NCBI RefSeq assembly: GCF_946463545.1
Contig: NZ_OX296583.1
Span: 1,426,001 to 1,490,000 of the forward strand
Source: Methanothermococcus thermolithotrophicus DSM 2095
GTDB taxonomy: Archaea; AGJL01; Methanococci; Methanococcales; Methanococcaceae
Direction: 5' to 3'
Length of the DNA stretch: 64,000 nucleotides
Shown: one piece after another, positions 1 through 64,000 of the stretch
Position numbering within the stretch: position 1 is the first letter of the stretch
How the letters are laid out: each line of letters begins with the position of its first letter
The notes under the pieces: generated by a model
Seen by the model: only the letters and a program-made list of their open reading frames with translations
What the model was told of the DNA's origin: nothing
Databases searched by the model: none
Translations under genes and position numbers: made by a program

Positions 1-53
1 AAGATAAACGATAGCCACCATTATTTGCTTTTTTATTTTAATTTTTCTTGAGT

Positions 54-199
54 TATAGTGGTGTGCAATTTGAGTAAACCAATCAATAATTGTAAATTGA
101 AATTGTAGTAAATAAACTTATATTTCAATTTAACGGCATATTTTATGTTTAAATAAAATTTAACCGTATTTATTAGTTAAGTAGTAATGCACACCACAT
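54..199. repeat. MITE-like repeat element, copy A (TGGTGTGCA ends)
   Basis: The stretch begins TATAGTGGTGTGCAATTT and ends AATGCACACCACATA, so its ends are inverted repeats. The reverse complement of 33283..33404 aligns to it along most of its length, sharing blocks such as TAAACC, ATCAATA, GTAAATTGAA, TAAATAAAC and TATTTTATGTTTA. It has no coding capacity. It fills most of the intergenic space before the first gene. I infer a non-autonomous mobile or structural repeat. Confidence 0.65.
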
Positions 200-224
200 A
201 TGTTTAATTTTTTAGGTGAACGAT

Positions 225-650
225 ATGGAGATAGATGTAAAAAAGATAGAAAAAGTTTTAAAGGAGCAAGGTTTTTTTATATATCCTACTACCAGCGGTC
301 TTGAGGAATTTCCAAGAATTGTTTGGGAGGGGGATAATTGGGAGGACTTTATAACTATAGCCAAAAGTGAAGGAATAAAAACAGTGTTTTTAAAAAAAGA
401 AATATTTAAAAAGGAACATATAGACTCCAATTTAGTGCATGCAAAAGATTCTGACGAAAAAATAAACGAATTTAACGCTAAAATTAAGTCATTTAGCAAA
501 TATATTAATAAAGTAGCTATTTTTACCATATACTGGATAAAAGATGACCTCATATATTCATTCACTAAAACTTCAAAATGGGCAGAAGAATTTTTAGATA
601 TCTCTGTTGAAGTAAAAGATTCTGAAAATCGAGAATTTATAGGAATGTAG
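225..650 (+). CDS. Hypothetical protein, 141 aa
   Basis: I do not recognise this protein. I place the start at the ATG at 225, five bases after an AGGTGA ribosome binding site; an upstream in-frame GTG at 216 lies inside that site. The protein is soluble, charged (rich in Lys, Glu and Asp) and has no signal peptide or membrane segment. An aromatic stretch around residue 105 (AIFTIYWIKDDLIY) looks like a buried beta strand. It stands alone between a repeat element and the convergent DedA gene. Codon use looks like that of its neighbours, so it is probably a real gene, but its function is unknown. Confidence 0.7.
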   Translation: MEIDVKKIEKVLKEQGFFIYPTTSGLEEFPRIVWEGDNWEDFITIAKSEGIKTVFLKKEIFKKEHIDSNLVHAKDSDEKINEFNAKIKSFSKYINKVAIFTIYWIKDDLIYSFTKTSKWAEEFLDISVEVKDSENREFIGM

Positions 651-689
651 AGGTTTTGGAATAATAAAACAAAAAATAATATTTTGAAT

Positions 690-1169
690 TTAAACAGTTA
701 ATCCAAATAATGCCCCTGCCTTATATCCAAAGTACGCTACTATCAAAAATCTTGGGAATCTTCCAATTAGGGTTCCAATGCTAAAGGGAATACATTTCAT
801 TTCAAAAATTCCTGCAAGCCAGGCGATAACTTTGTAAGGTAACGGTGTAAAACCTGCTATGGTAACTCCCCACACCCCATATTTGTTAAAAAAATCCTCC
901 CCTTTTATCAAGTATTTATCCCCAAATAATTTAATAAATACAGGATGTCCCAATTTGTTCCCGAGAAAATGCCCAAATAATCCACCAAATAGGGAACCTA
1001 TTGTAGCCACGATTGCAGAAATTATGGGATTTAATCCAAAAGCAGAAGCTCCCATTATAAATATATCTGGAGGCACTGGCTGAATAAAAGATTCAGTAAA
1101 TGCAACTAAAAAAATACCTAAGTAGCCGTAGTTATCAACTATGCTTTGCATTATTAAATATAAATCCAT
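690..1169 (-). CDS. DedA-family (SNARE-associated) membrane protein
   Basis: This 159 aa integral membrane protein belongs to the DedA/SNARE-associated family, some members of which act as lipid scramblases or undecaprenyl-phosphate flippases. The family signature is visible: an N-terminal re-entrant segment ([18 protein letters not shown]), a glycine-rich segment ([17 protein letters not shown]), then [20 protein letters not shown] and a final [14 protein letters not shown] segment. It is shorter than bacterial members (about 200 aa), as is common in methanogens. A GGTGG-like ribosome binding site precedes the ATG. It converges on the preceding gene. The family call is firm; the substrate is unknown. 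Confidence 0.85.
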
Positions 1170-1229
1170 ATTTCCACCATATGTTAAAAAAGTTTCATCT
1201 GAAACTTTAAAGTAATGTTAGGTTTGTTA

Positions 1230-1610
1230 TTATTCTTTAACTACAGTTCTTAAAATATCAGTTTGAGATACAACCCCAACAGGCTTGTTTTTATCATTTA
1301 CAACTAAAAGAGCTGATACATCTGCATGAACCATTATCTGAGCGGCATCTTTGACATCATCGTTTTCATTTATTTTTAGAATTTCTTTCAACGCAACATC
1401 CTTTACTTTTATGTCCATTAGTTCAAAAAGGCCCCTATTTACAAACACGTCAACAAGATCTCTGTAGCTTATAACTCCATTAATTTCGTCATCATCACCT
1501 ACAAAAACCCTCTTAATACCTTTTTCATGCATGGCTTTAAACGCCCCATACAGGCTTTCTTCCTCACTTATTTTGTAAATCTTTGGGCTCATAATTTCTT
1601 TTACTTTCAT
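1230..1610 (-). CDS. CBS-domain protein
   Basis: This 126 aa protein is a tandem CBS pair (Bateman module) and nothing else. The first CBS repeat covers about residues 1-60 (KVKEIMSPKIYKISEEESL... GVISYRDLVD). The second covers about 65-126 (VKDVALKEILKINENDDV... VGVVSQTDILRTV). Such modules bind adenosyl compounds and act as energy sensors for partner proteins. No effector domain is attached. The ATG follows a GGGGG-type ribosome binding site. It lies upstream of the DedA gene on the same strand with a 60-base gap, so the two may be cotranscribed. The partner is unknown. Confidence 0.85.
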   Translation of the reverse strand: MKVKEIMSPKIYKISEEESLYGAFKAMHEKGIKRVFVGDDDEINGVISYRDLVDVFVNRGLFELMDIKVKDVALKEILKINENDDVKDAAQIMVHADVSALLVVNDKNKPVGVVSQTDILRTVVKE

Positions 1611-1811
1611 AATATCCCCCGTCGATAAATTAATATAGTCGTAGATCGTATATAGAAGAAATGTATATTTGTGTCACATCTTACACACATACGTCATACT
1701 CGTATTATACTCATTTACTGTATTCAAATTAATTCTTATGAGTTATTTGATTATTCACAATATAATCCTTTTGGTAGCTGAACAAAAATCACGAACTTTA
1801 TCTCAGGTGAT

Positions 1812-2207
1812 ATGATGGGAAATCTAATACTAAAAACCCCTTGCAGTACTTTTACACTAGAAAGTATAATGTGCTGTGTTTTTGGACTTAAGGCATTTGA
1901 TGTTGCAGTATATTTCGAAATGTTAAAAAATGGACCTTCAAGAATAAACGAAATATCTGAGGCCCTAAATAGAGACAGAAGTACAATTCAAAGATCTGCT
2001 CAGAATTTAATGAATGCAGGACTTGTACACCGAAAGCAGATCAATATCAAAGAAGGAGGATATTTTTATAGATATGAAGCAGTACCTTTTTCAGAAGTAA
2101 AGGAATCTATAAAAGAATCCATGGAAAAATGGTGTAACGATGTTAAAAATTGGATAGATGAAATTGAAGAGGATGAAGCGATTAATATAGTAAAAAATCT
2201 GCTCTAA
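1812..2207 (+). CDS. Winged-helix transcriptional regulator (TrmB/MarR-like)
   Basis: This 131 aa protein carries a winged helix-turn-helix at residues 35-85 ([18 protein letters not shown], then [19 protein letters not shown] as recognition helix, then a wing with GGYFYRYE). That is the layout of archaeal TrmB/MarR-like regulators. The N-terminus holds three cysteines (CSTF, MCC) that might bind metal or sense redox. The C-terminal helix probably mediates dimerisation. It starts after a GGTGAT ribosome binding site; two adjacent ATGs (1812 and 1815) are possible. It ends 10 bases before the RNase Z gene and is probably cotranscribed with it. The target is unknown. Confidence 0.75.
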
Positions 2208-2217
2208 AGGGATTGTT

Positions 2218-3174
2218 ATGAAACTAACTTTTTTAGGAACTGGAGCAGCAATACCTACTAAAAATAGAGCTCACTCATCCATGGGATTAAAATACAATGG
2301 TGAAGTTTTTTTATTTGACTGTGGAGAAAACACTCAAAGACAAATTATATTTACAGACATATCCCCTATGAAAATAGATAACATTTTTATATCCCATCTT
2401 CATGGTGACCATATATTGGGGCTTCCAGGACTTCTTCAATCTATAGCTTTTCAGGGAAGAAAAGAACCTATAAATATTTACGGACCTGTGGAAACTAAAG
2501 ATACAGTTGAAAACATATTAAAAATAGGCTATCATTCTGTAGATTATGAAATCAATGTCCATGAGCTCAGTTCAAAAAATCCTGAAAAAATAATAGATAA
2601 TGAGAATTATGAAGTCTATTCTTATCCTGTAAGCCACTCTGTTCCTTCTTTGGGATATGTCTTTAGGGAAAAGAAAAAACCAAGGCTGGATATGAAAAAA
2701 GCCATTGAGTTAGGTGTTAATATTGGGCCTGACCTAAAAAAATTGAAATCAGGCATTCCTGTGAAATCAAAAGATGGAAATTTAATTCATCCTGAAGACG
2801 TACTTTTACCCCCTAAGAAAGGAATTTGTGTAGGGTACAGTGGAGATACACTACCTTTGGAAGATTTTGGTGAATTTTTGAAGGAATTGGGCTGTAGCAT
2901 ACTCGTTCATGAAGCTACCTTTGACAGCACAAAGAAGAACAATGCCATAGAGACCATGCATTCAACAGTTGAAGATGCATTCAATGTTGCACAAATTGCC
3001 AATGTTAAAACACTTATTCTTACGCATATTTCTGCAAGATATGATGATGACATTTCCCCATATCTAAATGAAATAAATGATATTACGAAAAGAAATAATA
3101 ATCTAGATATTGAAATTTTAGTGGCTGAAGACTTGATGGAATATCCTTTGAAGCAAGGTCGTTCTAAGAATTAA
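2218..3174 (+). CDS. rnz: Ribonuclease Z
   Basis: This 318 aa metallo-beta-lactamase fold endonuclease removes the 3' trailer from tRNA precursors. It shows the family order: N-terminal [10 protein letters not shown], the zinc motif [13 protein letters not shown] (HxHxDH), a second metal His in [15 protein letters not shown], then HEATF and LTHISARY near the C-terminus. Length matches the short-form RNase Z of archaea and bacteria. It follows the HTH regulator by 10 bases in the same direction. Confidence 0.95.
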
Positions 3175-3274
3175 GTAAATACCATTAAATCCAACATAAT
3201 ATTAATTTAATTGATAATGGCATATGAATATAGCATATGAATAAATAGTATACGATACGTTGGTGGTGATTAAT

Positions 3275-3853
3275 ATGACAAAGTACTTTGAATATCCTGG
3301 AGTTGAAAATACGGAAGAAACCTTAAAACTTGCAGTTGAAAGGGCAAAAGAGGGAGAAATAAAGGATATAGTTGTAGCGTCATCATATGGTGAAACTGCT
3401 AAAAAGCTTTTAGATATTGTAGAAAAAGAAAATTTGGATTTAAATGTTATCGTTGTAACTTATCACCAAGGATTCCATGGAGAAGATGTTAAATCCTTGG
3501 ATGAAGATACTGCAAGAGCTCTAAAGGAAAGAGGAGCAAAAATATACATGGGAACTCATGCCTTAAGTGGAGTTGAAAGGGGAATATCAAGAAAACTTGG
3601 AGGTTATGGCCCAGTTGAAGTAATCGCAGACACTTTAAGGACGTTTGGACATGGTTTAAAGGTTTGTTATGAAATAACGGTAATGGCTGCAGATGGTGGT
3701 TTAATTTCTACTAAAAAAGAAGTAATAGCAATAGGTGGAAGAAGTAGGGGAGCTGATACAGCAGTTGTTATAAAACCTGCAAACATGAACAACTTCTTTG
3801 ATATTGAGTTGAAAGAAATAATATGCATGCCGAGAAATAAGAAAAAACAGTAA
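3275..3853 (+). CDS. Pyruvate kinase alpha/beta-like domain protein
   Basis: This 192 aa protein matches the stand-alone pyruvate kinase C-terminal domain family found in methanogens. Visible features are [19 protein letters not shown] near residue 35, [16 protein letters not shown] mid-protein, and a glycine-rich end ([20 protein letters not shown]). It lacks the pyruvate kinase catalytic barrel, so it is not an enzyme of that type; its role is unknown. I chose the ATG at 3275, which follows GGTGGTGATT, over the in-frame GTG at 3260 that lies inside that sequence. It precedes selD in the same direction. Confidence 0.8.
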
Positions 3854-3911
3854 AAAGGTAAAAAGATAAAATAACATAAAGATAATAATAGTAAAATCCA
3901 TATCTAAATTG

Positions 3912-4964
3912 ATGGTGATAGTTATTACAAACAATGACAACATTAAACTAACCGAAATGGTACGGCTACATGGATGAGCATGCAAACTTCCCAACACCGA
4001 ATTAGAATATTTAGTTAAGGACATAATATCTAAGGACGATTTGGCAGGAGCTCATGTTGGATTGGGTGATGATGCTGCAGTAATTATTAGAAATGACCTT
4101 GCAATTGTAAAGACTGTGGATGTATTCACACCGATTGTAGACGACCCCTACCTGCAGGGAAAAATAGCGGCCTGCAACTCTATAAGCGATGTCTATGCCA
4201 TGGGAATCTTGGATGTAATTGGAGTATTAGTCATATTGGGAATTCCAGAGGCCCTTCCAATCCCTATGGCTAAAGAACTACTCAAAGGTTTCCAAGACTT
4301 TTGCAGAGAAAATGAAACCACCATAATCGGGGGCCATACAATCTTAAACCCTTGGCCTTTGATAGGTGGTTCAGTAACTGGAGTCGGAAAAAAAGAAGAC
4401 ATACTAACAAAGGCAGGAGCAAAAGAAGGTGATGTCCTAATACTAACAAAACCGTTAGGTACTCAGACGGCAATGGCCCTATCGAGGGTTACTGAAGAAT
4501 TTGAAGACCTTTTAGACATTGAAAAGCCAGAAAAAGAATACATAATAAACAAGGCGATAGAGTTAATGACTACTTCAAACAGAAAAGCCCTTTTAATACT
4601 TAGAAAACTGGAAGAAGGACTTAATGAAAAAGTAGCCAATGCAATGACTGATATAACAGGTTTTGGATTACTTGGACACAGCAATGAAATGGCCGAGCAA
4701 AGTAATGTGGAAATAGAAATAAACAGGCTCCCATTGATAAAAAATACTGGGCGGCTATCTTCAATGTTTGGACATTCTCTGTTAAAAGGTACTGGTGCAG
4801 AAACTGCAGGGGGATTGTTAATCTCTGTAAAAAAACAGTACAAAGACGCACTTATTGAAGAATTACAGAAAAATCAATGTTACGCATTTGAAGTTGGGAC
4901 AGTTAAAAAATCCGGTGTTGGGAAGGCATACTTAAGAGATGATGTTGAGATATTGGAGGTTTAA
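3912..4964 (+). CDS. selD: Selenophosphate synthetase, selenocysteine-containing
   Basis: SelD makes selenophosphate from selenide and ATP, the selenium donor for selenocysteine and selenouridine. The reading frame runs through an in-frame TGA at 3975-3977. The residues around it read KLTEMVRLHG-U-ACKLPNTE, which is the SelD active-site motif where other members have Cys. The catalytic Lys follows two residues later. The ATP-binding part follows (GLGDDAAVI, then IIGGHT and TDITGFGLLGH). With TGA read as Sec (residue 22) the protein is 350 aa, normal for SelD. A SECIS hairpin lies 4 bases after the stop. No strong ribosome binding site precedes the ATG at 3912, so the exact start is uncertain (GTG 3915 or ATG 3957 are alternatives). 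A standard gene caller would start it at TTG 4041 and lose the active site. Confidence 0.93.
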
Positions 4965-4967
4965 GCC

Positions 4968-4998
4968 AATACGCCGAACCCTTTAAGGGAGGCGTATT
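4968..4998 (+). promoter_or_regulatory. Archaeal SECIS element in the selD 3' UTR
   Basis: The sequence folds as an 8-base-pair lower stem (AATACGCC with GGCGTATT), an asymmetric internal loop with GAA on the 5' side and a single A on the 3' side, a 3-bp CCC/GGG upper stem and a TTTAA loop. That is exactly the archaeal SECIS consensus known from Methanococcales. It lies just after the selD stop, where archaeal SECIS elements act. Confidence 0.93.
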
Positions 4999-5078
4999 TT
5001 AAATATTGGTTTTGAGGCATTATTAGACCTGAACTTATGATATTTTAAAGATCGAAATTTCATAAGGCTAAAAATAAT

Positions 5079-5237
5079 TTAACCTCTACTAACTTCGAAA
5101 ATCCTTTTACAGTTGGGACACATAATTTTTTTCCCTACCACTCTTAAAACCATTTCACAGGACGGGCATTCAACCTCTATAACTTTTAGGTCTTCTAAAT
5201 CTACTGATGTATATCTGTTTATTTCTTCGAAATCCAT
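5079..5237 (-). CDS. Small zinc-ribbon protein, 52 aa
   Basis: The reverse strand encodes a short protein starting MDFEEINRYTSVDLEDLKVIEV and containing two CxxC pairs (CPSCEMVLRVVG and CPNCKRIFEV) about 15 residues apart, a single zinc ribbon. A GGGA-type ribosome binding site precedes the ATG. It lies alone between selD and the prepilin gene. Small zinc ribbons of this sort are common in archaea; the role is not known. Confidence 0.8.
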   Translation of the reverse strand: MDFEEINRYTSVDLEDLKVIEVECPSCEMVLRVVGKKIMCPNCKRIFEVSRG

Positions 5238-5350
5238 TTTTTCCCTACATAAATTGTTAGTATGGTAGTACTATGCATAATAATTTATAGTTAATAATGT
5301 TTATTGTTATATTAAATATGGGTTTTAAAACATTCGGAAATAGTGACACT

Positions 5351-5575
5351 ATGAGAATATTTTCCAAGCTGCTCGGAAACAGAGGGCAGATATCTATTGA
5401 GTTTGGGCTTTTAGTTTTTGCAGTTGTGGTAGCTGCCACCGTTATATCGTACTATCATATCCAATCCATTAAAGCTTCAGGGAAAGTAGCAAATAGGACA
5501 GCTATAAGTGTGGTCGAAAAATACGATAGTGCAGTAAGCTCTTTTGTAGATTCAGTAAAGAATTTAAGTAATTAG
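5351..5575 (+). CDS. Class III (type IV pilin-like) prepilin
   Basis: The protein is 74 aa from the ATG at 5351. It has a short basic leader (MRIFSKLLGNRG) followed by QISIEFGLLVFAVVVAATVIS, the class III signal with conserved Gln, Ser and Glu at positions +1, +3 and +5 after the processing site. Methanococcal pilins of this class are cut by the dedicated peptidase EppA. The hydrophobic stretch forms the pilus core helix. An in-frame ATG at 5297 would give a longer, less typical leader. The next gene starts 8 bases after the stop but is functionally unrelated. Confidence 0.85.
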   Translation: MRIFSKLLGNRGQISIEFGLLVFAVVVAATVISYYHIQSIKASGKVANRTAISVVEKYDSAVSSFVDSVKNLSN

Positions 5576-5583
5576 GTGAGATC

Positions 5584-5988
5584 GTGGAATATATTGAGCT
5601 AAATGGAAGAGTTATTTCTAAAGGAATTGTAGAAGGCGAAGCAATAGTTTCAAAATCGCCTATTTCATTTTTAGGTGGTGTTAGTGAAGAAGGGATAATT
5701 ACGGATAAAGATAACGAGCTGTACGGTCAAAGTATAAAGGATAAAATATTAGTTTTTCCAAATGGTAAAGGTAGTACGGTAGGTTCGTATGTTATTTACG
5801 CTCTTGCAAAAAAAGGGATCTTAAAAGGAATAGTAAACAAGGAGTGCGAACCTATTGTGGCGACCGGTGCCATACTGGGAAAGATACCATTGGTTGATAA
5901 AGTTGAAATTGAAAAAATCGAGAATGGCAACATATTAATAGTTGATGGAAATAATGGTATTGTCAAAATAGCGAAACAAACTCCATAG
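5584..5988 (+). CDS. Aconitase X swivel-domain protein (phosphomevalonate dehydratase small subunit)
   Basis: This 134 aa protein is the DUF126/aconitase-X swivel domain, the small subunit of archaeal phosphomevalonate dehydratase in the modified mevalonate pathway for isoprenoid lipids. The family signatures are LNGRVISKGIVEGEAIVS, a central LVFPNGKGSTVGSYVIYAL and KECEPIVATGAILGKIPLVD. The start is GTG at 5584 preceded by GGTGAG. The large catalytic subunit (DUF521) is not in this window, so the enzyme must be assembled from separate loci, as is usual in methanogens. Confidence 0.88.
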   Translation: MEYIELNGRVISKGIVEGEAIVSKSPISFLGGVSEEGIITDKDNELYGQSIKDKILVFPNGKGSTVGSYVIYALAKKGILKGIVNKECEPIVATGAILGKIPLVDKVEIEKIENGNILIVDGNNGIVKIAKQTP

Positions 5989-6019
5989 GGATTTGCTGTT
6001 AGTCGAATCATAGGTTGAA

Positions 6020-6206
6020 TAAAAATTACTTCGTAATCTCGACAAAATCCTTCAGATTTTGTGAGTCTCGACGAAACCGAAGGTTTCGTGAGTCTCGACA
6101 AAAATTCAAAGAATTTTTGTGAGTCAGCGAATCCTTTGGATTCGCTTCGACAGCAAATCGAAGATTTGCTTCGATGTCGATTCACGAAACCAAGGTTTTG
6201 TCGAAA
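6020..6206. repeat. Tandem array of palindromic repeats with conserved separators
   Basis: A run of at least six short perfect or near-perfect hairpins, for example around AAATC-CTTCA-GATTT, GAAACC-GA-AGGTTTC, AAAAATTC-AAA-GAATTTTT and GCGAATCC-TT-TGGATTCGC. They are joined by repeated separators of the form GTGAGTCTCGAC or CTTCGACAGC. The stems differ while the separators are kept. The same type of array occurs inside the hel308 intein (31196..31311) and in 38245..38300. Confidence 0.75.
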
Positions 6207-6302
6207 AAGGGAATAGATTGTAATTACTTATCTATTTTACCATATTTAATTAGTATTTATACATTAAAATATTTAATTTAGATTATAATAGGACGTGATG
6301 TT

Positions 6303-7382
6303 ATGGAGAAAATATACGAATATCAAAGATTTTCAAATCCTAAGCCCAAATCCCGAGGAGATGCCAATCCATTTAAAAAGATTCCGACAATTCTATATCC
6401 TGATGAGCTCATGGATAAGGCATATAGAAGGTCTGAAAAAGTAGCGGGCGAGTTGAGAACAACAACCCGTGGATTGAGTAATATTAAGTCAAAAATCATT
6501 GAAGAGAATAAAATAAGGACTACAACGTCGGTAATTTCAGACAATCTCTTAAAGATTGTAAAGAAAACTCCAACAGTAGATAATCTAGACCCGTTTTATA
6601 GGGAGCTCTTGGAGATTTTGGTTGGTACAGATGAATTTAAAAAATCCCTTGGAGCTATTCAATGGGCTTCGGAATTGGTTAAGAAACTTGGTGGAATGTA
6701 TGCCAGAAGAGTTAGAAGGGCAAAATCCCCTCAACATGCATCAATAATAAGAAAAGAATTCATAGGAAGGGTTTCATCAGTATTGAAACAGATTTATCCA
6801 AACATGGCATTTCTTGCAGTTTCAAGGGAAAAGTTAAAGAATATCCCAACTGTGAAAGATCTTCCAACTGTGGTAATTGCAGGTTATCCAAATGTTGGTA
6901 AATCCACACTATTAAGAAAGTTAACTGATGCAGAACCTGAAATTAACTCCTACCCATTTACAACAAAGGGGCTAAATATAGGATATACCCAGTCTGGGAT
7001 CCAGATAATAGATACACCAGGAGTTTTGGATAGGCCTTTGTACGAAAGAAACGACATAGAGCTAAATGCAGTTATTGCACTTAACTATTTGGCTGATATG
7101 ATACTATTTGTAATAGACCCAACTGAATACTGCGGTTACACAGTCGAAGAACAACTAAATCTCTTAAATGAAGTTAAAGAAACATTTGAAGTTCCAGTTG
7201 TTGTGGTAATTAACAAAATAGATATTGAAGAAAACAAAGATAAACTGGAAAGACTATCTATCCCATCAGAAGATATAGCCGAAATTATTAAAATATCCTC
7301 CCAGACAGGTCAGGGATTGGATGAAGTTAATAAAGTAATCAGAAAAGTTTTAAAAGAGACTGGAAGATTGGATAGCCAATAA
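6303..7382 (+). CDS. Nog1/Obg-family GTPase
   Basis: This 359 aa protein matches archaeal Nog1-like GTPases, which act in large ribosomal subunit assembly. The N-terminal helical domain covers about residues 1-180. The G domain follows with G1 AGYPNVGKSTLL, the Thr of G2 in PFTTKGLNIGY, G3 IDTPGVLDRP, G4 VVVINKIDI and a G5-like ISSQTGQGLDEV. A GGACGTG-type ribosome binding site precedes the ATG. It stands alone, downstream of the palindrome array. Confidence 0.92.
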   Translation: MEKIYEYQRFSNPKPKSRGDANPFKKIPTILYPDELMDKAYRRSEKVAGELRTTTRGLSNIKSKIIEENKIRTTTSVISDNLLKIVKKTPTVDNLDPFYRELLEILVGTDEFKKSLGAIQWASELVKKLGGMYARRVRRAKSPQHASIIRKEFIGRVSSVLKQIYPNMAFLAVSREKLKNIPTVKDLPTVVIAGYPNVGKSTLLRKLTDAEPEINSYPFTTKGLNIGYTQSGIQIIDTPGVLDRPLYERNDIELNAVIALNYLADMILFVIDPTEYCGYTVEEQLNLLNEVKETFEVPVVVVINKIDIEENKDKLERLSIPSEDIAEIIKISSQTGQGLDEVNKVIRKVLKETGRLDSQ

Positions 7383-7384
7383 TA

Positions 7385-8041
7385 TTATTTATTTTGAATG
7401 GATTTATAGCTCTTAAATCCACCAACTAATCTTTTAACCTTAAAACCCATTAATTTTAAAATAAATGCTACAGTCTGGCTTCTCATGCCGCCTCTTGCAC
7501 AAAATACAACAAGTGTTTTATTTTTATCCAATTTTAGAGCTTCTTTTACTATTCTATCGATTGCTTTTGGAATTATTTCCACAGCTAAATCCATGGCTTT
7601 ATCCTTACCTTCTTTTTTGTAAATTTTACTTATGGATATATGCTCATCGGTTAAAAACAGCGGGATATTCACGGCATTTGGAATTGTTTTTTCGGCATAT
7701 TCCTTTGGGGTCCTTGCATCCACTAAAATAAATTCATCTTCATTCATTTTTTCAAGTTCTTCAATTGTTAGGAGCTCCTCAGTTAGTTCCTTACCTATTG
7801 AATCTAAATATTTTTTAATGTCTATTGGTTCAAAATATATTAATTCACCTTGATACTCTACAGTTTTTGGAGAATTTATTTTTTTAGATTCTTTCAAAAT
7901 AAATGATGCTAAATCTCCGCCTATCTTTCCAGCCAATATATTTTTACCGTTTGTTATCATTTTTTTACCGTCTTTTAAACGTATGGCTAGTACGACATTT
8001 TCCTTGAATGTTAAAAGTCTTGATAGTATTTCCTCATCCAT
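7385..8041 (-). CDS. Split SelU, rhodanese subunit (tRNA 2-selenouridine synthase N-terminal part)
   Basis: The C-terminal 125 residues match the rhodanese half of bacterial SelU/MnmH: VDARTPKEYAEKTIPNAVNI, then an LFLTDEHISISKIYKKEGKD stretch, then the active-site loop VVFCARGGMRSQTV with the catalytic Cys, and RLVGGFKSYK. SelU replaces sulfur by selenium in the wobble uridine of certain tRNAs. The first 85 residues are an extra domain not in bacterial SelU. Its pattern (KDGKKMITNGKNILAGKIGG) vaguely resembles the XdhC N-terminal domain; this is inference. It follows the P-loop partner gene by 8 bases and is certainly cotranscribed. Confidence 0.85.
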   Translation of the reverse strand: MDEEILSRLLTFKENVVLAIRLKDGKKMITNGKNILAGKIGGDLASFILKESKKINSPKTVEYQGELIYFEPIDIKKYLDSIGKELTEELLTIEELEKMNEDEFILVDARTPKEYAEKTIPNAVNIPLFLTDEHISISKIYKKEGKDKAMDLAVEIIPKAIDRIVKEALKLDKNKTLVVFCARGGMRSQTVAFILKLMGFKVKRLVGGFKSYKSIQNK

Positions 8042-8049
8042 AATTATCC

Positions 8050-8709
8050 CTAATTCTTTAATCCATGTTTTTTTAGTTTCTCGTTAATGAAGTTATTAAC
8101 TACATCTGCTGATTCTAAGGTATTTTCATTATAAATCACCAGATCAGGCTCTATTTTTTTGATATGCCTTAAATAGTGCTGTCTGTACAGTTTTTCTTCC
8201 ACAATTACCGCAGCTTCGTAGTATTCGTCATTGTTTACAAGTTCGATAATTCTATCCAAGGCTTCAAGTGCGTCTTTCCTCCTTAAAGAGTTTTTTAATA
8301 GAATAAACTTTGATAGGAGGATTTCTTTTTCTTTCTCGTTGTTTGGTAGATAGTACTTTAGGAGCCTTTTTATTTGGCAGTGATATGGGCAATCTATTAC
8401 AATTTTGTAGTTGTAGCTTTTAATATTGGAAAAAGGCCCTGGAATGATTAGTTTTTTTGCTCCGCCTATTTTTCTTCCTTCGAATTCTGTAACGCAGTAT
8501 CCTGCTTTTTTGGCTTTTTCATACTGTTTATTTAGCAGGTGATCGAATTCCTCCTGACTCCGTTGTTTTAAATTATATAAATCTCCCAAAACACTACCTC
8601 TCGTGTTTCCGCATGCTTCAATATCCACCACTGGATGAAATTTCTTTAATTCCTGTAAAATTTCCGTTTTTCCACAACCGGTCTTACCAAATAATCCAAA
8701 AATAATCAT
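8050..8709 (-). CDS. Split SelU, P-loop subunit (tRNA 2-selenouridine synthase C-terminal part)
   Basis: This 219 aa protein has a Walker A motif (GLFGKTGCGKTEIL) followed by VVDIEACGNTRGSVLGDL, the signature that in bacterial SelU reads as Leu-Glu-x-x-Ala-x-His-Arg-Gly-Ser. QRSQEEFDHLL and EFEGRKIGG also match the SelU tRNA-binding/ATPase half. The bacterial enzyme is a single protein of about 360 aa; here the halves are separate genes in the order ATPase then rhodanese. With selD nearby, a selenium-modified tRNA is implied. Confidence 0.85.
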   Translation of the reverse strand: MIIFGLFGKTGCGKTEILQELKKFHPVVDIEACGNTRGSVLGDLYNLKQRSQEEFDHLLNKQYEKAKKAGYCVTEFEGRKIGGAKKLIIPGPFSNIKSYNYKIVIDCPYHCQIKRLLKYYLPNNEKEKEILLSKFILLKNSLRRKDALEALDRIIELVNNDEYYEAAVIVEEKLYRQHYLRHIKKIEPDLVIYNENTLESADVVNNFINEKLKKHGLKN

Positions 8710-9021
8710 ATAATCACCTGAGTGAAACGAAGGTGAGTTACAAAAACCGTTAGGTTTTTGTTCAATCCCTACCTTAATAGGCGGAGGTTATTAAAAAAGT
8801 TAATGGTTATTTATCTAAATATTTGATTATATATGAAAATAGCTAATAAAATTAAATAAAGTTAACCTCCAAATCCTTTAAAAAAGGATTTGGAATCCCA
8901 AATCCGATACCTCTTCACTTCGTGAAGAGATATATTTTTAGCCGGTTTTGTATTGCTATATAGTGCCAAAGTTAGTGGAATGACTAAAAAATAAGCAAAA
9001 ATAAAAAAAGCAAAATTAAAA
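8710..9021. repeat. Intergenic region with three palindromes
   Basis: No gene is visible. It holds a palindrome of the GAGCTACAAAA family (8733..8765: GAGTTACAAAAACC-GTTA-GGTTTTTGTTCAATC), a second hairpin at about 8875..8893 (CCAAATCCTTT with AAAGGATTTGG) and a third at about 8909..8930 (CTCTTCACTTCGTGAAGAG). They lie between two divergent-side ends of minus-strand genes and could serve as transcription end signals. Confidence 0.6.
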
Positions 9022-10275
9022 TTATGTTGTATATTCTGAGTTAATTCTTACGTATTCGTAACCTAAATCACAACCATAGGATGTATTTTCTTCATTACCT
9101 AATTTTAAATCCACTATTATTTTTATTTTCTCATTTTTCATAATTTCTTCTGCTTTTATGAGCTCCGCTGTTCCTTCGTCTGCTATCTGTTCCCCATCCT
9201 TAACAAGATAAACCTCTTCTTTAAAATCGCCAATCAAAACGTCTATTTTATTCATGTCCATCTCTGCTCCACTGTATCCCACTGCAGCTACAATTCTACC
9301 CCAGTTAGGGTCGCTACCAAATAATGCAGTTTTTACTAAGAGTGACCTAACAACTGACATAGAAGCTTTTTTTGCATCTTCTTTGGTCTTAGCCCCTCTT
9401 ACCAAGACTTCCATGAATTTTGTAGCTCCTTCTCCATCGCTTACAATCATCTTTGCGAGCTCCCTGCATACATAGGCAATGGCTTTATCAAAAGTTTCTT
9501 TACAGTCTTTGTAGTTAACTCCACTTTCCCCATTTGCAAGAACAAAAACAGTGTCGTTTGTGCTCATATCTCCATCCACAACTGCACTATTGAAGCTCTC
9601 ATCAACTGCATTTTGTAGTGATTCTGTTAGTTCATCCCTGTTTATTTCTATATCTGTAGTTATGAAACATAACATTGTTGCATGGAGCATGTTTGGAGCT
9701 ATCATTCCAGCCCCTTTGGCTATTCCTCCGACTCTAACTTTTTTTCCGTTAACTTCAAATTCAACTGCAGTCGTTTTTGGAAATGCGTCTGTAGTCATTA
9801 TCGCTTTTGCAGAGTTTAAATTATTGTTTTCTTTGGTTAGGATATCGTATGTTTTTTTCAGTCTATCTTTTATAATATCCATTGGCATTTTTCTACCGAT
9901 TACACCCGTAGAGGCAATCAAAACCTGATTTTCAGGAATGTTTAACAATCTTGCAGTTTCTTTAATCATTTCTTTTGCATCTTCCATTCCATCCTTTGTA
10001 AAACAGTTGGCATTACCGCTGTTTGCAACAATTGCCCTTATTTTTTCATTATTTTTTAAAATTTCCTTTGACAGTTTCACAGGATGGGCATAAACCTTGT
10101 TTGTTGTAAATACACCTGCGGCAACTGCCTCTTTTTCGGATAAAATTAAAGCTACACCGTATTTATCTTCTTTAAAACCGTTTGCTTTAAATCCTTTTGG
10201 AGCTACGACTCCATTATCGATTACTTTTATCTCCAAGTCGTTCATTGTATTATTGGTTTGATTTGTTTGTCCCAT
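9022..10275 (-). CDS. argJ: Arginine biosynthesis bifunctional protein ArgJ
   Basis: ArgJ transfers the acetyl group from N-acetylornithine to glutamate and, in bifunctional members, also makes N-acetylglutamate from acetyl-CoA. The 417 aa protein shows VVAPKGFKANGF near the start, NSGNANCFTKDG, STGVIGRKMPM, GGIAKGAGMIAPNMLHATML with the Thr at which the precursor cuts itself, DGDMSTNDTV and GSDPNWGRIVAAVGYSG. I chose the ATG at 10275, which follows CAGGTGG, over the in-frame ATG at 10314. It is a stand-alone minus-strand gene. Confidence 0.95.
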   Translation of the reverse strand: MGQTNQTNNTMNDLEIKVIDNGVVAPKGFKANGFKEDKYGVALILSEKEAVAAGVFTTNKVYAHPVKLSKEILKNNEKIRAIVANSGNANCFTKDGMEDAKEMIKETARLLNIPENQVLIASTGVIGRKMPMDIIKDRLKKTYDILTKENNNLNSAKAIMTTDAFPKTTAVEFEVNGKKVRVGGIAKGAGMIAPNMLHATMLCFITTDIEINRDELTESLQNAVDESFNSAVVDGDMSTNDTVFVLANGESGVNYKDCKETFDKAIAYVCRELAKMIVSDGEGATKFMEVLVRGAKTKEDAKKASMSVVRSLLVKTALFGSDPNWGRIVAAVGYSGAEMDMNKIDVLIGDFKEEVYLVKDGEQIADEGTAELIKAEEIMKNEKIKIIVDLKLGNEENTSYGCDLGYEYVRINSEYTT

Positions 10276-10330
10276 TTTTCCACCTGACTTTATAGTATTG
10301 AATATAATCGCCATTTATGATATGATATTT

Positions 10331-11650
10331 TTATTTTTTGTGAAATTGCCATACTTTCAATTTTTCTATGGTAAAGTACAATGTAATGACAAATATAAAA
10401 AATGATGATATTAAAGTTGCAGCAGCTCCTCCAACTATCCCAATGTTCTTAACCAAGATATAGTTTAAAATGGCATTTAACACCACGCCAAAGGATATAA
10501 CATAAAGGGGCACTTTTGCATAACCAAGACCTTGCAGTGAAGCAGCACATATTGTATATGAGCCCATAAATGCAGCTGAGATTGACAGTATCTTCAAGCT
10601 TAGGGATGATTCATAATAATCTATATTGAAGAACAGTATAAGCAATTCCTTTGAAAATATGAGGAACATAAATAAAAACGGAGTTACAATTCCTAAATTC
10701 ATCAGTATGGCTTTTTTAAAGTAATTTACATCCTTTGTTTTTGCGATTCTTGGAATTAATGGTATTGATATTGAAGATGCAAATAAAAAAAGAGCTCTTG
10801 ACAGTAGTGAAGCATAACCATATAATCCGTTTAACTGTGGGCCCAATATTGACATTATAAATATACTGTCCAAATCGCTTAAAAGTCTGTATGATGCTGT
10901 TCCAAGGGCTATAGGTATCGAATAAAGTATGACTTTTTTAACCATCGGGTTTTTAACCATTAATTTAAAACTTCTTATTTTATTTTTAGGTATCAAATTA
11001 TTTTTGGCTATAAAGTAGAATCCTAAAAGTCCTCCGATAATATAACCTAAAGATATGGATAAAATACCGCCCATCACACCGATAAGTGAAGCTAAAAAGA
11101 TTGAAAATATTATTTTTGAAGTATGCTCTGCTATCCAAGTTTTAGAGAGCTCCTTTATTTTCAAGCTACCCTGCAAAACTCCTCTATTCCATGATATAAA
11201 TGCTGAAAATGGGAGGGTCAAGGCTATGATATAATAGATATTAGCATCTAAGTTTTTGTAGTATCCTCCCAAAAAATACTTTAAAAAAATGGTGAATATT
11301 CCACCAATCAATGAAAAAATCAACATTACATTTAATACTCCGTAAATCCAAGATGTTTCATTATAATGGGATTTATTGTCGTGTTTGTATTCGGAAATAA
11401 ATTTTGCCATTGCCGGGGGTATTCCAGAGCAGAAAAAAATAACCAAAGAATCTAAAATAGGTAATACTCCCCTTAAAGTTCCAAAACCCTCTGTTCCAAG
11501 TATGTAAGCCATTAAAAAGAAAAATATGTAGGATGCACCTTTTGAATAAATATTTGAGAATATCATGTAGAAACTATCTTTCAATAGGCCTTCTTTTCTA
11601 AGGGAATTGAGAACTTTCTTTGATTTTAGATTTTTAAATTTTTTTAACAT
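10331..11650 (-). CDS. Polysaccharide/oligosaccharide flippase (MATE/MOP superfamily)
   Basis: This 439 aa protein has about 12-14 hydrophobic helices and the RfbX/Wzx layout: an N-terminal SLRKEGLLKDSFYMIFSNIYSKG, then LGTEGFGTLRGVLPILDSL, which is characteristic of the family, and LLSDLDSIFIMSILGPQLNGLYGYA in the middle. Such proteins move lipid-linked glycans across the membrane, here perhaps for S-layer or archaellin glycosylation. No glycosyltransferase genes lie beside it. The ATG follows GTGAGATT. Confidence 0.85.
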   Translation of the reverse strand: MLKKFKNLKSKKVLNSLRKEGLLKDSFYMIFSNIYSKGASYIFFFLMAYILGTEGFGTLRGVLPILDSLVIFFCSGIPPAMAKFISEYKHDNKSHYNETSWIYGVLNVMLIFSLIGGIFTIFLKYFLGGYYKNLDANIYYIIALTLPFSAFISWNRGVLQGSLKIKELSKTWIAEHTSKIIFSIFLASLIGVMGGILSISLGYIIGGLLGFYFIAKNNLIPKNKIRSFKLMVKNPMVKKVILYSIPIALGTASYRLLSDLDSIFIMSILGPQLNGLYGYASLLSRALFLFASSISIPLIPRIAKTKDVNYFKKAILMNLGIVTPFLFMFLIFSKELLILFFNIDYYESSLSLKILSISAAFMGSYTICAASLQGLGYAKVPLYVISFGVVLNAILNYILVKNIGIVGGAAATLISSFFIFVITLYFTIEKLKVWQFHKK

Positions 11651-11749
11651 AATCTCACTAAAAGAAAAATTTTATTATTAATGTTTAAACTTAAAAAAGT
11701 GTTATATAAAGAATGTACTCATTGAGTGAAGCAGAATATCCCTTGTAGA

Positions 11750-12745
11750 TTAAACCAGCTCTCCATTAAACGCCTTATTTAATATGGACTCTTTTAACTC
11801 TCTGAATATATTCAATTCTCTTTCCTGTAATTCTTCCAACCTTTTTATTTTCTCGGTTAAAATGTCTAAATAATTTACTATCTCCAACTGTCTTTCTAGA
11901 TTAGGTTGATTGTTTTTGTATGGGATTGGGATTGATAAATTATCAAATACTTCTTTTGAAATAGATGGAATTTCCGAGTCTATGGCATTTTCATTAGGAA
12001 TTGAAAAATAGTGTTTTATAAAATAATAAATAAACTTATTATAAAGATCGTTATTTATAGACGTTGATATTCTCCCAATATCTGAAATGAGAATATTATC
12101 TAGTTCTTCCATGCTTGTTATTTCATTTAATTTAACTAATTCCCAACCTTCTTTATCTGCTATTTCCCTAAAAATTTTATTTAAAACCGAGCTAAATAAA
12201 CCCCTTGTTTCACCTATTGATTTTTGTTTTAACTCTATTGCGTTATCCAAATCTTTAAAAAGGTACTCTATTTTGTCTATAATTTGTTTTTGTTTTTCAA
12301 GCGGGGGTAATAAAAATTCGAATGATTTTATTTCATCCCATGAGCTCTGTGGGTTCATTTCTTGCATGGTTTTGTTAACAAAATTTAAGAAACTTTCAGA
12401 GCTCATGGCAATTAAAAGATATTTTGAATAAATTTTAGCAATATCTGGAGTTAATACAAGTATATCTGTCGAACAGGCTCCATCTACATCTGACAAGACG
12501 GCCTTATTCAAATATTGGCTTGGTTTTCCATATAAAATATCTCCAGCATAAAATTTGTTTTTGCCATCCTCAACTTCCTTTGGGCTACCATAATTGGATA
12601 AATGCCATTCATTGCTTTTAATGTGTTCCAAACCAACATAAACATTTTCATCCTTCATCTCTAAGGGGCTAATCTGCTCTTCTCGAGTATTGCATACTTC
12701 CCCCAATTTAACCCATTCCCAACCTTCTGGTATATTATATTCCAT
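11750..12745 (-). CDS. hsdS: Type I restriction specificity subunit HsdS
   Basis: The 331 aa protein has the HsdS plan of two target recognition domains, each beginning with a Trp-x-x-Val-Lys-Leu motif (GWEWVKLGEV at residue 9 and GWELVKLNEI at about 200). Each is followed by a conserved helical spacer (LLPPLEKQKQIIDKIEYLFKD, and NLERQLEIVNYLDILTEKIK). TRD2 is clearly shorter than TRD1, and the protein is shorter than usual HsdS (about 400 aa), which suggests an internal deletion. No hsdM or hsdR is adjacent, so it must work with subunits elsewhere or be idle. Start at ATG 12745 after GGGTGAA. Confidence 0.85.
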   Translation of the reverse strand: MEYNIPEGWEWVKLGEVCNTREEQISPLEMKDENVYVGLEHIKSNEWHLSNYGSPKEVEDGKNKFYAGDILYGKPSQYLNKAVLSDVDGACSTDILVLTPDIAKIYSKYLLIAMSSESFLNFVNKTMQEMNPQSSWDEIKSFEFLLPPLEKQKQIIDKIEYLFKDLDNAIELKQKSIGETRGLFSSVLNKIFREIADKEGWELVKLNEITSMEELDNILISDIGRISTSINNDLYNKFIYYFIKHYFSIPNENAIDSEIPSISKEVFDNLSIPIPYKNNQPNLERQLEIVNYLDILTEKIKRLEELQERELNIFRELKESILNKAFNGELV

Positions 12746-12967
12746 AAATTCACCCACAACGATTTTAATTATAATAAATGTTTTAACTTCATTCTTTTAA
12801 AACTTCATATGTTCTTCATATTTAATTCCTTTTATACACTTGTATCGAAATGATTAACAAGTAAATTCAAACTTATTTTAATATAAATCACTCTTCTACA
12901 TCCTTTCCTTAAATAATCCACTGTCATAGGTGTATTTTTTTCGCTTCGATTACTCCGACTACTGTTT

Positions 12968-13592
12968 TTATTCGAGCTCCTTTAAAATTTTCTCAATGAT
13001 GGGTTTTAATTTTGTGAGCCCCTTTCTAATCAGTTTCCAAATTAAATTATAATCAGCATCCCAATATTGGTAAAGTAGGCTGTTTTCTATTTCTTCTAAT
13101 TTTTTAAAAGGTACATTTTTATATTTTTTCTTAAATTCTTCATCAATATATTTTGACGCTTCCCCTATAATTATCAAACATTGAGATACTGCATCTTTTG
13201 TTAGTTTGTCATTTAAAAATTCTTTGTAATTCATATTTTTTGTAAATTCGATGGTGTAATTAATATTTTCTAAAATATCAGTTAAAAATACTTTATTATT
13301 TTTTTCAAATTTGTATATTAATTCGTCATCAGTTGATTTTATTAATTCTGATTTAATATTGTTTTTAAGTATTAAATTTATATTTTCATTAAATAAGTTC
13401 TCCAAATAATTTTCTAAACTTACATAATTATCCAAATTTTCATACTCATCTTCAAATTCAACTAAAATATCAATATCGGGTGTTTCTTGCTCCCATTTTG
13501 GTAAATCCTTTAATATTCCGATAGTTTTAACTTTGTATTTTTCTTTAGTTCTTTTTGTACTCTAAAAGTATGTTTTTTATTTCGTTTAAGGT
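12968..13592 (-). pseudogene. Decayed MntA-HepT toxin-antitoxin pair, fused
   Basis: Read on the minus strand, TLNEIKNILLEYKK then, after a frameshift near 13557, KYKVKTIGILKDLPKWEQ and ETPDIDILVEFEDEYENL match an MntA nucleotidyltransferase. Its catalytic GS motif and SD pair are altered. The frame then continues without a stop into a HepT/DUF86 HEPN domain (FLTDILENINYTIEFTKNM, DAVSQCLIIIGEASKYI). The HEPN catalytic R-x4-H-x-Y reads E-N-S-L-L-Y-Q-Y, so both Arg and His are lost. A palindromic repeat sits where the MntA start codon should be. The open part is 12968..13435. I read this as an inactive relic; a fused non-catalytic protein could still be made. Confidence 0.75.
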
Positions 13593-13642
13593 TTTCGTAG
13601 CGAAGCGGAGAGCTACAAAAACCGAAGGTTTTTGTTTAATCA
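13591..13642. repeat. GCGAAGCG / GCTACAAAA palindromic repeat
   Basis: The unit is GCGAAGCGGAGAGCTAC, then a hairpin AAAAACC-GA-AGGTTTTT, then GTTTAATC. The same flanks with different stems occur at 60348, 60493 and, in frame, inside hel308 at 32432. It abuts the decayed mntA start. Confidence 0.7.
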
Positions 13643-13720
13643 TGATATCCCCTCGGAGCTCCCAAAAGTATATATTATGTTAATATCGTATTAATATTAT
13701 ATAAATAAAAGGTGGTGTTA

Positions 13721-13966
13721 ATGGTTAAAGCAATAGTCAATATTTCAGATGAAAACAATCAAGTAATTAACATTATAAAAGCAAAATACAACCTTAAAGA
13801 CAAAAGCGAAGCGATAAATAAGATAATAGAAGAATACGCAGAAATATTATTAGAACCAGAGTTAAAACCTGATTATGTTGAGAAAATAAAAAGAATTATG
13901 GAAAATGAAACACCCATACATATCGGCTCTGTTGAAGAACTAAATAAAAGATATTTGGGTGAATAG
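13721..13966 (+). CDS. Antitoxin of a RelBE/ParDE-type pair (DUF2683-like)
   Basis: The 81 aa protein starts MVKAIVNISDENNQVINIIK, a short beta strand then helix as in ribbon-helix-helix antitoxins (KYNLKDKSEAINKIIEEYAE). The tail (PIHIGSVEELNKRYLGE) is the part that would wrap the toxin. The ATG at 13721 follows GGTGGTG. The toxin gene starts at the very next base after the stop. Such antitoxins usually repress their own operon. Confidence 0.85.
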   Translation: MVKAIVNISDENNQVINIIKAKYNLKDKSEAINKIIEEYAEILLEPELKPDYVEKIKRIMENETPIHIGSVEELNKRYLGE

Positions 13967-14266
13967 ATGTATGATATTGAAATCATGCCCTCGTTGGATA
14001 GGATACTTACAAAATTATCTAAAAAAGATGGGAAAAAAGTAGAAATCATCTTAAAAAAGATTAGTGAAATAAACAAAAATCCACACCACTATAAAAATTT
14101 AAGAACACCAATGGAAGATTTTAAAAGAGTTCATATTGATAAAAGTTTTGTTTTAATATTTACTGTGGATGATAATGAAAAGAGAGTTATATTTGTAGAT
14201 GTTGCTCACCATGATGAGATATATAAAAATAAAAGAATATCAAAAATAAAGAAAATATTGCAATAA
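13967..14266 (+). CDS. RelE/ParE-family toxin
   Basis: The 99 aa protein has the RelE fold pattern: MYDIEIMPSLDRILTKL, a basic helical hairpin (SKKDGKKVEIILKKISEI), NPHHYKNLRTPMEDFKRVHI and strand FVLIFTVDDNEKRVIFVDVAHHDEIY. Archaeal RelE toxins cleave mRNA in the ribosome. The HHDEIYK ending is typical of the archaeal branch. It starts directly after the antitoxin stop codon, with its ribosome binding site (GGTGAA) inside the antitoxin gene. Both genes look intact, in contrast to the decayed pair just upstream. Confidence 0.88.
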   Translation: MYDIEIMPSLDRILTKLSKKDGKKVEIILKKISEINKNPHHYKNLRTPMEDFKRVHIDKSFVLIFTVDDNEKRVIFVDVAHHDEIYKNKRISKIKKILQ

Positions 14267-14467
14267 CCATATTTTTAAACTGTATTGAACCATACAGCAC
14301 GTTTTATACTCCTGGAAATAACAAAGGCATATATTTAAATACTCTAAGCGCGCAGTATAAAAACCAAAATAACAAATACAACAAGGAACCACACAATAAC
14401 ATAACAATAATAATTCTAAAAATAGCAAACATCAAATAATACTCTTTAAATAGTGCAGTGCTAAAAA
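14267..14467. other. Short gene-free stretch with repeat pieces
   Basis: This stretch holds a half copy of the TTACAAAGGCATA repeat (14318..14332) and TTTAAATAGTGCAGTG, which resembles the start of the 28-base direct repeats at 15388 and 25951. I see no gene. Confidence 0.4.
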
Positions 14468-15214
14468 CTAAACTTGCCACTTTTTTTCAAGCAAGTTTTC
14501 CACTGACTCTTTATGAATTCCCACTGAATATCTTTCCCCATCTAACTCTATTACTGCAAAACTTCTGGATTTTTCAGACGAATCAACCCTAATATATAAA
14601 CCTCCATAATCCATCCTTGTTAAAGTATATTCTGTAAAATGCAAATGCCCATTAAGCACAATTTTTGGTTTTATCAAATTAATGGTATCCATAATCAATT
14701 TTGAACCTTTAGATATTCTGAATTTAAAACATTCCAATTCATTAGAAGAATACACAGGCAATTCAGGAGTTTCATGACAGAGAAAAAAGTCTATTGAGTA
14801 AAGAGACGTTTGAGTTTCCTCAAGAAAATTCCTTGCCTTTATTATAAATGAATCACCCCTTTGCCTTGGCACACCCTTCTTCATTAATCTCTTTTCACTA
14901 TAAATGCCATTAACTCCACATATTTTCAAACCGCAAACTTCAACCACTTCAAAATCCTGCAAAAGCGCCGACCTACCAAGACTGGGGGCAATAATCTGAG
15001 TGAGCTCTTGCATATTCTCATGATTTCCAAAAATTGTAAGGAGGGGTATTTTCTCTAGAATTGGTTGAATAGAATTTCTTGTTAATCCTTCGTCCCAATC
15101 TCCTGCTGATAGGAGTAAATCTGGCCGGGTTTCTATTATGATTTGATTTAACCATTCAAATTGAGCATTTTCTATCATAGTAGTATGCAAATCACTAATA
15201 AATAGAATTCTCAT
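14468..15214 (-). CDS. Metallophosphoesterase (calcineurin-like)
   Basis: The 248 aa protein carries the dimetal phosphoesterase motifs in order: FISDLHTT (DxH), SAGDWDEG (GD), IFGNHENM (GNHE), then CHETPE and NGHLHFTEYT (GHxH). Such enzymes hydrolyse phosphodiesters; the substrate cannot be told. It is a stand-alone minus-strand gene. The C-terminal part (GGLYIRVDSSEKSRSFAVIELDG) is a beta-rich end usual for this family. Confidence 0.88.
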   Translation of the reverse strand: MRILFISDLHTTMIENAQFEWLNQIIIETRPDLLLSAGDWDEGLTRNSIQPILEKIPLLTIFGNHENMQELTQIIAPSLGRSALLQDFEVVEVCGLKICGVNGIYSEKRLMKKGVPRQRGDSFIIKARNFLEETQTSLYSIDFFLCHETPELPVYSSNELECFKFRISKGSKLIMDTINLIKPKIVLNGHLHFTEYTLTRMDYGGLYIRVDSSEKSRSFAVIELDGERYSVGIHKESVENLLEKKWQV

Positions 15215-15387
15215 ATTATCCCATAATTGTTATAACTGTTATTTTTCTGCATTTGAAGAAACTTACTAGGTTAAATGTTTGCGTATTTTTGAATATAATC
15301 GAACTTTATAATCGAGTGAGATCTACAGTTTTATTACTTGGCAAATATATTAACACATTAAATTTCAATTAAAGAGAGGACTATACT

Positions 15388-15415
15388 ATTTAAATAGTCT
15401 TAAACTGCGCCGTAC
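15388..15415. repeat. 28-base direct repeat, left copy
   Basis: ATTTAAATAGTCTTAAAC followed by TGCGCCGTAC. The copy at 25951..25978 matches at 25 of 28 positions in the same orientation. The two bracket the helicase-methylase island. Confidence 0.6.
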
Positions 15416-15745
15416 TCCAAAAAAAGGACATAAATCAACTTAAAAGTATAAAAATACCACTATAAATTACAAAGGCATAATCCCATCCAATTCAATACAA
15501 AATAATGACCGATTTCTTTTTTTAATTTATTATCCACCGTAATCATTACTACACTGTTATCCATCATCCACAAACTTACTATTCCCTATTACCGGACCTG
15601 GAGGTTATTGCCCAACACCACCAAAAGGAGCTCTCTCACTAGCATATACTTATTAAGAGAACTAGGCACACTTGATCCAAATAGTCTGTTTTATTTAAAA
15701 TATATTATTTTTTCTTTTAGAAGTGAATAAAAGTATTTAAAAAAC

Positions 15746-15771
15746 ATGCCTCCGTAATATTACAAAGGCAT
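15746..15771. repeat. TGCCTTTGTAAT palindrome
   Basis: ATGCCTCCGTAAT-ATTACAAAGGCAT is a near-perfect inverted repeat. Related copies lie at 16512..16537 and 40648..40672, and half copies at 14318 and 15454..15478. All are in gene-free DNA. Confidence 0.65.
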
Positions 15772-16009
15772 ATATTCAATAAGGTTAACATTGGCATATA
15801 TTGTGTGAATGGAAAAGTAGAGAATAATATAAGTTTTTCTGATTTTTTCTAATAATTGGCGTTAAATGCGCCTCTGGTTAAGTTTCTTATGTTGGATGTT
15901 ATGTTTAAAAAACTTAAGATATGAGTAAAAATAAAATACAAGGAAGTAAATATTTACAACTTAAGTCTATATCTATCCTTTAATAGGTATTGAAAATGTT
16001 AGGTACCTT

Positions 16010-16250
16010 CGGATGTATGAACATGCGCCATATTTATTATATATTTCATCAAGTTTTTCATTGATTTGTTCATTTTTTCGCTTAGCAATTCATGGTTGGT
16101 GCTAACATCCTCTGCAAGAGATTTCTTTTAAGTTTTTTCATTAATTTTACATCTTTAAATTTATTTACCAAAAATTCAGACCAATCATGCTCCTTGCAAG
16201 CATATATAAACAACTCATCCCTAACGAAGAACCTATACCTGTTTTAAAAT
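16010..16250 (-). pseudogene. Decayed unidentified gene
   Basis: On the minus strand a stretch reads RYRFFVRDELFIYACKEHDW, SEFLVNKFKDVKLMKKLK, then after a frameshift NHELLSEKMNKSMKNLMKYI and MAHVHTSEGT. The amino-acid composition is coding-like but frames are broken. I do not recognise the family. The piece encoding AHVHTSE recurs at about 16408..16440 (ATGTATGAACATGCGCCA), so part of it is duplicated. Confidence 0.45.
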
Positions 16251-16511
16251 CTTATCTTCAAATTAGTGGATAAAAAATAGAATACAGCGCTAAAAATCTA
16301 TGATACTACTGAGTCCTATTAAAATAGTTAGATAATGCCTTATAGATTAAGTTAGTCATCAAAACGAAGGGCCAAGGCTGGTTTTTACTAAAATTAAGAT
16401 TATTAACATATTTCAGATGTATGAACATGCGCCACATCATATGGTGTTAAATACACTTAAATTTCTTATAAATTGCGCTATTTAGTATTTATTGGACAAT
16501 TGATTATATTG

Positions 16512-16537
16512 TGCCTTTGTAATATATTACAAGGGCA
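16512..16537. repeat. TGCCTTTGTAAT palindrome
   Basis: TGCCTTTGTAATATATTACAAGGGCA is a near-perfect inverted repeat of the same family as 15746..15771 and 40648..40672. Confidence 0.65.
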
Positions 16538-16594
16538 TATACTAGTTCTGGATACTGTATAGAAAAAACTATTCGATGCTAATGATAGGTTAAA

Positions 16595-16699
16595 AATGAA
16601 GATACGAAAACTTATAAAACTTTAAGCAATTTAAACTTATATACTGATGAAGAAGAGAAAAATGAAAAATTATTTAAAAGATTAAAAAAAGAAAATTAA
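16595..16699 (+). pseudogene. Remnant of an ESCRT-III-like protein C-terminus
   Basis: The plus strand reads ...LSNLNLYTDEEEKNEKLF then KRLKKEN and a stop. The intact ESCRT-III-like protein encoded at 43157..43798 ends VSNLNLDTDGEEEEDDEELF, KRLEKENQ. The match covers the acidic tail and the MIM1-like terminal helix. No intact upstream part is visible. It is followed at once by a decayed beta-propeller gene, as the cluster at 43-47 kb has a propeller after its ESCRT-III/Vps4 genes. Confidence 0.6.
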
Positions 16700-17147
16700 T
16701 AATTTCCTACTTTGCTTTTTATGGGGGATATAATGGGGAATATTATGGTTTTAGAACTAATGAATTAATTGAACAAGAAGAAATAGACGAAATACATGTT
16801 TCTGGATTGTTATGGAAATTTAGATTACATATATAAAAATTTGGCAATTGTTGGATATGGGGGCGATTGTTTATACTTTTGGTATTAATACTGGTAAAAA
16901 GGTTTGGGAGTTTGAAACAAAAAGGGGTAATCTCATTTTGTAAGTATGGCAATATTGTGATGGTTGGATGTTATGATGATGCATTTATGCCTTAAATTCA
17001 AATAATGGCTCTAAACTTGGGAGTTTGAGGCGAGTAGTAGTATAGAGGGTCAATGAAAAAAGATATTTTAGTGATGAAATGTAATATCGGGCATATTTAT
17101 GCTTTTGATTTTAATATAATATCGGATAATCTCTTAAAAAGTAAATA
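16700..17147 (+). pseudogene. Decayed PQQ-like beta-propeller protein
   Basis: Pieces in shifting frames read FYGGYNGEYYGFRTNELI, GLLWKFRL, TGKKVWEFETKRGN, YALNSNNGSKLWEFEASSSI and GHIYAFDFN. The repeated Tyr-Ala-Leu-(Asn/Asp)...Gly-x-x-x-Trp-x-(Phe/Tyr) pattern is the PQQ/BamB propeller blade. Several frameshifts and stops break it. It directly follows the ESCRT-III-like remnant and precedes the PLD-helicase gene. Confidence 0.6.
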
Positions 17148-17237
17148 AATGTTTTAACCGTATCGCCCTTAACGGGCTTCGTGCCTTATTGTGAGGGAAC
17201 TATAGTTGTATATATAGGATTACAATAGGGGGACATT

Positions 17238-20200
17238 ATGAATACTGATTTATCATTTTTAACTAATGAAAAGGGCAATAAACTTGTAGATAGATTTTCA
17301 ATACTATTGAAAGATACTAAATTTTTTGACTGTCTGGTTGGTTATTTTTATGCTAGTGGATTTTATGCATTATATAAATCATTAGAAAATACTGAAAAAA
17401 TTAGAATACTCGTAGGTATCAATACGGATAAAAAAACTTTTGATTTAATTCAGGAGGCTGCGGGGGACATTAAAAAATATAGACTATCATTCAAAGAAGT
17501 TAAAGAAAATTTTTCAGAAAGCATAATTTCAGAAATGGAAACTTCTGAAGACTCATGCACTGTTGAAGAAGGAATTAAAAAATTCATTGAATGGCTTAAA
17601 TCTGGAAAACTTGAAATAAGGGTATATCCCAAAGCTAAAATCCATGCAAAACTTTACATAATGAGTTTTAAAGAAGGGGATAGGGATAAAGGCAGAGTCA
17701 TTACAGGTTCAAGCAACTTCACGCGCTCTGGATTGGTGGATAATCTTGAATTCAATGTGGAATTAAAAACCAGGTCTGACTATGAATTTGCATTAAATAA
17801 ATTTAATGAATTATGGGAGGATTCGGTAGATGTTTCGGAAGAGTACGTTAGAACAGTTAATAAAAAAACATGGTTAAATGAGGACATCACGCCGTATGAA
17901 TTATATTTAAAATTCCTTTACGAATACATGAAGGAAAAAATAAATTTAGATTTAACTGATGAATTTGAAAGTAAATTCCGACCTGATAATTTTATGGATT
18001 TAAAATATCAAAGGGATGCAGTCCAAGATGCAAAACTTAAACTTGAAGAATATGGAGGAGTTTTTATTTCCGATGTTGTTGGTTTGGGAAAAACATACAT
18101 AGCCACAATGTTGGTTCAGCAACTTGGTGGTGAAACTCTTGTAATTGCTCCGCCAGTATTGATTGATGAAAGAAATCCAGGCTCTTGGAAAAATGCCTTT
18201 TATGATTTTGGAGTTAGGGGAAGATTTGTATCAAGGGGCAATTTAGATATGGCATTTGAATATGGTATTGAAAACTTTAAAAATATTATAATTGATGAAT
18301 CTCATTATTTTAGAAATGAATCTACGGAGATGTATGAAAAATTATTTAGGATATGCAGTGGAAAACGGGTAATATTGGTTTCTGCAACTCCGTTAAATAA
18401 TAAGCCCATGGATATTCTTGCCCAGATAAAATTGTTTCAAAATGTTCATAATTCCACACTCCCAAATCCAAAGGTAAGGGACCTTGAAAAATTCTTTAAA
18501 AAATTAGATGCAAGACTTAAAGGAGTAGATAGGCGAAAGGACAAAGAAAAATATATGAAAATTGTTCAGGAGAATGCAAAAGAAATTCGTGAAAATGTTT
18601 TACAGTATTTAATGGTAAGAAGGACTAGAAAAAGTATTGAGAAGTATTATTCAAAAGATTTGGAAAAACAGGGTTTGAAATTTCCAGAAGTTCAGGACCC
18701 AAAGCCAGTTTATTATGAATTTGATGAAAAGTTAGATTCAATTTTTGAAGAAACCCTTAATTTAATTACAAAAGAGTTAAAATATGCAAGATATACTCCA
18801 ATGCTATATTATAAAGGGAGAGAATTTGATAACCGAATTATTCAGCCACAAAAGAATATGGCAGGATTTATGAAAACCATGCTTTTAAAACGGCTGGAGA
18901 GTAGTTTTCACGCATTCAAGATGTCAATTAATAGGTTTATAGGTTATTACGAAAAATTTATAGCTGGATGTGAGGATGGTAATGTTTATATCAGTAAAAA
19001 ACATCTATCCAAAGTTTTTGAGTTTCAGGAAAACGATGATGAGGAGTCCATTGAAAAGTTAATAAGTGAGGGAAAGGTGGAAATCTACCCTATTAAAGAT
19101 TTTGAGCCTAAACTTATTGATGACTTAAAATATGATTTAGAGATTCTAAAACATATAAAAGAAATGTGGAGCTCCGTTGATGAAGACCCGAAACTTGATA
19201 AATTAATCGATATTTTAGAAACAGATGATGTGTTAAAGGATAATAAGGTAATAATATTTACAGAATCAGAAGAAACTGCAAAATATCTTGAAAGGGAATT
19301 AAATCCCTTGTTTAATAATAAAGTTTTGGCATTTTCTGGAACTTCTGACAATAGTTTAAGAAAAATTATAACTGAAAATTTTGATGGAAAATCAAAGGTT
19401 AAAAAGGATGAATATATGATTTTAATTTCAACAGAAGTTCTTTCAGAAGGTGTAAATTTACATAGGTCAAATGTGGTAATTAACTACGACATTCCTTGGA
19501 ATCCTTCAAGAATGATGCAGAGAGTGGGGCGTATAAACAGAGTAGATTCCAAATTTGATAAAATATATATTTATAACTTCTTTCCAGCAACAAAAATAAA
19601 TGAAAATATGGGTTTGAAGGAAGCCGCAGAGGCTAAAATTAGAAGTTTCATTGAAATGCTTGGAACTGATTCTAGGTTATTAACCGATGAAGATATAAAA
19701 TCCTTTGACTTATTTTCACGCCTTAACTCAAAAGAAACAGTCATTGGGGAAGATGAGGACGACCCTGAGTTGGCATATTTAGCATATTTGAGAGATATTC
19801 GAGACAATGATAAGGAATTATTTGATAAAATAAAAAACCTTCCTAAAAAAGCAAGGACTGCAAAAAAACATAATGAGAATTATAATTCACTGATTACATT
19901 CTTTAAAAAGGGAAAAATGAGAAAGATATATCAAACTACACCAGAGGGAGTTAAAGAACTTGATTTTTATAAGGCCGCAGAGATTCTAAAAGCAGATATT
20001 GATACAAAAAAGATGAAAATTGGAATGGACTATTATGCTCATCTTGATATGCTTAAGAAAGAATTTAATAAAGTATTCGAAGAGGAACATGTTATTTCAA
20101 AAATTAAAATAAGAAGAAGTAGGAATGAGTCTAAATTAATTAAGTTAATAAAAGCCATAAAACAGAATGAAAGAAGGCTCACGGATGATGATGTAGAGTA

Positions 20201-20441
20201 TCTCGACAGGGTGTTGAAACTTATTGAAATAGGCGGTGTATCTAAAAATACCATAAAAACTATACTGGATAATATTAAAAAAATAAATAATAATAGTGGC
20301 ATGCTTGATTTATTCAAAATGTATAACGAGATAAAAAAAGGAATACCTTATGATTTATTCCAAAAATTAGAATTTAACTCATCGGCAAATATTGAGGGGC
20401 CTAAGGAAATAATTCTTTCTGAATATTTAGTGGGGAAGTAA
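17238..20441 (+). CDS. PLD-nuclease/SNF2-type helicase of a restriction-like defence system
   Basis: The 1067 aa protein joins a phospholipase D nuclease domain and a SNF2 helicase. The PLD motif is IHAKLYIMSF with GSSNFTRSGL (HxK...GSSN) at residues 135-165. The helicase has Walker A DVVGLGKTYIA near 280, the DEAD-box variant IIDESHYF near 350, motif III SATPLNNKP, motif V STEVLSEGVNLH and motif VI QRVGRINR near 760. A long helical C-terminus follows. The next gene overlaps its context by one base (ATG at 20443). Together with the adenine methylase this resembles DISARM class 1 (drmD, drmMI) or other helicase-methylase systems, but drmA and drmB are not present. Confidence 0.85.
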   Translation: MNTDLSFLTNEKGNKLVDRFSILLKDTKFFDCLVGYFYASGFYALYKSLENTEKIRILVGINTDKKTFDLIQEAAGDIKKYRLSFKEVKENFSESIISEMETSEDSCTVEEGIKKFIEWLKSGKLEIRVYPKAKIHAKLYIMSFKEGDRDKGRVITGSSNFTRSGLVDNLEFNVELKTRSDYEFALNKFNELWEDSVDVSEEYVRTVNKKTWLNEDITPYELYLKFLYEYMKEKINLDLTDEFESKFRPDNFMDLKYQRDAVQDAKLKLEEYGGVFISDVVGLGKTYIATMLVQQLGGETLVIAPPVLIDERNPGSWKNAFYDFGVRGRFVSRGNLDMAFEYGIENFKNIIIDESHYFRNESTEMYEKLFRICSGKRVILVSATPLNNKPMDILAQIKLFQNVHNSTLPNPKVRDLEKFFKKLDARLKGVDRRKDKEKYMKIVQENAKEIRENVLQYLMVRRTRKSIEKYYSKDLEKQGLKFPEVQDPKPVYYEFDEKLDSIFEETLNLITKELKYARYTPMLYYKGREFDNRIIQPQKNMAGFMKTMLLKRLESSFHAFKMSINRFIGYYEKFIAGCEDGNVYISKKHLSKVFEFQENDDEESIEKLISEGKVEIYPIKDFEPKLIDDLKYDLEILKHIKEMWSSVDEDPKLDKLIDILETDDVLKDNKVIIFTESEETAKYLERELNPLFNNKVLAFSGTSDNSLRKIITENFDGKSKVKKDEYMILISTEVLSEGVNLHRSNVVINYDIPWNPSRMMQRVGRINRVDSKFDKIYIYNFFPATKINENMGLKEAAEAKIRSFIEMLGTDSRLLTDEDIKSFDLFSRLNSKETVIGEDEDDPELAYLAYLRDIRDNDKELFDKIKNLPKKARTAKKHNENYNSLITFFKKGKMRKIYQTTPEGVKELDFYKAAEILKADIDTKKMKIGMDYYAHLDMLKKEFNKVFEEEHVISKIKIRRSRNESKLIKLIKAIKQNERRLTDDDVEYLDRVLKLIEIGGVSKNTIKTILDNIKKINNNSGMLDLFKMYNEIKKGIPYDLFQKLEFNSSANIEGPKEIILSEYLVGK

Positions 20442-20442
20442 A

Positions 20443-22044
20443 ATGGATAGAAAAAATGCCGTAAAACTTGTTGAAAAAACTTTTGGGGGAGAGTTTAATG
20501 AGGATAGGTATTTAGAATTCGTTATCGAGATGTTTGGAGACAGTAGTTTTTTAAAATCTCCTAAGGAATATTCGATGTGGGAAGAATATGCTGAATATAC
20601 TGATTCTCTCAAATATTACGGGACATATACGGACAGTTCCAATAAAACAATAGATGTTCTATCTGTGAGATTAAAAAAAGATAAATATGTTACTAAGTCG
20701 AGGACTGTGCAAAGGAACATTATTTTAAAGTGGATTGGGGGTACAAACAAAGATGGTGCATTAGTTGCATTTTACAGTGATGAGCTCGACGACTGGCGGT
20801 TTTCATTTGTTAAAATGGAGTATAAAATTACAGAAGATTTTAAAATTGAAAAGGGTTTTACTCCTGCTAAAAGGTGCTCCTTTTTAGTTGGGAAAAATGG
20901 GGCAAACTATACATGCAAAAAAAATTTTTTAAGATTGATAGTAAATGAAAATAACCCTGCTTTGGAAGAAATTGAAAACGCTTTCAATGTTGAAAATATA
21001 TCTGATGAGTTTTTAAGAAAGTATGAAAATTTATTTTCGGGTAATACTCATAACTTAAAAATTGAAGAATCACAAATAATGGACTTAAAACATATAATGT
21101 TAGATTATGGGCGTTTGCCACTTGATAATCATCAAAAAAATATTTTAGATAAACTATTGAAAACCACAAGTAAAAACATTAAACGTTTCTTAATTAAGTA
21201 CAAAAACAACTGTAATTATATACCCATCTCTGATTTTAAATTGAGAATGTTATTGTCGGATGAAGAATTAATTTTGTGTATCTTTAAAAATATGAAGTAT
21301 GTGGGGAAAAATATAATATATTTGGATAAAACAGAATCAGAAATTGAAAAGGAACGCATTGAAAAAAACCAATTTAATAAATTGTTACTAAAATATAAAG
21401 ACTTATATTGTCCAGATGGTCAAATTGAGATCATATATAAGATTCTTAAGTCTCAGACAGATGAACTAAAAAATATGTTGCTAAATTATGAACATATGTC
21501 ACTTGATAATCATCAAAAGCAAATTTTAGATACAATACTGAAAACTATCGGTAGGAAGATATCATACATGAATATTTGGGTACATGATAAAGGCGGGATT
21601 ACGAATACATACTCTTACAAAAAATACAAAATGAAAATGAGTAATAAAGACTTTGCATTATTTATTCTTAAAAATGCAAAGTGGAAAAATGGGACACTAT
21701 ATATTAATGAGCATAAGTGTGAAAAACAGTCATCAACTTTAAAGAAAGACAATACAGTCAAAAGAAGGGTAAAAACTAAAATGGTTATAACTTCATCAAA
21801 GAAAGTTGGAAAGTTGGAAAATATAATCATAAATAATAAATTAATGGTTAAAAAAGTTATGAGCTGTAAGTTTAATGATAACAATAATAAACTAATAGTT
21901 TATGTGGAGCATAATAAAAAACCATTAAAAATAACTATTATTGGAAAAAATAATAAACATATTTGTTATATAAACCAGAAGGGACTTAAAAATAAAGAAA
22001 TAAAAGAAATTAAAAATAAGTATATAACACATTTAACAATTTGA
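20443..22044 (+). CDS. Methylase N-terminal domain fused to a novel repeat-containing C-terminus
   Basis: Residues 1-205 are nearly the same as the N-terminus of the downstream methylase (MDRKNAVKLVEKTFGG, SSNKTIDVLSV, DELDDWRFSFVKMEYKIT, FTPAKRCSFLVGKN). The catalytic part is absent. Instead there are two copies of a roughly 90-residue unit beginning LDYGRLPLDNHQKNILDKLL (about 215) and LNYEHMSLDNHQKQILDTIL (about 355), each ending in a F(I/K)LKNAKW or FKNMKYVGKNIIYL-type strand, then a basic C-terminal domain (KLENIIINNKLMVKKVM). The repeated unit looks like a small DNA-binding or SAP/HTH module, but I do not recognise it. It starts just after the helicase stop. It may be a specificity or regulatory subunit. 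Confidence 0.75.
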   Translation: MDRKNAVKLVEKTFGGEFNEDRYLEFVIEMFGDSSFLKSPKEYSMWEEYAEYTDSLKYYGTYTDSSNKTIDVLSVRLKKDKYVTKSRTVQRNIILKWIGGTNKDGALVAFYSDELDDWRFSFVKMEYKITEDFKIEKGFTPAKRCSFLVGKNGANYTCKKNFLRLIVNENNPALEEIENAFNVENISDEFLRKYENLFSGNTHNLKIEESQIMDLKHIMLDYGRLPLDNHQKNILDKLLKTTSKNIKRFLIKYKNNCNYIPISDFKLRMLLSDEELILCIFKNMKYVGKNIIYLDKTESEIEKERIEKNQFNKLLLKYKDLYCPDGQIEIIYKILKSQTDELKNMLLNYEHMSLDNHQKQILDTILKTIGRKISYMNIWVHDKGGITNTYSYKKYKMKMSNKDFALFILKNAKWKNGTLYINEHKCEKQSSTLKKDNTVKRRVKTKMVITSSKKVGKLENIIINNKLMVKKVMSCKFNDNNNKLIVYVEHNKKPLKITIIGKNNKHICYINQKGLKNKEIKEIKNKYITHLTI

Positions 22045-22134
22045 ATATATATTGATTCCAAAAATAGATTTAATCGGTTAGTAGGTATGAGGAACTTAAA
22101 TAAAACTTTTTTGAGTAGTTAATAGGTGGAACCA

Positions 22135-25100
22135 ATGGATAGAAAAAATGCCGTAAAACTTGTTGAAAAAACTTTTGGGGGAGAGTTTAATGAGGATAGG
22201 TATTTAGATTTTGTTGTTGAAATGTTTGGGGATAGTAGTTTTTTAAAAGAATCTCCTAAGGAATACCTGTGGAAAGAATATAGTGAATATGCCGACTATC
22301 TTAAGTATTACGGCACATATAAGGATAGCTCCAATAAAACAATAGATATTTTATCTGTAAAATTAAAGAAAAACAAGTATAGGGATAGATCAAGGACTAT
22401 GCAGCGGAACCTTATTGCAAAATGGCTTGAAAATGCAAATAAGGACGCTGCAATAGTTGCATTTTATGGCGATGAGCTCGATGACTGGCGGTTTTCATTT
22501 GTTAAAATGGAGTATAAAATTACAGAAGATTTTAAAATTGAAAAGGGTTTTACTCCTGCTAAAAGGTGCTCCTTTTTAGTTGGAAAGAACGAACCAAACC
22601 ATACCTGTAAAGAAAGATTTCTTGGCATGATAATAGCTGAGAAAAACCCAACTTTAGAGGAAATTGAAGAAGCATTCAGTGTTGAAAATGTATCCGATGA
22701 GTTTTTCAAAGAATATAAGGAGTTATTTTTAGATTTAAAAGATGAGCTCGACAAATTATTGGAATGTGATAAGGACATTAAAAAGGAATTTGAAGAAAAA
22801 GAGATTTCTACAGTGGATTTCGCTAAGAAATTGCTTGGACAGATTGTATTTATATACTTTCTCCAAAAAAGGGCTGGCTTGGTGTTCAAAGAGACCCTGA
22901 AACTGGGAAGTTTAAAGAATGGGGAGCTGGTCCAAAAGATTTTTTAAAGAGGTTGTATGCGGGAGAATATGCCAAATATGAAAATTTCTTTAAGGAGATG
23001 TTGGAACCATTATTTTATGAAGCGTTATCTACTCAGAGGGATGATTACTATTCTCCTTTTGACTGTAAAATCCCTTTCTTAAATGGGGGACTATTTGAAC
23101 CTATTGGGGGCTACAATTGGAAAGAAATTAATTTAAAATTGGACAATGGAATTTTTGAAAAAATTTTTAATGTCTTTGATAAGTATAATTTCACAATAAA
23201 AGAGGATGAACCACTGGATAAAGAGGTTGCTATTGACCCTGAAATGCTTGGGAAGGTTTTTGAAAACCTATTGGAGATTAAAGATAGGAAATCAAAAGGG
23301 GCATTCTATACTCCAAGGGAAATAGTGCATTATATGTGCCAGCAGAGTTTGATTAATTATTTGGAAACGAATACGGACATTCCACGGGAAGATATTGAAA
23401 AATTCATATATCTCAGTGGATTTTCAACTTCGGAATATCAAAGAAAATTAATTGAACTTGAAAAAATAAATGAACAGATGAAAAAGTTTAACAATGTTTT
23501 ATCAAAAGGATACAGAAAATTATTAAATGAGCGAATAAAGTTAATTAAAAATATAAACTTTCCAAAAAGCATATTGGATAATATAGAAAAAGTTGATGAG
23601 CTATTAAGATGCGTAAAAATAGCAGACCCTGCGGTTGGTTCTGGTGCTTTTCCAGTTGGGATTATGAATGAGATTGTAAAGGCAAGGTCTATATTAACAC
23701 CTTTCTTAATAGCAAAGAATAGTGCAAAAATGGAAGACCGGACACTTTATAAATTAAAATGGGAAACTATTCAAAACTGTTTATACGGCGTAGATATTGA
23801 TTCATCTGCTGTGGAAATTACAAAACTTAGGTTTTGGTTATCGTTGGTGGTGGATGAGGATAGCCTAAATAATATAAGGGCATTGCCAAATTTAGACCAT
23901 AAAATAATGTGTGGAAATAGTTTGTTGGATGAATTTGAAGGAATAAAACTTTTTGATGATAGTATTCTTGAAATTCCCGAAGAAGAAGATAAAGAACCTG
24001 AGGAATTAAAAAAATTGAAAATTGAAAGGGAAAATTTAGAAAAAACCGCTAAGGAATTGATGTTAAAACAAAAATGGAAGGAACTTGAACCAGTAAGTAA
24101 AAAATTAAATGAATTATATGAATATATTAAAAAATTGGAAAATCAATATAAAAAATCAAAAAATAAAAATTTGAATGATTTACAATCTCAAATTACACTG
24201 TCCGATGCTATAAATATTAGGCGGAAAAAATCACAGGAGAAACTTGCAGAGCTCAAAAAATTGTATAAAGAATATTTCAATGCCCGAGCTAAACGGGATA
24301 AAAATGAGTATAAAGAAAAAATAGAAAAACTTGAATGGGAGCTCATAGAGGAAACACTAATAGAATCAGGAAATGAAGATGCACTGGAAAAATTGAAGCA
24401 GTATAAAAAATCAAGGTCAAAACCATTTTTCTTATGGAAGTTGTACTTTTCAGATGTATTTAGGAGAGAAAACCCTGGCTTTGATATAGTAATAGGTAAT
24501 CCACCTTATGTAAGGCAGGAAAAAATAAAAGAATTAAAACCCGCACTTGAAAGAAATTATAAAACATATACTGGAGTTGCTGACCTTTATGTTTATTTCT
24601 ATGAGTTGGGATATAATATTTTAAGAGATGAGGGAGTTTTAGCATATATTACAAGTAATAAATGGATGAGAGCAAATTATGGCGAAAAATTAAGAAAATT
24701 CTTTAAAGAAAATACGAGTATAAAGGAAATTATTGATTTTGGAGGGGAAAAGGTATTTGAAACTGCAACAGTGGATACAAATATTTTGATATTTAAAAAA
24801 GGATATAAAAAAGATAATTTAATGTCTGCGGTGGATTTCACAAAAATTAAAAATTATAATGGATTTATCGATGGGATAAAAAGCAATAGGTTTAAAATAC
24901 CGCAATCAGATTTGAAAGAAAATTCCTTTAATTTATCGCCACCAGAGGAATTAAATTTAAAAAAGAAGATTGAAAAAATTGGAATACCTTTAAAGGATTG
25001 GGATATAAAAATAAATTATGGAATTAAAACAGGTTTTAACGATGCTTTTATAATTGATGGAAAAACTAAGGATGAATTAATTAAAAAAGACCCAAAGAAC

Positions 25101-25949
25101 AAAGAGATAATAAAACCGATTTTAAGGGGAAGGGATATAAAACGATATGGTTATGAATTTGCGGATTTATGGTTAATTTTTGTTCCTTGGCATTTTCCAT
25201 TGCATAATAATTCATCAATTTCTGGGGCATCAGAGGAAGCCGAAAAGGCATTTAAGGAGCAATATCCTGATATATACAACCATTTGCTAAAATATAAGGA
25301 AAAATTAAGTAAACGAAATAAGGCTGAAACTGGAAAAAGATATGAATGGTATGCTTTACAGAGATGTGCCGCTTCGTATTATAAGGAGTTTGAGAAAGAA
25401 AAAATAATTTATCCAGAATTTAGTAGTTCATCTTGCTTTTATTTTGACAATGGGAAATATTACACATCTGATACGGCATGGTTTATTGTTGGAGGTTCTA
25501 AATATTTGATGGTATTACTTAACTCGAAGGTAATATGGTTTTACTTAGAAAACATGGTATCCCAGCTCGGTTCGAAAGCCCTTAGGATGAAAAAAATATA
25601 TTTAGAAAAACTACCTATCCCAAAAATCCCAGAAGACCAACAAATCCCATTCATAGAAAAAGCGGATAAAATGATTGAATTAAATAAAAAATTCATAAAT
25701 AAAAAGAATGAATTTTTAAAATCATTAAACCTAACTAAAATTACTAAGAAATTAGAAACATTTTATAATTTAAGTTATGAAGAATTCCTAAAAGAATTAA
25801 AGAAGCAAAAAATTAATACAGATTCTTTAAACGATTTAGAAAACCGCTTCAACAGCTACAAAAAGGAATTAATGGAAATAAAACAGGAAATAGAAAAAAC
25901 AGATAAAGAAATCGATAAAATGGTTTGTATAATCCTAAAAAAACTATAA
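22135..25949 (+). CDS. Eco57I-type N6-adenine DNA methyltransferase, frameshifted
   Basis: Two reading frames make one protein of about 1271 aa if a single base is restored near 22882. The first ends inside KRAGL; the second continues as GVQRDPETGKFKEW, the motif expected there. Motif I is DPAVGSGAFPVGIMNE, then YGVDIDSSAVEITKLR, the catalytic NPPY in FDIVIGNPPYVRQEK, and a C-terminal recognition domain with LPIPKIPEDQQIPFIEK. Start ATG 22135 follows AGGTGG. The frame break could be a sequencing error, real inactivation, or a switch. It would give the host methylation partner for the PLD helicase. The second open frame runs 22953..25949. Confidence 0.85.
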
Positions 25950-25950
25950 C

Positions 25951-25978
25951 ATTTAAATAGTCTTAAATTACACCGTAC
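25951..25978. repeat. 28-base direct repeat, right copy
   Basis: ATTTAAATAGTCTTAAAT followed by TACACCGTAC, immediately after the methylase stop. It matches 15388..15415 at 25 of 28 positions in direct orientation. Confidence 0.6.
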
Positions 25979-25984
25979 AATATC

Positions 25985-26097
25985 TTATTGTTTTTCCTGT
26001 AATTCTTCTAATCTTTTTATTTTGTTGTGTAGGTTTTCTAAATATTCTGCGATTTCTTTCTGTCTTTGCAGGTCTGGTTTTTGTCTTTGTATGGAGG
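25985..26097 (-). pseudogene. HsdS C-terminal remnant
   Basis: On the minus strand the stretch reads QRQKPDLQRQKEIAEYLENL then HNKIKRLEELQEKQ and a stop. It matches the second spacer helix of the HsdS encoded at 11750..12745 (PNLERQLEIVNYLDILTEKI, KRLEELQEREL). Nothing else of the gene remains. Confidence 0.7.
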
Positions 26098-26248
26098 GAT
26101 TAAAAGGTTTTTTAGCTTTTTGTTATATTGCACATTATGTTATTTAGCCCCATTAGTAAATGACACGATTAAAAACGATAAATTTTAAAAAATTGAAACA
26201 ATTCTAGGATTTGTTGAGTAATCATAAAAAATAGATAAATTAATTATA

Positions 26249-27181
26249 TTATTCAAATTCAATAGTGGCTGGTGGCTTGTCTGTAACATCCAAAACTACT
26301 CTTGCGACATTTGGAACTTCAGATGTTATTCTCTTACTTATTCTTTTTATAACTTCAAATGGGAGCTCAGGAACATGGGCAGTCATGGCATCTAATGATT
26401 TAACAAATCTTATTACAACGACCCAGTTGTATTCTCTTATATCTCCCTTAACTCCTGTGGCTTTTGTATCGAGAACAGCTGCAAAGTACTGCCATAAATC
26501 TTTATTCAATCCTTCTTTTTCTATTTCTTCTTCAACTATGGCGTTTGCCTCTCTACAGATTTCCAATTTTTCTTCGGTTATTTCTCCCAAAATTCTAACT
26601 GCCAAACCAGGACCTGGGAACGGCTGTCTGTATGCTATTTCATCAGGAAGTCCGAGCTCCTTTGCAAGTATCCTTACTTCATCCTTATAGAGCTCTCTCA
26701 AAGGTTCAACAACATCCAATACCATCCCACCAGGAAGTGCTATGTTGTGGTGGGTTTTGATGTTACCTTCACTTTCTATCCAGTCTGGTGCAATTGTTCC
26801 CTGAACTAAAACTTCTTCACCGTTTTCTTTTGCAACCTCTTCAAACACTTCTATGAATAATTTTCCTATTATCTTTCTTTTTTCTTCAGGGTCAGTTACT
26901 CCTTTCAGTTCCTTTAAAAATAGTTCTTTTGCATCTATTATTTTTAAGTTAAGTCCCATGTCTTCCTTAAATATTTTCCTTATTTCTTCTGCTTCGTTTT
27001 TTCTCATGAGACCGGTATCTACAAATACTGCCAAGAGTCTGTCTCCTATTGCCCTATCAGCCAAAACTGCAGCTACCGAACTATCTACGCCACCACTTAA
27101 TGCAATAATTGCCTTTCTATCTCCAATCTGTTCTTTTATTTCATTTATAGCCTCTTCAATAACCATTTTAGCGTCAAACAT
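26249..27181 (-). CDS. guaAb: GMP synthase ATP-pyrophosphatase subunit (GuaA subunit B)
   Basis: This 310 aa protein is the ATP-PPase and dimerisation part of GMP synthase, which aminates XMP. In archaea the glutaminase is a separate protein (subunit A), not found here. The PP-loop is [20 protein letters not shown] at residue 25. The rest shows [56 protein letters not shown] and the ending [13 protein letters not shown]. Start ATG follows AGGTGATT. It is 65 bases downstream of pyrG on the same strand; both make nucleotides and may be cotranscribed. Confidence 0.95.
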
Positions 27182-27246
27182 TTAATCACCTTTAAAATGT
27201 ATATTCGTTTTTTATTTGTTATTATTTTTTATCTTTATTATTTTTC

Positions 27247-29240
<1,994 letters not shown>

Positions 29241-29358
29241 CTGTGCAATGATGAGTGCCGACTTCACTGAGATTATCGCCAATTCCGATTTTGTTGTTGG
29301 TGAGCTGTGAAACTAAGATTTCACAATCAATGATGACATCGGGGACGACTGAGCACAG
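29241..29358 (+). ncRNA. Candidate box C/D guide RNA
   Basis: A terminal stem CTGTGC/GCACAG closes the region. Inside it lie a C box (ATGATGA, 29248..29254), a 12-base spacer, a D' box (CTGA, 29267..29270), a C' box (ATGATGA, 29330..29336), another 12-base spacer, and a D box (CTGA, 29349..29352), then a T run. Both guides have exactly the 12-base length known for archaeal box C/D RNPs. The D'-C' interval is long (59 bases) and contains a TGTGAAA/TTTCACA hairpin. The D guide (CATCGGGG part) can pair with the conserved 23S rRNA peptidyl-transferase sequence CCUCGAUG with one G:U pair. The strand follows from box order. Confidence 0.65.
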
Positions 29359-29403
29359 CTTTTTTAAACAGTAAATAATAAATTACAATAATTAAATGGT
29401 CAA

Positions 29404-32400
29404 TTAACTAAAATCAAACAAAGTTTGCTGACCATATTTCAAATCAAATTCTTCTAAGACTTTTTTTCCGATTTTATCTCCAAGCAAACTGATGACTTTT
29501 GACTGGTTCTTTGGAATGTCATCTTTGCTTTTTATTCCAGCGTTGTATAGTTTTCTGGCCCTAACTCTTCCAACGTGTTTAATTTTGAGTAACTCAATGA
29601 TATCTTTTTTAGCACCATACTCGAGTCTTATCTCCAATTCAGATAAACAGTCTTTGATTTGTTCATTTTTTAAATTTAATTGATTAAATATTTCTTTTGC
29701 AGAATATGCCATCCATTTAGCCTGTTCAACTTTGTACTTTAAAATCCCAGGTTCAATTCCATACCTTTTTAATATATCCTCCTCTGGAACCTCATTAATC
29801 CAGTCGTAGAACATCTTTGCAGTTTTAAAGCTTTCTAAATTTTCCCAGGAATAATCATCAATATTTAAGTCCATCATTTCTAAAATTAAATCTTCTTCTT
29901 CATGATTTCTTACTCTTAAAGGGGGCCTCATTTCCGTGGTCATTGACAGTACATATAACATATAGAGCTCTAGATTTGTATTTAACTCAGAGGATTTGTT
30001 GATCTTTTTTAATCCATCTATAATTATTTTTGCACTATATGGATCAATATACAGTTCTGAAACTCTTTTCCCAAGTTTTGTTGGTGTAAATGCAACGATA
30101 AAATCATAATCCTCTAAAAAATCAACGACTTCTTTTACATTCCTCAAAACTCCTTGGAGACTTCCATACTGGTGAGCATAAAATGTGTTTTTTATAAAGT
30201 TTTTTAAATCCATTTCATTTTCAACTTCCCTCGTGGATATCAATCCAAGGATATGGGTTCTAAGAACTTTTTGATTGGAAAGTTTTGAGTATATGTCCTC
30301 CACCTTTCCAGTTAAGTATTCAAAACCTTTTTCAACATCGTTTGGATTTTTTATATAGACTATTCCTTCACCATAAGGATCTAAACCAGGTCTCCCGGCT
30401 CTTCCAATACATTGCTGAATTTCCATTTTTGAAATTGGAGCCATACCTCTACCGGAAAATCTCTTTAAATCCCTTACAATTGCTCTTCTACAAGGTAAAT
30501 TTAGTCCAGCAGAGTTATGTACTATAAATCCATTTGCCACAACATAATGGTCATTTGTCCCATCATCTGGTAGTTCTATGTCATAAGCATATTTGTCATT
30601 TACCTTTATTTTTTTAATTTCTTTGATCATGCTCCAATAAATATCTCCATCATAATATTCTTTTTTCCAACTATGTCTCATTTCTTTGTAGAGTGGCTTG
30701 CCACAAATTGGGCATTTTTCAAGATTTACTAAGAAGTCATACATTTCTTCTAAGTTCTCTTTATCTTTTATATTTTTATTAAGAAGATTCATTAAAATTT
30801 TTCCTTTATCATTTAGAGAATAATATACTCCTTTTTTATTTCCACCTATCTTTTCTCTTATGATAAACTCAAAATGGGGATTCTTTCTCTTTGAATAGTA
30901 GTTATTGTAGTTCATAACCAATTTTTTTCCATTTAATAGTTCAAAAAGTAATTTTACACGCTCTTTATTTAATTCATTCTGACTTTTTGTTCTTGGCTTA
31001 AACATAGTTAAATCAATGCTAAATCCGCAATCACACCACATTTTAGCAATTTCCTTACTTTTTACGATTTCTTCCAATTTTCTTCTTTTTTCCTTGTGTC
31101 TCAGTGGAATATTTTCATAAAATCTTTTTACACTTACAAAATCACCAATTATTAGTTCATAAATATCTCTACTTTTGTATTCTTTATTATTTGTTGGCGA
31201 TCGAAGCGAATCCTTTGGATTCGCTGTCGAAGCAAATCGAAGATTTGCTGACTCACGAAACCTTCGGTTTCGTCGAGACTTACAAAACCTGAAGGTTTTG
31301 TTAAGCTTCATAACTTTTCCTTTTCTTTTTCTAATGGTGCTATGTATTCCAAACCTCAATAATGCTAATTGTAGTTTTTTGATTAGATTTTCTGATATCG
31401 AAGAGAATCCTATTTTCTTTCTGTTGGCATTAATGTATCCATCACTATCAAACAACCCTGCAATAAAGTGTGATAACTTTTCCAATGGAAGAATGTAAAA
31501 TACATCAATATTTTTGTTATCCTTAGTGAGCATATTTAATTCATTAAATACTTCCCTTAGTCTTTTTGAATATACATAATGAGAAACATTTCCTTCCTCT
31601 TTAATTTTTAAAAAGTATTTTTTGTGAAGTTTAGAGTCATCAAAATTTGGCGGGTATTTTGGATTAAACGTAATATCGGGACTACCTCTAAATACATTTT
31701 TTTCGATAACACCGGTATAGCCATCTCCTATAAAATATCCAATGAAATAAAGGTCCCCATAGGATAAATCAATATCTCTTTCTTCAACCACTATTTTATC
31801 AGCAGTAGCCACATAGTCCCCCACTTTTAAATCCTTTGCTTCTTTTTCACAGGTCTCTTTTCCTTTTTTAACTAAGAACAAATGATTGGGGGTTGTGGTA
31901 ATTTTTAGCCCATTTGCGGTTTTTACAACAATATTATATTCATGTTGCGGGGTTTTATGAACTTTCCAACAATCCACTGGTCTTATTTTATTTCCACACA
32001 ATGCAAATACCTTTTCATTTTTATTCAATTCTGTAATCTTTTTAAATCCACTTTCTTGCAATATCTCGGTATTTGCATTTAAACAGAGTGTCGGAGTACA
32101 GCATATAACCTTTATCAGTTTCTTTCTGAATCCTTCTTCAACTATTTTCCTCTGTTCATAGGTAAGACCTGCATGGTGAAATGCCACCCCTTTTTCAATA
32201 CATTCTGCAAGAGCTCTACAGGTTTCAGTTGGTGGATCGAATATGCTTAAAACTTCGTCTTTCAGTTTTTGAAGTTCGTGTTTTTCACTGTGGGATAAGT
32301 ATTTCTTTAAATTCAATTTTTTTGCTTCACTAACCGCTCCTCTCTTAGAATTACAAAAAATTAAACATGAACCATCTTCATCGATACAATCTACAACCAA

Positions 32401-33162
32401 ATTCATAATGTCATTTTTATAACTATCGTTTAGGGGTTTTTGGAGTGAGCGAAGCGAACGGAGAGCAACGAAATCACTCTTCGTGATTTCGTCTAATGAA
32501 TTATTTTCATCAATGTATTCTATTTTGTTTTTATAGAATATTCCTTTTTTTAATTCCACAGGTCTCCAATCATCAATTACAAGTGTTGCATTTAGCCAGT
32601 TTGCAAGTTCCTCTGGATTCCCAACAGTTGCAGACAAACCGATTAATTGGATATTATTTAAATTCTTTAATTTCGTTAAAATGATCTCAAGGGTTCCTCC
32701 TCTTTCATCATCCCCTATTAAATGGATTTCATCTACCACTACAACAGAAACCTTATCTATCCAATCGATCCTATGTCTCATTAAAGAATCAAGTTTTTCA
32801 GCAGTAGTTATGATTAGATCGTAGCTCGATAAATTCTCTTTTTCATCAAAATCTCCAATGGACAAAGCCACTTTTAAACCATATTTTTCATATTTTTCTT
32901 TAAACTCGTCGTATTTTTCATTTGCAAGGGCTTTTAATGGAACTATAAATAGTCCCTTTTTCCCTGTCGGTTGTTTGTTTTCATCCAATAGATGGTTTAT
33001 TAGGGCTATCTCTCCAATAAGGGTTTTTCCACTGGCTGTAGGGATGCATATTAAAAAATTCTTTTGTTTATCAAGTAGTCCATGTTCCAATACCTTTTTT
33101 TGCGGCGGCCTAAGTTCCGTTATGCCGTTGTCGTTTAATACACTAAAAACATAATGCTGCAT
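29404..33162 (-). CDS. hel308: Hel308-type DNA helicase with intein
   Basis: Hel308 is a 3'-5' helicase acting at stalled replication forks. The precursor is 1252 aa; without the 524-residue intein the helicase is 728 aa, close to the family norm. Motifs are Q-motif ELRPPQ, Walker A CIPTASGKTLI, DEIH box VVVDEIHLIGDDERGG, GLSATVGNPEELA, then after the intein SAGLNLPCRRAIVRD and motif VI QCIGRAGRPGLDPYGEG, and a C-terminal HhH region (IKHVGRVRARKLYNAGI). The intein splits the motif between CCTPTL and SAGLNLP. An extra 20-odd residues (about 224-242) are encoded by an in-frame palindromic repeat. The ATG follows GGTGA. Confidence 0.95.
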   Translation of the reverse strand: MQHYVFSVLNDNGITELRPPQKKVLEHGLLDKQKNFLICIPTASGKTLIGEIALINHLLDENKQPTGKKGLFIVPLKALANEKYDEFKEKYEKYGLKVALSIGDFDEKENLSSYDLIITTAEKLDSLMRHRIDWIDKVSVVVVDEIHLIGDDERGGTLEIILTKLKNLNNIQLIGLSATVGNPEELANWLNATLVIDDWRPVELKKGIFYKNKIEYIDENNSLDEITKSDFVALRSLRSLQKPLNDSYKNDIMNLVVDCIDEDGSCLIFCNSKRGAVSEAKKLNLKKYLSHSEKHELQKLKDEVLSIFDPPTETCRALAECIEKGVAFHHAGLTYEQRKIVEEGFRKKLIKVICCTPTLCLNANTEILQESGFKKITELNKNEKVFALCGNKIRPVDCWKVHKTPQHEYNIVVKTANGLKITTTPNHLFLVKKGKETCEKEAKDLKVGDYVATADKIVVEERDIDLSYGDLYFIGYFIGDGYTGVIEKNVFRGSPDITFNPKYPPNFDDSKLHKKYFLKIKEEGNVSHYVYSKRLREVFNELNMLTKDNKNIDVFYILPLEKLSHFIAGLFDSDGYINANRKKIGFSSISENLIKKLQLALLRFGIHSTIRKRKGKVMKLNKTFRFCKSRRNRRFRESANLRFASTANPKDSLRSPTNNKEYKSRDIYELIIGDFVSVKRFYENIPLRHKEKRRKLEEIVKSKEIAKMWCDCGFSIDLTMFKPRTKSQNELNKERVKLLFELLNGKKLVMNYNNYYSKRKNPHFEFIIREKIGGNKKGVYYSLNDKGKILMNLLNKNIKDKENLEEMYDFLVNLEKCPICGKPLYKEMRHSWKKEYYDGDIYWSMIKEIKKIKVNDKYAYDIELPDDGTNDHYVVANGFIVHNSAGLNLPCRRAIVRDLKRFSGRGMAPISKMEIQQCIGRAGRPGLDPYGEGIVYIKNPNDVEKGFEYLTGKVEDIYSKLSNQKVLRTHILGLISTREVENEMDLKNFIKNTFYAHQYGSLQGVLRNVKEVVDFLEDYDFIVAFTPTKLGKRVSELYIDPYSAKIIIDGLKKINKSSELNTNLELYMLYVLSMTTEMRPPLRVRNHEEEDLILEMMDLNIDDYSWENLESFKTAKMFYDWINEVPEEDILKRYGIEPGILKYKVEQAKWMAYSAKEIFNQLNLKNEQIKDCLSELEIRLEYGAKKDIIELLKIKHVGRVRARKLYNAGIKSKDDIPKNQSKVISLLGDKIGKKVLEEFDLKYGQQTLFDFS
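30514..32085 (-). other. Hel308 intein with LAGLIDADG homing endonuclease
   Basis: Residues 360-883 of the precursor. The intein starts with Cys (CLNANTEILQESGFKKITEL), has the block B motif TTPNHLFLV and ends HYVVANGFIVHN before Ser+1. Two LAGLIDADG motifs are present (YFIGYFIGDGYTG and HFIAGLFDSDGYIN), so it encodes a DOD-type homing endonuclease. At 524 aa it is long. Part of the extra length is a palindromic repeat array read in frame (31196..31311) and a CxxC-containing stretch (CPICGKPLYKE). Confidence 0.93.
31196..31311 (-). repeat. Palindromic repeat array inserted in frame in the intein
   Basis: The plus strand shows successive hairpins GCGAATCC-TT-TGGATTCGC, GCAAATC-GAA-GATTTGC, GAAACC-TTC-GGTTTC and AAAACC-TGA-AGGTTTT, joined by GTCGAAG, TGACTCAC and GTCGAGACTTAC. 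These are the same stems and separators as in 6020..6206. The coding strand reads through as KTFRFCKSRRNRRFRES and ANLRFASTANPKDSLRSP, with no stop. Confidence 0.85.
32432..32496 (-). repeat. Palindromic repeat inserted in frame in hel308
   Basis: The plus strand reads GAGCGAAGCGAACGGAGAGC, then the hairpin ACGAAATCAC-TCT-TCGTGATTTCGT and CTAATG. It is the same unit as 13591..13642 and 60493..60540. The gene reads through it as DEITKSDFVALRSLRSLQKP between YIDENN and NDSYKNDI, a spot where I recall no such insert in other Hel308 proteins. Confidence 0.85.
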
Positions 33163-33282
33163 TTTTTATTCACCAGCCATTTAATGAGCTCTTATAATTG
33201 TCCTACAAATATGTAAGTTATCTACCTTTAAATCTAAACTTAAAATTTGTTAAATAAATTCCAATTAAAATTTAATGATATT

Positions 33283-33404
33283 TATAGTGGTGTGCATTAC
33301 TTACTAAACATAAAATAAACTGTTAATTGAAAAATATGGTTTATTTAGTACTGTTATTCAATTTACGATATATTGATCGGTTTATTTAAATTGCACACCA
33401 ATAT
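33283..33404. repeat. MITE-like repeat element, copy B
   Basis: It runs from TATAGTGGTGTGCATTAC to TTAAATTGCACACCAATA, with inverted terminal repeats. It is the reverse orientation of copy A (54..199). Internal blocks match copy A. It lies between hel308 and cbiM, and is directly followed by CCCTTCGTAGAACGACTATA (33411..33430). Confidence 0.65.
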
Positions 33405-33656
33405 ATATCACCCTTCGTAGAACGACTATAAATATCAAAAATTGAGTTTAGTGATATTAATTAAAAGGATTTTTGAATTTAAATACTTTTTATAATTCCA
33501 TATATTAATAATATACAATAATATTTTTTGTAAAACAATATTCAAAATTATTACAAAAATTATATGGGAAAACTATAAATATGAAATATTATAATAACGT
33601 AATACTGTATTAAGTTATCTTAAAATAGTGTGAAATAATGCAAAAAAGGTGAAAAC

Positions 33657-34298
33657 ATGCACATACCAGATGGTTTTTTACCCATATGGGAAAGTGGTAT
33701 TTTCTGGGTAGTGTCACTAATTTTCATATTGCTGTCTCTTAAGTGGGCATCAAAAGAAATGAACGAAAAGACAGTGCCGCTCTTTGCAGCATTAGCTGCA
33801 GGTATCTTTGCTATTCAAGCTATGAACATGCCAATACCATGGGGTACAAGTGGACACATGGTAGGAGGAGCTCTAGCCGCCATTATTTTTGACTCCCCAT
33901 GGGCAGGAGTTTTACTGTTAACACTGGTTTTAATTGTTCAAGGTTTGTTCTTTGCAGACGGTGGCCTATTAGTAATGGGGGCGAATATTTTTAATATGGG
34001 AATTATTGGTGGTTTTATAGGTTATTACGTATTTAAAGCATTAAAAAACACCAACACAACTGTTGCAGCATTTGCTGCAGGATGGGCAAGTCTGTTTTTA
34101 TCTGCAATAGCCTGTGCAATTGAATTGGCAATTTGTGGAACCTTTCCTCTTGATAAAGGGTTACAATTCATGGGATTATACCATGCAGTAATTGGACTTA
34201 TTGAAGGAGGTATAACTGCCATAGTGGTTTCATACCTCTCATCTGTAAGGCCCGACTTGGTTAAAGGGTTAAGCAAGGTGATGAGTCATGGACAATAA
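33657..34298 (+). CDS. cbiM: Cobalt/nickel ECF transporter substrate-binding protein CbiM
   Basis: The 213 aa membrane protein starts [14 protein letters not shown], where the N-terminal Met-His is the metal ligand of CbiM/NikM. Further signatures are [21 protein letters not shown] with a second His, the [21 protein letters not shown] stretch of the family, and [16 protein letters not shown] near the end. It has six or more helices. It begins an operon with cbiN and cbiQ. Whether cobalt or nickel is carried cannot be told. A TATA-like ACTATAAATATG lies about 80 bases upstream. The ATG follows AAAGGTGAAA. Confidence 0.92.
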
Positions 34299-34611
34299 GA
34301 TATTGATTTCAGGCTTGATAGTTGCCCTATTGATAGGTATTTTGGCACCATTCTTGGCATCAGGAGATCCCGATGGTTTAGAAAGTGCTGCGGAAAAGAT
34401 AATCAATGAACATGTATTGCACAGTAATTTAGAAGAAGTAGGGCTTGAAGAAGAAGGTACTGTAGTACCGTCTCCAATGCCTGACTATTCAATCGAAGGA
34501 ATGGATAAAATCGGAGAAATAATTGCAATGCTTGTTGGTATAATCATAATGACTGGTGTTGCATATGGAGTAGCTGCAGTTTTCAAAAAGTCAAACGCAG
34601 TTAGTGAATAA
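34288..34611 (+). CDS. cbiN: Cobalt/nickel transporter component CbiN (PDGLE domain)
   Basis: The 107 aa protein has two membrane helices ([21 protein letters not shown] and [20 protein letters not shown]) separated by an outside loop with the family motif [12 protein letters not shown]. CbiN assists metal loading of CbiM. The gene overlaps the end of cbiM by 11 bases, so the two are translationally coupled. Confidence 0.88.
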
Positions 34612-34775
34612 TTAATATTCTTCTTTTTTAGTTTTTGATGAACCAAATATCATAATTAAGATATTGCAAATTTTCATTTTGGGCTATATTTTATATACTA
34701 TGAAAATATTATTAATTTTAAAAATGATCTGATTTTATAATCAAAATAATATAGTATTCTTACCGGTGATTTTTT

Positions 34776-35546
34776 TTGCATGGCTCACTATATAGTATTG
34801 AAAAAGAAAGTTTTAAAAAGAGTTTAATTCATGACATGGATCCAAGAGTTAAATTATTATCTATTTTCTTAATAATATTGGCGGCCACACTTTCAAACAA
34901 TGTTTACTCTATGATTTTAATTGAACTTTACCTGATTTTATTGATGATGGTGTCTAGGATCTCTTTATCTTATGCACTTAAAAGAATATTACTCATATTA
35001 CCATTTGGAGGATTTATATCATTATTTCAACCATTTGTACATGGGGAAACTGTAGTTTTTCAGATTTTTAGCTTACCTGTGTATCAAGAGGGGCTATCTT
35101 TTGGTCTAATATTATTCTCGAAATTTTTAGTTTCTGTAACCTCCGTAGTCTTTCTATCTTTAACAACACCTATGCATGAAGTTATAAGCGCAGGAAGAAA
35201 ATTAGGACTCCCAAATATAATGTCAACACTTTTGGGATTAATGGTGAGGTATTTATTTATAATGTATGATGTTTTGGAATCTACCTTAAGGGCCCAAAAA
35301 GCCAGGTGTTTAAATAGAAAAAACTTAACCTATATACAGATGTTAAACATATTTGGATACAGTGTAGGAGCTCTTTTTTTAAGAGCGTATGAACAAGGAG
35401 AAAGGACATACTTAGGAATGATTTCAAGAGGATACTCAGAAAACTCAAAAATAGGGCTGTATGAAAGAAACATTGGATTTAAGGAAATTGGATTTTTAAT
35501 ATTTACCATTATTTTTTTGATTGCGGGGCTGGTGCTATTTAATTAA
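34776..35546 (+). CDS. cbiQ: ECF transporter transmembrane protein CbiQ
   Basis: This 256 aa protein is the T component of the ECF transporter. It has five or so helices and a cytoplasmic part with coupling-helix motifs (ESTLRAQKARCLNRKN and a second Ala-Arg-Gly variant, GMISRGYSENSK). N-terminal DMDPRVKLLSIFLIILA is typical. The start is TTG at 34776 after GGTGAT. The gap of 164 bases to cbiN is larger than usual. No cbiO ATPase gene follows, so the ATPase must be encoded elsewhere. Confidence 0.88.
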   Translation: MHGSLYSIEKESFKKSLIHDMDPRVKLLSIFLIILAATLSNNVYSMILIELYLILLMMVSRISLSYALKRILLILPFGGFISLFQPFVHGETVVFQIFSLPVYQEGLSFGLILFSKFLVSVTSVVFLSLTTPMHEVISAGRKLGLPNIMSTLLGLMVRYLFIMYDVLESTLRAQKARCLNRKNLTYIQMLNIFGYSVGALFLRAYEQGERTYLGMISRGYSENSKIGLYERNIGFKEIGFLIFTIIFLIAGLVLFN

Positions 35547-35688
35547 CTACAAGTTATTATTTTATTTTTATTTAATAAATATAGTAGTGAAATTTTCTTA
35601 TATTATCAAAATGTCATAGGCAATTATAAATATTCAAATATTCTATAATATATTGAAGCATTGTTTAAAACTTGGAATGGTGAAAAGG

Positions 35689-36183
35689 ATGGATTTAGAA
35701 AGGCTTTATGTTACCCAAGCCCTTTGTGAATCAAATGTTTTTGAAAAGTTAAGAATGATTATTGCAGAGAAAGTATCTGGAATTTATGATGTTAAAATTA
35801 CAAACACATTAAATAACAAATACTATTTTTTGAAATTCGTAGTTAAAGCCACAACTGAAAACTACACAAAACTCTGTGAAGTTTTGCAAAACAACGGAGT
35901 AATATTGATAAACTGTTATGAGCTAATTTTTCCATCATATAAGATTACAATCAAAGGGGATGCTGAAAAGTGTTTGACAATTCAGAATGAAATATTGAAG
36001 ACACTTCTATCATATGGCTCAGTACCTTTAAAAACTGAAATGAATTCGGATGATTTCATAGTGGCCACATGTGATATAATTGTTACAAACAAAGATCCAT
36101 CTAAATCCATGAGCTTTTTGGAAATTATGAGAAAAAACAGTGATTTGAAGTTTAAAATAATCCCGATTACAGGATACGACTGA
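35689..36183 (+). CDS. Hypothetical protein with ACT-like repeats
   Basis: The 164 aa protein is not one I recognise by name. The pattern of strands and helices (KLRMIIAEKVSGIYDVKITN, CEVLQNNGVILINCYELIFP) suggests an alpha/beta ACT-like fold, perhaps two copies. There is no signal or membrane segment. I chose ATG 35689 after GGTGAAAAGG over the in-frame TTG 35653. It lies 142 bases after cbiQ in the same direction and may or may not share its transcript. Confidence 0.6.
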   Translation: MDLERLYVTQALCESNVFEKLRMIIAEKVSGIYDVKITNTLNNKYYFLKFVVKATTENYTKLCEVLQNNGVILINCYELIFPSYKITIKGDAEKCLTIQNEILKTLLSYGSVPLKTEMNSDDFIVATCDIIVTNKDPSKSMSFLEIMRKNSDLKFKIIPITGYD

Positions 36184-36259
36184 TAGTGCAGTAATATTTT
36201 ACAGTAATAAAAGATTTACAGTAATATTGTATATTCTGTAGGGATTTATGGGTGGTTTA

Positions 36260-37216
36260 ATGATCTTTCCCTTCTTTCGTTCAAAATCTAGCAAACTAAA
36301 AAAATTATTAGAGGAGGATCATCTCAGTGAAGCCCAAAAACTCATAGACGAGGATGACTCACTGATAGACGATCTTATACATATTCTAAACTCCAGTAAT
36401 CCAAAATTAAAGTCCAATTCAATTTTCTTAGCTACAAAAGTATTTCTAAAGTACGGCAGAGATATTAATAAATTAATCCCCCACATAAAAAAATTCCTAA
36501 ACGATGAAGATGAAGATATGATTTTAAATGCACTAGTTTCTCTAAAAATGATCGTTGAAAAAAACCCAGAATACTTTAAACTATTTGAAAAAGAAATCTG
36601 GAAAATCAACAAAAAAATTGTGAATCTTCAGATAAGGGAATATACTTGGGAGCTCATTAAGAAATATGGTGAAGTGAAAGAGTACAAGTTGGACGATCGT
36701 CAAAAGAAAATGCACGAGCAGATAAAAAGATTAATGCAATCAAGTGAACAAGAATCACTACTTAGAAAATTATTTGAAATTGGTTCGTCAATGCTCGACT
36801 TAGAACCTGAAAAACTTGAAGTTACTGAAGAAAAGCTAAGAACATCAATATCTAAAGAACAGATGAAAATCGACCTTGATATAATAAAAAGCGGTGGAAT
36901 AACAAATATGGATCCTTTAAATATGATTTATATACTTTCTAAAGTGCCGGAACTAAATAAAAATGAATTAGAACGGATCATTGACAAAGTTTTAGATCTT
37001 CTGGTTAGTGATAATAATATAATCAGAAATATGGTTCTAAATACTATATATGATATATCTAAAAATTATCCTGATATTATTTACAACCACTTAGGTAAAT
37101 TAGAGGAGTATGCCAAGAAGTTTGGGGGCAGAAACAACATATTTAAGTCAATATTAAAAGAAATTTCAAAAGAATATGATTTAAGAAATACTCCTTTGGC
37201 TAAATACGTTGAATAA
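36260..37216 (+). CDS. HEAT-repeat-like helical protein
   Basis: The 318 aa protein is almost all helical and very charged. The first 150 residues look like HEAT/ARM-type helix pairs (DLIHILNSSNPKLKSNSIFL, HIKKFLNDEDEDMILNALVS). The C-terminal third repeats the pattern (NELERIIDKVLDLLVSDNN). Such proteins are scaffolds. I chose ATG 36260 after GGGTGG; an in-frame ATG at 36248 is possible. The stop is at 37216, and the convergent gene's stop begins at 37217, so there is no spacer between them. Confidence 0.65.
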   Translation: MIFPFFRSKSSKLKKLLEEDHLSEAQKLIDEDDSLIDDLIHILNSSNPKLKSNSIFLATKVFLKYGRDINKLIPHIKKFLNDEDEDMILNALVSLKMIVEKNPEYFKLFEKEIWKINKKIVNLQIREYTWELIKKYGEVKEYKLDDRQKKMHEQIKRLMQSSEQESLLRKLFEIGSSMLDLEPEKLEVTEEKLRTSISKEQMKIDLDIIKSGGITNMDPLNMIYILSKVPELNKNELERIIDKVLDLLVSDNNIIRNMVLNTIYDISKNYPDIIYNHLGKLEEYAKKFGGRNNIFKSILKEISKEYDLRNTPLAKYVE

Positions 37217-38101
37217 TTAAAATTTATACGGGAAGTTCCTTATGAGCTCATTCATTCTTTCAGCATCAATATATTCTTTATTACCTATCTTAAGTATTCT
37301 TTCATTGGTTATTTTCCCAAAAGGTATTGCAGGGCATCTTTTTTCAATTGTTATGTCTAAAACTTTATCAAGATCTTCTTCATTGATGCATACAAGATAT
37401 GTCCCCAAATACCTTGTAGCTCTTGGATAGGGTATGGAGTTTATTTCAATACCTTTTTTTGCTTTAACAAGCATTTCAAGTAAATTACAAAGCCAGCCTC
37501 CTCTTGAAGCATCCTTACAGGCATGAACTTCAATATCATTATTTTTTATGATTTCCAGGTAGGTTTCAAATTTGTTTTTTGCCTTTTGAACTCTCTCCCC
37601 AATATCTCCTTCAACAGGATGTCCGAGCATTATAATTATATCATTTTCTTTTGCACCGCCGTCTCTGATGATTTTATCGCTTATCAATTCTCCAAATACT
37701 GCAACACTCATACATGATTTTAAGTTTTCTACAGTTTGAGTGTTTCCCCCAACAATAGGGATGTTTAGACCCATAGACTGTTTTTTCAATCCATCAACTG
37801 CCATCTTTATTTCTTCCTCATTCTCTGCCTGGATTGCATCCATTGCATAAAGTGGCTGAGCTCCCATTGCTACGACATCGCATGAGGTGTGAATTAATGC
37901 AGTTTTTGAACCAAGTTTTAAAGGATATGGACCTTCCATGTTTATTACATTTTTTCCGATAACAACCGCATCATCTCCTGCTCTAATTCCACTTATTAAT
38001 TCAGGAAGTTTTGAATCCATCTTCCAGAACTCTTTTCTTGGATAATTCGTTTCCATCATGTGTTCTATTGCGTAGTTTACTTCATATTTTATGTTTTCCA
38101 T
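37217..38101 (-). CDS. AIR synthase-related protein (PurM/SelD/HypE fold)
   Basis: The 294 aa protein has the ATP-binding fold shared by PurM, SelD, HypE and ThiL. Visible motifs are GIRAGDDAVVIG, TSCDVVAMGAQPLYAMDAIQ, VDGLKKQSMGLNIPIVGGNTQ and a C-terminal KDASRGGWLCNLLEM. It lacks the SelD Cys/Sec loop and the HypE C-terminal Cys, so it is neither. A methanogen-specific AIR-synthase-like protein of unknown role (such as those listed among methanogenesis marker proteins) is the best fit. It is convergent with the preceding gene and stands alone. Confidence 0.75.
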   Translation of the reverse strand: MENIKYEVNYAIEHMMETNYPRKEFWKMDSKLPELISGIRAGDDAVVIGKNVINMEGPYPLKLGSKTALIHTSCDVVAMGAQPLYAMDAIQAENEEEIKMAVDGLKKQSMGLNIPIVGGNTQTVENLKSCMSVAVFGELISDKIIRDGGAKENDIIIMLGHPVEGDIGERVQKAKNKFETYLEIIKNNDIEVHACKDASRGGWLCNLLEMLVKAKKGIEINSIPYPRATRYLGTYLVCINEEDLDKVLDITIEKRCPAIPFGKITNERILKIGNKEYIDAERMNELIRNFPYKF

Positions 38102-38190
38102 GATTTCATCTCGTTTATTTTAATCTAAATAAAATTCACTTCAATTATTTTAATTCTCCTTGTTAAATTGTAAAGATTGCCGTCCCCTAA

Positions 38191-38377
38191 TATAGTGATG
38201 TGCAATTTCAATTAGTATATTACACACATTTAAATTAAATCGAGACAAATTCCAAGGAATTTTAGACTCACAAAACCATCGGTTTCGTCGAGAACATAAA
38301 ATATTGTTTAATTTGAAAATATGACAATTAAAAATAAATTTCAGGTGCAGTTTATTCGTAATACACACTCTCTATAA
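38191..38377. repeat. MITE-like repeat element, copy C, interrupted by a palindrome array
   Basis: It begins TATAGTGATGTGCAATTTCA and ends CGTAATACACACTCTCTATAA, a weakened version of the TGGTGTGCA ends of copies A and B. Near the middle (about 38245..38300) sit two hairpins of the GTCTCGAC array type (AAATTCC-AA-GGAATTTT and AAACC-AT-CGGTTTC). So one repeat type is inserted into another. Confidence 0.55.
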
Positions 38378-38486
38378 AACACCGACTACTATTACTACCA
38401 TTGTAACATAGTATATAATAATATATAATATTAAATTCTTAAAATTCAACGTACTATATTGTGTAAAAAATATCAAGGGGGTAACA

Positions 38487-39317
38487 ATGAATAATTTTAA
38501 AAGTGCTATTACAGGGTTTATTCTATTACTATTAGTCGGGGTTATTGGGGTAACCGGAATATCATTCGCACTGGATGGATGGTACATCGTAGATGAAACC
38601 GAAGTAGGAATTGTAAAAACATTTGGAAAAATAAACCAAGAACCTGTAGGTGCAGGATTACATTTCAAATTACCAGTTGTTCAGTCAGTCGTAAAAATGA
38701 ATACTTACGAAAAAACATTAGATATGACTCAAAAACAAGGGAACGCAATAAAAGCGTTAACAGCTGAAGGATTACCTGTAGTCATTGATATATCGATACA
38801 GTACAAAATCAATCCTAACAAAGCACCAGAGTTGTACGCCACTATAAAAAATCCAGAATCATGGATGACGAGTAGAATAAGGGCAAAAGTAAGAGATATA
38901 ATTGCCCAATATACTGTAGAGGACCTATATACAGACAGGAGAACAGAAGTTCAAGAAAAAATTGCATCTGCAGTTCAAAAAGAGTTTGACAGTAAGGGAA
39001 TAATGATAACTGCCACGTTGATTAGGAATATTGATTTGCCAGATCAGGTTGAAGGTGCCATTGAACAGAAACTGAGGGCAAAACAGGAAGCAGAAAAAAT
39101 GAGGTTTGAAGTACAAAAAGCGAGATTAGAGGCAGAAAAGAAAATTGTTGAAGCTCAAGGGCAGGCAAATGCTACAGAGATTATGGCTAAAGCCATTAGA
39201 AAGAATCCAGAAATTCTTGAATATAAAAAACTAGAAGTTTTGGAAAAATTGGCTGAAAACAACAACAAAGTGTTCGTTGTTCCTGGTTCGAATGATTTGT
39301 TACTTAACGTAAATTAA
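38487..39317 (+). CDS. SPFH/prohibitin-family membrane protein
   Basis: The 276 aa protein has an N-terminal membrane helix (TGFILLLLVGVIGVTGISFA), then an SPFH domain (DETEVGIVKTFGKINQEPVG, AGLHFKLPVVQSVVKMNTYE) and a C-terminal coiled coil rich in Ala/Glu (RAKQEAEKMRFEVQKARLEA). This is the prohibitin/HflC order. Such proteins form ring scaffolds on membranes and can modulate proteases. It has an AAGGGGG ribosome binding site. It stands alone. The neighbourhood of the ESCRT-like cluster 1.5 kb downstream is probably chance. Confidence 0.88.
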   Translation: MNNFKSAITGFILLLLVGVIGVTGISFALDGWYIVDETEVGIVKTFGKINQEPVGAGLHFKLPVVQSVVKMNTYEKTLDMTQKQGNAIKALTAEGLPVVIDISIQYKINPNKAPELYATIKNPESWMTSRIRAKVRDIIAQYTVEDLYTDRRTEVQEKIASAVQKEFDSKGIMITATLIRNIDLPDQVEGAIEQKLRAKQEAEKMRFEVQKARLEAEKKIVEAQGQANATEIMAKAIRKNPEILEYKKLEVLEKLAENNNKVFVVPGSNDLLLNVN

Positions 39318-39688
39318 AGTGATTATTTTTGTTTTACTATTCTCTTTTTTCATTAGGGAGTTTTGGTTTTTTTGTAATTGGTGGTTTTGTTTTACGTTTA
39401 CTTTTACTATTTTCTTTCTCTTTTTTCTCGTCTTTAAAGATGAGTTTTTCAAACAAAATCTACATGTATGGGTGGGCGTATGTGAAAGACAATATAATGA
39501 TGGACATGAATAAAGAACAATTAAAAGAATAATTATGGGTTTAAGGAAGTGTTTATCGAGATAATTTATACAATATGATCTGTGAAACAATGTTTTTAAG
39601 TGAAGTAACATACTGTTGAAGTTATAGTGATTTGAATCGTGCTTATGAATTTCATCTGCTGCTGAGCTCAGGTGGCATATCGAATAAC
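39318..39688. other. Gene-free stretch
   Basis: The first 120 bases are T-rich (a likely transcription end for the SPFH gene). Short open frames occur (for example 39440..39532, 30 codons) but none has a ribosome binding site or recognisable product. I see no gene here. Confidence 0.5.
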
Positions 39689-40357
39689 TTACCTTCCAAA
39701 TTTAATAGCGTCTTTTCTACATGCACTCATACACTCAAAGCACCTTACACATTCCATCTGGTCTATTTTATCAACATCAACTATTTTTATTTGCATTGGG
39801 CATTTGAACTCACACAACCTGCAACCTATACATTTATTCTTATCGAGCTCTAATTTAAATATTGAGAACCTTGCAAGTATACTTAATAACGCTCCTACTG
39901 GACAGACATACTTACAAAAGAACCTTGGGTAAATAAAGCCCAAAACCAAAAATAAAGCCAACAATAGGTATGAGAATTCATATAAATCAATAAACGCTCT
40001 AACCCCCAATACATAAGCTAGGACTATTATCGAAACCAATACAACATACTTAAAATACTTCAATTTATTGTGTATATGCTCTGGAACAGTTGGTAGTTTT
40101 TTTAATCTGGATATTTTTACTCTTGCTTGATAAACCAAATCAAACAAGAATCCAAAAGGACACATCCACCCGCAAAATACCCTCCCCGCAATAATTGCTA
40201 ATATTATAATAACAATTTTTACATTGATATATGCATTCCCACTTAAAATAAATCTTACAATAAACCCTATAATACTTAAATAAAAACCAGCAACAACCAG
40301 TGCACGTATAAAAAAGAATGTTTGAGAGATTTTTCTTAATATTTGTATTTTATCCAT
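39689..40357 (-). CDS. NapH-like membrane 4Fe-4S ferredoxin
   Basis: The 222 aa protein has four or five membrane helices and two CxxxCP motifs on the loops (GRVFCGWMCPFGFLFD and PRFFCKYVCPVGALLS), as in NapH/CcoG proteins. Two 4Fe-4S clusters follow at the C-terminus (CIGCRLCEFKCP and CVRCFECMSACR). It probably moves electrons between the membrane and a soluble partner. No redox partner gene is adjacent. The ATG follows GGTGGG. Confidence 0.88.
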   Translation of the reverse strand: MDKIQILRKISQTFFFIRALVVAGFYLSIIGFIVRFILSGNAYINVKIVIIILAIIAGRVFCGWMCPFGFLFDLVYQARVKISRLKKLPTVPEHIHNKLKYFKYVVLVSIIVLAYVLGVRAFIDLYEFSYLLLALFLVLGFIYPRFFCKYVCPVGALLSILARFSIFKLELDKNKCIGCRLCEFKCPMQIKIVDVDKIDQMECVRCFECMSACRKDAIKFGR

Positions 40358-40851
40358 AATCCCACCATTTATAAATAAATGTCGTTTTATTATATGATAA
40401 AACCTTCGGTTTTGTCGATTAGTTTTTTAAAAACAACAATATTAGTAAACTCCTAATTTTACAACCTACATTTAAATTTTAAGTATAAAAAGGTTTTTAA
40501 CTAATTATTTAAAAAGGTATGGCACAAAAATTAAGCAATTTGTGTAAAGAATATATGCAATTATTCACAAAAATAATAAATTAGTATTTTTTTAGTATTA
40601 TCAAAATAGATAGTTTATTAATTTTCCTTTTTAAAAATATAAAAAATATGCCATTGTAATTTACAAAGGCATAATATGCATTATAACAGTTTCGAGTTTT
40701 ACTTAAAGGAAATTCGAAACTTAATTTATAATTGTGAATGTAATAAAGTGATATTATTTTTATCCTTTATCCATTTTGGACAAAATTAAAAGTACTCCAA
40801 AAAAACCAAAATATTATATATTCTAAAAATCAAATTATATTTTGTGATATT
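40358..40851. other. Gene-free stretch before the ESCRT-like cluster
   Basis: AT-rich DNA of about 490 bases. It contains one hairpin AAAACC-TTC-GGTTTT with GTCGA (40400..40419), a half unit of the palindrome arrays, and one TGCC(A/T)TTGTAAT palindrome (40648..40672). The end (40815..40850, with TATATATTC) would hold the promoter of the cluster. Confidence 0.5.
40648..40672. repeat. TGCC(A/T)TTGTAAT palindrome
   Basis: ATGCCATTGTAA-T-TTACAAAGGCAT is a near-perfect inverted repeat, the third copy of the family seen at 15746 and 16512. Confidence 0.65.
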
Positions 40852-41379
40852 ATGAGTAATTTAATAGTGGTAGATTATGACAAAGATGCTGAGAGAAAGA
40901 GGATTGATTACCTAATCGAAAGATGGTCAAATAAAGGAAATTTGGAGAAAATAAGAAAGATGGCTATAATAGCAGATATAGATGACGTGGATGGATTTGT
41001 AAAGGATATTATGTCCCGTTTGGAAGGAAATCCTGAAGAGAAAGTGAGGGTCTATGAAATTAAAGAATTGAAAAAAACAATATCTTCAAAAAAAACCACA
41101 CTGAGCTATAAGATTACCGATAAAAAAGAAGCTGTAGAGGGTTTTTTAAAATATCTTATGATAAAACTCGGTGCAAGCTACGAATGTTCTGTAAATGGTA
41201 CAAAAAAATACGAAGTATACACAAAAAAAGGGAATTGTTCCATTTCAATCAAATTAAAAGAAAATAATGAAAATAAATTGATAATAAACTTTGAAATTGA
41301 AGGTTACGGCGAAAGTGTGGATTTAATAAAAAATAAAATTGACAATGATATGAAATTATTTATTGAGGGGTTATTATGA
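40852..41379 (+). CDS. Hypothetical protein, first gene of the ESCRT-like cluster
   Basis: This 175 aa protein is soluble and charged; I do not recognise it. The N-terminus is helical (KDAERKRIDYLIERWSNKGN). The second half looks like an alpha/beta domain (KEAVEGFLKYLMIKLGASYE, CSISIKLKENNENKLIINFE). Its stop overlaps the ATG of the next small gene (ATGA), so it is translationally coupled to the cluster and likely belongs to it. Confidence 0.65.
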   Translation: MSNLIVVDYDKDAERKRIDYLIERWSNKGNLEKIRKMAIIADIDDVDGFVKDIMSRLEGNPEEKVRVYEIKELKKTISSKKTTLSYKITDKKEAVEGFLKYLMIKLGASYECSVNGTKKYEVYTKKGNCSISIKLKENNENKLIINFEIEGYGESVDLIKNKIDNDMKLFIEGLL

Positions 41380-41507
41380 GTCTGTTTTCAGAGGGGAATT
41401 ATGAACAATTAGATAAACTAAAACAAAAAGCAAACAGAGTATTAAGGGATGGATACGATATAATATATGAACCTTATGAAAAAGGGTGGAGTTATGGAAT
41501 AGAATAA
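41376..41507 (+). CDS. Small protein, 43 aa
   Basis: The protein reads MSLFSEGNYEQLDKLKQKAN then RVLRDGYDIIYEPYEKGWSY and GIE. The start overlaps the stop of the preceding gene (ATGA), and the end overlaps the start of the next gene by 22 bases. This tight packing favours a real gene. Its opening MSLFSEG resembles the MSLW/MELW openings of the following proteins, so it may share a membrane- or partner-binding N-terminus. Confidence 0.5.
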   Translation: MSLFSEGNYEQLDKLKQKANRVLRDGYDIIYEPYEKGWSYGIE

Positions 41508-43111
41508 AAGAAAACTATGAAAAATACAAAGATGGGGAATGCGGGACTTTTTCAAAAGACCTTGACAATGCCGTAAGAAGAGATTTTGAATGGGCATTAG
41601 CAACACTTGCATTTAGTTTTTACCATAACAACGAATCATTTCCAGCAATTAAGCGATATAGTTTTAAGGAGCTCGAACTTGTGGAGTATATTTTAAAATA
41701 TAACGTATTTGAAATCTGGACAGCAGATGATATTTTAAGGGAAATAAGCAAAGCAAATAGAGACGGCACAGATAAAACCTTAAACCTTCTTAAAGAATAT
41801 TATAACAACATAGGAAAAAAAGTTGATGAAATTATCAAAGACCACACGATAAAACTTCCAATAAGGGATTATGCCCAAACAAAATGGAAAGAATACAAAA
41901 CTAAAATGGATGAAGCAATATTCAGGGCAATGAAGGAAATAGATTGGTTTAGTGATTTTATAACGGGCGTAGATAATAAAATCCAAAAACTTGAAAATGA
42001 AATTTACGAGCTCCGTGATTTTGTAAGGGTGGAAAAGAGAAGGTTGAGGGATGAACTCAAACGAGAAAAAGAAATAGAACTGTCAAAAATTGAGGAAATG
42101 AAAGAAGAGTTAAAAAGAAGGTTTGAGAGGGAAAAAGAAAAGATAAGAATAGAAATTGAAATGGAGAAAAATAGGGAGCTCCGAGAGAAACTAAACAAAG
42201 AAATTGAATATATTGAAGAGGATTACAGGGACTTTATTGATGAGTTAAATGAAAAAATAGAATCACTGGAATCAGAAAAAACAGAATTAAAGGAGAAAAA
42301 TGAGAAATTAACTGACCTTTTAAAAAGGATAAGGGATGCTAAAAAGGAAGGTTCGAGATTTGTAAGAACAGAAAACGCATTATCCTATGAGGAATGGTTT
42401 ATTGGACGATTGGATAAAAAATTAGATGAAATGAGGAAAACGGGCGTGAAAGTTGAAAATAAAACTTTTAAAATAATCTCTATTGAAGAAGTATTTAATC
42501 CAAACAATTCAGTGGAACTTCCTAAAAATAAACAAATAAAAGCAGTGTTAAAGGAGAAAAAGCTTAATCCGTTTGGTAAAAAGATGGAAGTAATGTTGAG
42601 GGGGATGTTCTTAGCAAATGGGGGAAATTACAAAAAAATGGGTTTTGATGTTTATCCAATATCATTGGGTAAAATAATTGAGGTGGTGGAGAATGTGAAA
42701 GATGGCAGTTTTGATAAAATTGTGTTACTGATTGCCTCACCAACGGGTTTTGAGGATGAAGTAATTAAATTTGTCAATTCTGATGACTTTAAAATGAGAT
42801 ATTTATCCAAAAAAATTGCTCTCGCACTTCTCGATGTTGAAACTGGAAATTTATACTATAATGAAGTGGATGAGTATGCAAAGGCATTTGCACCATTGAT
42901 GAGCTTGGAATTTGATAAGGAGAAGGTTGAAAGATTGAAAAAGTATATTGATGAGAACATATTTATAAAAAGATATATTACGCTGGAAGAGGCTATCAAT
43001 GAAGTTGGGGATGAAAGGGTGGCAAAAAAGGTATTTTATGAGTACGAATCTTCTGGAAAGGGGGAAACTAAATATTATAAAGAAATTGGTTTTGTTTTGT
43101 TAAAAAAATAA
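41486..43111 (+). CDS. Large coiled-coil protein of the ESCRT-like cluster
   Basis: The 541 aa protein starts at GTG 41486 (MELWNRIKENYEKY, an amphipathic helix). Residues 1-165 are helical. Residues 170-290 form a long coiled coil (LRDELKREKEIELSKIEEMK, FEREKEKIRIEIEMEKNREL). The C-terminal 230 residues form a globular domain (FDKIVLLIASPTGFEDEVIK, then YITLEEAINEVGDERVAKKV, possibly a small winged helix at the very end). I do not recognise the family. By position it could play the part of CdvA, the coiled-coil protein that recruits ESCRT-III in Sulfolobus; that is inference. Confidence 0.7.
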   Translation: MELWNRIKENYEKYKDGECGTFSKDLDNAVRRDFEWALATLAFSFYHNNESFPAIKRYSFKELELVEYILKYNVFEIWTADDILREISKANRDGTDKTLNLLKEYYNNIGKKVDEIIKDHTIKLPIRDYAQTKWKEYKTKMDEAIFRAMKEIDWFSDFITGVDNKIQKLENEIYELRDFVRVEKRRLRDELKREKEIELSKIEEMKEELKRRFEREKEKIRIEIEMEKNRELREKLNKEIEYIEEDYRDFIDELNEKIESLESEKTELKEKNEKLTDLLKRIRDAKKEGSRFVRTENALSYEEWFIGRLDKKLDEMRKTGVKVENKTFKIISIEEVFNPNNSVELPKNKQIKAVLKEKKLNPFGKKMEVMLRGMFLANGGNYKKMGFDVYPISLGKIIEVVENVKDGSFDKIVLLIASPTGFEDEVIKFVNSDDFKMRYLSKKIALALLDVETGNLYYNEVDEYAKAFAPLMSLEFDKEKVERLKKYIDENIFIKRYITLEEAINEVGDERVAKKVFYEYESSGKGETKYYKEIGFVLLKK

Positions 43112-43156
43112 TTAGAAAATAATTAGGAAACTAACTAAAATAAAATAGGTGAAAAA

Positions 43157-43798
43157 ATGAGTTTATGGAACAAAATAAAAGGGAAATTACAAAAAAATCC
43201 AATAGAAAAATTAACAATAAGAGACTTAGAGGGGGAAAGAATTAGATTAAAAAGTAAGTTAGATAGGGTGAAAAAAGAGATAAAATCATTGGATAAGCAA
43301 AAAAAGCAATTATTCAAAGAAGGGGTTGGTGCCGATAAACTCACAAAAAAAATGCTTGCACAGGACATAAAAAGTGTTGAAATGGAAATGAGATTAAAGT
43401 ATAAAAGCTTCCAAACTTATCAGAAGCAGTTTAATTTTGTAAATAACCTGTTAATTGTTAAAAAATACGAAAAAGAATTGAAAAATATAGGAATGTGGAA
43501 TAAAATTAACAACATACAACCTGAGCTCTTGGAGTTAAAACTGAGTGATATAATACTTGATGGTAAGGAGTTTGACCAAACTGTTGAGGGGTTGAATAAA
43601 GTATTTGAAATGAGAATTGATGATTTTGATGAGGAAGTCGATAGCACAGAGAAAAAACTATTCGATGCATGGGGGCAGGCTGAAAGTGGTGATATGGAAG
43701 CTGATGAGGTTGTGAGCAATTTGAACTTGGATACTGATGGGGAGGAAGAAGAGGACGATGAAGAATTATTTAAGAGATTAGAGAAGGAGAATCAATAA
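43157..43798 (+). CDS. ESCRT-III-like protein 1
   Basis: The 213 aa protein has the ESCRT-III plan: a short amphipathic N-terminus (MSLWNKIKGKLQKNP), a basic first helix pair (LEGERIRLKSKLDRVKKEIK, SLDKQKKQLFKEG, then LAQDIKSVEMEMRLKYKSFQ), more helices and an acidic C-terminal half. It ends EEEEDDEELFKRLEKENQ, which fits the MIM1 pattern (D/E)xxLxxRLxx(L/K) that Vps4 MIT domains bind. Residues 155-175 (NKVFEMRIDDFDEEVDSTEK) would be the helix 5 region. It is 45 bases after the coiled-coil gene with a GGTG ribosome binding site. The identification is by pattern, not by database search. Confidence 0.7.
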   Translation: MSLWNKIKGKLQKNPIEKLTIRDLEGERIRLKSKLDRVKKEIKSLDKQKKQLFKEGVGADKLTKKMLAQDIKSVEMEMRLKYKSFQTYQKQFNFVNNLLIVKKYEKELKNIGMWNKINNIQPELLELKLSDIILDGKEFDQTVEGLNKVFEMRIDDFDEEVDSTEKKLFDAWGQAESGDMEADEVVSNLNLDTDGEEEEDDEELFKRLEKENQ

Positions 43799-43969
43799 TA
43801 ATTTAATTTTTTATTTTTTTGAATATAATGTTATGTGGGATATTGTGGTATTTGATAAGATTAAAATCCCGATATCTTATGAAGTAGTGGCATCAGCGGA
43901 GGTAATAATCCATAAGATTAAATTAGGTTTCAAATGTGATTAAAATATCTCAAAAAATGAGGGGATAAA

Positions 43970-44605
43970 ATGTTAGGTAAATTAAAAAGTCTGTTCTCTA
44001 AAAATAAAAATCCATTAGATATGCCATTAGATAAACTAAACGAATCAAAAATAAAATTGGATATTCAAGTTAAAAAATTAGAAGATGAGCTCTCAAAAAT
44101 AGACGACCAAATTACAATATTGTTTGGAAAGGCAAAGAGCTCTAAAAGCAAAAGTGAAGAATTGACAATTGCTACAAAAATAAAAACTCTCAGTCAAAGA
44201 AAAAAGCAATTACAAAATTCTCATGCTCTATTAAACAAACAGGTGAGATTCGTAGATAATCTTTTAGTAATAAAAGAAAATGAAGAGATTTTAAAATCCA
44301 CGCCTTTATGGAACACACTAAACAGTATGTCGCCACAGGAGTTGGAAAATTATCTAATTAATATGAAAATAAACAGTGAAAATATTATCGGAACACTAAA
44401 TAACGCTCTCGGTATCACCGATGACATGCTGAGCTCGGCATCAGAAGAACATGATGAGGATATTGCTGATATTTTAAATACAATACATGCGGTTAAAGAG
44501 GGGGAATTGGATATTGACGATGCAAAGGAAATAGTATCCGATGAAAAGAAGCAGGAAAAAGAAGACGATTTTGAAAAGGAATTGAAAAGAATATTAGAAG
44601 AATAA
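43970..44605 (+). CDS. ESCRT-III-like protein 2
   Basis: This 211 aa paralogue of the preceding protein starts MLGKLKSLFSKNKNPLDMPL, has the same long basic helical hairpin (KIKLDIQVKKLEDELSKIDD, then TLSQRKKQLQNSHALLNKQV) and the matching middle (VRFVDNLLVIKENEEILKST; protein 1 has FVNNLLIVKKYEKELKNI). The acidic tail ends DDFEKELKRILEE, again MIM1-like. Having two unequal ESCRT-III paralogues next to a Vps4 gene is as in Sulfolobus CdvB sets. A GGGG ribosome binding site precedes the ATG; it lies 51 bases before the Vps4-like gene. Confidence 0.7.
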   Translation: MLGKLKSLFSKNKNPLDMPLDKLNESKIKLDIQVKKLEDELSKIDDQITILFGKAKSSKSKSEELTIATKIKTLSQRKKQLQNSHALLNKQVRFVDNLLVIKENEEILKSTPLWNTLNSMSPQELENYLINMKINSENIIGTLNNALGITDDMLSSASEEHDEDIADILNTIHAVKEGELDIDDAKEIVSDEKKQEKEDDFEKELKRILEE

Positions 44606-44656
44606 TTATTATCACTATTTTTTAATAATTATATTATCATATTTGGGGGGATTATA

Positions 44657-45877
44657 TTGGAAATTGATTTATCCGGAGCTCTGATGAGTCAGTTTAAAAG
44701 AGCTAAAAAAGAATATGAGATAGCAAAGGAGAAAAAGAACGAAAGTATTGCTAAAAAAAAGGCGTTAGAATGTGCCAAATTATTGAGACAAATAGCAAAG
44801 TATGATGGATACAATGAAAAAAGCTATTTGGAGAAAGCTAAAAAATGGGAGTTAGTGGCAAATAACATAGAAGAAGTATTTAATCCATCAAAAGCTAATA
44901 AATCCAAACCTACAAAAAAATCAGCACCATCAAATAAACCAAACTCATCAAACACCACAGAGGATGAGGCAGAAGATGAAATTGATAAGTTTAAAAATTT
45001 TGTGAAAAATAATTTAATACAAAAATCCACTATGAAGTGGGACGATATAGGGGGGTTAGAAGAAGTAAAACAGCTTATGATGGAAACCATAGTAATATCA
45101 GCACTTCAAAAGCCTGCATCAATACAACCATGGAAAGGGATTTTATTATTTGGACCACCAGGAACAGGTAAAACACTATTAGCTTCTGCATGTGCTGGAA
45201 GTTTGGAAGCAACATTCTTTAATGTGAAGGCATCATCCGTATCAAGTAAATACTACGGCGAATCTTCAAAAATTGTAAGTGCATTATATGATGTTGCAAG
45301 GGAGCTCCACCCAAGTATTGTATTTATTGATGAAATCGATGCCTTAACAACAAAGAGGAGCGATGGAATAAGTGAGGCATCAAGGAGGATGTTATCAACT
45401 TTATTAACAGAATTGGATGGTTTTCAAGATAAGGGGAGCGATAGGTTAATATTAACACTTTCGGCAACAAATACGCCATGGGATTTAGATGAGGCGGTGC
45501 TTTCAAGGTTTTCAAGGAGAATTTATATTCCTTTACCTGATAAAGAAGCTACAAAGGAAATTATTAAAATTAACACAAAAGGGGTTAAGTTGAATGTTAA
45601 TTTAGATGAAATTGCGGATAAGTGTGTGGAAAAACTCTATTCTGGTAGGGATTTAAAAAATCTCTGTCAGGATGCTATTTGGAATATGATTAGGGATGTA
45701 AATAAGGATTTGTATAAAATGGCTAATTTGTCCTATAAAGAGTTGAAGAGGAGGAAGTTAAAAACAAGAGCTCTGACTGATGATGATTTTGAAGAGGCAT
45801 TTAAGAAAATAAAAAGCCCTTTAACTAAATCTGAAATTGAGAAGTATGAGAAATGGGGGGAGGAATTTGGAGGATAA
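44657..45877 (+). CDS. Vps4/CdvC-like AAA ATPase with MIT-like domain
   Basis: Vps4 ATPases pull apart ESCRT-III filaments. The 406 aa protein has an N-terminal three-helix MIT-like domain (residues 1-75: KRAKKEYEIAKEKKNESIAK, LLRQIAKYDGYNEKSYLEKA), a low-complexity Lys/Pro/Ser linker (78-105), and an AAA domain. The latter shows WDDIGGLEEVKQLMMET, Walker A FGPPGTGKT, pore loop SKYYGESSKIVSALYDVARE, Walker B IVFIDEIDAL and RFSRRIYIPLPDKEA, very close to the Vps4 form. The end TKSEIEKYEKWGEEFGG matches the Vps4 C-terminal helix. The start is TTG at 44657, six bases after GGGGGG. Confidence 0.85.
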   Translation: MEIDLSGALMSQFKRAKKEYEIAKEKKNESIAKKKALECAKLLRQIAKYDGYNEKSYLEKAKKWELVANNIEEVFNPSKANKSKPTKKSAPSNKPNSSNTTEDEAEDEIDKFKNFVKNNLIQKSTMKWDDIGGLEEVKQLMMETIVISALQKPASIQPWKGILLFGPPGTGKTLLASACAGSLEATFFNVKASSVSSKYYGESSKIVSALYDVARELHPSIVFIDEIDALTTKRSDGISEASRRMLSTLLTELDGFQDKGSDRLILTLSATNTPWDLDEAVLSRFSRRIYIPLPDKEATKEIIKINTKGVKLNVNLDEIADKCVEKLYSGRDLKNLCQDAIWNMIRDVNKDLYKMANLSYKELKRRKLKTRALTDDDFEEAFKKIKSPLTKSEIEKYEKWGEEFGG

Positions 45878-45923
45878 TTAACATATTTTTTTAATTTTTT
45901 ATATCATTCAATAAGGTGATATA

Positions 45924-47487
45924 ATGAAGTTTAGGAATTTGTTGATTGGGATATTATTAGTTGGGATTTTTGTAAATGTTGGAGTTGTTTTTGGAGAGGA
46001 TGTTGTAAAGCCAGAGTGGGCATATCATTTAGGTGATTGGGCAAGTGCTATATCGATAACTCCTGATGGAAAATATATCGTTGCTGGAACGGGGGGCTAT
46101 GGAGGTAATGGTGATTATAAAGTTTACTTATTTAATAATAAAGGAAACTTACAGTGGTCTTATAAAATAGATGGTAAAGTAGAATCTGTGGCAATAACTC
46201 CAGATGGTAAGTATATAGTTGCGGGAACATGGTTTGACAAAAATGGAAATAATCATAGAGATTCAGAAGACTATGGGAAAGTATATCTTTTTAATAAAGA
46301 TGGAAATTTATTGTGGAGTCGTAATTTAAATCCTACAGTATATGATGTTTCAATATCTTCTGATGGAAAATACATTGTTGTAGCATATTCCAATAAGCTT
46401 TCTGTTTTTGATACCAAAGGGAATCTATTATGGTCATATGAAACATACAGGTGGATATACTCTATATCGATAACTCCTGATGGAAAATATATCGTTGCAG
46501 GAACTGGCAGCACCGGTGACTATGGTAGGGTTTATCTATTTGATTAATGAAGATAATGTATTGTGGAGTTATAATGCGGGTTTTGTTAGATATGTTTCCA
46601 TAACTCCGGATGGAGAATACATAGTTGCTGGAAAAACCCCTCATGGAACAAATAATGGTCAAGATGACGAAAATACAATTTATTTATTTAATAAAAATGG
46701 AAAATTACTTATGAGTTATAATGTTAAAGGAAAAATTCGTGAAAAATCTATATCAATATCACCGAATGGTAATATTGTTGTTGGTACCTGGGTTGATGAA
46801 AATAAAGACAATGTAATGGACCCTATGGATACAGGATATATTTACTTTTTTGATAGTGGTGGATTGAAATGGAAGTACCATACTAATGAAGGTATCCACT
46901 CTACATCCGTAGATTTTAATGGCAAATATATAGTTGCTGGAGGTACTCATGGTTCAATATACTTGTTTAATAATAATGGAGATACATTGTGGAATTATAA
47001 ATTACAACGATTAATTACGGTTTCTATAGACTCATATGGAAAATACATTGTTGTAGGGTCATTATTTGATATTTATTTATTTGATAACCAAAAAATATTA
47101 GAAATTTTAAAAGAAAAAGACAATGGAACACTTGAAATATCATCAAATCTACCAAATGCTAAAATTTATATTGATGGCAAATATAGTGGATTAACTCCAA
47201 AAACTATTAAATTACCGCCTGGAACTTATGAAATTACACTAAAAAAAGAAGGATACAGCGATTATAAGACCATACTAACCATCAATGGTGGAGAAACTAA
47301 AAATTTAAACGTTAATTTAAAACCTGTAGTTGCAGAAACAACTAATACACCCAATACTAAAGAAGAAAAAGTTTCTGTGGGGACTAATACTAATAAGGAT
47401 AACAACAACCTGTTATTTATAATCATGGGGCTATTAATAACTGGCGGAGTAGTAGGTGGGATTTATTATGCAAAAAAAAAGGCATAA
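45924..47487 (+). CDS. Secreted/anchored beta-propeller with PEGA domain, frameshifted
   Basis: Two reading frames (45924..46547 and from about 46545 to 47487) make one protein of about 520 aa if one extra T near 46542-46545 is removed. It has an N-terminal signal peptide (LLIGILLVGIFVNVGVVFG), seven or so WD40/PQQ-like blades with the repeated core (A/S)ITPDGKYIVAGT...YLFNKDGNLLWSY, a PEGA domain (GTLEISSNLPNAKIYIDGKY, GTYEITLKKEGYSDYK), a linker and a C-terminal membrane helix (FIIMGLLITGGVVGGIYYA) then KKKA. So the propeller would sit outside, held at the membrane. The next gene, a kinase, overlaps its end. Confidence 0.75.
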
Positions 47488-48676
47488 GGGAGAATCTAAG
47501 ATTCCAGACTTTCCAAGAGAATTATTAAACAAATACATTCCACTACAAAAATTAGGAGAAGGTGGATTTGGAAAAGTATTTAAAGTTAAAAGAAAAGGCG
47601 GAACATTACCATTAGCAATAAAAACACCTAACTTAAACGAAAAAGCTAAAAAATACTTATTAAAAGAAATCAAAGCATGGAAAAATCTTAATCATCCAAA
47701 CATAGTTAAACTATATGATACATTCACAGAACCAATCCCGCATATAGAAATGGAATATATTGAAGGATGTAACATAAATGGAAAATCAGTAAAAGATTTA
47801 GATGATTATCCAAAACCATTAAATCCAAAGGAAAGTATTAAACTAATAAAACAAATAGCAGAAGGGTTAAAACACGCTCATGACAAAAACATAATCCACA
47901 GAGATATTAAACCATCGAACATCCTATTAACTCAAAATTTAACACCAAAAATAACAGACTGGGGATTGGCAAAAATAGGGGCAAAATCATCAACAGCAAC
48001 AACCACAAAGGGATTAACTTTACTATATTCAGCACCGGAGCAAATAGATGAAGAAGAATACGGAAAGACAGATAAAAGAACGGATATTTATCAGTTAGGA
48101 GTTTTATTCTACGAGTTATTAACCGGTAGATTACCTTATGAAGGAACTTCACCAGCTCAAGTATCATTAAAAATAGTAAATCCAGATAAAAAACTACTAC
48201 CGCCATCAAAAATAAATCCTAATTTGTCAATATTTGATGGAATATTTGAAAAACTCTTGGCAAAGAAAAAGGAAGATAGATTCCAATCAATAGATGAGTT
48301 TTTAGAGGCTTTAAATTCATTAGGAGAACTAATCAAAGAAAAAGAAGGGTTCAAAAACACATTAACCAAAACCATACAAAAACTAAAAACATCAACTGAC
48401 AAAAAAGAGATTGAAACATTAACTAAAGAGCTCATAAACTCAACAACAAAACTTGCTTTAAACTGCGCAGATACAAATGATAAAGTTGGATTATTGGAGG
48501 CATTGGAAATATTAAAAGATCATGCCAAATCAGATGAAAATAGAAAGGACTTGGAAGGAGCAATAAAACATATAGAATATTTAATAAAAGAAAGCATCCC
48601 TCTTGGAAAAGATACTAGGGAGAAACTTAAAGTTTTAATCAATAGGATTAAGAGAGATGAAAATAAAATATATTAG
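47468..48676 (+). CDS. Eukaryotic-type Ser/Thr protein kinase 1
   Basis: The 402 aa protein contains a full kinase domain: glycine loop LGEGGFGKVFKV at about 23, AIKTP with the ATP-binding Lys, catalytic loop HRDIKPSNIL, metal motif DWG (in place of DFG), SAPEQ (APE) and RTDIYQLGVLFYELLTGRLP. A helical C-terminal part of about 120 residues follows. It has no membrane helix, so it acts in the cytoplasm, under the anchored propeller gene it overlaps by 20 bases. ATG 47468 follows GGTGGG; an in-frame GTG at 47456 lies inside that site. It is probably cotranscribed with the Vps4 and phosphatase genes. Confidence 0.9.
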   Translation: MQKKRHKGESKIPDFPRELLNKYIPLQKLGEGGFGKVFKVKRKGGTLPLAIKTPNLNEKAKKYLLKEIKAWKNLNHPNIVKLYDTFTEPIPHIEMEYIEGCNINGKSVKDLDDYPKPLNPKESIKLIKQIAEGLKHAHDKNIIHRDIKPSNILLTQNLTPKITDWGLAKIGAKSSTATTTKGLTLLYSAPEQIDEEEYGKTDKRTDIYQLGVLFYELLTGRLPYEGTSPAQVSLKIVNPDKKLLPPSKINPNLSIFDGIFEKLLAKKKEDRFQSIDEFLEALNSLGELIKEKEGFKNTLTKTIQKLKTSTDKKEIETLTKELINSTTKLALNCADTNDKVGLLEALEILKDHAKSDENRKDLEGAIKHIEYLIKESIPLGKDTREKLKVLINRIKRDENKIY

Positions 48677-48821
48677 ATTTGGTAAGAGGTTCCATCCTTG
48701 TTAGGTATTGATTTGATTTCTTGCCAAATAGGTATTTTCAATATATAAATGTAAAATAAAAAATAAATTTGTGTTTATGATTTACCAAATACTATATACT
48801 ATAAGAGTCCAAGGTGAAATT

Positions 48822-49000
48822 ATGAAAAAATATATCTGGCAATTCTAATGTCGTTATTGGCAACTGTAACTTTTTGCGGATGTATTGATGAATATTCAAA
48901 ATACATAAATGATGTATCTAATGTAGTATATCGGTGCATTATATATGGAGGGGGGAAATATGATAGAATATATTTGGGAATCATTCACATATATATTTAA
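48822..49000 (+). pseudogene. Short lipoprotein-like frame broken in an A-run
   Basis: An ATG at 48822 follows a good AAGGTGAAAT site but stops after 8 codons. If the run of six A at 48825-48830 had seven, the frame would read MKKIYLAILMSLLATVTFCG then CIDEYSKYINDVSN, a signal peptide ending in a lipobox-like Cys. It would then overlap the next gene. Either a decayed gene or a sequencing slip. Confidence 0.45.
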
Positions 49001-49931
49001 AGATAAAAATTGGAAAAAAAAGCTTGTTAAGGGTGGGGCAATAGGGGTAATACCTCTACTTAATATTTCATTACTTGGCTATATGGTAGATATGATAACT
49101 CTTATTTATAAAGGTAAAAATAATGAGTTGCCTGAATTTGATATATCTAGTCAATTTATCGATGGATTTAAGATATCCGCAGTTCTTTTTGTATATTTTA
49201 TATTATTTTATATATTGCTTATTGTGATTCTCGGTATTTTTTCGGTAATTTTCAAAGACAATATTTTTAGTGTTATTGGTATTGTGTGCTTCGCAATATT
49301 TATGTTATTCATGCATATCGCATTTTCACATTACATATATACCAACAAAATATCTTCATTTTTTGAATTCACTACATTATTTAGAATACTTAAAAAAACA
49401 TGGGTTAATATCCTAATTTTTGATATTATTTACTATATTATTATGGGCTTTTTAGCTATTGCGATATATATAATGGCAGCCCTATTTTCCATGACAATTA
49501 TATTAATTCCTGTGGCTATTTGGTTATTGGGGGCATTCTATTATTATTCCTGCATAGTATTTGGTTATTTCTGTGGAAAAGTATACTTAGAAGGAATTAA
49601 TAAAAAACCAATAACTATGGGCTCCAAAGTGTTACCGACCAAGACGGTATCAAACAATAACAAAGATTTAAATCTACTTAATTCCTACCTATTAGGGGCT
49701 AAGGAGCTATTACCCGGAGCATTGGATGATTTTCGAAACAACAACTTAAATGATGCCATAAAAAAATGGAATAAATCATTGGAATACTATAAAAAAGCAG
49801 AGAAAATAGCAAAATCAAACAAAGATGAAGAATTAATTTCATCCCTAAATAATAACATTAAATCAGTAGTCCATAACATATTAGATGCAAAAATTAAATT
49901 AGTATCTGATAAAATTGGGGGGATGGTATGA
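48960..49931 (+). CDS. DUF4013 membrane protein with helical C-terminal tail
   Basis: The 323 aa protein starts with the DUF4013 signature MIEYIWESFTYIFKDKNWKK and has five or six membrane helices (residues 25-220). Residues 228-323 form a soluble helical tail (LLPGALDDFRNNNLNDAIKK, WNKSLEYYKKAEKIAKSNKD) that looks like a TPR or MIT-type three-helix domain. In the context of an ESCRT-III/Vps4 cluster this could be a membrane anchor for filament proteins; that is inference. The ATG 48960 follows GGAGGGGGG. The next kinase gene overlaps its stop by 4 bases. Confidence 0.75.
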   Translation: MIEYIWESFTYIFKDKNWKKKLVKGGAIGVIPLLNISLLGYMVDMITLIYKGKNNELPEFDISSQFIDGFKISAVLFVYFILFYILLIVILGIFSVIFKDNIFSVIGIVCFAIFMLFMHIAFSHYIYTNKISSFFEFTTLFRILKKTWVNILIFDIIYYIIMGFLAIAIYIMAALFSMTIILIPVAIWLLGAFYYYSCIVFGYFCGKVYLEGINKKPITMGSKVLPTKTVSNNNKDLNLLNSYLLGAKELLPGALDDFRNNNLNDAIKKWNKSLEYYKKAEKIAKSNKDEELISSLNNNIKSVVHNILDAKIKLVSDKIGGMV

Positions 49932-51432
49932 TAAAGGAAATATTAAATGAAATAAATGCTATTGAGAGATTTTTAAAAAATCATAGGGAGTATTTAGGGG
50001 AGGAGTATGCCAAATATCAAACCACATTAAACGAGCTCAGGTTAAAAGTTAAACTAAAAGAAATCGAAAATAATGTAATGGATGCTTTAACATTGAAATC
50101 AGATGAAGAGTATTTAAAAGCAAGGGATCTCTTAAAAAAATCTTCTAACGATATTGATAAATTAGAGGATGAAATGATAAATTTAAAGATAAAAACATTT
50201 AACAGTCAAATTACTAACTTAAAAAATCAAATAAATAATGAATTAAACTTCATAAAAAATTTGTTATTAGGTGAAGACTCCTCAATAAATGCGCCATATA
50301 ATTCCTCATCGGTTAATTCTTCAAATCCTATAAATCAATCATTTAGTGGAGAAAACGAATTATTGAATATACTAAATGAATTATTATCAAAATATCAAAA
50401 TCCTATAAAAATTGGGGAAGGGGGATTTTCCCATGTATTTAAAGTAATTAAAAATGGAAAGACAGTAGCCCTAAAAGTCCCGAAAGAATTAACTGAAATT
50501 ACTGGGGAGTTATTCCTTAGAGAAATAGGAAATTGGAAAAAATTAAAACATATCAACATTGTTCGACTTTATTATAGTAATATTTATCCATATCCATACG
50601 TGGAAATGGAATACTGTGAAAAGGAATTAAATAAAATAAAAAATAATTTAGAGTTAAAAGAAGCAGTTTTATTATTTTTTGAAGTGTTAAATGGACTGAA
50701 ATATGCACATAGTAAAGGGATAATTCATAAGGATTTAAAACCACACAACATTTTAATAAACAACAACATACCAAAAATTACAGATTGGGGACTATCAAAA
50801 GAAACTACTTCAAAATCCACAACTATAAACGCTTTAACTCTACAATACTCAGCACCAGAACAAATAAGCAGGGGAACAATCGATAAAAGGACGGACATTT
50901 ATCAAATGGGGGTAATCCTATACGAATTAACAACAAAAAACTACCGTTTAATGGTAATGAGTTTGACATAATCGATAGTATTAAAAACGAAATGCCGCCA
51001 AAACCATCGAAATTAAATCCTTTAATTGATGAGGAGTTGGAAAATATTATCTTAAAATGTATCCAAAAAGACAAATCCAAAAGATACCAATCAGTAGAAG
51101 AATTGCAGAAGGATTTATCAGAATACCTAAACATACAACTTACAACTAACCTTACAGCTTCAAAAACAAATAAAGATTTTAGTAGAAGTATATTCTATTG
51201 TGCTGATTTGGTTTTATTCCACTTATTAAACAACGATTTAGGGGATGCTTTAAATTATCTCTACGATTTAAAACATTATGCAAATAAGAATTGCTCTGAG
51301 GAAATAATAAATTCCGTTGATAATCTAATAAAAGCTATCGAATATCGGATTAAAGAAGGGATAAAGGAGCCATCCGATGAGATAAAAATAAAGGCGAAAA
51401 TAGTAGTAAATAAGGTTAAGATGAGATTTTAG
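49928..51432 (+). CDS. Eukaryotic-type Ser/Thr protein kinase 2, frameshifted
   Basis: Two frames (49928..50971 and 50992..51432) form one protein of about 501 aa if the A6 run at 50935-50940 had seven A. The joint then reads YELTTKKLPFNGNEFDIIDS, as in normal kinases. Residues 1-120 are a coiled-coil domain (NEINAIERFLKNHREYLGEE). The kinase domain has IGEGGFSHVFKV, VALKVPKE, HKDLKPHNIL, DWG, SAPEQ and RTDIYQMG. HKDLKPHN differs from the usual HRD but keeps the catalytic Asp. The C-terminus is a helical domain related to that of kinase 1. As written, the protein lacks the end of the kinase lobe. Confidence 0.8.
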
Positions 51433-51440
51433 GGGGTAAT

Positions 51441-52331
51441 ATGGAAATAATAAACAAATTTCTAAAAAAAATTGGATATAAGAAAGATGGAGAAGAAAAA
51501 AAGGACAAATCTAAAACCAAAATAAAAATTGAAGAAGAAAAAACCATGGATATCGAAATTCCAAAAATTGAACCTACTGAAAATTTTAATCGTGATGAAA
51601 TTGTTTTTGAGGAAGATAATGCCTACGGTATATCCCACAAAGGAAATAGAACAAACAACGAAGACAATATCTTAATTAAAAAAATAAAAGATACCTACAT
51701 ATTAGCAGTTGCAGATGGTGTCGGAGGGCACAGCTCAGGAGATGTTGCATCAAAGATGGCAGTGGATATTTTAGAAAACATTATCATGGAAAAATACAAT
51801 GAAAACCTATCAATTGAAGAGATAAAAGAACTTTTAAAAGATGCATACATTACGGCACACAACAAAATAAAAGAAAACGCTATTGGAGATAAAGAGGGAA
51901 TGGGAACAACACTAACAACTGCAATAGTTAAAGGGGATAAATGCGTTATAGCAAACTGCGGGGATAGTAGGGCTTATTTAATTAGAGATGGAGAAATAGT
52001 TTTTAGAACAAAAGACCACTCTTTGGTTCAGGTTTTAGTAGATGAAGGACATATTTCAGAGGAGGACGCAAGGCATCATCCAATGAAAAATATCATTACC
52101 TCAGCATTGGGATTGGATGAATTTAAGGTAGATGATTACGAATGGGATTTAATTGATGGTGATGTATTATTGATGAGCTCCGATGGGCTTCATGATTATG
52201 TCAGTAAGGAAGATATTTTAAAAACTGTAAAAAATAATGATCACCCAAAAGATATTGTAGATGAATTATTCAATACTGCATTAAAAGAGACAAGGGACAA
52301 TGTGAGTATTATCGTATATAAAAAGCAATAA
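51441..52331 (+). CDS. PP2C-type protein phosphatase
   Basis: The 296 aa protein has a Lys/Glu-rich N-terminal 65 residues and then a PP2C domain: GNRTNNEDN, VADGVGGHSSGDVAS with metal-binding Asp, MGTTLTTAIV, NCGDSRAYLIRDG, LMSSDGLHDYVS and the final RDNVSIIVY. All metal Asp are present, so it should be active and reverse the two kinases. The N-terminus MEIINKFLKKIGYKKD could be an amphipathic anchor like those of the ESCRT-III-like proteins. It starts 9 bases after the kinase 2 stop and is the last gene of the cluster. Confidence 0.92.
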   Translation: MEIINKFLKKIGYKKDGEEKKDKSKTKIKIEEEKTMDIEIPKIEPTENFNRDEIVFEEDNAYGISHKGNRTNNEDNILIKKIKDTYILAVADGVGGHSSGDVASKMAVDILENIIMEKYNENLSIEEIKELLKDAYITAHNKIKENAIGDKEGMGTTLTTAIVKGDKCVIANCGDSRAYLIRDGEIVFRTKDHSLVQVLVDEGHISEEDARHHPMKNIITSALGLDEFKVDDYEWDLIDGDVLLMSSDGLHDYVSKEDILKTVKNNDHPKDIVDELFNTALKETRDNVSIIVYKKQ

Positions 52332-52624
52332 GTAGTAAATACTTTGCTTACAGGATGTATGAAGAAGAAATGGTTGGAAAATGGCTGTTTATATTTTATT
52401 TAACAGAGCTCCAATATATACTGCATGAATAAGACGTTCTCTATCTCAGTGTATTATGTGGTTAGTGAGCTCACTTATTAAAAAATAATCTCGAGTTTCT
52501 ATTAAAGGAAATACAAAATCCATTATATCGATAGAGCTCTTATACTACAACTATACAATGGCGTAAGTTGGCTAAAAATAGTTTAGTAGATCCTTTTGCG
52601 ATTCTACCTTACTGTTTCAAGTAA
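52332..52624. other. Gene-free stretch after the ESCRT-like cluster
   Basis: Three GAGCTC sites occur within about 130 bases (52407, 52468 and 52533). No gene is seen. Confidence 0.45.
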
Positions 52625-53359
52625 CTACACCACATAATCTAAGAGCATTTTTCCTTTTTCACTTATTTTTATATATTTTGACCTTCCAATCTTTTCTGGC
52701 TCTTTTATTAATTCCCATTCTAAAAGTTTTTCAACAACATTCTTATTAATCCAAACTAAATCATTATGACTTGAAGATTTAGATGAAACCATGCTGTTCT
52801 TTCTCCATTTTATAACTTTTTCTAAATCTTCCTTAGTTATGCCTTTATCTTTATTATTAATCATCTCAGTTATAATTCTATTGTTGGATTCCCCCTTTAA
52901 AACTTCCTCTTTTGTTAATAGGGTAAGTTCTTTTATAGTTAGCCCCCTGTCCCCTGATAGTTCAATAATCTTTAAAAATATTAATAATTCATCTCTTGGA
53001 AGATTCACTTTAAAAGGGTAGATAAATTTTACGTCTTTAACACCATATGTTCTTGGAAGGGAATTGATATGTTCATACTCATCCTTATATTTCTCTATTA
53101 ATACTTCTTTTTCCTCATCAGATAGATTTTCATAAAGATTTTCGGGAATTACATAATATGGAATTATTTTCGAATTGTCCTTATTTAATACCATAGCACA
53201 GGTCATTCCTGCAATACACCCAATTGTAGAGCCAGATGATACGTTAATATAAAATTTAACATCTCCAAAAGATTCTCTTTCACTTACGATGATGGATTTC
53301 ATCTTTTGAATATTTCTTCCAAATTGTTGTAAATTGTAATAAGGGGCAGTTTCCTTCAA
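52625..53359 (-). pseudogene. CARF-HTH regulator, 5' end lost
   Basis: The 244 aa open frame has the second half of a CARF-like/DUF6293 sensor domain (YINVSSGSTIGCIAGMTCAM) and a C-terminal winged helix (RGLTIKELTLLTKEE, KLLEWELIKEPEKIGRSKYI). Family members begin with about 45 further residues ending in a first strand such as VHIVPLG. Here those are missing; the frame begins at a TTG, and upstream codons stay open into the antisense of a helicase piece. CARF-HTH proteins sense cyclic oligonucleotides and regulate CRISPR or defence genes. Confidence 0.65.
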
Positions 53360-54200
53360 ATAATTTAGATAAGAATATGATTGAGTATGATGACATTTAC
53401 GGCATCAGATTATCCAAATTATATGGAATTAAAAACAATTATCACGATATATTTGATAACTGGAAAGTAGACCTTGTAAAATCGGCTATTGTAAAAAACA
53501 ACGATGAAGAAAGAAGATTAATGTTTGTTGCAATCACTCGGGCAAAGCAGTATGTATTTTTCACGTCCCACAATCCATCGGAGTTTTTTAATGGACTTTT
53601 GAAGAATATGGTAATGGTGTTGAAGAAATTGAAGAAGTTGAAATAAAACCTGCTGAACAATTTAATGAATCTTATGAAAAAATAGATATAAAGCTTCCAG
53701 AATGTGAAAAAACTAAAACTGTTCTTGCTGTGCATGATATTATGAGGTATAAACCGTCTGCAAGTGAAAAAGGAAAGGCGGGAAAAGGTGTTGAATTTGG
53801 AAAGTATATTCACCATGTTGCTGAGCAAATAGCTCTTGGAAGGGAAGTTAAAGAAGATGTTGAAGAAGTTAAACGAATAAAAAAATTCATTTCAGAACTT
53901 AACGCAAATGAGTTATTAACTGAAATTGAATGCTCCCTTCCATTAGGTGATTACATAATTAGGGGAGTTATTGATTTAATAGCAATATATGATGATAGGA
54001 TTGAAATAATTGATTATAAAACAGATGTTTCCAAAAATAACCATTTTGAATATGTTAAACAACTATCAATATATTATCATGCTGTTAAGGAATACTATAA
54101 TAAAAAAACTGTATGTAAAATATACTATGTGAGCTCCGATGAAGTTGTTGAAGTTGAGCCATTGGATTTGGAGTCTATCATAAAAGAACTTAAAAAATAA
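53360..54200 (+). pseudogene. UvrD/RecB-like helicase-nuclease, C-terminal remnant
   Basis: The first frame (from about 53365) reads NDEERRLMFVAITRAKQYVF, the helicase motif VI region of UvrD/AddA enzymes. After a one-base frameshift near 53600 (one A missing) it continues as EYGNGVEEIEEVEIKPAEQF, then KPSASEKGKAGKGVEFGKYI and a RecB-type nuclease: RGVIDLIAIYDDRIEIIDYKTD. All the helicase core upstream is missing. It abuts the truncated CARF gene head to head. Confidence 0.7.
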
Positions 54201-54393
54201 CCAACTTCGTTGTTATTTTTAATGTTGGTATTGGCATAATAATGGTTTTTATAATGCAGTTGGAAGTTAAGGCATATTCTAAATTTCTGATAAAATAGTA
54301 AATTGAAATGCATCATACGGACCTATTGAAAACTAAACAAATATTTAAATTTATCATAAAATTGTTTATATAATTTTATCCATATAATAATTC

Positions 54394-54670
54394 AAATTAT
54401 CATAATTATAATTATTACAACTCCATTTCCAAAATAATATTGTTCTAACTTTTCATCCTACATAGCGAATAATTAGTTAATGTTTCACTTTATATGGTGA
54501 AGGTTATTTAAATAGTGCTATTACGTGGGCGTTGGCAGGAGCTCACCACATAATAATTCCATAATTATATGATTAAGTAATATTTTTAAATGACACAACC
54601 AATATTATTTATACCACTTCATATAAATGATAATTTAAATTATCATAATCACAATTATCATAATAAAAAG
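54394..54670. repeat. Repeated ATTATCATAAT motifs
   Basis: Two clusters of AATTATCATAATTATAATTA (from 54394) and AATTATCATAATCACAATTATCA (from 54637) lie upstream of a short ATPase-like reading frame. The second cluster has two direct ATTATCATAA units just before an ATG. These look like an operator or an old promoter copy. Confidence 0.45.
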
Positions 54671-54677
54671 TGATACT

Positions 54678-54743
54678 ATGTTTGTAGATAGAGAGCATGA
54701 ACTCACATCAATTGAAGAAAAATTAAACAGCAAATTGTTTTGA
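54678..54743 (+). pseudogene. N-terminal remnant of an archaeal AAA ATPase
   Basis: ATG 54678 starts MFVDREHELTSIEEKLNSKL F and stops. The MFVDRE(x)EL opening is typical of the archaeal ATPase family COG1672, which continues with a Walker A about 15 residues later; that part is gone. Confidence 0.5.
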
Positions 54744-54983
54744 ATTTACTTTAAATATATTTTTCTAAATTTATCTGCGATTGAGAAAAGATTATAATAT
54801 ATTCTAGATAAAAAGGGATTATAATTAATATTCAGGTATGATTTTGATTTATAATTGCATAATTATATCATTGTAATTATCCAATCAATATGATTGAATT
54901 TTAGGAGCTATATAATTTAAAAAATGTATAATTGTATATCATTTAGTTCATATTTTATGAAATAAAATTCAATAATAGAAAAT

Positions 54984-54993
54984 TTTATATACT
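54984..54993 (+). promoter_or_regulatory. Probable TATA box of the alkaline phosphatase gene
   Basis: TTTATATACT about 25-30 bases before the likely transcript start and 40 bases before the GGAGGTG site. Position and sequence fit an archaeal TATA box. Confidence 0.45.
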
Positions 54994-55032
54994 ATATTAT
55001 GAACAAATAATTATGTATATGGAGGTGAAATC

Positions 55033-56553
55033 TTGAAAAAAGCAATAGGCATATTAGGTGTAATATTCACAATATTCATATTGCTGGCATCTCAGGCGAG
55101 TGCAGCAAAAAGTAATGCAGAATCAGCATCAGCATTTAAGTCAAATGGAGTTAAAAATGTAATAATCTTGATAGGGGATGGAATGGGATTCAGTCAGTTG
55201 AAACTAACTAAGCAGTGTTATGGTCATTTAAGTATGGAAGATATTCCATCCACAGGTTTTGAGCTCACCGACTCATTAAGTGGTGAGGTTACAGATTCAG
55301 CAGCAGCTGGAACAGCAATTGCCACAGGATTTAAAACTTACAATGGGATGATTTCAACAATAAAAAAAGGCGAAATTAAAAATGTGACAACATTATTGGA
55401 ATTGGCAGAACTATGCAATAAATCCACAGGATTGGTATCAACAGCAAGAATTACCCATGCAACTCCTGCGGTATTTGCTTCCCATGTTGAAGATAGGGAC
55501 ATGGAAAAAGAAATATCTAAACAGCTAATAGAGCACAAAGTAAATGTAATGTTTGGTGGCGGTAAAAAAGAATTTGACAGCGATACCTTGAATATGGCAA
55601 AAAATTATGGATATAATATTGTTTATGATAAAAAAGGATTAGAATCAGCAAATGGAAATTATATATTGGGATTGTTCTCAGATAGTCATATACCTTATGT
55701 ATTGGATAGAGATGAAAATACACCAGGATTATTAGATATGACTAAAAAAGCAGTAGATTTATTAGAAAAAGACAATGATGGATTCTTTTTAATGATCGAA
55801 GCTGGAAGAATTGACCATGCAAGCCATGCCAATGATATTGCGTCAGTGGTGGCTGAAACAAAAGAATTTGATGATGTTGTAAATTACTGCTTAGATTATG
55901 CAAGGAAAAACAAAGATACTTTGGTTATTGTTCTTGCCGACCATGAAACTGGTGGACTGGCTGTGGGGACAGGATACGGTAATCCAGTGAATGAAGAAAA
56001 AATATTAAACATAAAAGCAAGCACCGACAAAATGGCAAAAGAAATAAAAAGCGGAAAGGACCCGAAAGAAGTTTTAAAAGAATACGCAGGAATAACATTA
56101 ACCGATGATGAAGTTAAATTGATAAATGATGCTAGGAGCTCCGATAACAAGTATGCCCTTGGAAATACCATAGCAGAAATCATTGATGAAAAGGTTGGAG
56201 TTGGATTTGTATCCCACAAACACACCGGAGCTCCTGTGCCATTAATGGTGTATGGAAAAGGTTCTGAGAATTTTAGGGGATTTTTACACCATGTAGATAC
56301 AAGTAAGGAGACGGCAAAATTGATGTTGTTTGGAAATACCAACAAATACATAAAGAACTACGGCGTAAGCAGTTTAAAAGGAGATGCAAATGGTGATTTT
56401 GTAATCAACAAAGATGACGCATACGTTACATTAATGTCCTATGTTGGGGAAGAAGTTGATACACAGAATGAAGAAAAATTAGATATGGATAATAATGGAT
56501 TGATTGATTACATGGATGTTGCCATTATAATGAATAAGGCGGAATCCTACTAA
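55033..56553 (+). CDS. phoA: Secreted alkaline phosphatase with dockerin-like tail
   Basis: The 506 aa protein starts at TTG 55033, which follows the strong site GGAGGTGA. A signal peptide (AIGILGVIFTIFILLASQASA) leads to the phosphatase: NVIILIGDGMGFSQ, the nucleophile Ser in GEVTDSAAAGTAIATG, EAGRIDHASHAND, ADHETGGLAVG and FVSHKHTGAPVP with metal His. The last 60 residues hold two EF-hand-like calcium loops (DANGDFVINKDDAY and DMDNNGLIDYMDVA), a type I dockerin layout. So the enzyme may be docked to a cohesin-bearing surface protein. It is not part of an operon. Confidence 0.93.
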   Translation: MKKAIGILGVIFTIFILLASQASAAKSNAESASAFKSNGVKNVIILIGDGMGFSQLKLTKQCYGHLSMEDIPSTGFELTDSLSGEVTDSAAAGTAIATGFKTYNGMISTIKKGEIKNVTTLLELAELCNKSTGLVSTARITHATPAVFASHVEDRDMEKEISKQLIEHKVNVMFGGGKKEFDSDTLNMAKNYGYNIVYDKKGLESANGNYILGLFSDSHIPYVLDRDENTPGLLDMTKKAVDLLEKDNDGFFLMIEAGRIDHASHANDIASVVAETKEFDDVVNYCLDYARKNKDTLVIVLADHETGGLAVGTGYGNPVNEEKILNIKASTDKMAKEIKSGKDPKEVLKEYAGITLTDDEVKLINDARSSDNKYALGNTIAEIIDEKVGVGFVSHKHTGAPVPLMVYGKGSENFRGFLHHVDTSKETAKLMLFGNTNKYIKNYGVSSLKGDANGDFVINKDDAYVTLMSYVGEEVDTQNEEKLDMDNNGLIDYMDVAIIMNKAESY

Positions 56554-56626
56554 GTAGTTTAAATTCAAACCATCTATTATTGTTATTATTTTATTTTTTC
56601 CTTGTATTTAAGAGATTTTGATTATT

Positions 56627-57745
56627 TTAGTTTATGGTTATATTGTATTTTGAAACCTCATCAAAATATCCCAAAATTGATAGATATCCATTATTGTTTT
56701 CATCATTTTGTACATATTTATCACCATAATATCTTTGATGAGGATAATTGGAGATACCATAATAATATATTTTAACCTTGAATTTTTCCCCATTATTTAT
56801 GTTTTCAAGGTTTTTTACGCCGTACCCTATCAATGTGTTGTTTTCATTGTAAAAATTTACTTTTATGTAGATTTGCGTATTATCATCTGCGATATTCTCT
56901 CCAATTAACTCCACATAAGGTCTTCCATTGTCTGACATTAGTTTTTGACTGATTATTTTAGTATCATTTTGATGACTAATCATAGGATAATAATCTATAC
57001 CAAAAATAGGGAATAACTTGCATTTTGAAATTGTGTAGTTGTTATACACCCAATCGTTGTTGTTGGTTTTAAACTTGAATGTCTCATTTGGTTCTATATT
57101 GTACAAATGAACCCTATTTTGACTTATTAATATGTTATTTTTATCATAATATTTTATAAAAACATATCCATCAACATATTTATTATTGGTATTTTCGCCT
57201 ATAACTTCGATAATCTGGCTGTTGTTGTGTTTTAAAATATTGTATCTAATTTTAACAGGTACTCCGTGGTTTCCATTTTCATTGTAAAATAGCGTATCTT
57301 TATAACATTTTACCGATAAATTAACTGTTGATACGGAATCAACATAGTTTGAAGGACATTTTATTTTTGCTTTAAATGTTTCGCCCGGATTTATATTATC
57401 AAATTTTTCTTTGAAACTACCTATTACATAGCCATCTGAATCATACAATTTGGCATAGATAACACAATTACCTGAGATATTTCCAATATTTTTACCAATT
57501 ACCTCTATGTATGCGTTGTTGTGGTTATTATTGTTGTTATTCCCCTTATCACCATTGTTTTCAAATATTAACTTATAATTAACTATCTGAATTAGGTTTT
57601 GCTCCTCCATCATATCTTCAAATGGTATTGCATTTCTAGGGTCATTGATGGAGCTCCATACAAAATAAATAGATGATGCTATTATGATTATCAGTACAAT
57701 ATTTATCAAAATCGATATACTTAGAAGTATATTTTTACCATTCAT
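56627..57745 (-). CDS. Membrane-anchored protein with three FxLYD-like domains
   Basis: The 372 aa protein has one N-terminal membrane helix (NILLSISILINIVLIIIIAS) and three repeated beta domains outside (about residues 60-140, 160-245 and 260-350). Each has the pattern (Y/I)xExxGxN...GNC/G(Y/F)V..AK(L/F)YD..GxxIG.....L.NI.PGE.FK.K, which is the FxLYD/DUF fold common in archaeal surface proteins. I chose ATG 57745 after AAGGGATG, over an in-frame TTG 57763. The function is unknown; its convergent neighbour is a secreted phosphatase. Confidence 0.75.
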   Translation of the reverse strand: MNGKNILLSISILINIVLIIIIASSIYFVWSSINDPRNAIPFEDMMEEQNLIQIVNYKLIFENNGDKGNNNNNNHNNAYIEVIGKNIGNISGNCVIYAKLYDSDGYVIGSFKEKFDNINPGETFKAKIKCPSNYVDSVSTVNLSVKCYKDTLFYNENGNHGVPVKIRYNILKHNNSQIIEVIGENTNNKYVDGYVFIKYYDKNNILISQNRVHLYNIEPNETFKFKTNNNDWVYNNYTISKCKLFPIFGIDYYPMISHQNDTKIISQKLMSDNGRPYVELIGENIADDNTQIYIKVNFYNENNTLIGYGVKNLENINNGEKFKVKIYYYGISNYPHQRYYGDKYVQNDENNNGYLSILGYFDEVSKYNITIN

Positions 57746-57905
57746 ACATACATCCCTTTGCAAAATTAGAATTATGTTAATAAATTATCTATATCGACAA
57801 CATTGTATATAGTCAATTGATACTATTTGAAACAAATGAAACCAATTGCATGACCTAATAGATATTAATAACAATTTTTTTCTCAATCGATATTATGGTG
57901 AGGTT

Positions 57906-58025
57906 ATGAGACATGTTAAAAAGACGATATTGGTGTTGGGGGTTATGGTATTATTATCTTCAGTATATGCAGATACTGCCCCAAAAGTAGTTAAAGCATA
58001 CCTTGGAGTAGATACTAAAGGGTAA
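57906..58025 (+). CDS. Short secreted peptide or truncated surface protein, 39 aa
   Basis: A GGTGAGG site precedes ATG 57906. The product MRHVKKTILVLGVMVLLSSV YADTAPKVVKAYLGVDTKG is a signal peptide with a cut site at VYA followed by 17 residues. It could be the start of a decayed surface-protein gene. Confidence 0.4.
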   Translation: MRHVKKTILVLGVMVLLSSVYADTAPKVVKAYLGVDTKG

Positions 58026-58487
58026 TTTTTAATATTATTATATTTCCACAATAGTTTTCTTTGATTATTTAGTAAATTATTAGTTAGTAAATAAATATAT
58101 TCTAGCGTGGGTCATATTTCCTATTATTTAAATAAAATTATACCATTTTACTATCTATGTATATAACTAAAACTTAAAAATCATAAGGAACTTATAAGTA
58201 ATTTGGATTTTGACCCCACTAATAATATTCTTCTAAAATCAAGTAGAAAACATTATATATTAGTGTTAGTATTACTCACTTAATTAAACATAATAATTAT
58301 GATATTCCAAAACTAGATATTTTTATCAACACTATATATTTATATATTTAAAATTATTTAAAATATATTAAGATTAATTAATATATCGAAAAGTTTAAAT
58401 ATAATAATTTCTATTTAATATATTTGTGAATATCAATCTAAAATTAAATAGTCAAATAAATATTATAAAATAAAAAAAGGTGAATTA
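58026..58487. other. Gene-free AT-rich stretch
   Basis: About 460 bases, very AT-rich, with several TATATTTA-like words. No gene or clear repeat is seen. The last 40 bases would hold the promoter of the ferredoxin gene. Confidence 0.5.
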
Positions 58488-58859
58488 ATGAAAGATTTGC
58501 CTGTAATTGGGAAAGACCCTTTGGGAAGGACAATAAAAGATTTTACAGTAATGCCTTGGTGGGGTGTAGATAGAAAAAATATAGAATGGTATCCAAAAAT
58601 AGACTACGATGCATGCACAGGCTGTGGTATATGCTATATTACATGCGGAAACAGAGTAGTATTTGATTGGGACAAAGAAATGAAAAAACCTGTTGTTGCA
58701 AGACCATACAACTGTGTAGTTTCATGCACCACATGCGGTAATCTATGCCCTCATGATGCATTAATATTCCCAGATAGGGAATATATGCATGAAGTTATTA
58801 TCAAAGAAAAAATTCTTAAAAAAGCTGCCAATAAATTAAAAGAACATGATTTAATATAA
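58488..58859 (+). CDS. 4Fe-4S ferredoxin-type protein
   Basis: The 123 aa protein has an N-terminal 38 residues without Cys (LPVIGKDPLGRTIKDF), a first cluster CTGCGICYITC, and a second set CVVSCTTCGNLCPHDAL, followed by a helical tail. Two 4Fe-4S clusters are expected. Start ATG follows AAAGGTGAAT. It precedes osmC-like and DUF166 genes with gaps of 50 and 24 bases; the three probably form an operon, perhaps for redox or stress defence. Confidence 0.88.
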   Translation: MKDLPVIGKDPLGRTIKDFTVMPWWGVDRKNIEWYPKIDYDACTGCGICYITCGNRVVFDWDKEMKKPVVARPYNCVVSCTTCGNLCPHDALIFPDREYMHEVIIKEKILKKAANKLKEHDLI

Positions 58860-58909
58860 AATAATATAAATTCTTTTATTTTTTACAATATAAAATTTTG
58901 GTGAGTTCT

Positions 58910-59515
58910 ATGAAAGAAATGATGTGTGAGATGATGAAAAATATGAAACCTGAATTTATGATGGAAATGATGGATGAAATGATAGATTCAAATATGGCAG
59001 AAAATTTTGCACCTAAGATGATGCCTAAATGTCTAAATAATTTTTTATCAAAGATACCTGAAAAAGAAAGAGAGGAGTTAATAAAAAAAATCGTTGATAT
59101 TATAACATCCAAATACTACGATGAAGGCATAAATTCAACCTTTGTAAAAGAATTTGAAACTGATGTAAATATCAAAGGATTAAAGATAGCATCAAAAGGG
59201 GGAAAAGGTTCAGTGGGGGACAAAATTAATCCTATGGATTTATTTTTATCCGGATTATGCGGTTGCACAGCCATTGCAGTGGGGAGGACCTTGGAGGAGC
59301 TCAGTATTAAGGGAACAGTTAAGGTAGATGGTTCTGTTAAAAAAAGTTTTGAAAAAGGATGTATTGAACAAATTACATTGAACATCCATGTAAAAATTGA
59401 AGATAGCAGTAAGTCAGAAGAGGAGCTCACCAACATAATATTGGAAGGTTCAAAGAAATGTTTAATAAGCAACTCGTTAAAATGTGAGCTCATAAAAAAT
59501 GTCATATTTGAATAG
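58910..59515 (+). CDS. OsmC-family protein with Met-rich N-terminus
   Basis: The 201 aa protein has an OsmC domain from about residue 75 with the two peroxidatic Cys regions SGLCGCTAIAVGRTLEEL and KKCLISNSLKCEL. OsmC proteins reduce organic peroxides. The N-terminal 65 residues are unusual: very rich in Met (MKEMMCEMMKNMKPEFMMEM), which could bind copper or be oxidised. ATG 58910 follows GGTGAG; the in-frame TTG at 58898 lies upstream of that site. Confidence 0.85.
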   Translation: MKEMMCEMMKNMKPEFMMEMMDEMIDSNMAENFAPKMMPKCLNNFLSKIPEKEREELIKKIVDIITSKYYDEGINSTFVKEFETDVNIKGLKIASKGGKGSVGDKINPMDLFLSGLCGCTAIAVGRTLEELSIKGTVKVDGSVKKSFEKGCIEQITLNIHVKIEDSSKSEEELTNIILEGSKKCLISNSLKCELIKNVIFE

Positions 59516-59539
59516 GAAAAATATAAAAAAGGTATAAAT

Positions 59540-60229
59540 ATGGCAAAAATATTAGTAATAACCGATGGAGCATATGGATATAGGATTCAAGGAACTGTAA
59601 ATTCATTTGGAAAGAAAAATGAGTTTATAGGAATATGCAAAATAGATAAACCCACAGATTTTATTATTGATGAAATAGAACTGCCCAAAGAAGTAATAGA
59701 TAAATTCAAAGAAGCAGATGTTCTATTGTTATATACTCAGCATCCAGACAATACATACGAAATTTGCAGAAAAGCCAAGAAAGAAAATCCTGATGTTGCC
59801 ATAATCGTTGCTACATGGAGTGGAGAGGGACAGAAAAAAGAATTGAGCAAATTTGATGCCATATGCCCAGATGAGATGTGCTTATTAGATGAAAAGGATG
59901 TGGAAGATTTAATAAATAAATATCCAAAGTTAAAAGAATTTTTAGAAGAATTCGGAACTCCAAAGGTTGAAATTTATATAAAAGATGATAAAGTTGAAGA
60001 TGTTAAAGTCATTAGGAGCTCCATATGTGGGAGCACATTGTTTATGGTTAAATCTATGAAAGGACTTGATGCAAAAGATAAAGAGGAATTAAGCAGAAAA
60101 TCGGCAATGATGATTCAAAGATATCCCTGTGTAGCTGGAAAAATAAAAATATTTAGAAAAGAGTGCAAAAAACAGAAAGCTTTGGAAGTTCATAAAGATG
60201 CTGTATTCAACGGTATAAAAACCGAATAG
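59540..60229 (+). CDS. DUF166-family protein
   Basis: The 229 aa protein belongs to the archaeal DUF166 family (sometimes labelled thymidylate synthase-like; that role is not proven). Features are the start [44 protein letters not shown] and a Cys-rich end ([40 protein letters not shown]). It ends the ferredoxin-OsmC set. The Cys pattern suggests a metal or cluster. Confidence 0.75.
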
Positions 60230-60299
60230 GTTTTATAATTTTAATTATTTTTATTTAATTTATTTTTTATTTAATCACTCGCTCGCTATTATTGTAGTT

Positions 60300-60552
60300 A
60301 ATCTCCAAACCTTTTAAAAAATCGAAGCAAATCACCAGCTTGTTAGTGAGCTACAAAAATTACGAAGTAATTTTTGTTTAATCAGAGCTCACGAAGTGAG
60401 CGTTATAAAACCTAACGGTTTTTAAAACCCTTAACAGGTTATGAAAATCATAATTTCAAAATCTCACTTTAGTTCGGAAATGTAGCAAAATGCGAAGCGA
60501 AGAGCTACAAAATCACTTCATGATTTTGTTCAATGCGAAGGTTTTCGTCTAA
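60300..60552. repeat. Cluster of GCTACAAAA palindromic repeats
   Basis: Units include GAGCTACAAAAATTAC-GAA-GTAATTTTTGTTTAATC (60348..60384), GAGCTCACGAAGTGAGC, AAAACC-TAAC-GGTTTT, and GCGAAGCGAAGAGCTAC with AAAATCA-CTTCA-TGATTTT and GTTCAATG (60493..60535). Flanks are kept while stems vary. The whole gap 60230..60631 has no gene. Confidence 0.7.
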
Positions 60553-60631
60553 TTTTAGGTAATACTTATGTGCATACCATTCGCAGAACGACTATATATT
60601 CATCTATATCGACAACATTGCATATGTAATA

Positions 60632-60950
60632 ATGAAAATTACTTTATATAATCGTAACATCCATGATGAGCTCAGGAACATTCGTAATAAAATTGCACAT
60701 GCTGATGTTGGTGAATGGTAAATCGAACAATGCCATTGGAAAAACAGATGAGTATTACAAAAAAGTAAAAGAAACGCTGAATAAAAAAGAGTTGTTTGAT
60801 TTGCCAAAACAGTTACCTATGGAAAAACTGGTAGAGCTGTATGGGATCCAAAAAAATGGTAATATCCAAAATGCCTACCAGTGTTTATCACCCATAATTG
60901 TAAAAAAATTATGTAGTATTTATGATCTGAATTCAAAAAAAACAGTATGA
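60632..60950 (+). pseudogene. HEPN-like protein remnant
   Basis: A 29-codon frame from ATG 60632 contains ELRNIRNKIAHADVG, which has the HEPN R-N-x3-H nuclease motif. After a frameshift the sequence goes on as SNNAIGKTDEYYKKVKETLN, then KKELFDLPKQLPMEKLVELY to a stop at 60950. The second part is coding-like but unrecognised. It resembles a broken HEPN ribonuclease of a defence system. Confidence 0.45.
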
Positions 60951-61095
60951 TTGTAACTTAACAATTGAAAAATTTAAAAGTTTGTTTAACTTAAAATCCT
61001 CAATTTAAAAACTATAAACTGCAGGAAATTATATGAAATTCCTTCGGAATTTCATCGATTTCTTGCAGATATGTTAGAATTGCACCCCACCATAA

Positions 61096-61929
61096 TTATT
61101 CTGGTTTTTCCATTAACTCTTTTTTACTTAATATTTGTCCTTCTGGATGGTGTGGTTTTCTACTTACACCATCTGTTGATTTTTCTAACTCTCTTGCTTC
61201 ATCCACTAATTTAGCAGCATATCTTATCATTTCATGGGCAGATGCTACAATTGGGATGTATTTTTCCATCTCTTTTGTCATGAAGCATCCTTTAACGTCA
61301 ACATCTCCAACTTTTTCAGCCATAACAAATGCGGCCATTGCCTTTGCCTTTGCGTAAGGGTTGGTAAATTCCATAGCTTCAACAGCTTTTTGCTCGTTGA
61401 TAACTATTTTTGGTAATTCAATTTCTTTTTCTTCCTTAACAGCATTAATCATTTCATCAATCGCATTTTGTACAACCCTTAGAGCTCCGGTACCTGCCAA
61501 CACTCTTATTACATCTGCGTTAAACATTGCCATTTCAACAGGGTCTAAAAATTGTCTTCTTGCACCAATCATTGGGTCGCATTTTATAATGATATACCCC
61601 AGCCCTTGTTCAGCAATTTCGTCCTTTGCCTTTAAACCTGGAGCATCACCGATAATTACTGCAGGAATATCTGAGCTACTTAAAATTTCTCTTGCTTTTT
61701 TTGGACCTGGTGCAGCTGGGTTTGGTCCTATGTAAACTATAAAATCTGGTTTTACTTCATTTACCATTTTTGTAGTTACTTCTTCCACTTGCTCTGGCCC
61801 CATCTTTGCCCCACTGCTTAAAACTATAACATCTATATCTTTTCTATCTGCCCTCTCATCCAATGCTAAGTCCACAATTGGAGACATCCCGATATTCCCA
61901 CACTTGATAATTCCTACTTTCACAACCAT
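61096..61929 (-). CDS. mtd: F420-dependent methylene-tetrahydromethanopterin dehydrogenase
   Basis: Mtd moves electrons from reduced F420 to the C1 carrier in CO2 reduction to methane. The 277 aa protein starts VVKVGIIKCGNIGMSPIVDL and has VLSSGAKMGPEQVEEVT, VYIGPNPAAPGPKKAREIL, FLDPVEMAMFNADVIRVLAG, and a C-terminal RKPHHPEGQILSKKELMEKP. I chose the ATG at 61929, after AAAGGTGATACG, over an in-frame ATG at 61947. It is a single gene with its own promoter. Confidence 0.97.
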   Translation of the reverse strand: MVVKVGIIKCGNIGMSPIVDLALDERADRKDIDVIVLSSGAKMGPEQVEEVTTKMVNEVKPDFIVYIGPNPAAPGPKKAREILSSSDIPAVIIGDAPGLKAKDEIAEQGLGYIIIKCDPMIGARRQFLDPVEMAMFNADVIRVLAGTGALRVVQNAIDEMINAVKEEKEIELPKIVINEQKAVEAMEFTNPYAKAKAMAAFVMAEKVGDVDVKGCFMTKEMEKYIPIVASAHEMIRYAAKLVDEARELEKSTDGVSRKPHHPEGQILSKKELMEKPE

Positions 61930-61978
61930 CGTATCACCTTTCTTCATATTAAAATTTTGTATAGTAGTAAATCATAAT

Positions 61979-61997
61979 ATTAAATATATATAATTTA
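61979..61997 (-). promoter_or_regulatory. Probable TATA box of mtd
   Basis: On the minus strand the sequence TAAATTATATATATTTAAT lies about 50 bases before the mtd ATG, with transcript start expected about 25 bases downstream. AT palindromy makes the exact box uncertain. Confidence 0.45.
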
Positions 61998-62034
61998 TTA
62001 TTTATACCAAATAAAAAATAATGTATCAATACCA

Positions 62035-63174
62035 CTATTCAAAATCGAACAACGGTGGCATTTTGTCATCAACCCCCGGCACATAATCAAAAGTATCTCT
62101 AAGTTTTAACTGCATTCTGTGGAATATATGTACAAGTGGAATTTCCATTGGACAGACGCCCTCACACTGTCCGCAGTTTATGCAACTTTGGGAAATATGG
62201 GACAATCTAATCCCTTGGAACATTATTGGGTTTGGTGGGATTTTGCCTTTCTCATCAACATAGTCCTTCTCCAATTTACACTCCTCACAGAAACAGATTG
62301 GGCATACGTCTCTGCATCCATAACATTTAATACACCTATTCCAATATTCTTTCCATCTTTCAATATTTGGATATTCCTCTTCAAGTTGTTTCTTTTGGAA
62401 ACTTTTAGCGAGTTTAATCATGTTGTTTTCTATTTTTTCCCTAATTTCAATGCCTTTCTCAGATGGTTTTTTGGTTTTTATGTATCCCTCTTTTTCAGCA
62501 TCCTCAATGAGCTCCATTCCTTTCTCTGAACAAATCTCAACAAACGTCCATCCTGAGTCTGCCCCCCAATTCCCACATGCTAAATCCGCATTTCTCGGGA
62601 CTTTTAATTCACATCTTTGACAATTCTCCCTCCTTCCGAAGCCTTTTTCTTCCAACTCATGGATTTTTATTGCCTTATGTTCCCCATTCTTCAACTCAAT
62701 GATGAATTTTCCTTTATCAATTTCCTCCTTTACAACGTCCTTGGGATTTACTCCATAAAATAGTTCAATCATCTTCATTGCAGTTATTGGACTTATGGTC
62801 CCTCCACAGTTCAAACCAATCATATAAACATTATCCAAGTTAATTTGGTTTAACTTTGCTAATTCCCTTATTGCCATGGCATCACAAGGTTTAACAGAAA
62901 CGGCAATCTTTTTATCTGCTAAGTAGTTCTTTATCAAATTTCCAAAGTTCGTTGGAGCACAGTGCAGAGAACCTGCAGTTTCAATCAATTCTTCTGAGCT
63001 CGTTATGAACGCTGGGATTCCATCATAAATATCCTCCCCCCTCTTTAATGCCAAGACTCCATCAACAAGTTTTTTATCCAATAAATATTTAGACAGTGCG
63101 GTAACTGCCCCCCCACATTCTGCCTGTTTTAAGATTTCTTCATCAGTAGCTTGAATTAAAATGTATTTATCCAT
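62035..63174 (-). CDS. fdhB: Formate dehydrogenase beta subunit
   Basis: The 379 aa subunit transfers electrons from the FdhA active site to F420 (or HdrA). It starts MDKYILIQATDEEILKQAEC, has GGAVTALSKYLL, VSVKPCDAMAIRELAKLNQI, ACGNWGADSGWTFVEICSEK and, at the C-terminus, two 4Fe-4S sets (CIKCYGCRDVCPICFCEECK and CINCGQCEGVCPMEI). I chose ATG 63174, after AAAGGGTGG; the longer open frame upstream overlaps fdhA. It lies 58 bases downstream of fdhA and is cotranscribed with it. Confidence 0.95.
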   Translation of the reverse strand: MDKYILIQATDEEILKQAECGGAVTALSKYLLDKKLVDGVLALKRGEDIYDGIPAFITSSEELIETAGSLHCAPTNFGNLIKNYLADKKIAVSVKPCDAMAIRELAKLNQINLDNVYMIGLNCGGTISPITAMKMIELFYGVNPKDVVKEEIDKGKFIIELKNGEHKAIKIHELEEKGFGRRENCQRCELKVPRNADLACGNWGADSGWTFVEICSEKGMELIEDAEKEGYIKTKKPSEKGIEIREKIENNMIKLAKSFQKKQLEEEYPNIERWKEYWNRCIKCYGCRDVCPICFCEECKLEKDYVDEKGKIPPNPIMFQGIRLSHISQSCINCGQCEGVCPMEIPLVHIFHRMQLKLRDTFDYVPGVDDKMPPLFDFE

Positions 63175-63187
63175 GATACCACCCTTT

Positions 63188-63212
63188 TGATGGGATTTTT
63201 CCCTTTCCATCA
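63188..63212 (-). promoter_or_regulatory. Hairpin between fdhA and fdhB, possible SECIS
   Basis: On the minus strand TGATGGAAAGGG-AAAAA-TCCCATCA folds with an upper GGGA/TCCC stem and a lower TGAT/ATCA stem, with purines (GGAAA) on the 5' side only. In selenocysteine-using methanococci FdhA contains Sec and its SECIS lies at this place. The match to the GAA/A consensus is weaker than that of selD. Confidence 0.35.
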
Positions 63213-63232
63213 TTTTTATCCGGAGATTAAAA

Positions 63233-64000
63233 TTAGAGATTCTTTTGGATGTCTTCAATTGAGTTGAATCCCAAATTAATTTCCATTTTCTCAGCAAGAT
63301 TTTTTATTATTCTCCAATCCTCCAACGCATCCTCTGGTGGATTTACTGCTTTATTTATTTTTTGAGTTTTTCTCTCAGTATTGATGAATGTTCCCCCTTT
63401 TTCTGCCCAACATGCCGAAGGCAACACTACATCAGCAAGTTTTGCGGTTTCGCTCATTATAATGTCTTGAACAACCAAAAATTCAACATTTTTTAATGCT
63501 TCATTATCAATTAATGCTGGATTTTCACCCATGATGTAGAGGCATTTGACACTTTTTATTAAGTTTATTACCTCATCCTTATTTAACGCTGGAACACCCA
63601 CCATTGTTGCTCCAACGGTGTTGCAATGTTTTGCAATTGGCAATATTCTACTATTTGTTTTTTCTGCCAATTTATATGCTAAATCACATTCTTCCTCTTT
63701 CGTTAGGGCATTAAATATTATAATTGAGTTTTTTTCACTGAGCTTCTTTACTATTTCATCATTGGGATTGCTTAAAAATTCCGCAAAGTCATTAACCTTT
63801 ATAAACTCATCTGAATTTAATTTGGTTATTTCTTTCTCTACCCTATCAACAGTAATAACTTCAGCTCCTTTATCTTTTGCTTTAATTACTTTTCTTCCAA
63901 TTAGGGCATTCCACTCAAATACGTCCCCAAATATTAAAATAACTTCTGCATTCTCAATATCATCAATTGACGCAATTTCTTTATCCAAACTGACTTTTGG
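63233..64000 (-). CDS. fdhA: Formate dehydrogenase alpha subunit, C-terminal part
   Basis: The gene runs off the end of the window; 256 codons are visible. They fit the third and later domains of a molybdopterin oxidoreductase: DAEVILIFG-like [80 protein letters not shown] and [20 protein letters not shown]. The active-site Sec/Cys lies outside the window, so whether it is Sec cannot be seen. The end is short for FdhA (no long cofactor-capping domain after the last motif), as in methanogen FdhA. Confidence 0.93.

Follow-up and report, generated by a model that had tools for sequence, protein, structure and literature searches.

Gene content of the cluster

The locus lies within a window of 64,000 nucleotides (the whole stretch of DNA analysed) from the genome of Methanothermococcus thermolithotrophicus DSM 2095, which is 1.7 Mb long and assembled as one contig. 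As listed in Table 1, a plus-strand cluster at 40852-52331 encodes a Vps4-type ATPase, two ESCRT-III-like proteins (A and B), a coiled-coil protein, a 175-aa protein, Ser/Thr kinases, a DUF4013 membrane protein and a PP2C-type phosphatase, and every open reading frame that the initial annotation had placed here was recovered on this strand in its expected place. In searches with the cluster proteins, Pfam domains exceeding the cut-off were AAA, Vps4_C, a WD40-type propeller, PEGA, Pkinase, DUF4013 and PP2C, which bears out the earlier propeller, PEGA, kinase, DUF4013 and PP2C calls; Pfam gave nothing over the cut-off for both ESCRT-III-like proteins, the coiled-coil protein and the 175-aa protein.

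Table 1. Features of the ESCRT-III/Vps4-like cluster, with positions in the window
Feature	Position	Strand	Description
175-aa protein	40852..41379	+	Size and gene position fit arCOG08177 of the Main-clade ESCRT systems
Coiled-coil protein	41376..43111	+	Fits arCOG09748
ESCRT-III-like protein A, 213 aa	43157..43798	+	
ESCRT-III-like protein B, 211 aa	43970..44605	+	Predicted helical hairpin 20-56 / 61-103 plus short helices
Vps4-type AAA ATPase	44657..45877	+	MIT-like domain (predicted; about 1-75), AAA, Vps4_C
Receptor kinase, N-terminal piece	45924..46547	+	Signal peptide, first part of WD40-type propeller
Receptor kinase, middle piece	46480..47487	+	Rest of propeller, PEGA (69.9 bits), C-terminal membrane segment
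Receptor kinase, cytoplasmic piece	47456..48676	+	Ser/Thr kinase 1, C-terminal helical domain
DUF4013 membrane protein	48945..49931	+	TPR/MIT-like helical tail
Ser/Thr kinase 2	49928..51432	+	N-terminal coiled coil; split at 50935-50940
PP2C-type phosphatase (Stp1-like)	51441..52331	+	Pfam PP2C_2 69.8 bits; NCBIfam Stp1 214.5 bits, cut-off 230

The Vps4-type ATPase

The protein encoded from position 44657 matches Pfam AAA at 130 bits and Vps4_C (PF09336) at 28.7 bits against a cut-off of 21.3. A PDB profile search with this ATPase was unable to decide its grouping, because Cdc48 ranks first through the added scores of its two AAA domains. The grouping was given by an IQ-TREE phylogeny of 38 AAA domains over 251 columns, where all Vps4-type sequences, the present one included, are split from the rest at UFBoot 100. 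Its AAA domain groups with CdvC of Desulfurococcales, Pyrodictiaceae and Aramenus, Lokiarchaeota Vps4 and Cuniculiplasma Vps4, while Cdc48 D1/D2 and other archaeal single-AAA proteins lie on the opposite side of the tree. The identification of a Vps4-like ATPase, against which a grouping with Cdc48 or proteasomal ATPases would have counted, is upheld by both the Vps4_C match and the tree.

For the N-terminal 79 residues a domain of three helices is predicted (pLDDT 88). Foldseek ranks the MIT domain of Sulfolobus Vps4 first (2w2u, E 0.42), and VIA-align places 2w2u and 2v6y at Z 10.9 (rmsd 2.4, 73 aligned); roughly a dozen MIT domains are in its top 50, interspersed with designed helical proteins that score a similar Z. 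For the MIT domain, nothing clearly above controls was returned by Pfam, the PDB profile search or profile-profile comparison with CdvC, so that the MIT-like N-terminus proposed in the initial annotation is borne out by the predicted fold and not by sequence search. This region is accordingly described here as a predicted MIT-like domain.

The ESCRT-III-like proteins

Proteins A and B are mutual paralogues (search match E 6e-11; profile-profile E 1e-18), as had been proposed for the two genes directly upstream of the ATPase. For B, AF2 predicts a long helical hairpin and, after it, short helices, with pLDDT 90-94 in the first helix; the alignments behind the AF2 models of this analysis comprised 6 and 3 sequences. 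CdvB2, Asgard ESCRT-IIIB, CHMP1B, CHMP2A and CHMP3 are in the Foldseek list for this model; the PDB fold matches all fall short of E 0.001, and the first of them is a chlamydial coiled-coil protein. The hairpin aligns with CHMP4B (4abm) at Z 9.1 (rmsd 1.3, 77 aligned), a Z that unrelated hairpins reach as well. PspA (4whe) is a further match of the model, at Z 9.0 (rmsd 3.1, 103 aligned), long hairpins being structures that match widely.

Sequence comparison points in the same direction at low significance. When the family profile was searched against 177,635 PDB sequences, the best two matches were archaeal CdvB and CdvB2 (E 0.023 and 0.041), and profile-profile comparison with CdvB/Asgard ESCRT-III was co-linear over 175 columns with P 2.4e-4 and prob 43 (hhalign in local mode; 30 column-shuffled controls gave prob of at most 0.2). 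Profile A8 alone, searched against the PDB, found NF-YC and not ESCRT-III. Pfam Snf7 (PF03357) had no match in the genome or among the cluster proteins, a result that is uninformative because the genomes of L072, where CdvB lies beside CdvC, and L069, where ESCRT-III-like genes lie beside Vps4, also have no Snf7 match in spite of their evident ESCRT-III genes. All 51 of the 51 A/B sequences have a net charge of +5 to +17 in the first 110 residues and of -10 to -20 in the last 60. A MIM1-like motif (e.g., DEELFKRL) occurs in the tails of some Methanococcaceae and is absent from most Thermococci; with a stricter pattern it is found in 9 of 26 A sequences and 2 of 25 B sequences. Taken together, the weak sequence signals, predicted hairpin, charge pattern and fixed place upstream of vps4 make it likely that A and B belong to ESCRT-III. 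The ESCRT-III-like identity given to them in the initial annotation is thereby supported, weak as the sequence signals are.

The helper proteins

Makarova et al. (2024, mBio, PMC10936438) described a 'Main' clade of Vps4 in Thermococcales, Methanococcales, Methanomicrobiales and Halobacteriales, and the text of that paper states that the systems of this clade all carry arCOG09748 and arCOG08177 beside Vps4 and ESCRT-III. There, arCOG09748 is described as a helical domain, a coiled coil, a central domain and a C-terminal winged helix, and arCOG08177 as Cas2-like and TBP-like domains; in the literature searched, arCOG09748 is named by PMC10936438 only. The coiled-coil protein of the cluster was assigned to arCOG09748 from size, architecture and place in that paper, not via the arCOG database. 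An arCOG09748-like orthologue with a coiled coil is found upstream of ESCRT-III in both Methanococcales and Thermococci, and in both the 175-aa gene adjoins it; in the present genome the stop codon of the 175-aa gene overlaps the ATG at 41376 of the coiled-coil gene. The annotated frame of the latter starts at GTG 41486 and encodes 541 aa, and the open frame of its Methanococcales relatives is 570-590 aa. It is cut off from the relatives' start codon by an A5 tract at 41479-41483, where A6 would be needed.

The receptor kinase and single-base frame shifts

In most relatives the propeller/PEGA protein and kinase 1 form one transmembrane receptor kinase of 752-1273 aa. The 'secreted propeller' and the first 'kinase', which had been read as separate proteins, are thus fragments of one gene. 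In L050, L053, L054, L057, L059 and L066, kinase 1 ends a single open reading frame after PEGA or propeller-PEGA and a membrane segment; in L052/L065, L058 and L060 its counterpart is fused to a DUF4013-bearing part. Since propeller, PEGA, membrane segment and kinase are joined in the same frame of one polypeptide in several relatives, the earlier idea of a sensor facing the outside is strengthened. Here the gene is in three pieces: an extra T at 46544-46545 terminates the first propeller frame, and the second, the propeller/PEGA frame, is ended by an A9 tract (47472-47480) that adjoins the ATG of kinase 1 at 47468 and as A8 would join the frames. Kinase 2 has a one-base deletion, with A6 at 50935-50940 versus A7 in the closest relative, where the gene is whole.

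Frame shifts affect 3 of 9 cluster genes versus 0 of 21 orthologous open reading frames sampled elsewhere, a small sample drawn by comparing 200 kb elsewhere in the genome with 280 kb of the G022 genome. The cause may be sequencing error, decay or phase variation, and since the receptor kinase, kinase 2 and the coiled-coil gene are frame-shifted, parts of the system may no longer work in this genome. In a bolder reading, which appears rather improbable, a constant core would be coupled to exchangeable sensors, one kinase stem bearing a propeller-PEGA ectodomain, DUF4013, an Ig-like or a macro domain according to species; the DUF4013 tail would be a membrane-bound MIT-like domain that recruits ESCRT-III directly, and the sensor, kinase and adaptor genes would be switched on and off reversibly by their A-tract frame shifts, which would then not be decay or sequencing error.

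Distribution and gene order

The gene-neighbourhood survey across Methanococcales that the initial annotation had suggested was run, and the ESCRT-III-like genes and Vps4 were found together in conserved order. Of 36 Methanococcales genomes, the same 13 carry both Vps4 (at least 78% identical) and ESCRT-III B, a fourteenth has a diverged version, and gene order is kept among the carriers; the cluster is absent from 23 of the 36, all seven genomes of genus g2 among them. The phylum-wide search had the same 36 genomes as its scope. In Thermococci, the order 175-aa gene, coiled coil, ESCRT-III A, ESCRT-III B is found in 15 of the 15 loci that cover it (L180 to L194), while the contig of L066 starts inside the coiled-coil gene. 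Vps4 lies in the stretch analysed, with kinases beside it, for 10 of these 15 loci and for L066, and PP2C is present in four; the other stretches either stop too soon or show no Vps4 close by. The co-occurrence of the ESCRT-III-like genes with Vps4 and their kept order indicate that the cluster is more than a chance arrangement.

Relationship to known systems

Systems of this kind are known, and PMC10936438 had named the present group among those that have them. The initial annotation knew of no description of the combination; that paper gives one, with Methanococcales included. As far as its text goes, the shared parts are Vps4, ESCRT-III, a helper pair that resembles arCOG09748/arCOG08177 in size, architecture and position, a Ser/Thr kinase and a phosphatase. 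The same text reports that many Main-clade systems add kinases and phosphatases, typically membrane-bound; its authors infer a key part for phosphorylation and, for complex ESCRT systems of FtsZ-bearing hosts, a role in vesicle formation or sorting. Membrane-bound STK and STP have their counterparts here in the PP2C and in the kinase fusions of relatives to propeller-PEGA-membrane or DUF4013 parts, and the phosphorylation control suggested in the initial annotation agrees with PMC10936438. However, the membrane-bound kinases of its text carry Ig-like repeats, whereas the outside part in the cluster is a propeller with PEGA, or DUF4013; the figure abbreviations of the paper include PEGA and PQQ, and such variants may be drawn in its figures. 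The cluster probably represents, in Methanococcaceae, the Main clade of euryarchaeal ESCRT systems that the paper describes, with vesicle formation or sorting as its expected role. The additions made here to the published work are modest, namely the receptor-kinase fusions and the clustered frame shifts.

Compared with the crenarchaeal Cdv system (CdvA, CdvB, CdvC), the cluster shares a CdvC-like ATPase with an MIT-like domain and Vps4_C, as well as ESCRT-III-like partners. It differs in that A and B (211-213 aa) have no extension of winged-helix size, in its kinases and phosphatase, and in its host: Cdv goes with hosts without FtsZ-based division, whereas two FtsZ and one SepF were found in this genome, in keeping with the FtsZ-bearing host assumed in the initial annotation. 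Asgard and eukaryotic ESCRT likewise share ESCRT-III and Vps4 with MIT; unlike them, the cluster has no ubiquitin-linked parts that were seen, and the ESCRT-III sequence similarity is at the edge of detection. Bacterial PspA/Vipp1 share the helical hairpin of the ESCRT-III superfamily but form separate families.

Proposed function and alternatives

The analysis establishes gene content and order, orthology, the AAA grouping, the fold predictions and the fusions in relatives. The system probably serves membrane remodelling under the control of kinases, for instance in vesicle formation or protein sorting, and we infer the following course. ESCRT-III A and B, with their basic hairpins and acidic tails, would form assemblies on the inner face of the membrane with the aid of the coiled-coil and 175-aa proteins. 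A Vps4 hexamer would bind the ESCRT-III tails through its MIT domain and pull the polymer apart, and this disassembly would lead to membrane deformation or scission. The receptor kinase, with propeller/PEGA outside and the kinase inside, may together with kinase 2 and PP2C switch assembly on and off or mark cargo. The outcome would more likely be vesicle formation or protein sorting than cell division.

A considerably less likely account is envelope repair, where the receptor kinase would sense damage to the S-layer or membrane and trigger ESCRT-III patches that seal the membrane, as bacterial PspA/Vipp1 do. PspA is a member of the ESCRT-III superfamily, the B model matches it, and the sensor, with its signal peptide, propeller, PEGA and membrane segment, faces outward; however, the fold matches do not separate PspA from ESCRT-III, known stress-response genes were not found in the cluster, and to our knowledge Vps4 is not a component of Psp systems. 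Vesicle formation or sorting is preferred over repair, and both over defence or division.

It is very unlikely that the cluster is an antiviral defence island, with kinases and an AAA ATPase acting on viruses and a patchy history of gain and loss. The presence in 13 of 36 Methanococcales is indeed patchy, and PADLOC matches the kinases to defence kinases and the ATPase to IetA; these matches reflect generic kinase and AAA similarity, for which reason a defence system was dropped. Moreover, the AAA domain groups with Vps4, the ESCRT gene order is conserved over two classes, and the text of PMC10936438 interprets the Vps4 tree as the result of largely vertical inheritance and losses.

A role as a division helper beside FtsZ is hardly credible: CdvB/CdvC are the division machinery of Sulfolobales, but the host has FtsZ and SepF, which makes division unlikely as the job of the system, and most Methanococcales, including the whole of genus g2 as sampled, do without the cluster.

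That FtsZ-bearing archaea possess ESCRT machinery suggests that ESCRT has jobs besides division. Its association with kinases and a phosphatase is relevant to the way in which ESCRT was regulated at the stage before ubiquitin assumed this role in Asgard archaea and eukaryotes. Many Thermococci have the system, the coiled-coil profile matching in 40 of 115 genomes, and since this class includes genetic model species, the function is open to testing.

Frame Shifts and Protein Domains of the Cluster

Three genes of the cluster carry four single-base shifts, three of which are located in A tracts, and no such shift was found among the 21 orthologous genes sampled outside the cluster; the shifts within it may represent error, decay or phase variation.

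The tail of the DUF4013 membrane protein is TPR/MIT-like in appearance. Comparison of this tail with the MIT domain of CdvC by hhalign gave a P of 0.0013, and for a copy of it in locus L055 the Pfam hits are a weak one to MIT (E 0.029) and one to TPR_2 (E 0.0037). In profile comparison, the coiled coil at the N-terminus of kinase 2 shows weak similarity to ESCRT-III B (P 1.2e-4 over 72 columns), which could be a chance likeness of two coiled coils.

Features of the cluster, its flanks and related loci
Feature	Position	Remark
SPFH/Band 7 protein	38487-39317	1.5 kb upstream of cluster
Single-base shift	41479-41483	Coiled-coil gene
Single-base shift	46544-46545	Receptor kinase
Single-base shift	47472-47480	Receptor kinase
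DUF4013 protein tail	49620-49925
Kinase 2 N-terminus	49928-50317
Single-base shift	50935-50940	Kinase 2
Two short frames	53377-54200	Match UvrD C-terminal domain, PD-(D/E)XK nuclease
Copy of DUF4013 tail	L055:7680-7916
Fused receptor kinase	L066:4780-8598	Thermococci archaeon
Vps4 locus	L069:9219-13529	Cuniculiplasma

Related Loci and Flanking Genes

In the Thermococci archaeon, propeller-like repeats, two PEGA domains, a membrane segment, a macro domain and a kinase form a single protein of 1273 aa. In L057 (genome G014) the cluster is split: about 10 kb separates its two blocks, extra kinases lie close to each, and the second block contains ESCRT-III B, vps4 and PP2C; in Cuniculiplasma, Vps4 is accompanied by three ESCRT-III-like or coiled-coil ORFs, with a second AAA gene downstream.

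Another archaeal ESCRT type includes SPFH genes (PMC10936438), and an SPFH/Band 7 gene adjoining the cluster was not found in the relatives searched. The two short frames are probably leftovers of one broken helicase-nuclease gene.

Follow-up and report, generated by a model that had tools for sequence, protein, structure and literature searches.

Main-clade archaeal ESCRT systems, reportedly first noted by Makarova et al. in 2010, are the closest described relatives of the locus analysed here. The MIT domain of Vps4 has a known role in binding ESCRT-III tails, and among the motifs that it binds is MIM1, which has the consensus (D/E)xxLxxRLxxL(K/R) and lies at the C-terminal end of ESCRT-III tails. 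Crenarchaeal CdvB reportedly has no MIM1. In the account of the main-clade systems by Makarova et al. 2024 (PMC10936438), MIMs are named only in the introduction and in figure abbreviations, and Euryarchaeota have been reported to be without identifiable domains for interaction between Cdv proteins (Frohn et al. 2022, PMC8970359). In the literature examined, no description of an MIT-docking motif in a main-clade locus was found.

The window, which is the whole stretch of DNA analysed, covers 64 kb of the 1.706-Mb single-contig genome of a Methanococcales methanogen. Its ESCRT locus is an already known "main clade" archaeal ESCRT system, with the arCOG08177 and arCOG09748 labels used here inferred from PMC10936438. 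The locus includes an arCOG08177-like small protein of 175 aa (40852-41379, + strand; 32% identity over 173 aa to a Thermococcus plasmid operon gene) and an arCOG09748-like coiled-coil protein of at least 541 aa (41486-43111, + strand; 583 columns aligned with its Thermococcus counterpart at 32% identity), which is expected to carry a C-terminal winged helix. Directly 3′ of the arCOG09748-like gene lies the gene for the ESCRT-III-like protein P1 (213 aa; 43157-43798), followed consecutively by those for a second ESCRT-III-like protein, P2 (211 aa; 43970-44605), and for a Vps4/CdvC-like AAA ATPase (406 aa; 44657-45877), all on the + strand. A serine/threonine protein kinase (47456-48676, + strand; Pkinase 9.1e-50), a DUF4013 membrane protein with a truncated kinase (48945-50971, + strand), and a PP2C-type phosphatase (51441-52331, + strand; Stp1/IreP PP2C model 1.4e-63) are also present. 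Vps4, ESCRT-III, arCOG09748-like, arCOG08177-like, kinase and phosphatase genes occur together in the window, in Methanococcales, and on the Thermococcus plasmid.

Several features of the window were recorded alongside these genes. The second kinase is split (49928-51432, + strand), its frame stopping within the kinase domain at 50971 and resuming at 50992, and a Methanothermococcus relative (L131) has DUF4013 and kinase fused in a single 641-aa protein. A secreted WD40/PQQ-like propeller with a C-terminal PEGA domain and a TM segment (45924-47487, + strand) is read in two overlapping frames (45924-46547 and 46480-47487), was probably split by a frameshift, and might serve the ESCRT locus as a cargo or adaptor. 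At 16561-16703 (+ strand; 73% identity over 150 bp, E 1e-19) lies what is left of another P1 gene, its decayed 3′ end; it still reads EEEKNEKLFKRLKKEN at its end although its upstream frame is lost, and a second copy of the ESCRT genes was apparently once present in this region. At 29404-33162 (- strand), a Ski2-type helicase is interrupted by an apparent intein (C-terminal ...VVANGFIVHN|S).

An AlphaFold2 (AF2) model of P1 consists of a helical hairpin, with alpha1 at residues 21-56 and alpha2 at residues 61-103 (36 and 43 residues), and subsequent short helices, which is the arrangement expected of an ESCRT-III fold; the pLDDT of the core is above 90. Foldseek ranked Sulfolobus islandicus CdvB (9s9j) first, then CdvB2 filaments, with Snf7 and CHMP chains among the matches listed. 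The model also aligned with Snf7 (5fd9) at Z 11.1 and an rmsd of 2.4 over 91 aligned residues, and with CHMP2A-CHMP3; in Z, generic hairpins tie with these ESCRT-III matches, and E-values are weak throughout. The Pfam Snf7 profile had 0 matches in the P1 family and matched 10 of the 37 P2 family members (best E 3.2e-4). P2 was recovered with P1 as the query and reciprocally, so the two are paralogues. Because the E-values are weak, the ESCRT-III assignment is made by convergence of the fold, the gene order, the Vps4 neighbour, and the Snf7 matches in the P2 family. In this respect the sequence-only reading, which had called P1 ESCRT-III-like, agrees with the model and its CdvB, Snf7 and CHMP matches.

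Searches were performed in 36 genomes of the order, and a phylum-wide search of the window's phylum covered the same 36. P1-, P2- and ATPase-type genes co-occur in the same 13 genomes. The P1 of one genome (G033) is cut by a contig end, so that 12 P1 tails and 13 P2 tails were compared. The P1 and ATPase genes are about 11 kb apart in one genome (G014) and on separate contigs in another (G034), which indicates that their linkage is not strict. A Vps4-like ATPase fragment with 53% identity and a different N-terminal helical domain was found in G008 (C72:5-733, L018) and in L135, and G008 has neither P1 nor P2. Methanothermococcus sp. SCGC AD-155-C09, the nearest named record found, has an ATPase with 87% identity.

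The neighbouring ATPase had been described in the sequence-only reading as a Vps4-like protein with an MIT-like domain, and this description is borne out. Pfam AAA (E 1.2e-37) and Vps4_C (28.7 bits against a Pfam cut-off of 21.3) both match the protein, which places it with the Vps4 type; the CdvC model matched at 1.1e-59, below that model's own cut-off. Residues 1-76 (44657-44884, + strand) are modelled as an MIT-like domain of three helices (6-25, 29-49 and 54-69) in an AF2 model built from 39 sequences with a mean pLDDT of 89.4. The first Foldseek match of this domain was the Sulfolobus Vps4 MIT domain 2w2u (probability 0.99, TM 0.63/0.66, E 0.45). In the VIA list, 2w2u, 2v6y, MITD1, VPS4A-CHMP1A (2jq9) and yeast Vps4 appeared at Z 9-11, and designed helical bundles scored similarly to these MIT domains. 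Pfam MIT had no match in the 39 ATPase members, and a PDB profile search returned no MIT entry. Judged by the fold of the model, the N-terminal domain would be an MIT domain. It is also conserved with the Thermococcales Vps4 (DLSGxL...KKALEC...Y-L-x-x-A-K-K-W). Its equivalent of VPS4A Leu64 is ambiguous, being Leu58 in one register and Glu65 in the register given by the end-points of the structural alignment. Leu64 of VPS4A is needed for MIM1 binding (PMC11218997).

The translation of 43157-43798 (+ strand) ends in ...GEEEEDDEELFKRLEKENQ, and the last 15 residues of P1, 199-213 (EDDEELFKRLEKENQ; 43751-43795, + strand), form a MIM1-like peptide. A strict MIM1 core, (D/E)xxLxxRL, is present at D201-L208 (DEELFKRL; 43757-43780, + strand), that is, at the extreme C-terminus of the 213-residue protein. 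The third Leu and the K/R of the full consensus are missing from the window protein, which has E211 and N212 there. P1 has the strict core within its last 20 residues, and none of the 394 other proteins predicted from the same genome does, their C-termini being drawn from the window and 20 stretches of 20 kb; when the P1 tail was shuffled, the core arose in 0.2% of cases (p 0.0022). The fit of P1 to the MIM1 core is thus beyond chance. The sequence-only reading had dropped a Q from the P1 tail, so that its quotation was one residue short of the full end DDEELFKRLEKENQ, and had quoted the P2 end, FEKELKRILEE, correctly.

The strict core is kept in 9 of the 12 P1 orthologues; the exceptions are EDEDIFKEIRK in G003 and EDEDWLKKMEKE(S) in G014 and G034. 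Conservation of the Leu and Arg positions, which had been proposed as a check on the motif, gave a divided result. The hydrophobic positions are retained in all 12 P1 orthologues (L/I/W at L204 and L/M/I at L208), and D201, K206 and K210 are unchanged in all 12, but the MIM1 Arg (R207) varies between R, K and E, and in P2 the conservation fails. In terms of selection, the pN/pS of P1 was 0.13 for the core, 0.35 for the acidic linker, and 0.16 for the tail, and the linker-minus-tail difference exceeded zero in 99.6% of column bootstraps (P = 0.004). Residues 199-211 are therefore a conserved island under purifying selection behind a fast-evolving acidic linker. The AF2 model has a helix at residues 198-211 with low pLDDT (about 45), and this low-confidence helix next to a core above 90 fits a peptide that folds upon binding.

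The sequence-only reading had held that both proteins end in MIM1-like peptides. For P1 this stands approximately, given the strict core and the missing third Leu; P2 does not follow it. The P2 terminal peptide (DDFEKELKRILEE; 44564-44602, + strand) fits neither the strict core nor a relaxed one that allows [LIMV] and [RK], and the core was found in 0 of 13 P2 orthologues. In EKELKRIL the Arg stands at -2 from the second Leu rather than at -1, a shift of one residue, and this tail likewise lacks the third Leu and K/R that complete the consensus. The peptide is kept in 8 of the 13 P2 orthologues and missing in 5 (G003, G014, G026, G033 and G034), and pN/pS was 0.52 for the P2 linker and 0.33 for its tail (P = 0.056). 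The P2 tail as a second MIM1 is rejected by its register and by the truncations. Taken together, the conservation and selection data indicate that the terminal peptide is selected in P1 and dispensable in P2. MIM2 was rejected for both proteins, as the proline-rich core phi-P-x-phi-P was absent from the 12 P1 tails, the 13 P2 tails, and all Thermococcales and Halobacteriota tails.

On balance, our data lean slightly towards the P1 tail being a short linear motif of a divergent MIM1 type, which would dock on the MIT-like domain and so recruit the Vps4-type ATPase, with P2 lacking the motif. By analogy with ESCRT biology, P1 and P2 would co-polymerise on the membrane, P2 being a co-polymerising subunit that needs no motif. 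The last ~13 residues of P1, which follow the disordered acidic linker, would fold into a short amphipathic helix and dock in the putative MIT groove of the nearby ATPase, with L204 and L208 providing hydrophobic packing and D201 and K206/K210 as candidate salt-bridge partners. Docking would then recruit the ATPase motor, and the polymer would be disassembled, presumably by extraction of its subunits. The main doubts about this contact are the variable Arg, the missing third Leu, the confinement of the strict motif to the order, and the arCOG09748-like neighbour as an alternative partner.

The last of these doubts leads to a different account, in which the P1 tail docks another partner encoded at the locus, most likely the arCOG09748-like protein, or folds back against the core of P1 as an autoinhibitory helix, and Vps4 is recruited in some other way. 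P1 follows an arCOG09748-like gene in both Methanococcales and Thermococcales, including G014, in which P1 and the ATPase gene are far apart. A winged helix mediates the contact between CdvB and CdvA in Sulfolobus (PMC5840170). P1/P2-type proteins were found in 39 of 94 Thermococcales genomes and in 17 of the 392 genomes from the phylum to which a Methanoregula belongs, here called Halobacteriota, and neither the strict nor the relaxed MIM1 core was present in the 49 P1 proteins (32 from Thermococcales and 17 from Halobacteriota) or in the 48 P2 proteins, although the Thermococcales ATPase keeps the N-terminal domain; a clade-wide strict MIM1 in P1 is therefore rejected. A looser terminal peptide, phi-x-[KR]-x-phi-E, ends 16 of the 32 Thermococcales and 15 of the 17 Halobacteriota P1 proteins, none of the 48 P2 proteins there, and about 5% of shuffles. 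This pattern was defined post hoc from the sequences, its register is not that of MIM1, and MAFFT left it unaligned to the methanococcal peptide, so homology is not claimed. Against a partner other than Vps4, the known winged-helix contact of CdvB is made by a beta-strand peptide, unlike the P1 tail with its predicted helix, and the ATPase retains an MIT-like domain, a type of domain known in Vps4 for binding ESCRT-III tails. We regard this account as unlikely, although it deserves serious consideration.

An improbable alternative has the MIT-like domain binding P1 and P2 through a different element that is conserved in both, for example the W-x-x-[VA]-E-x-G helical hairpin (P1 residues 163-188), which would leave the C-terminal peptide as a minor addition specific to the lineage. 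Across 47 P1 proteins from the three groups, W172, E176 and G178 do not vary, P2 has an equivalent K-E-G-E-L segment, the strict MIM1 is confined to Methanococcales, and the Methanococcales P1 tails are longer, with 28-35 residues after the invariant G against 19-26 elsewhere. However, this hairpin may correspond to nothing more than the alpha5 region of ESCRT-III, and the known Vps4 contacts in eukaryotes, Asgard archaea and Sulfolobus are located in C-terminal tails. An accident of composition, with an acidic linker running out into a charged amphipathic stretch that has no partner, describes the behaviour of the P2 peptide with its truncated orthologues, and is very improbable for the P1 tail in view of the selection on residues 199-211, the absence of the core from the genomic background, the rarity of matching shuffles, and the nine orthologues with a strict core.

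A third Snf7-like protein, P3 (Pfam Snf7 4.2e-4), was found in 30 of the 94 Thermococcales genomes, and in several of them it adjoins a second Vps4. P3 ends in LEPx(x)[RK]LKxIExxM[RK], which is conserved in 29 of 29 sequences collected by phmmer; half of this motif occurs in 7% of background C-termini. No P3 was found in the window or at the Methanococcales loci that were examined, the comparison being of loci rather than whole genomes. It may be a recurring design that each system has a single subunit with such a tail.

A complete main-clade ESCRT operon is carried on the 49-kb plasmid of Thermococcus peptonophilus OG-1 (NZ_CP014751.1; L323, 9624-17527), with arCOG08177- and arCOG09748-like genes, P1, P2, a S/T kinase, Vps4, PP2C and P3. 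Such a plasmid location may explain the patchy distribution of the operon. P1 had no match in phage records, and nothing was found in genomes picked through Cdc48-type matches. A Clostridia MAG from sheep rectum (JAFWXT010000085.1; L206, 6421-9263) carries a gene for an AAA ATPase with Vps4_C, whose N-terminus may be MIT-like, and two ESCRT-III-like genes 5′ of it. One of these matches the P2 profile (1e-8), and the other matches the P3 profile (6.5e-11) and ends in EALKKKIDSMI, an LxxRLxxL-type tail. The MAG may be misbinned; Vps4 transfers to bacteria have been reported, but with snf7 displaced (PMC11237479).

Returning to the favoured docking of P1 on the MIT-like domain, a wider proposal can be made tentatively: that helical motifs of the MIM1 type recruit Vps4 in euryarchaeal ESCRT systems, beyond the Asgard-eukaryote line, and lie on P1 in Methanococcales and on P3 in Thermococcales. 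If this is true, MIM1-MIT docking would either predate the Asgard-eukaryote system or have no connection with it. The candidate contact is between a single peptide and an 80-residue domain, each of a size suited to production and assay, and binding of the P1 tail would explain motor recruitment in these systems and mean that MIM1-MIT is no longer a mark of the Asgard-eukaryote line alone.

In comparison with eukaryotic Vps2/CHMP1-2, whose MIM1 binds the Vps4 MIT domain (2JQ9, 2V6X), P1 likewise has a predicted helical peptide at its C-terminus behind an acidic linker, with an acidic residue followed by Leu-x-x-Arg-Leu, and a candidate partner with an MIT-like domain and Vps4_C. It differs in the absence of the third Leu and the terminal K/R and in its variable Arg. 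The Vps2/24/46-type ESCRT-III proteins of Asgard archaea also have a MIM1-like C-terminus in genomes with an MIT-bearing Vps4 (PMC7240154, Lu et al. 2020; PMC8970359); the methanogens, however, do not belong to the Asgard-eukaryote lineage, Pfam Snf7 does not match P1 itself, and the duplication that gave P1 and P2 need not equal the Vps2/Vps20 split. The crenarchaeal CdvB-CdvC pair (MIM2-MIT, 2W2U) shares the ESCRT-III core fold and the MIT fold, as 9s9j and 2w2u were the top Foldseek matches, whereas its motif is the proline-rich MIM2, whose core neither P1 nor P2 has. The main-clade systems have the same Vps4, ESCRT-III, arCOG09748- and arCOG08177-like, S/T kinase and PP2C genes in Methanococcales and Thermococcales; to these, the present analysis adds the P1 tail motif, the asymmetry between P1 and P2, and the P3 tail, which are absent from the main text of PMC10936438.
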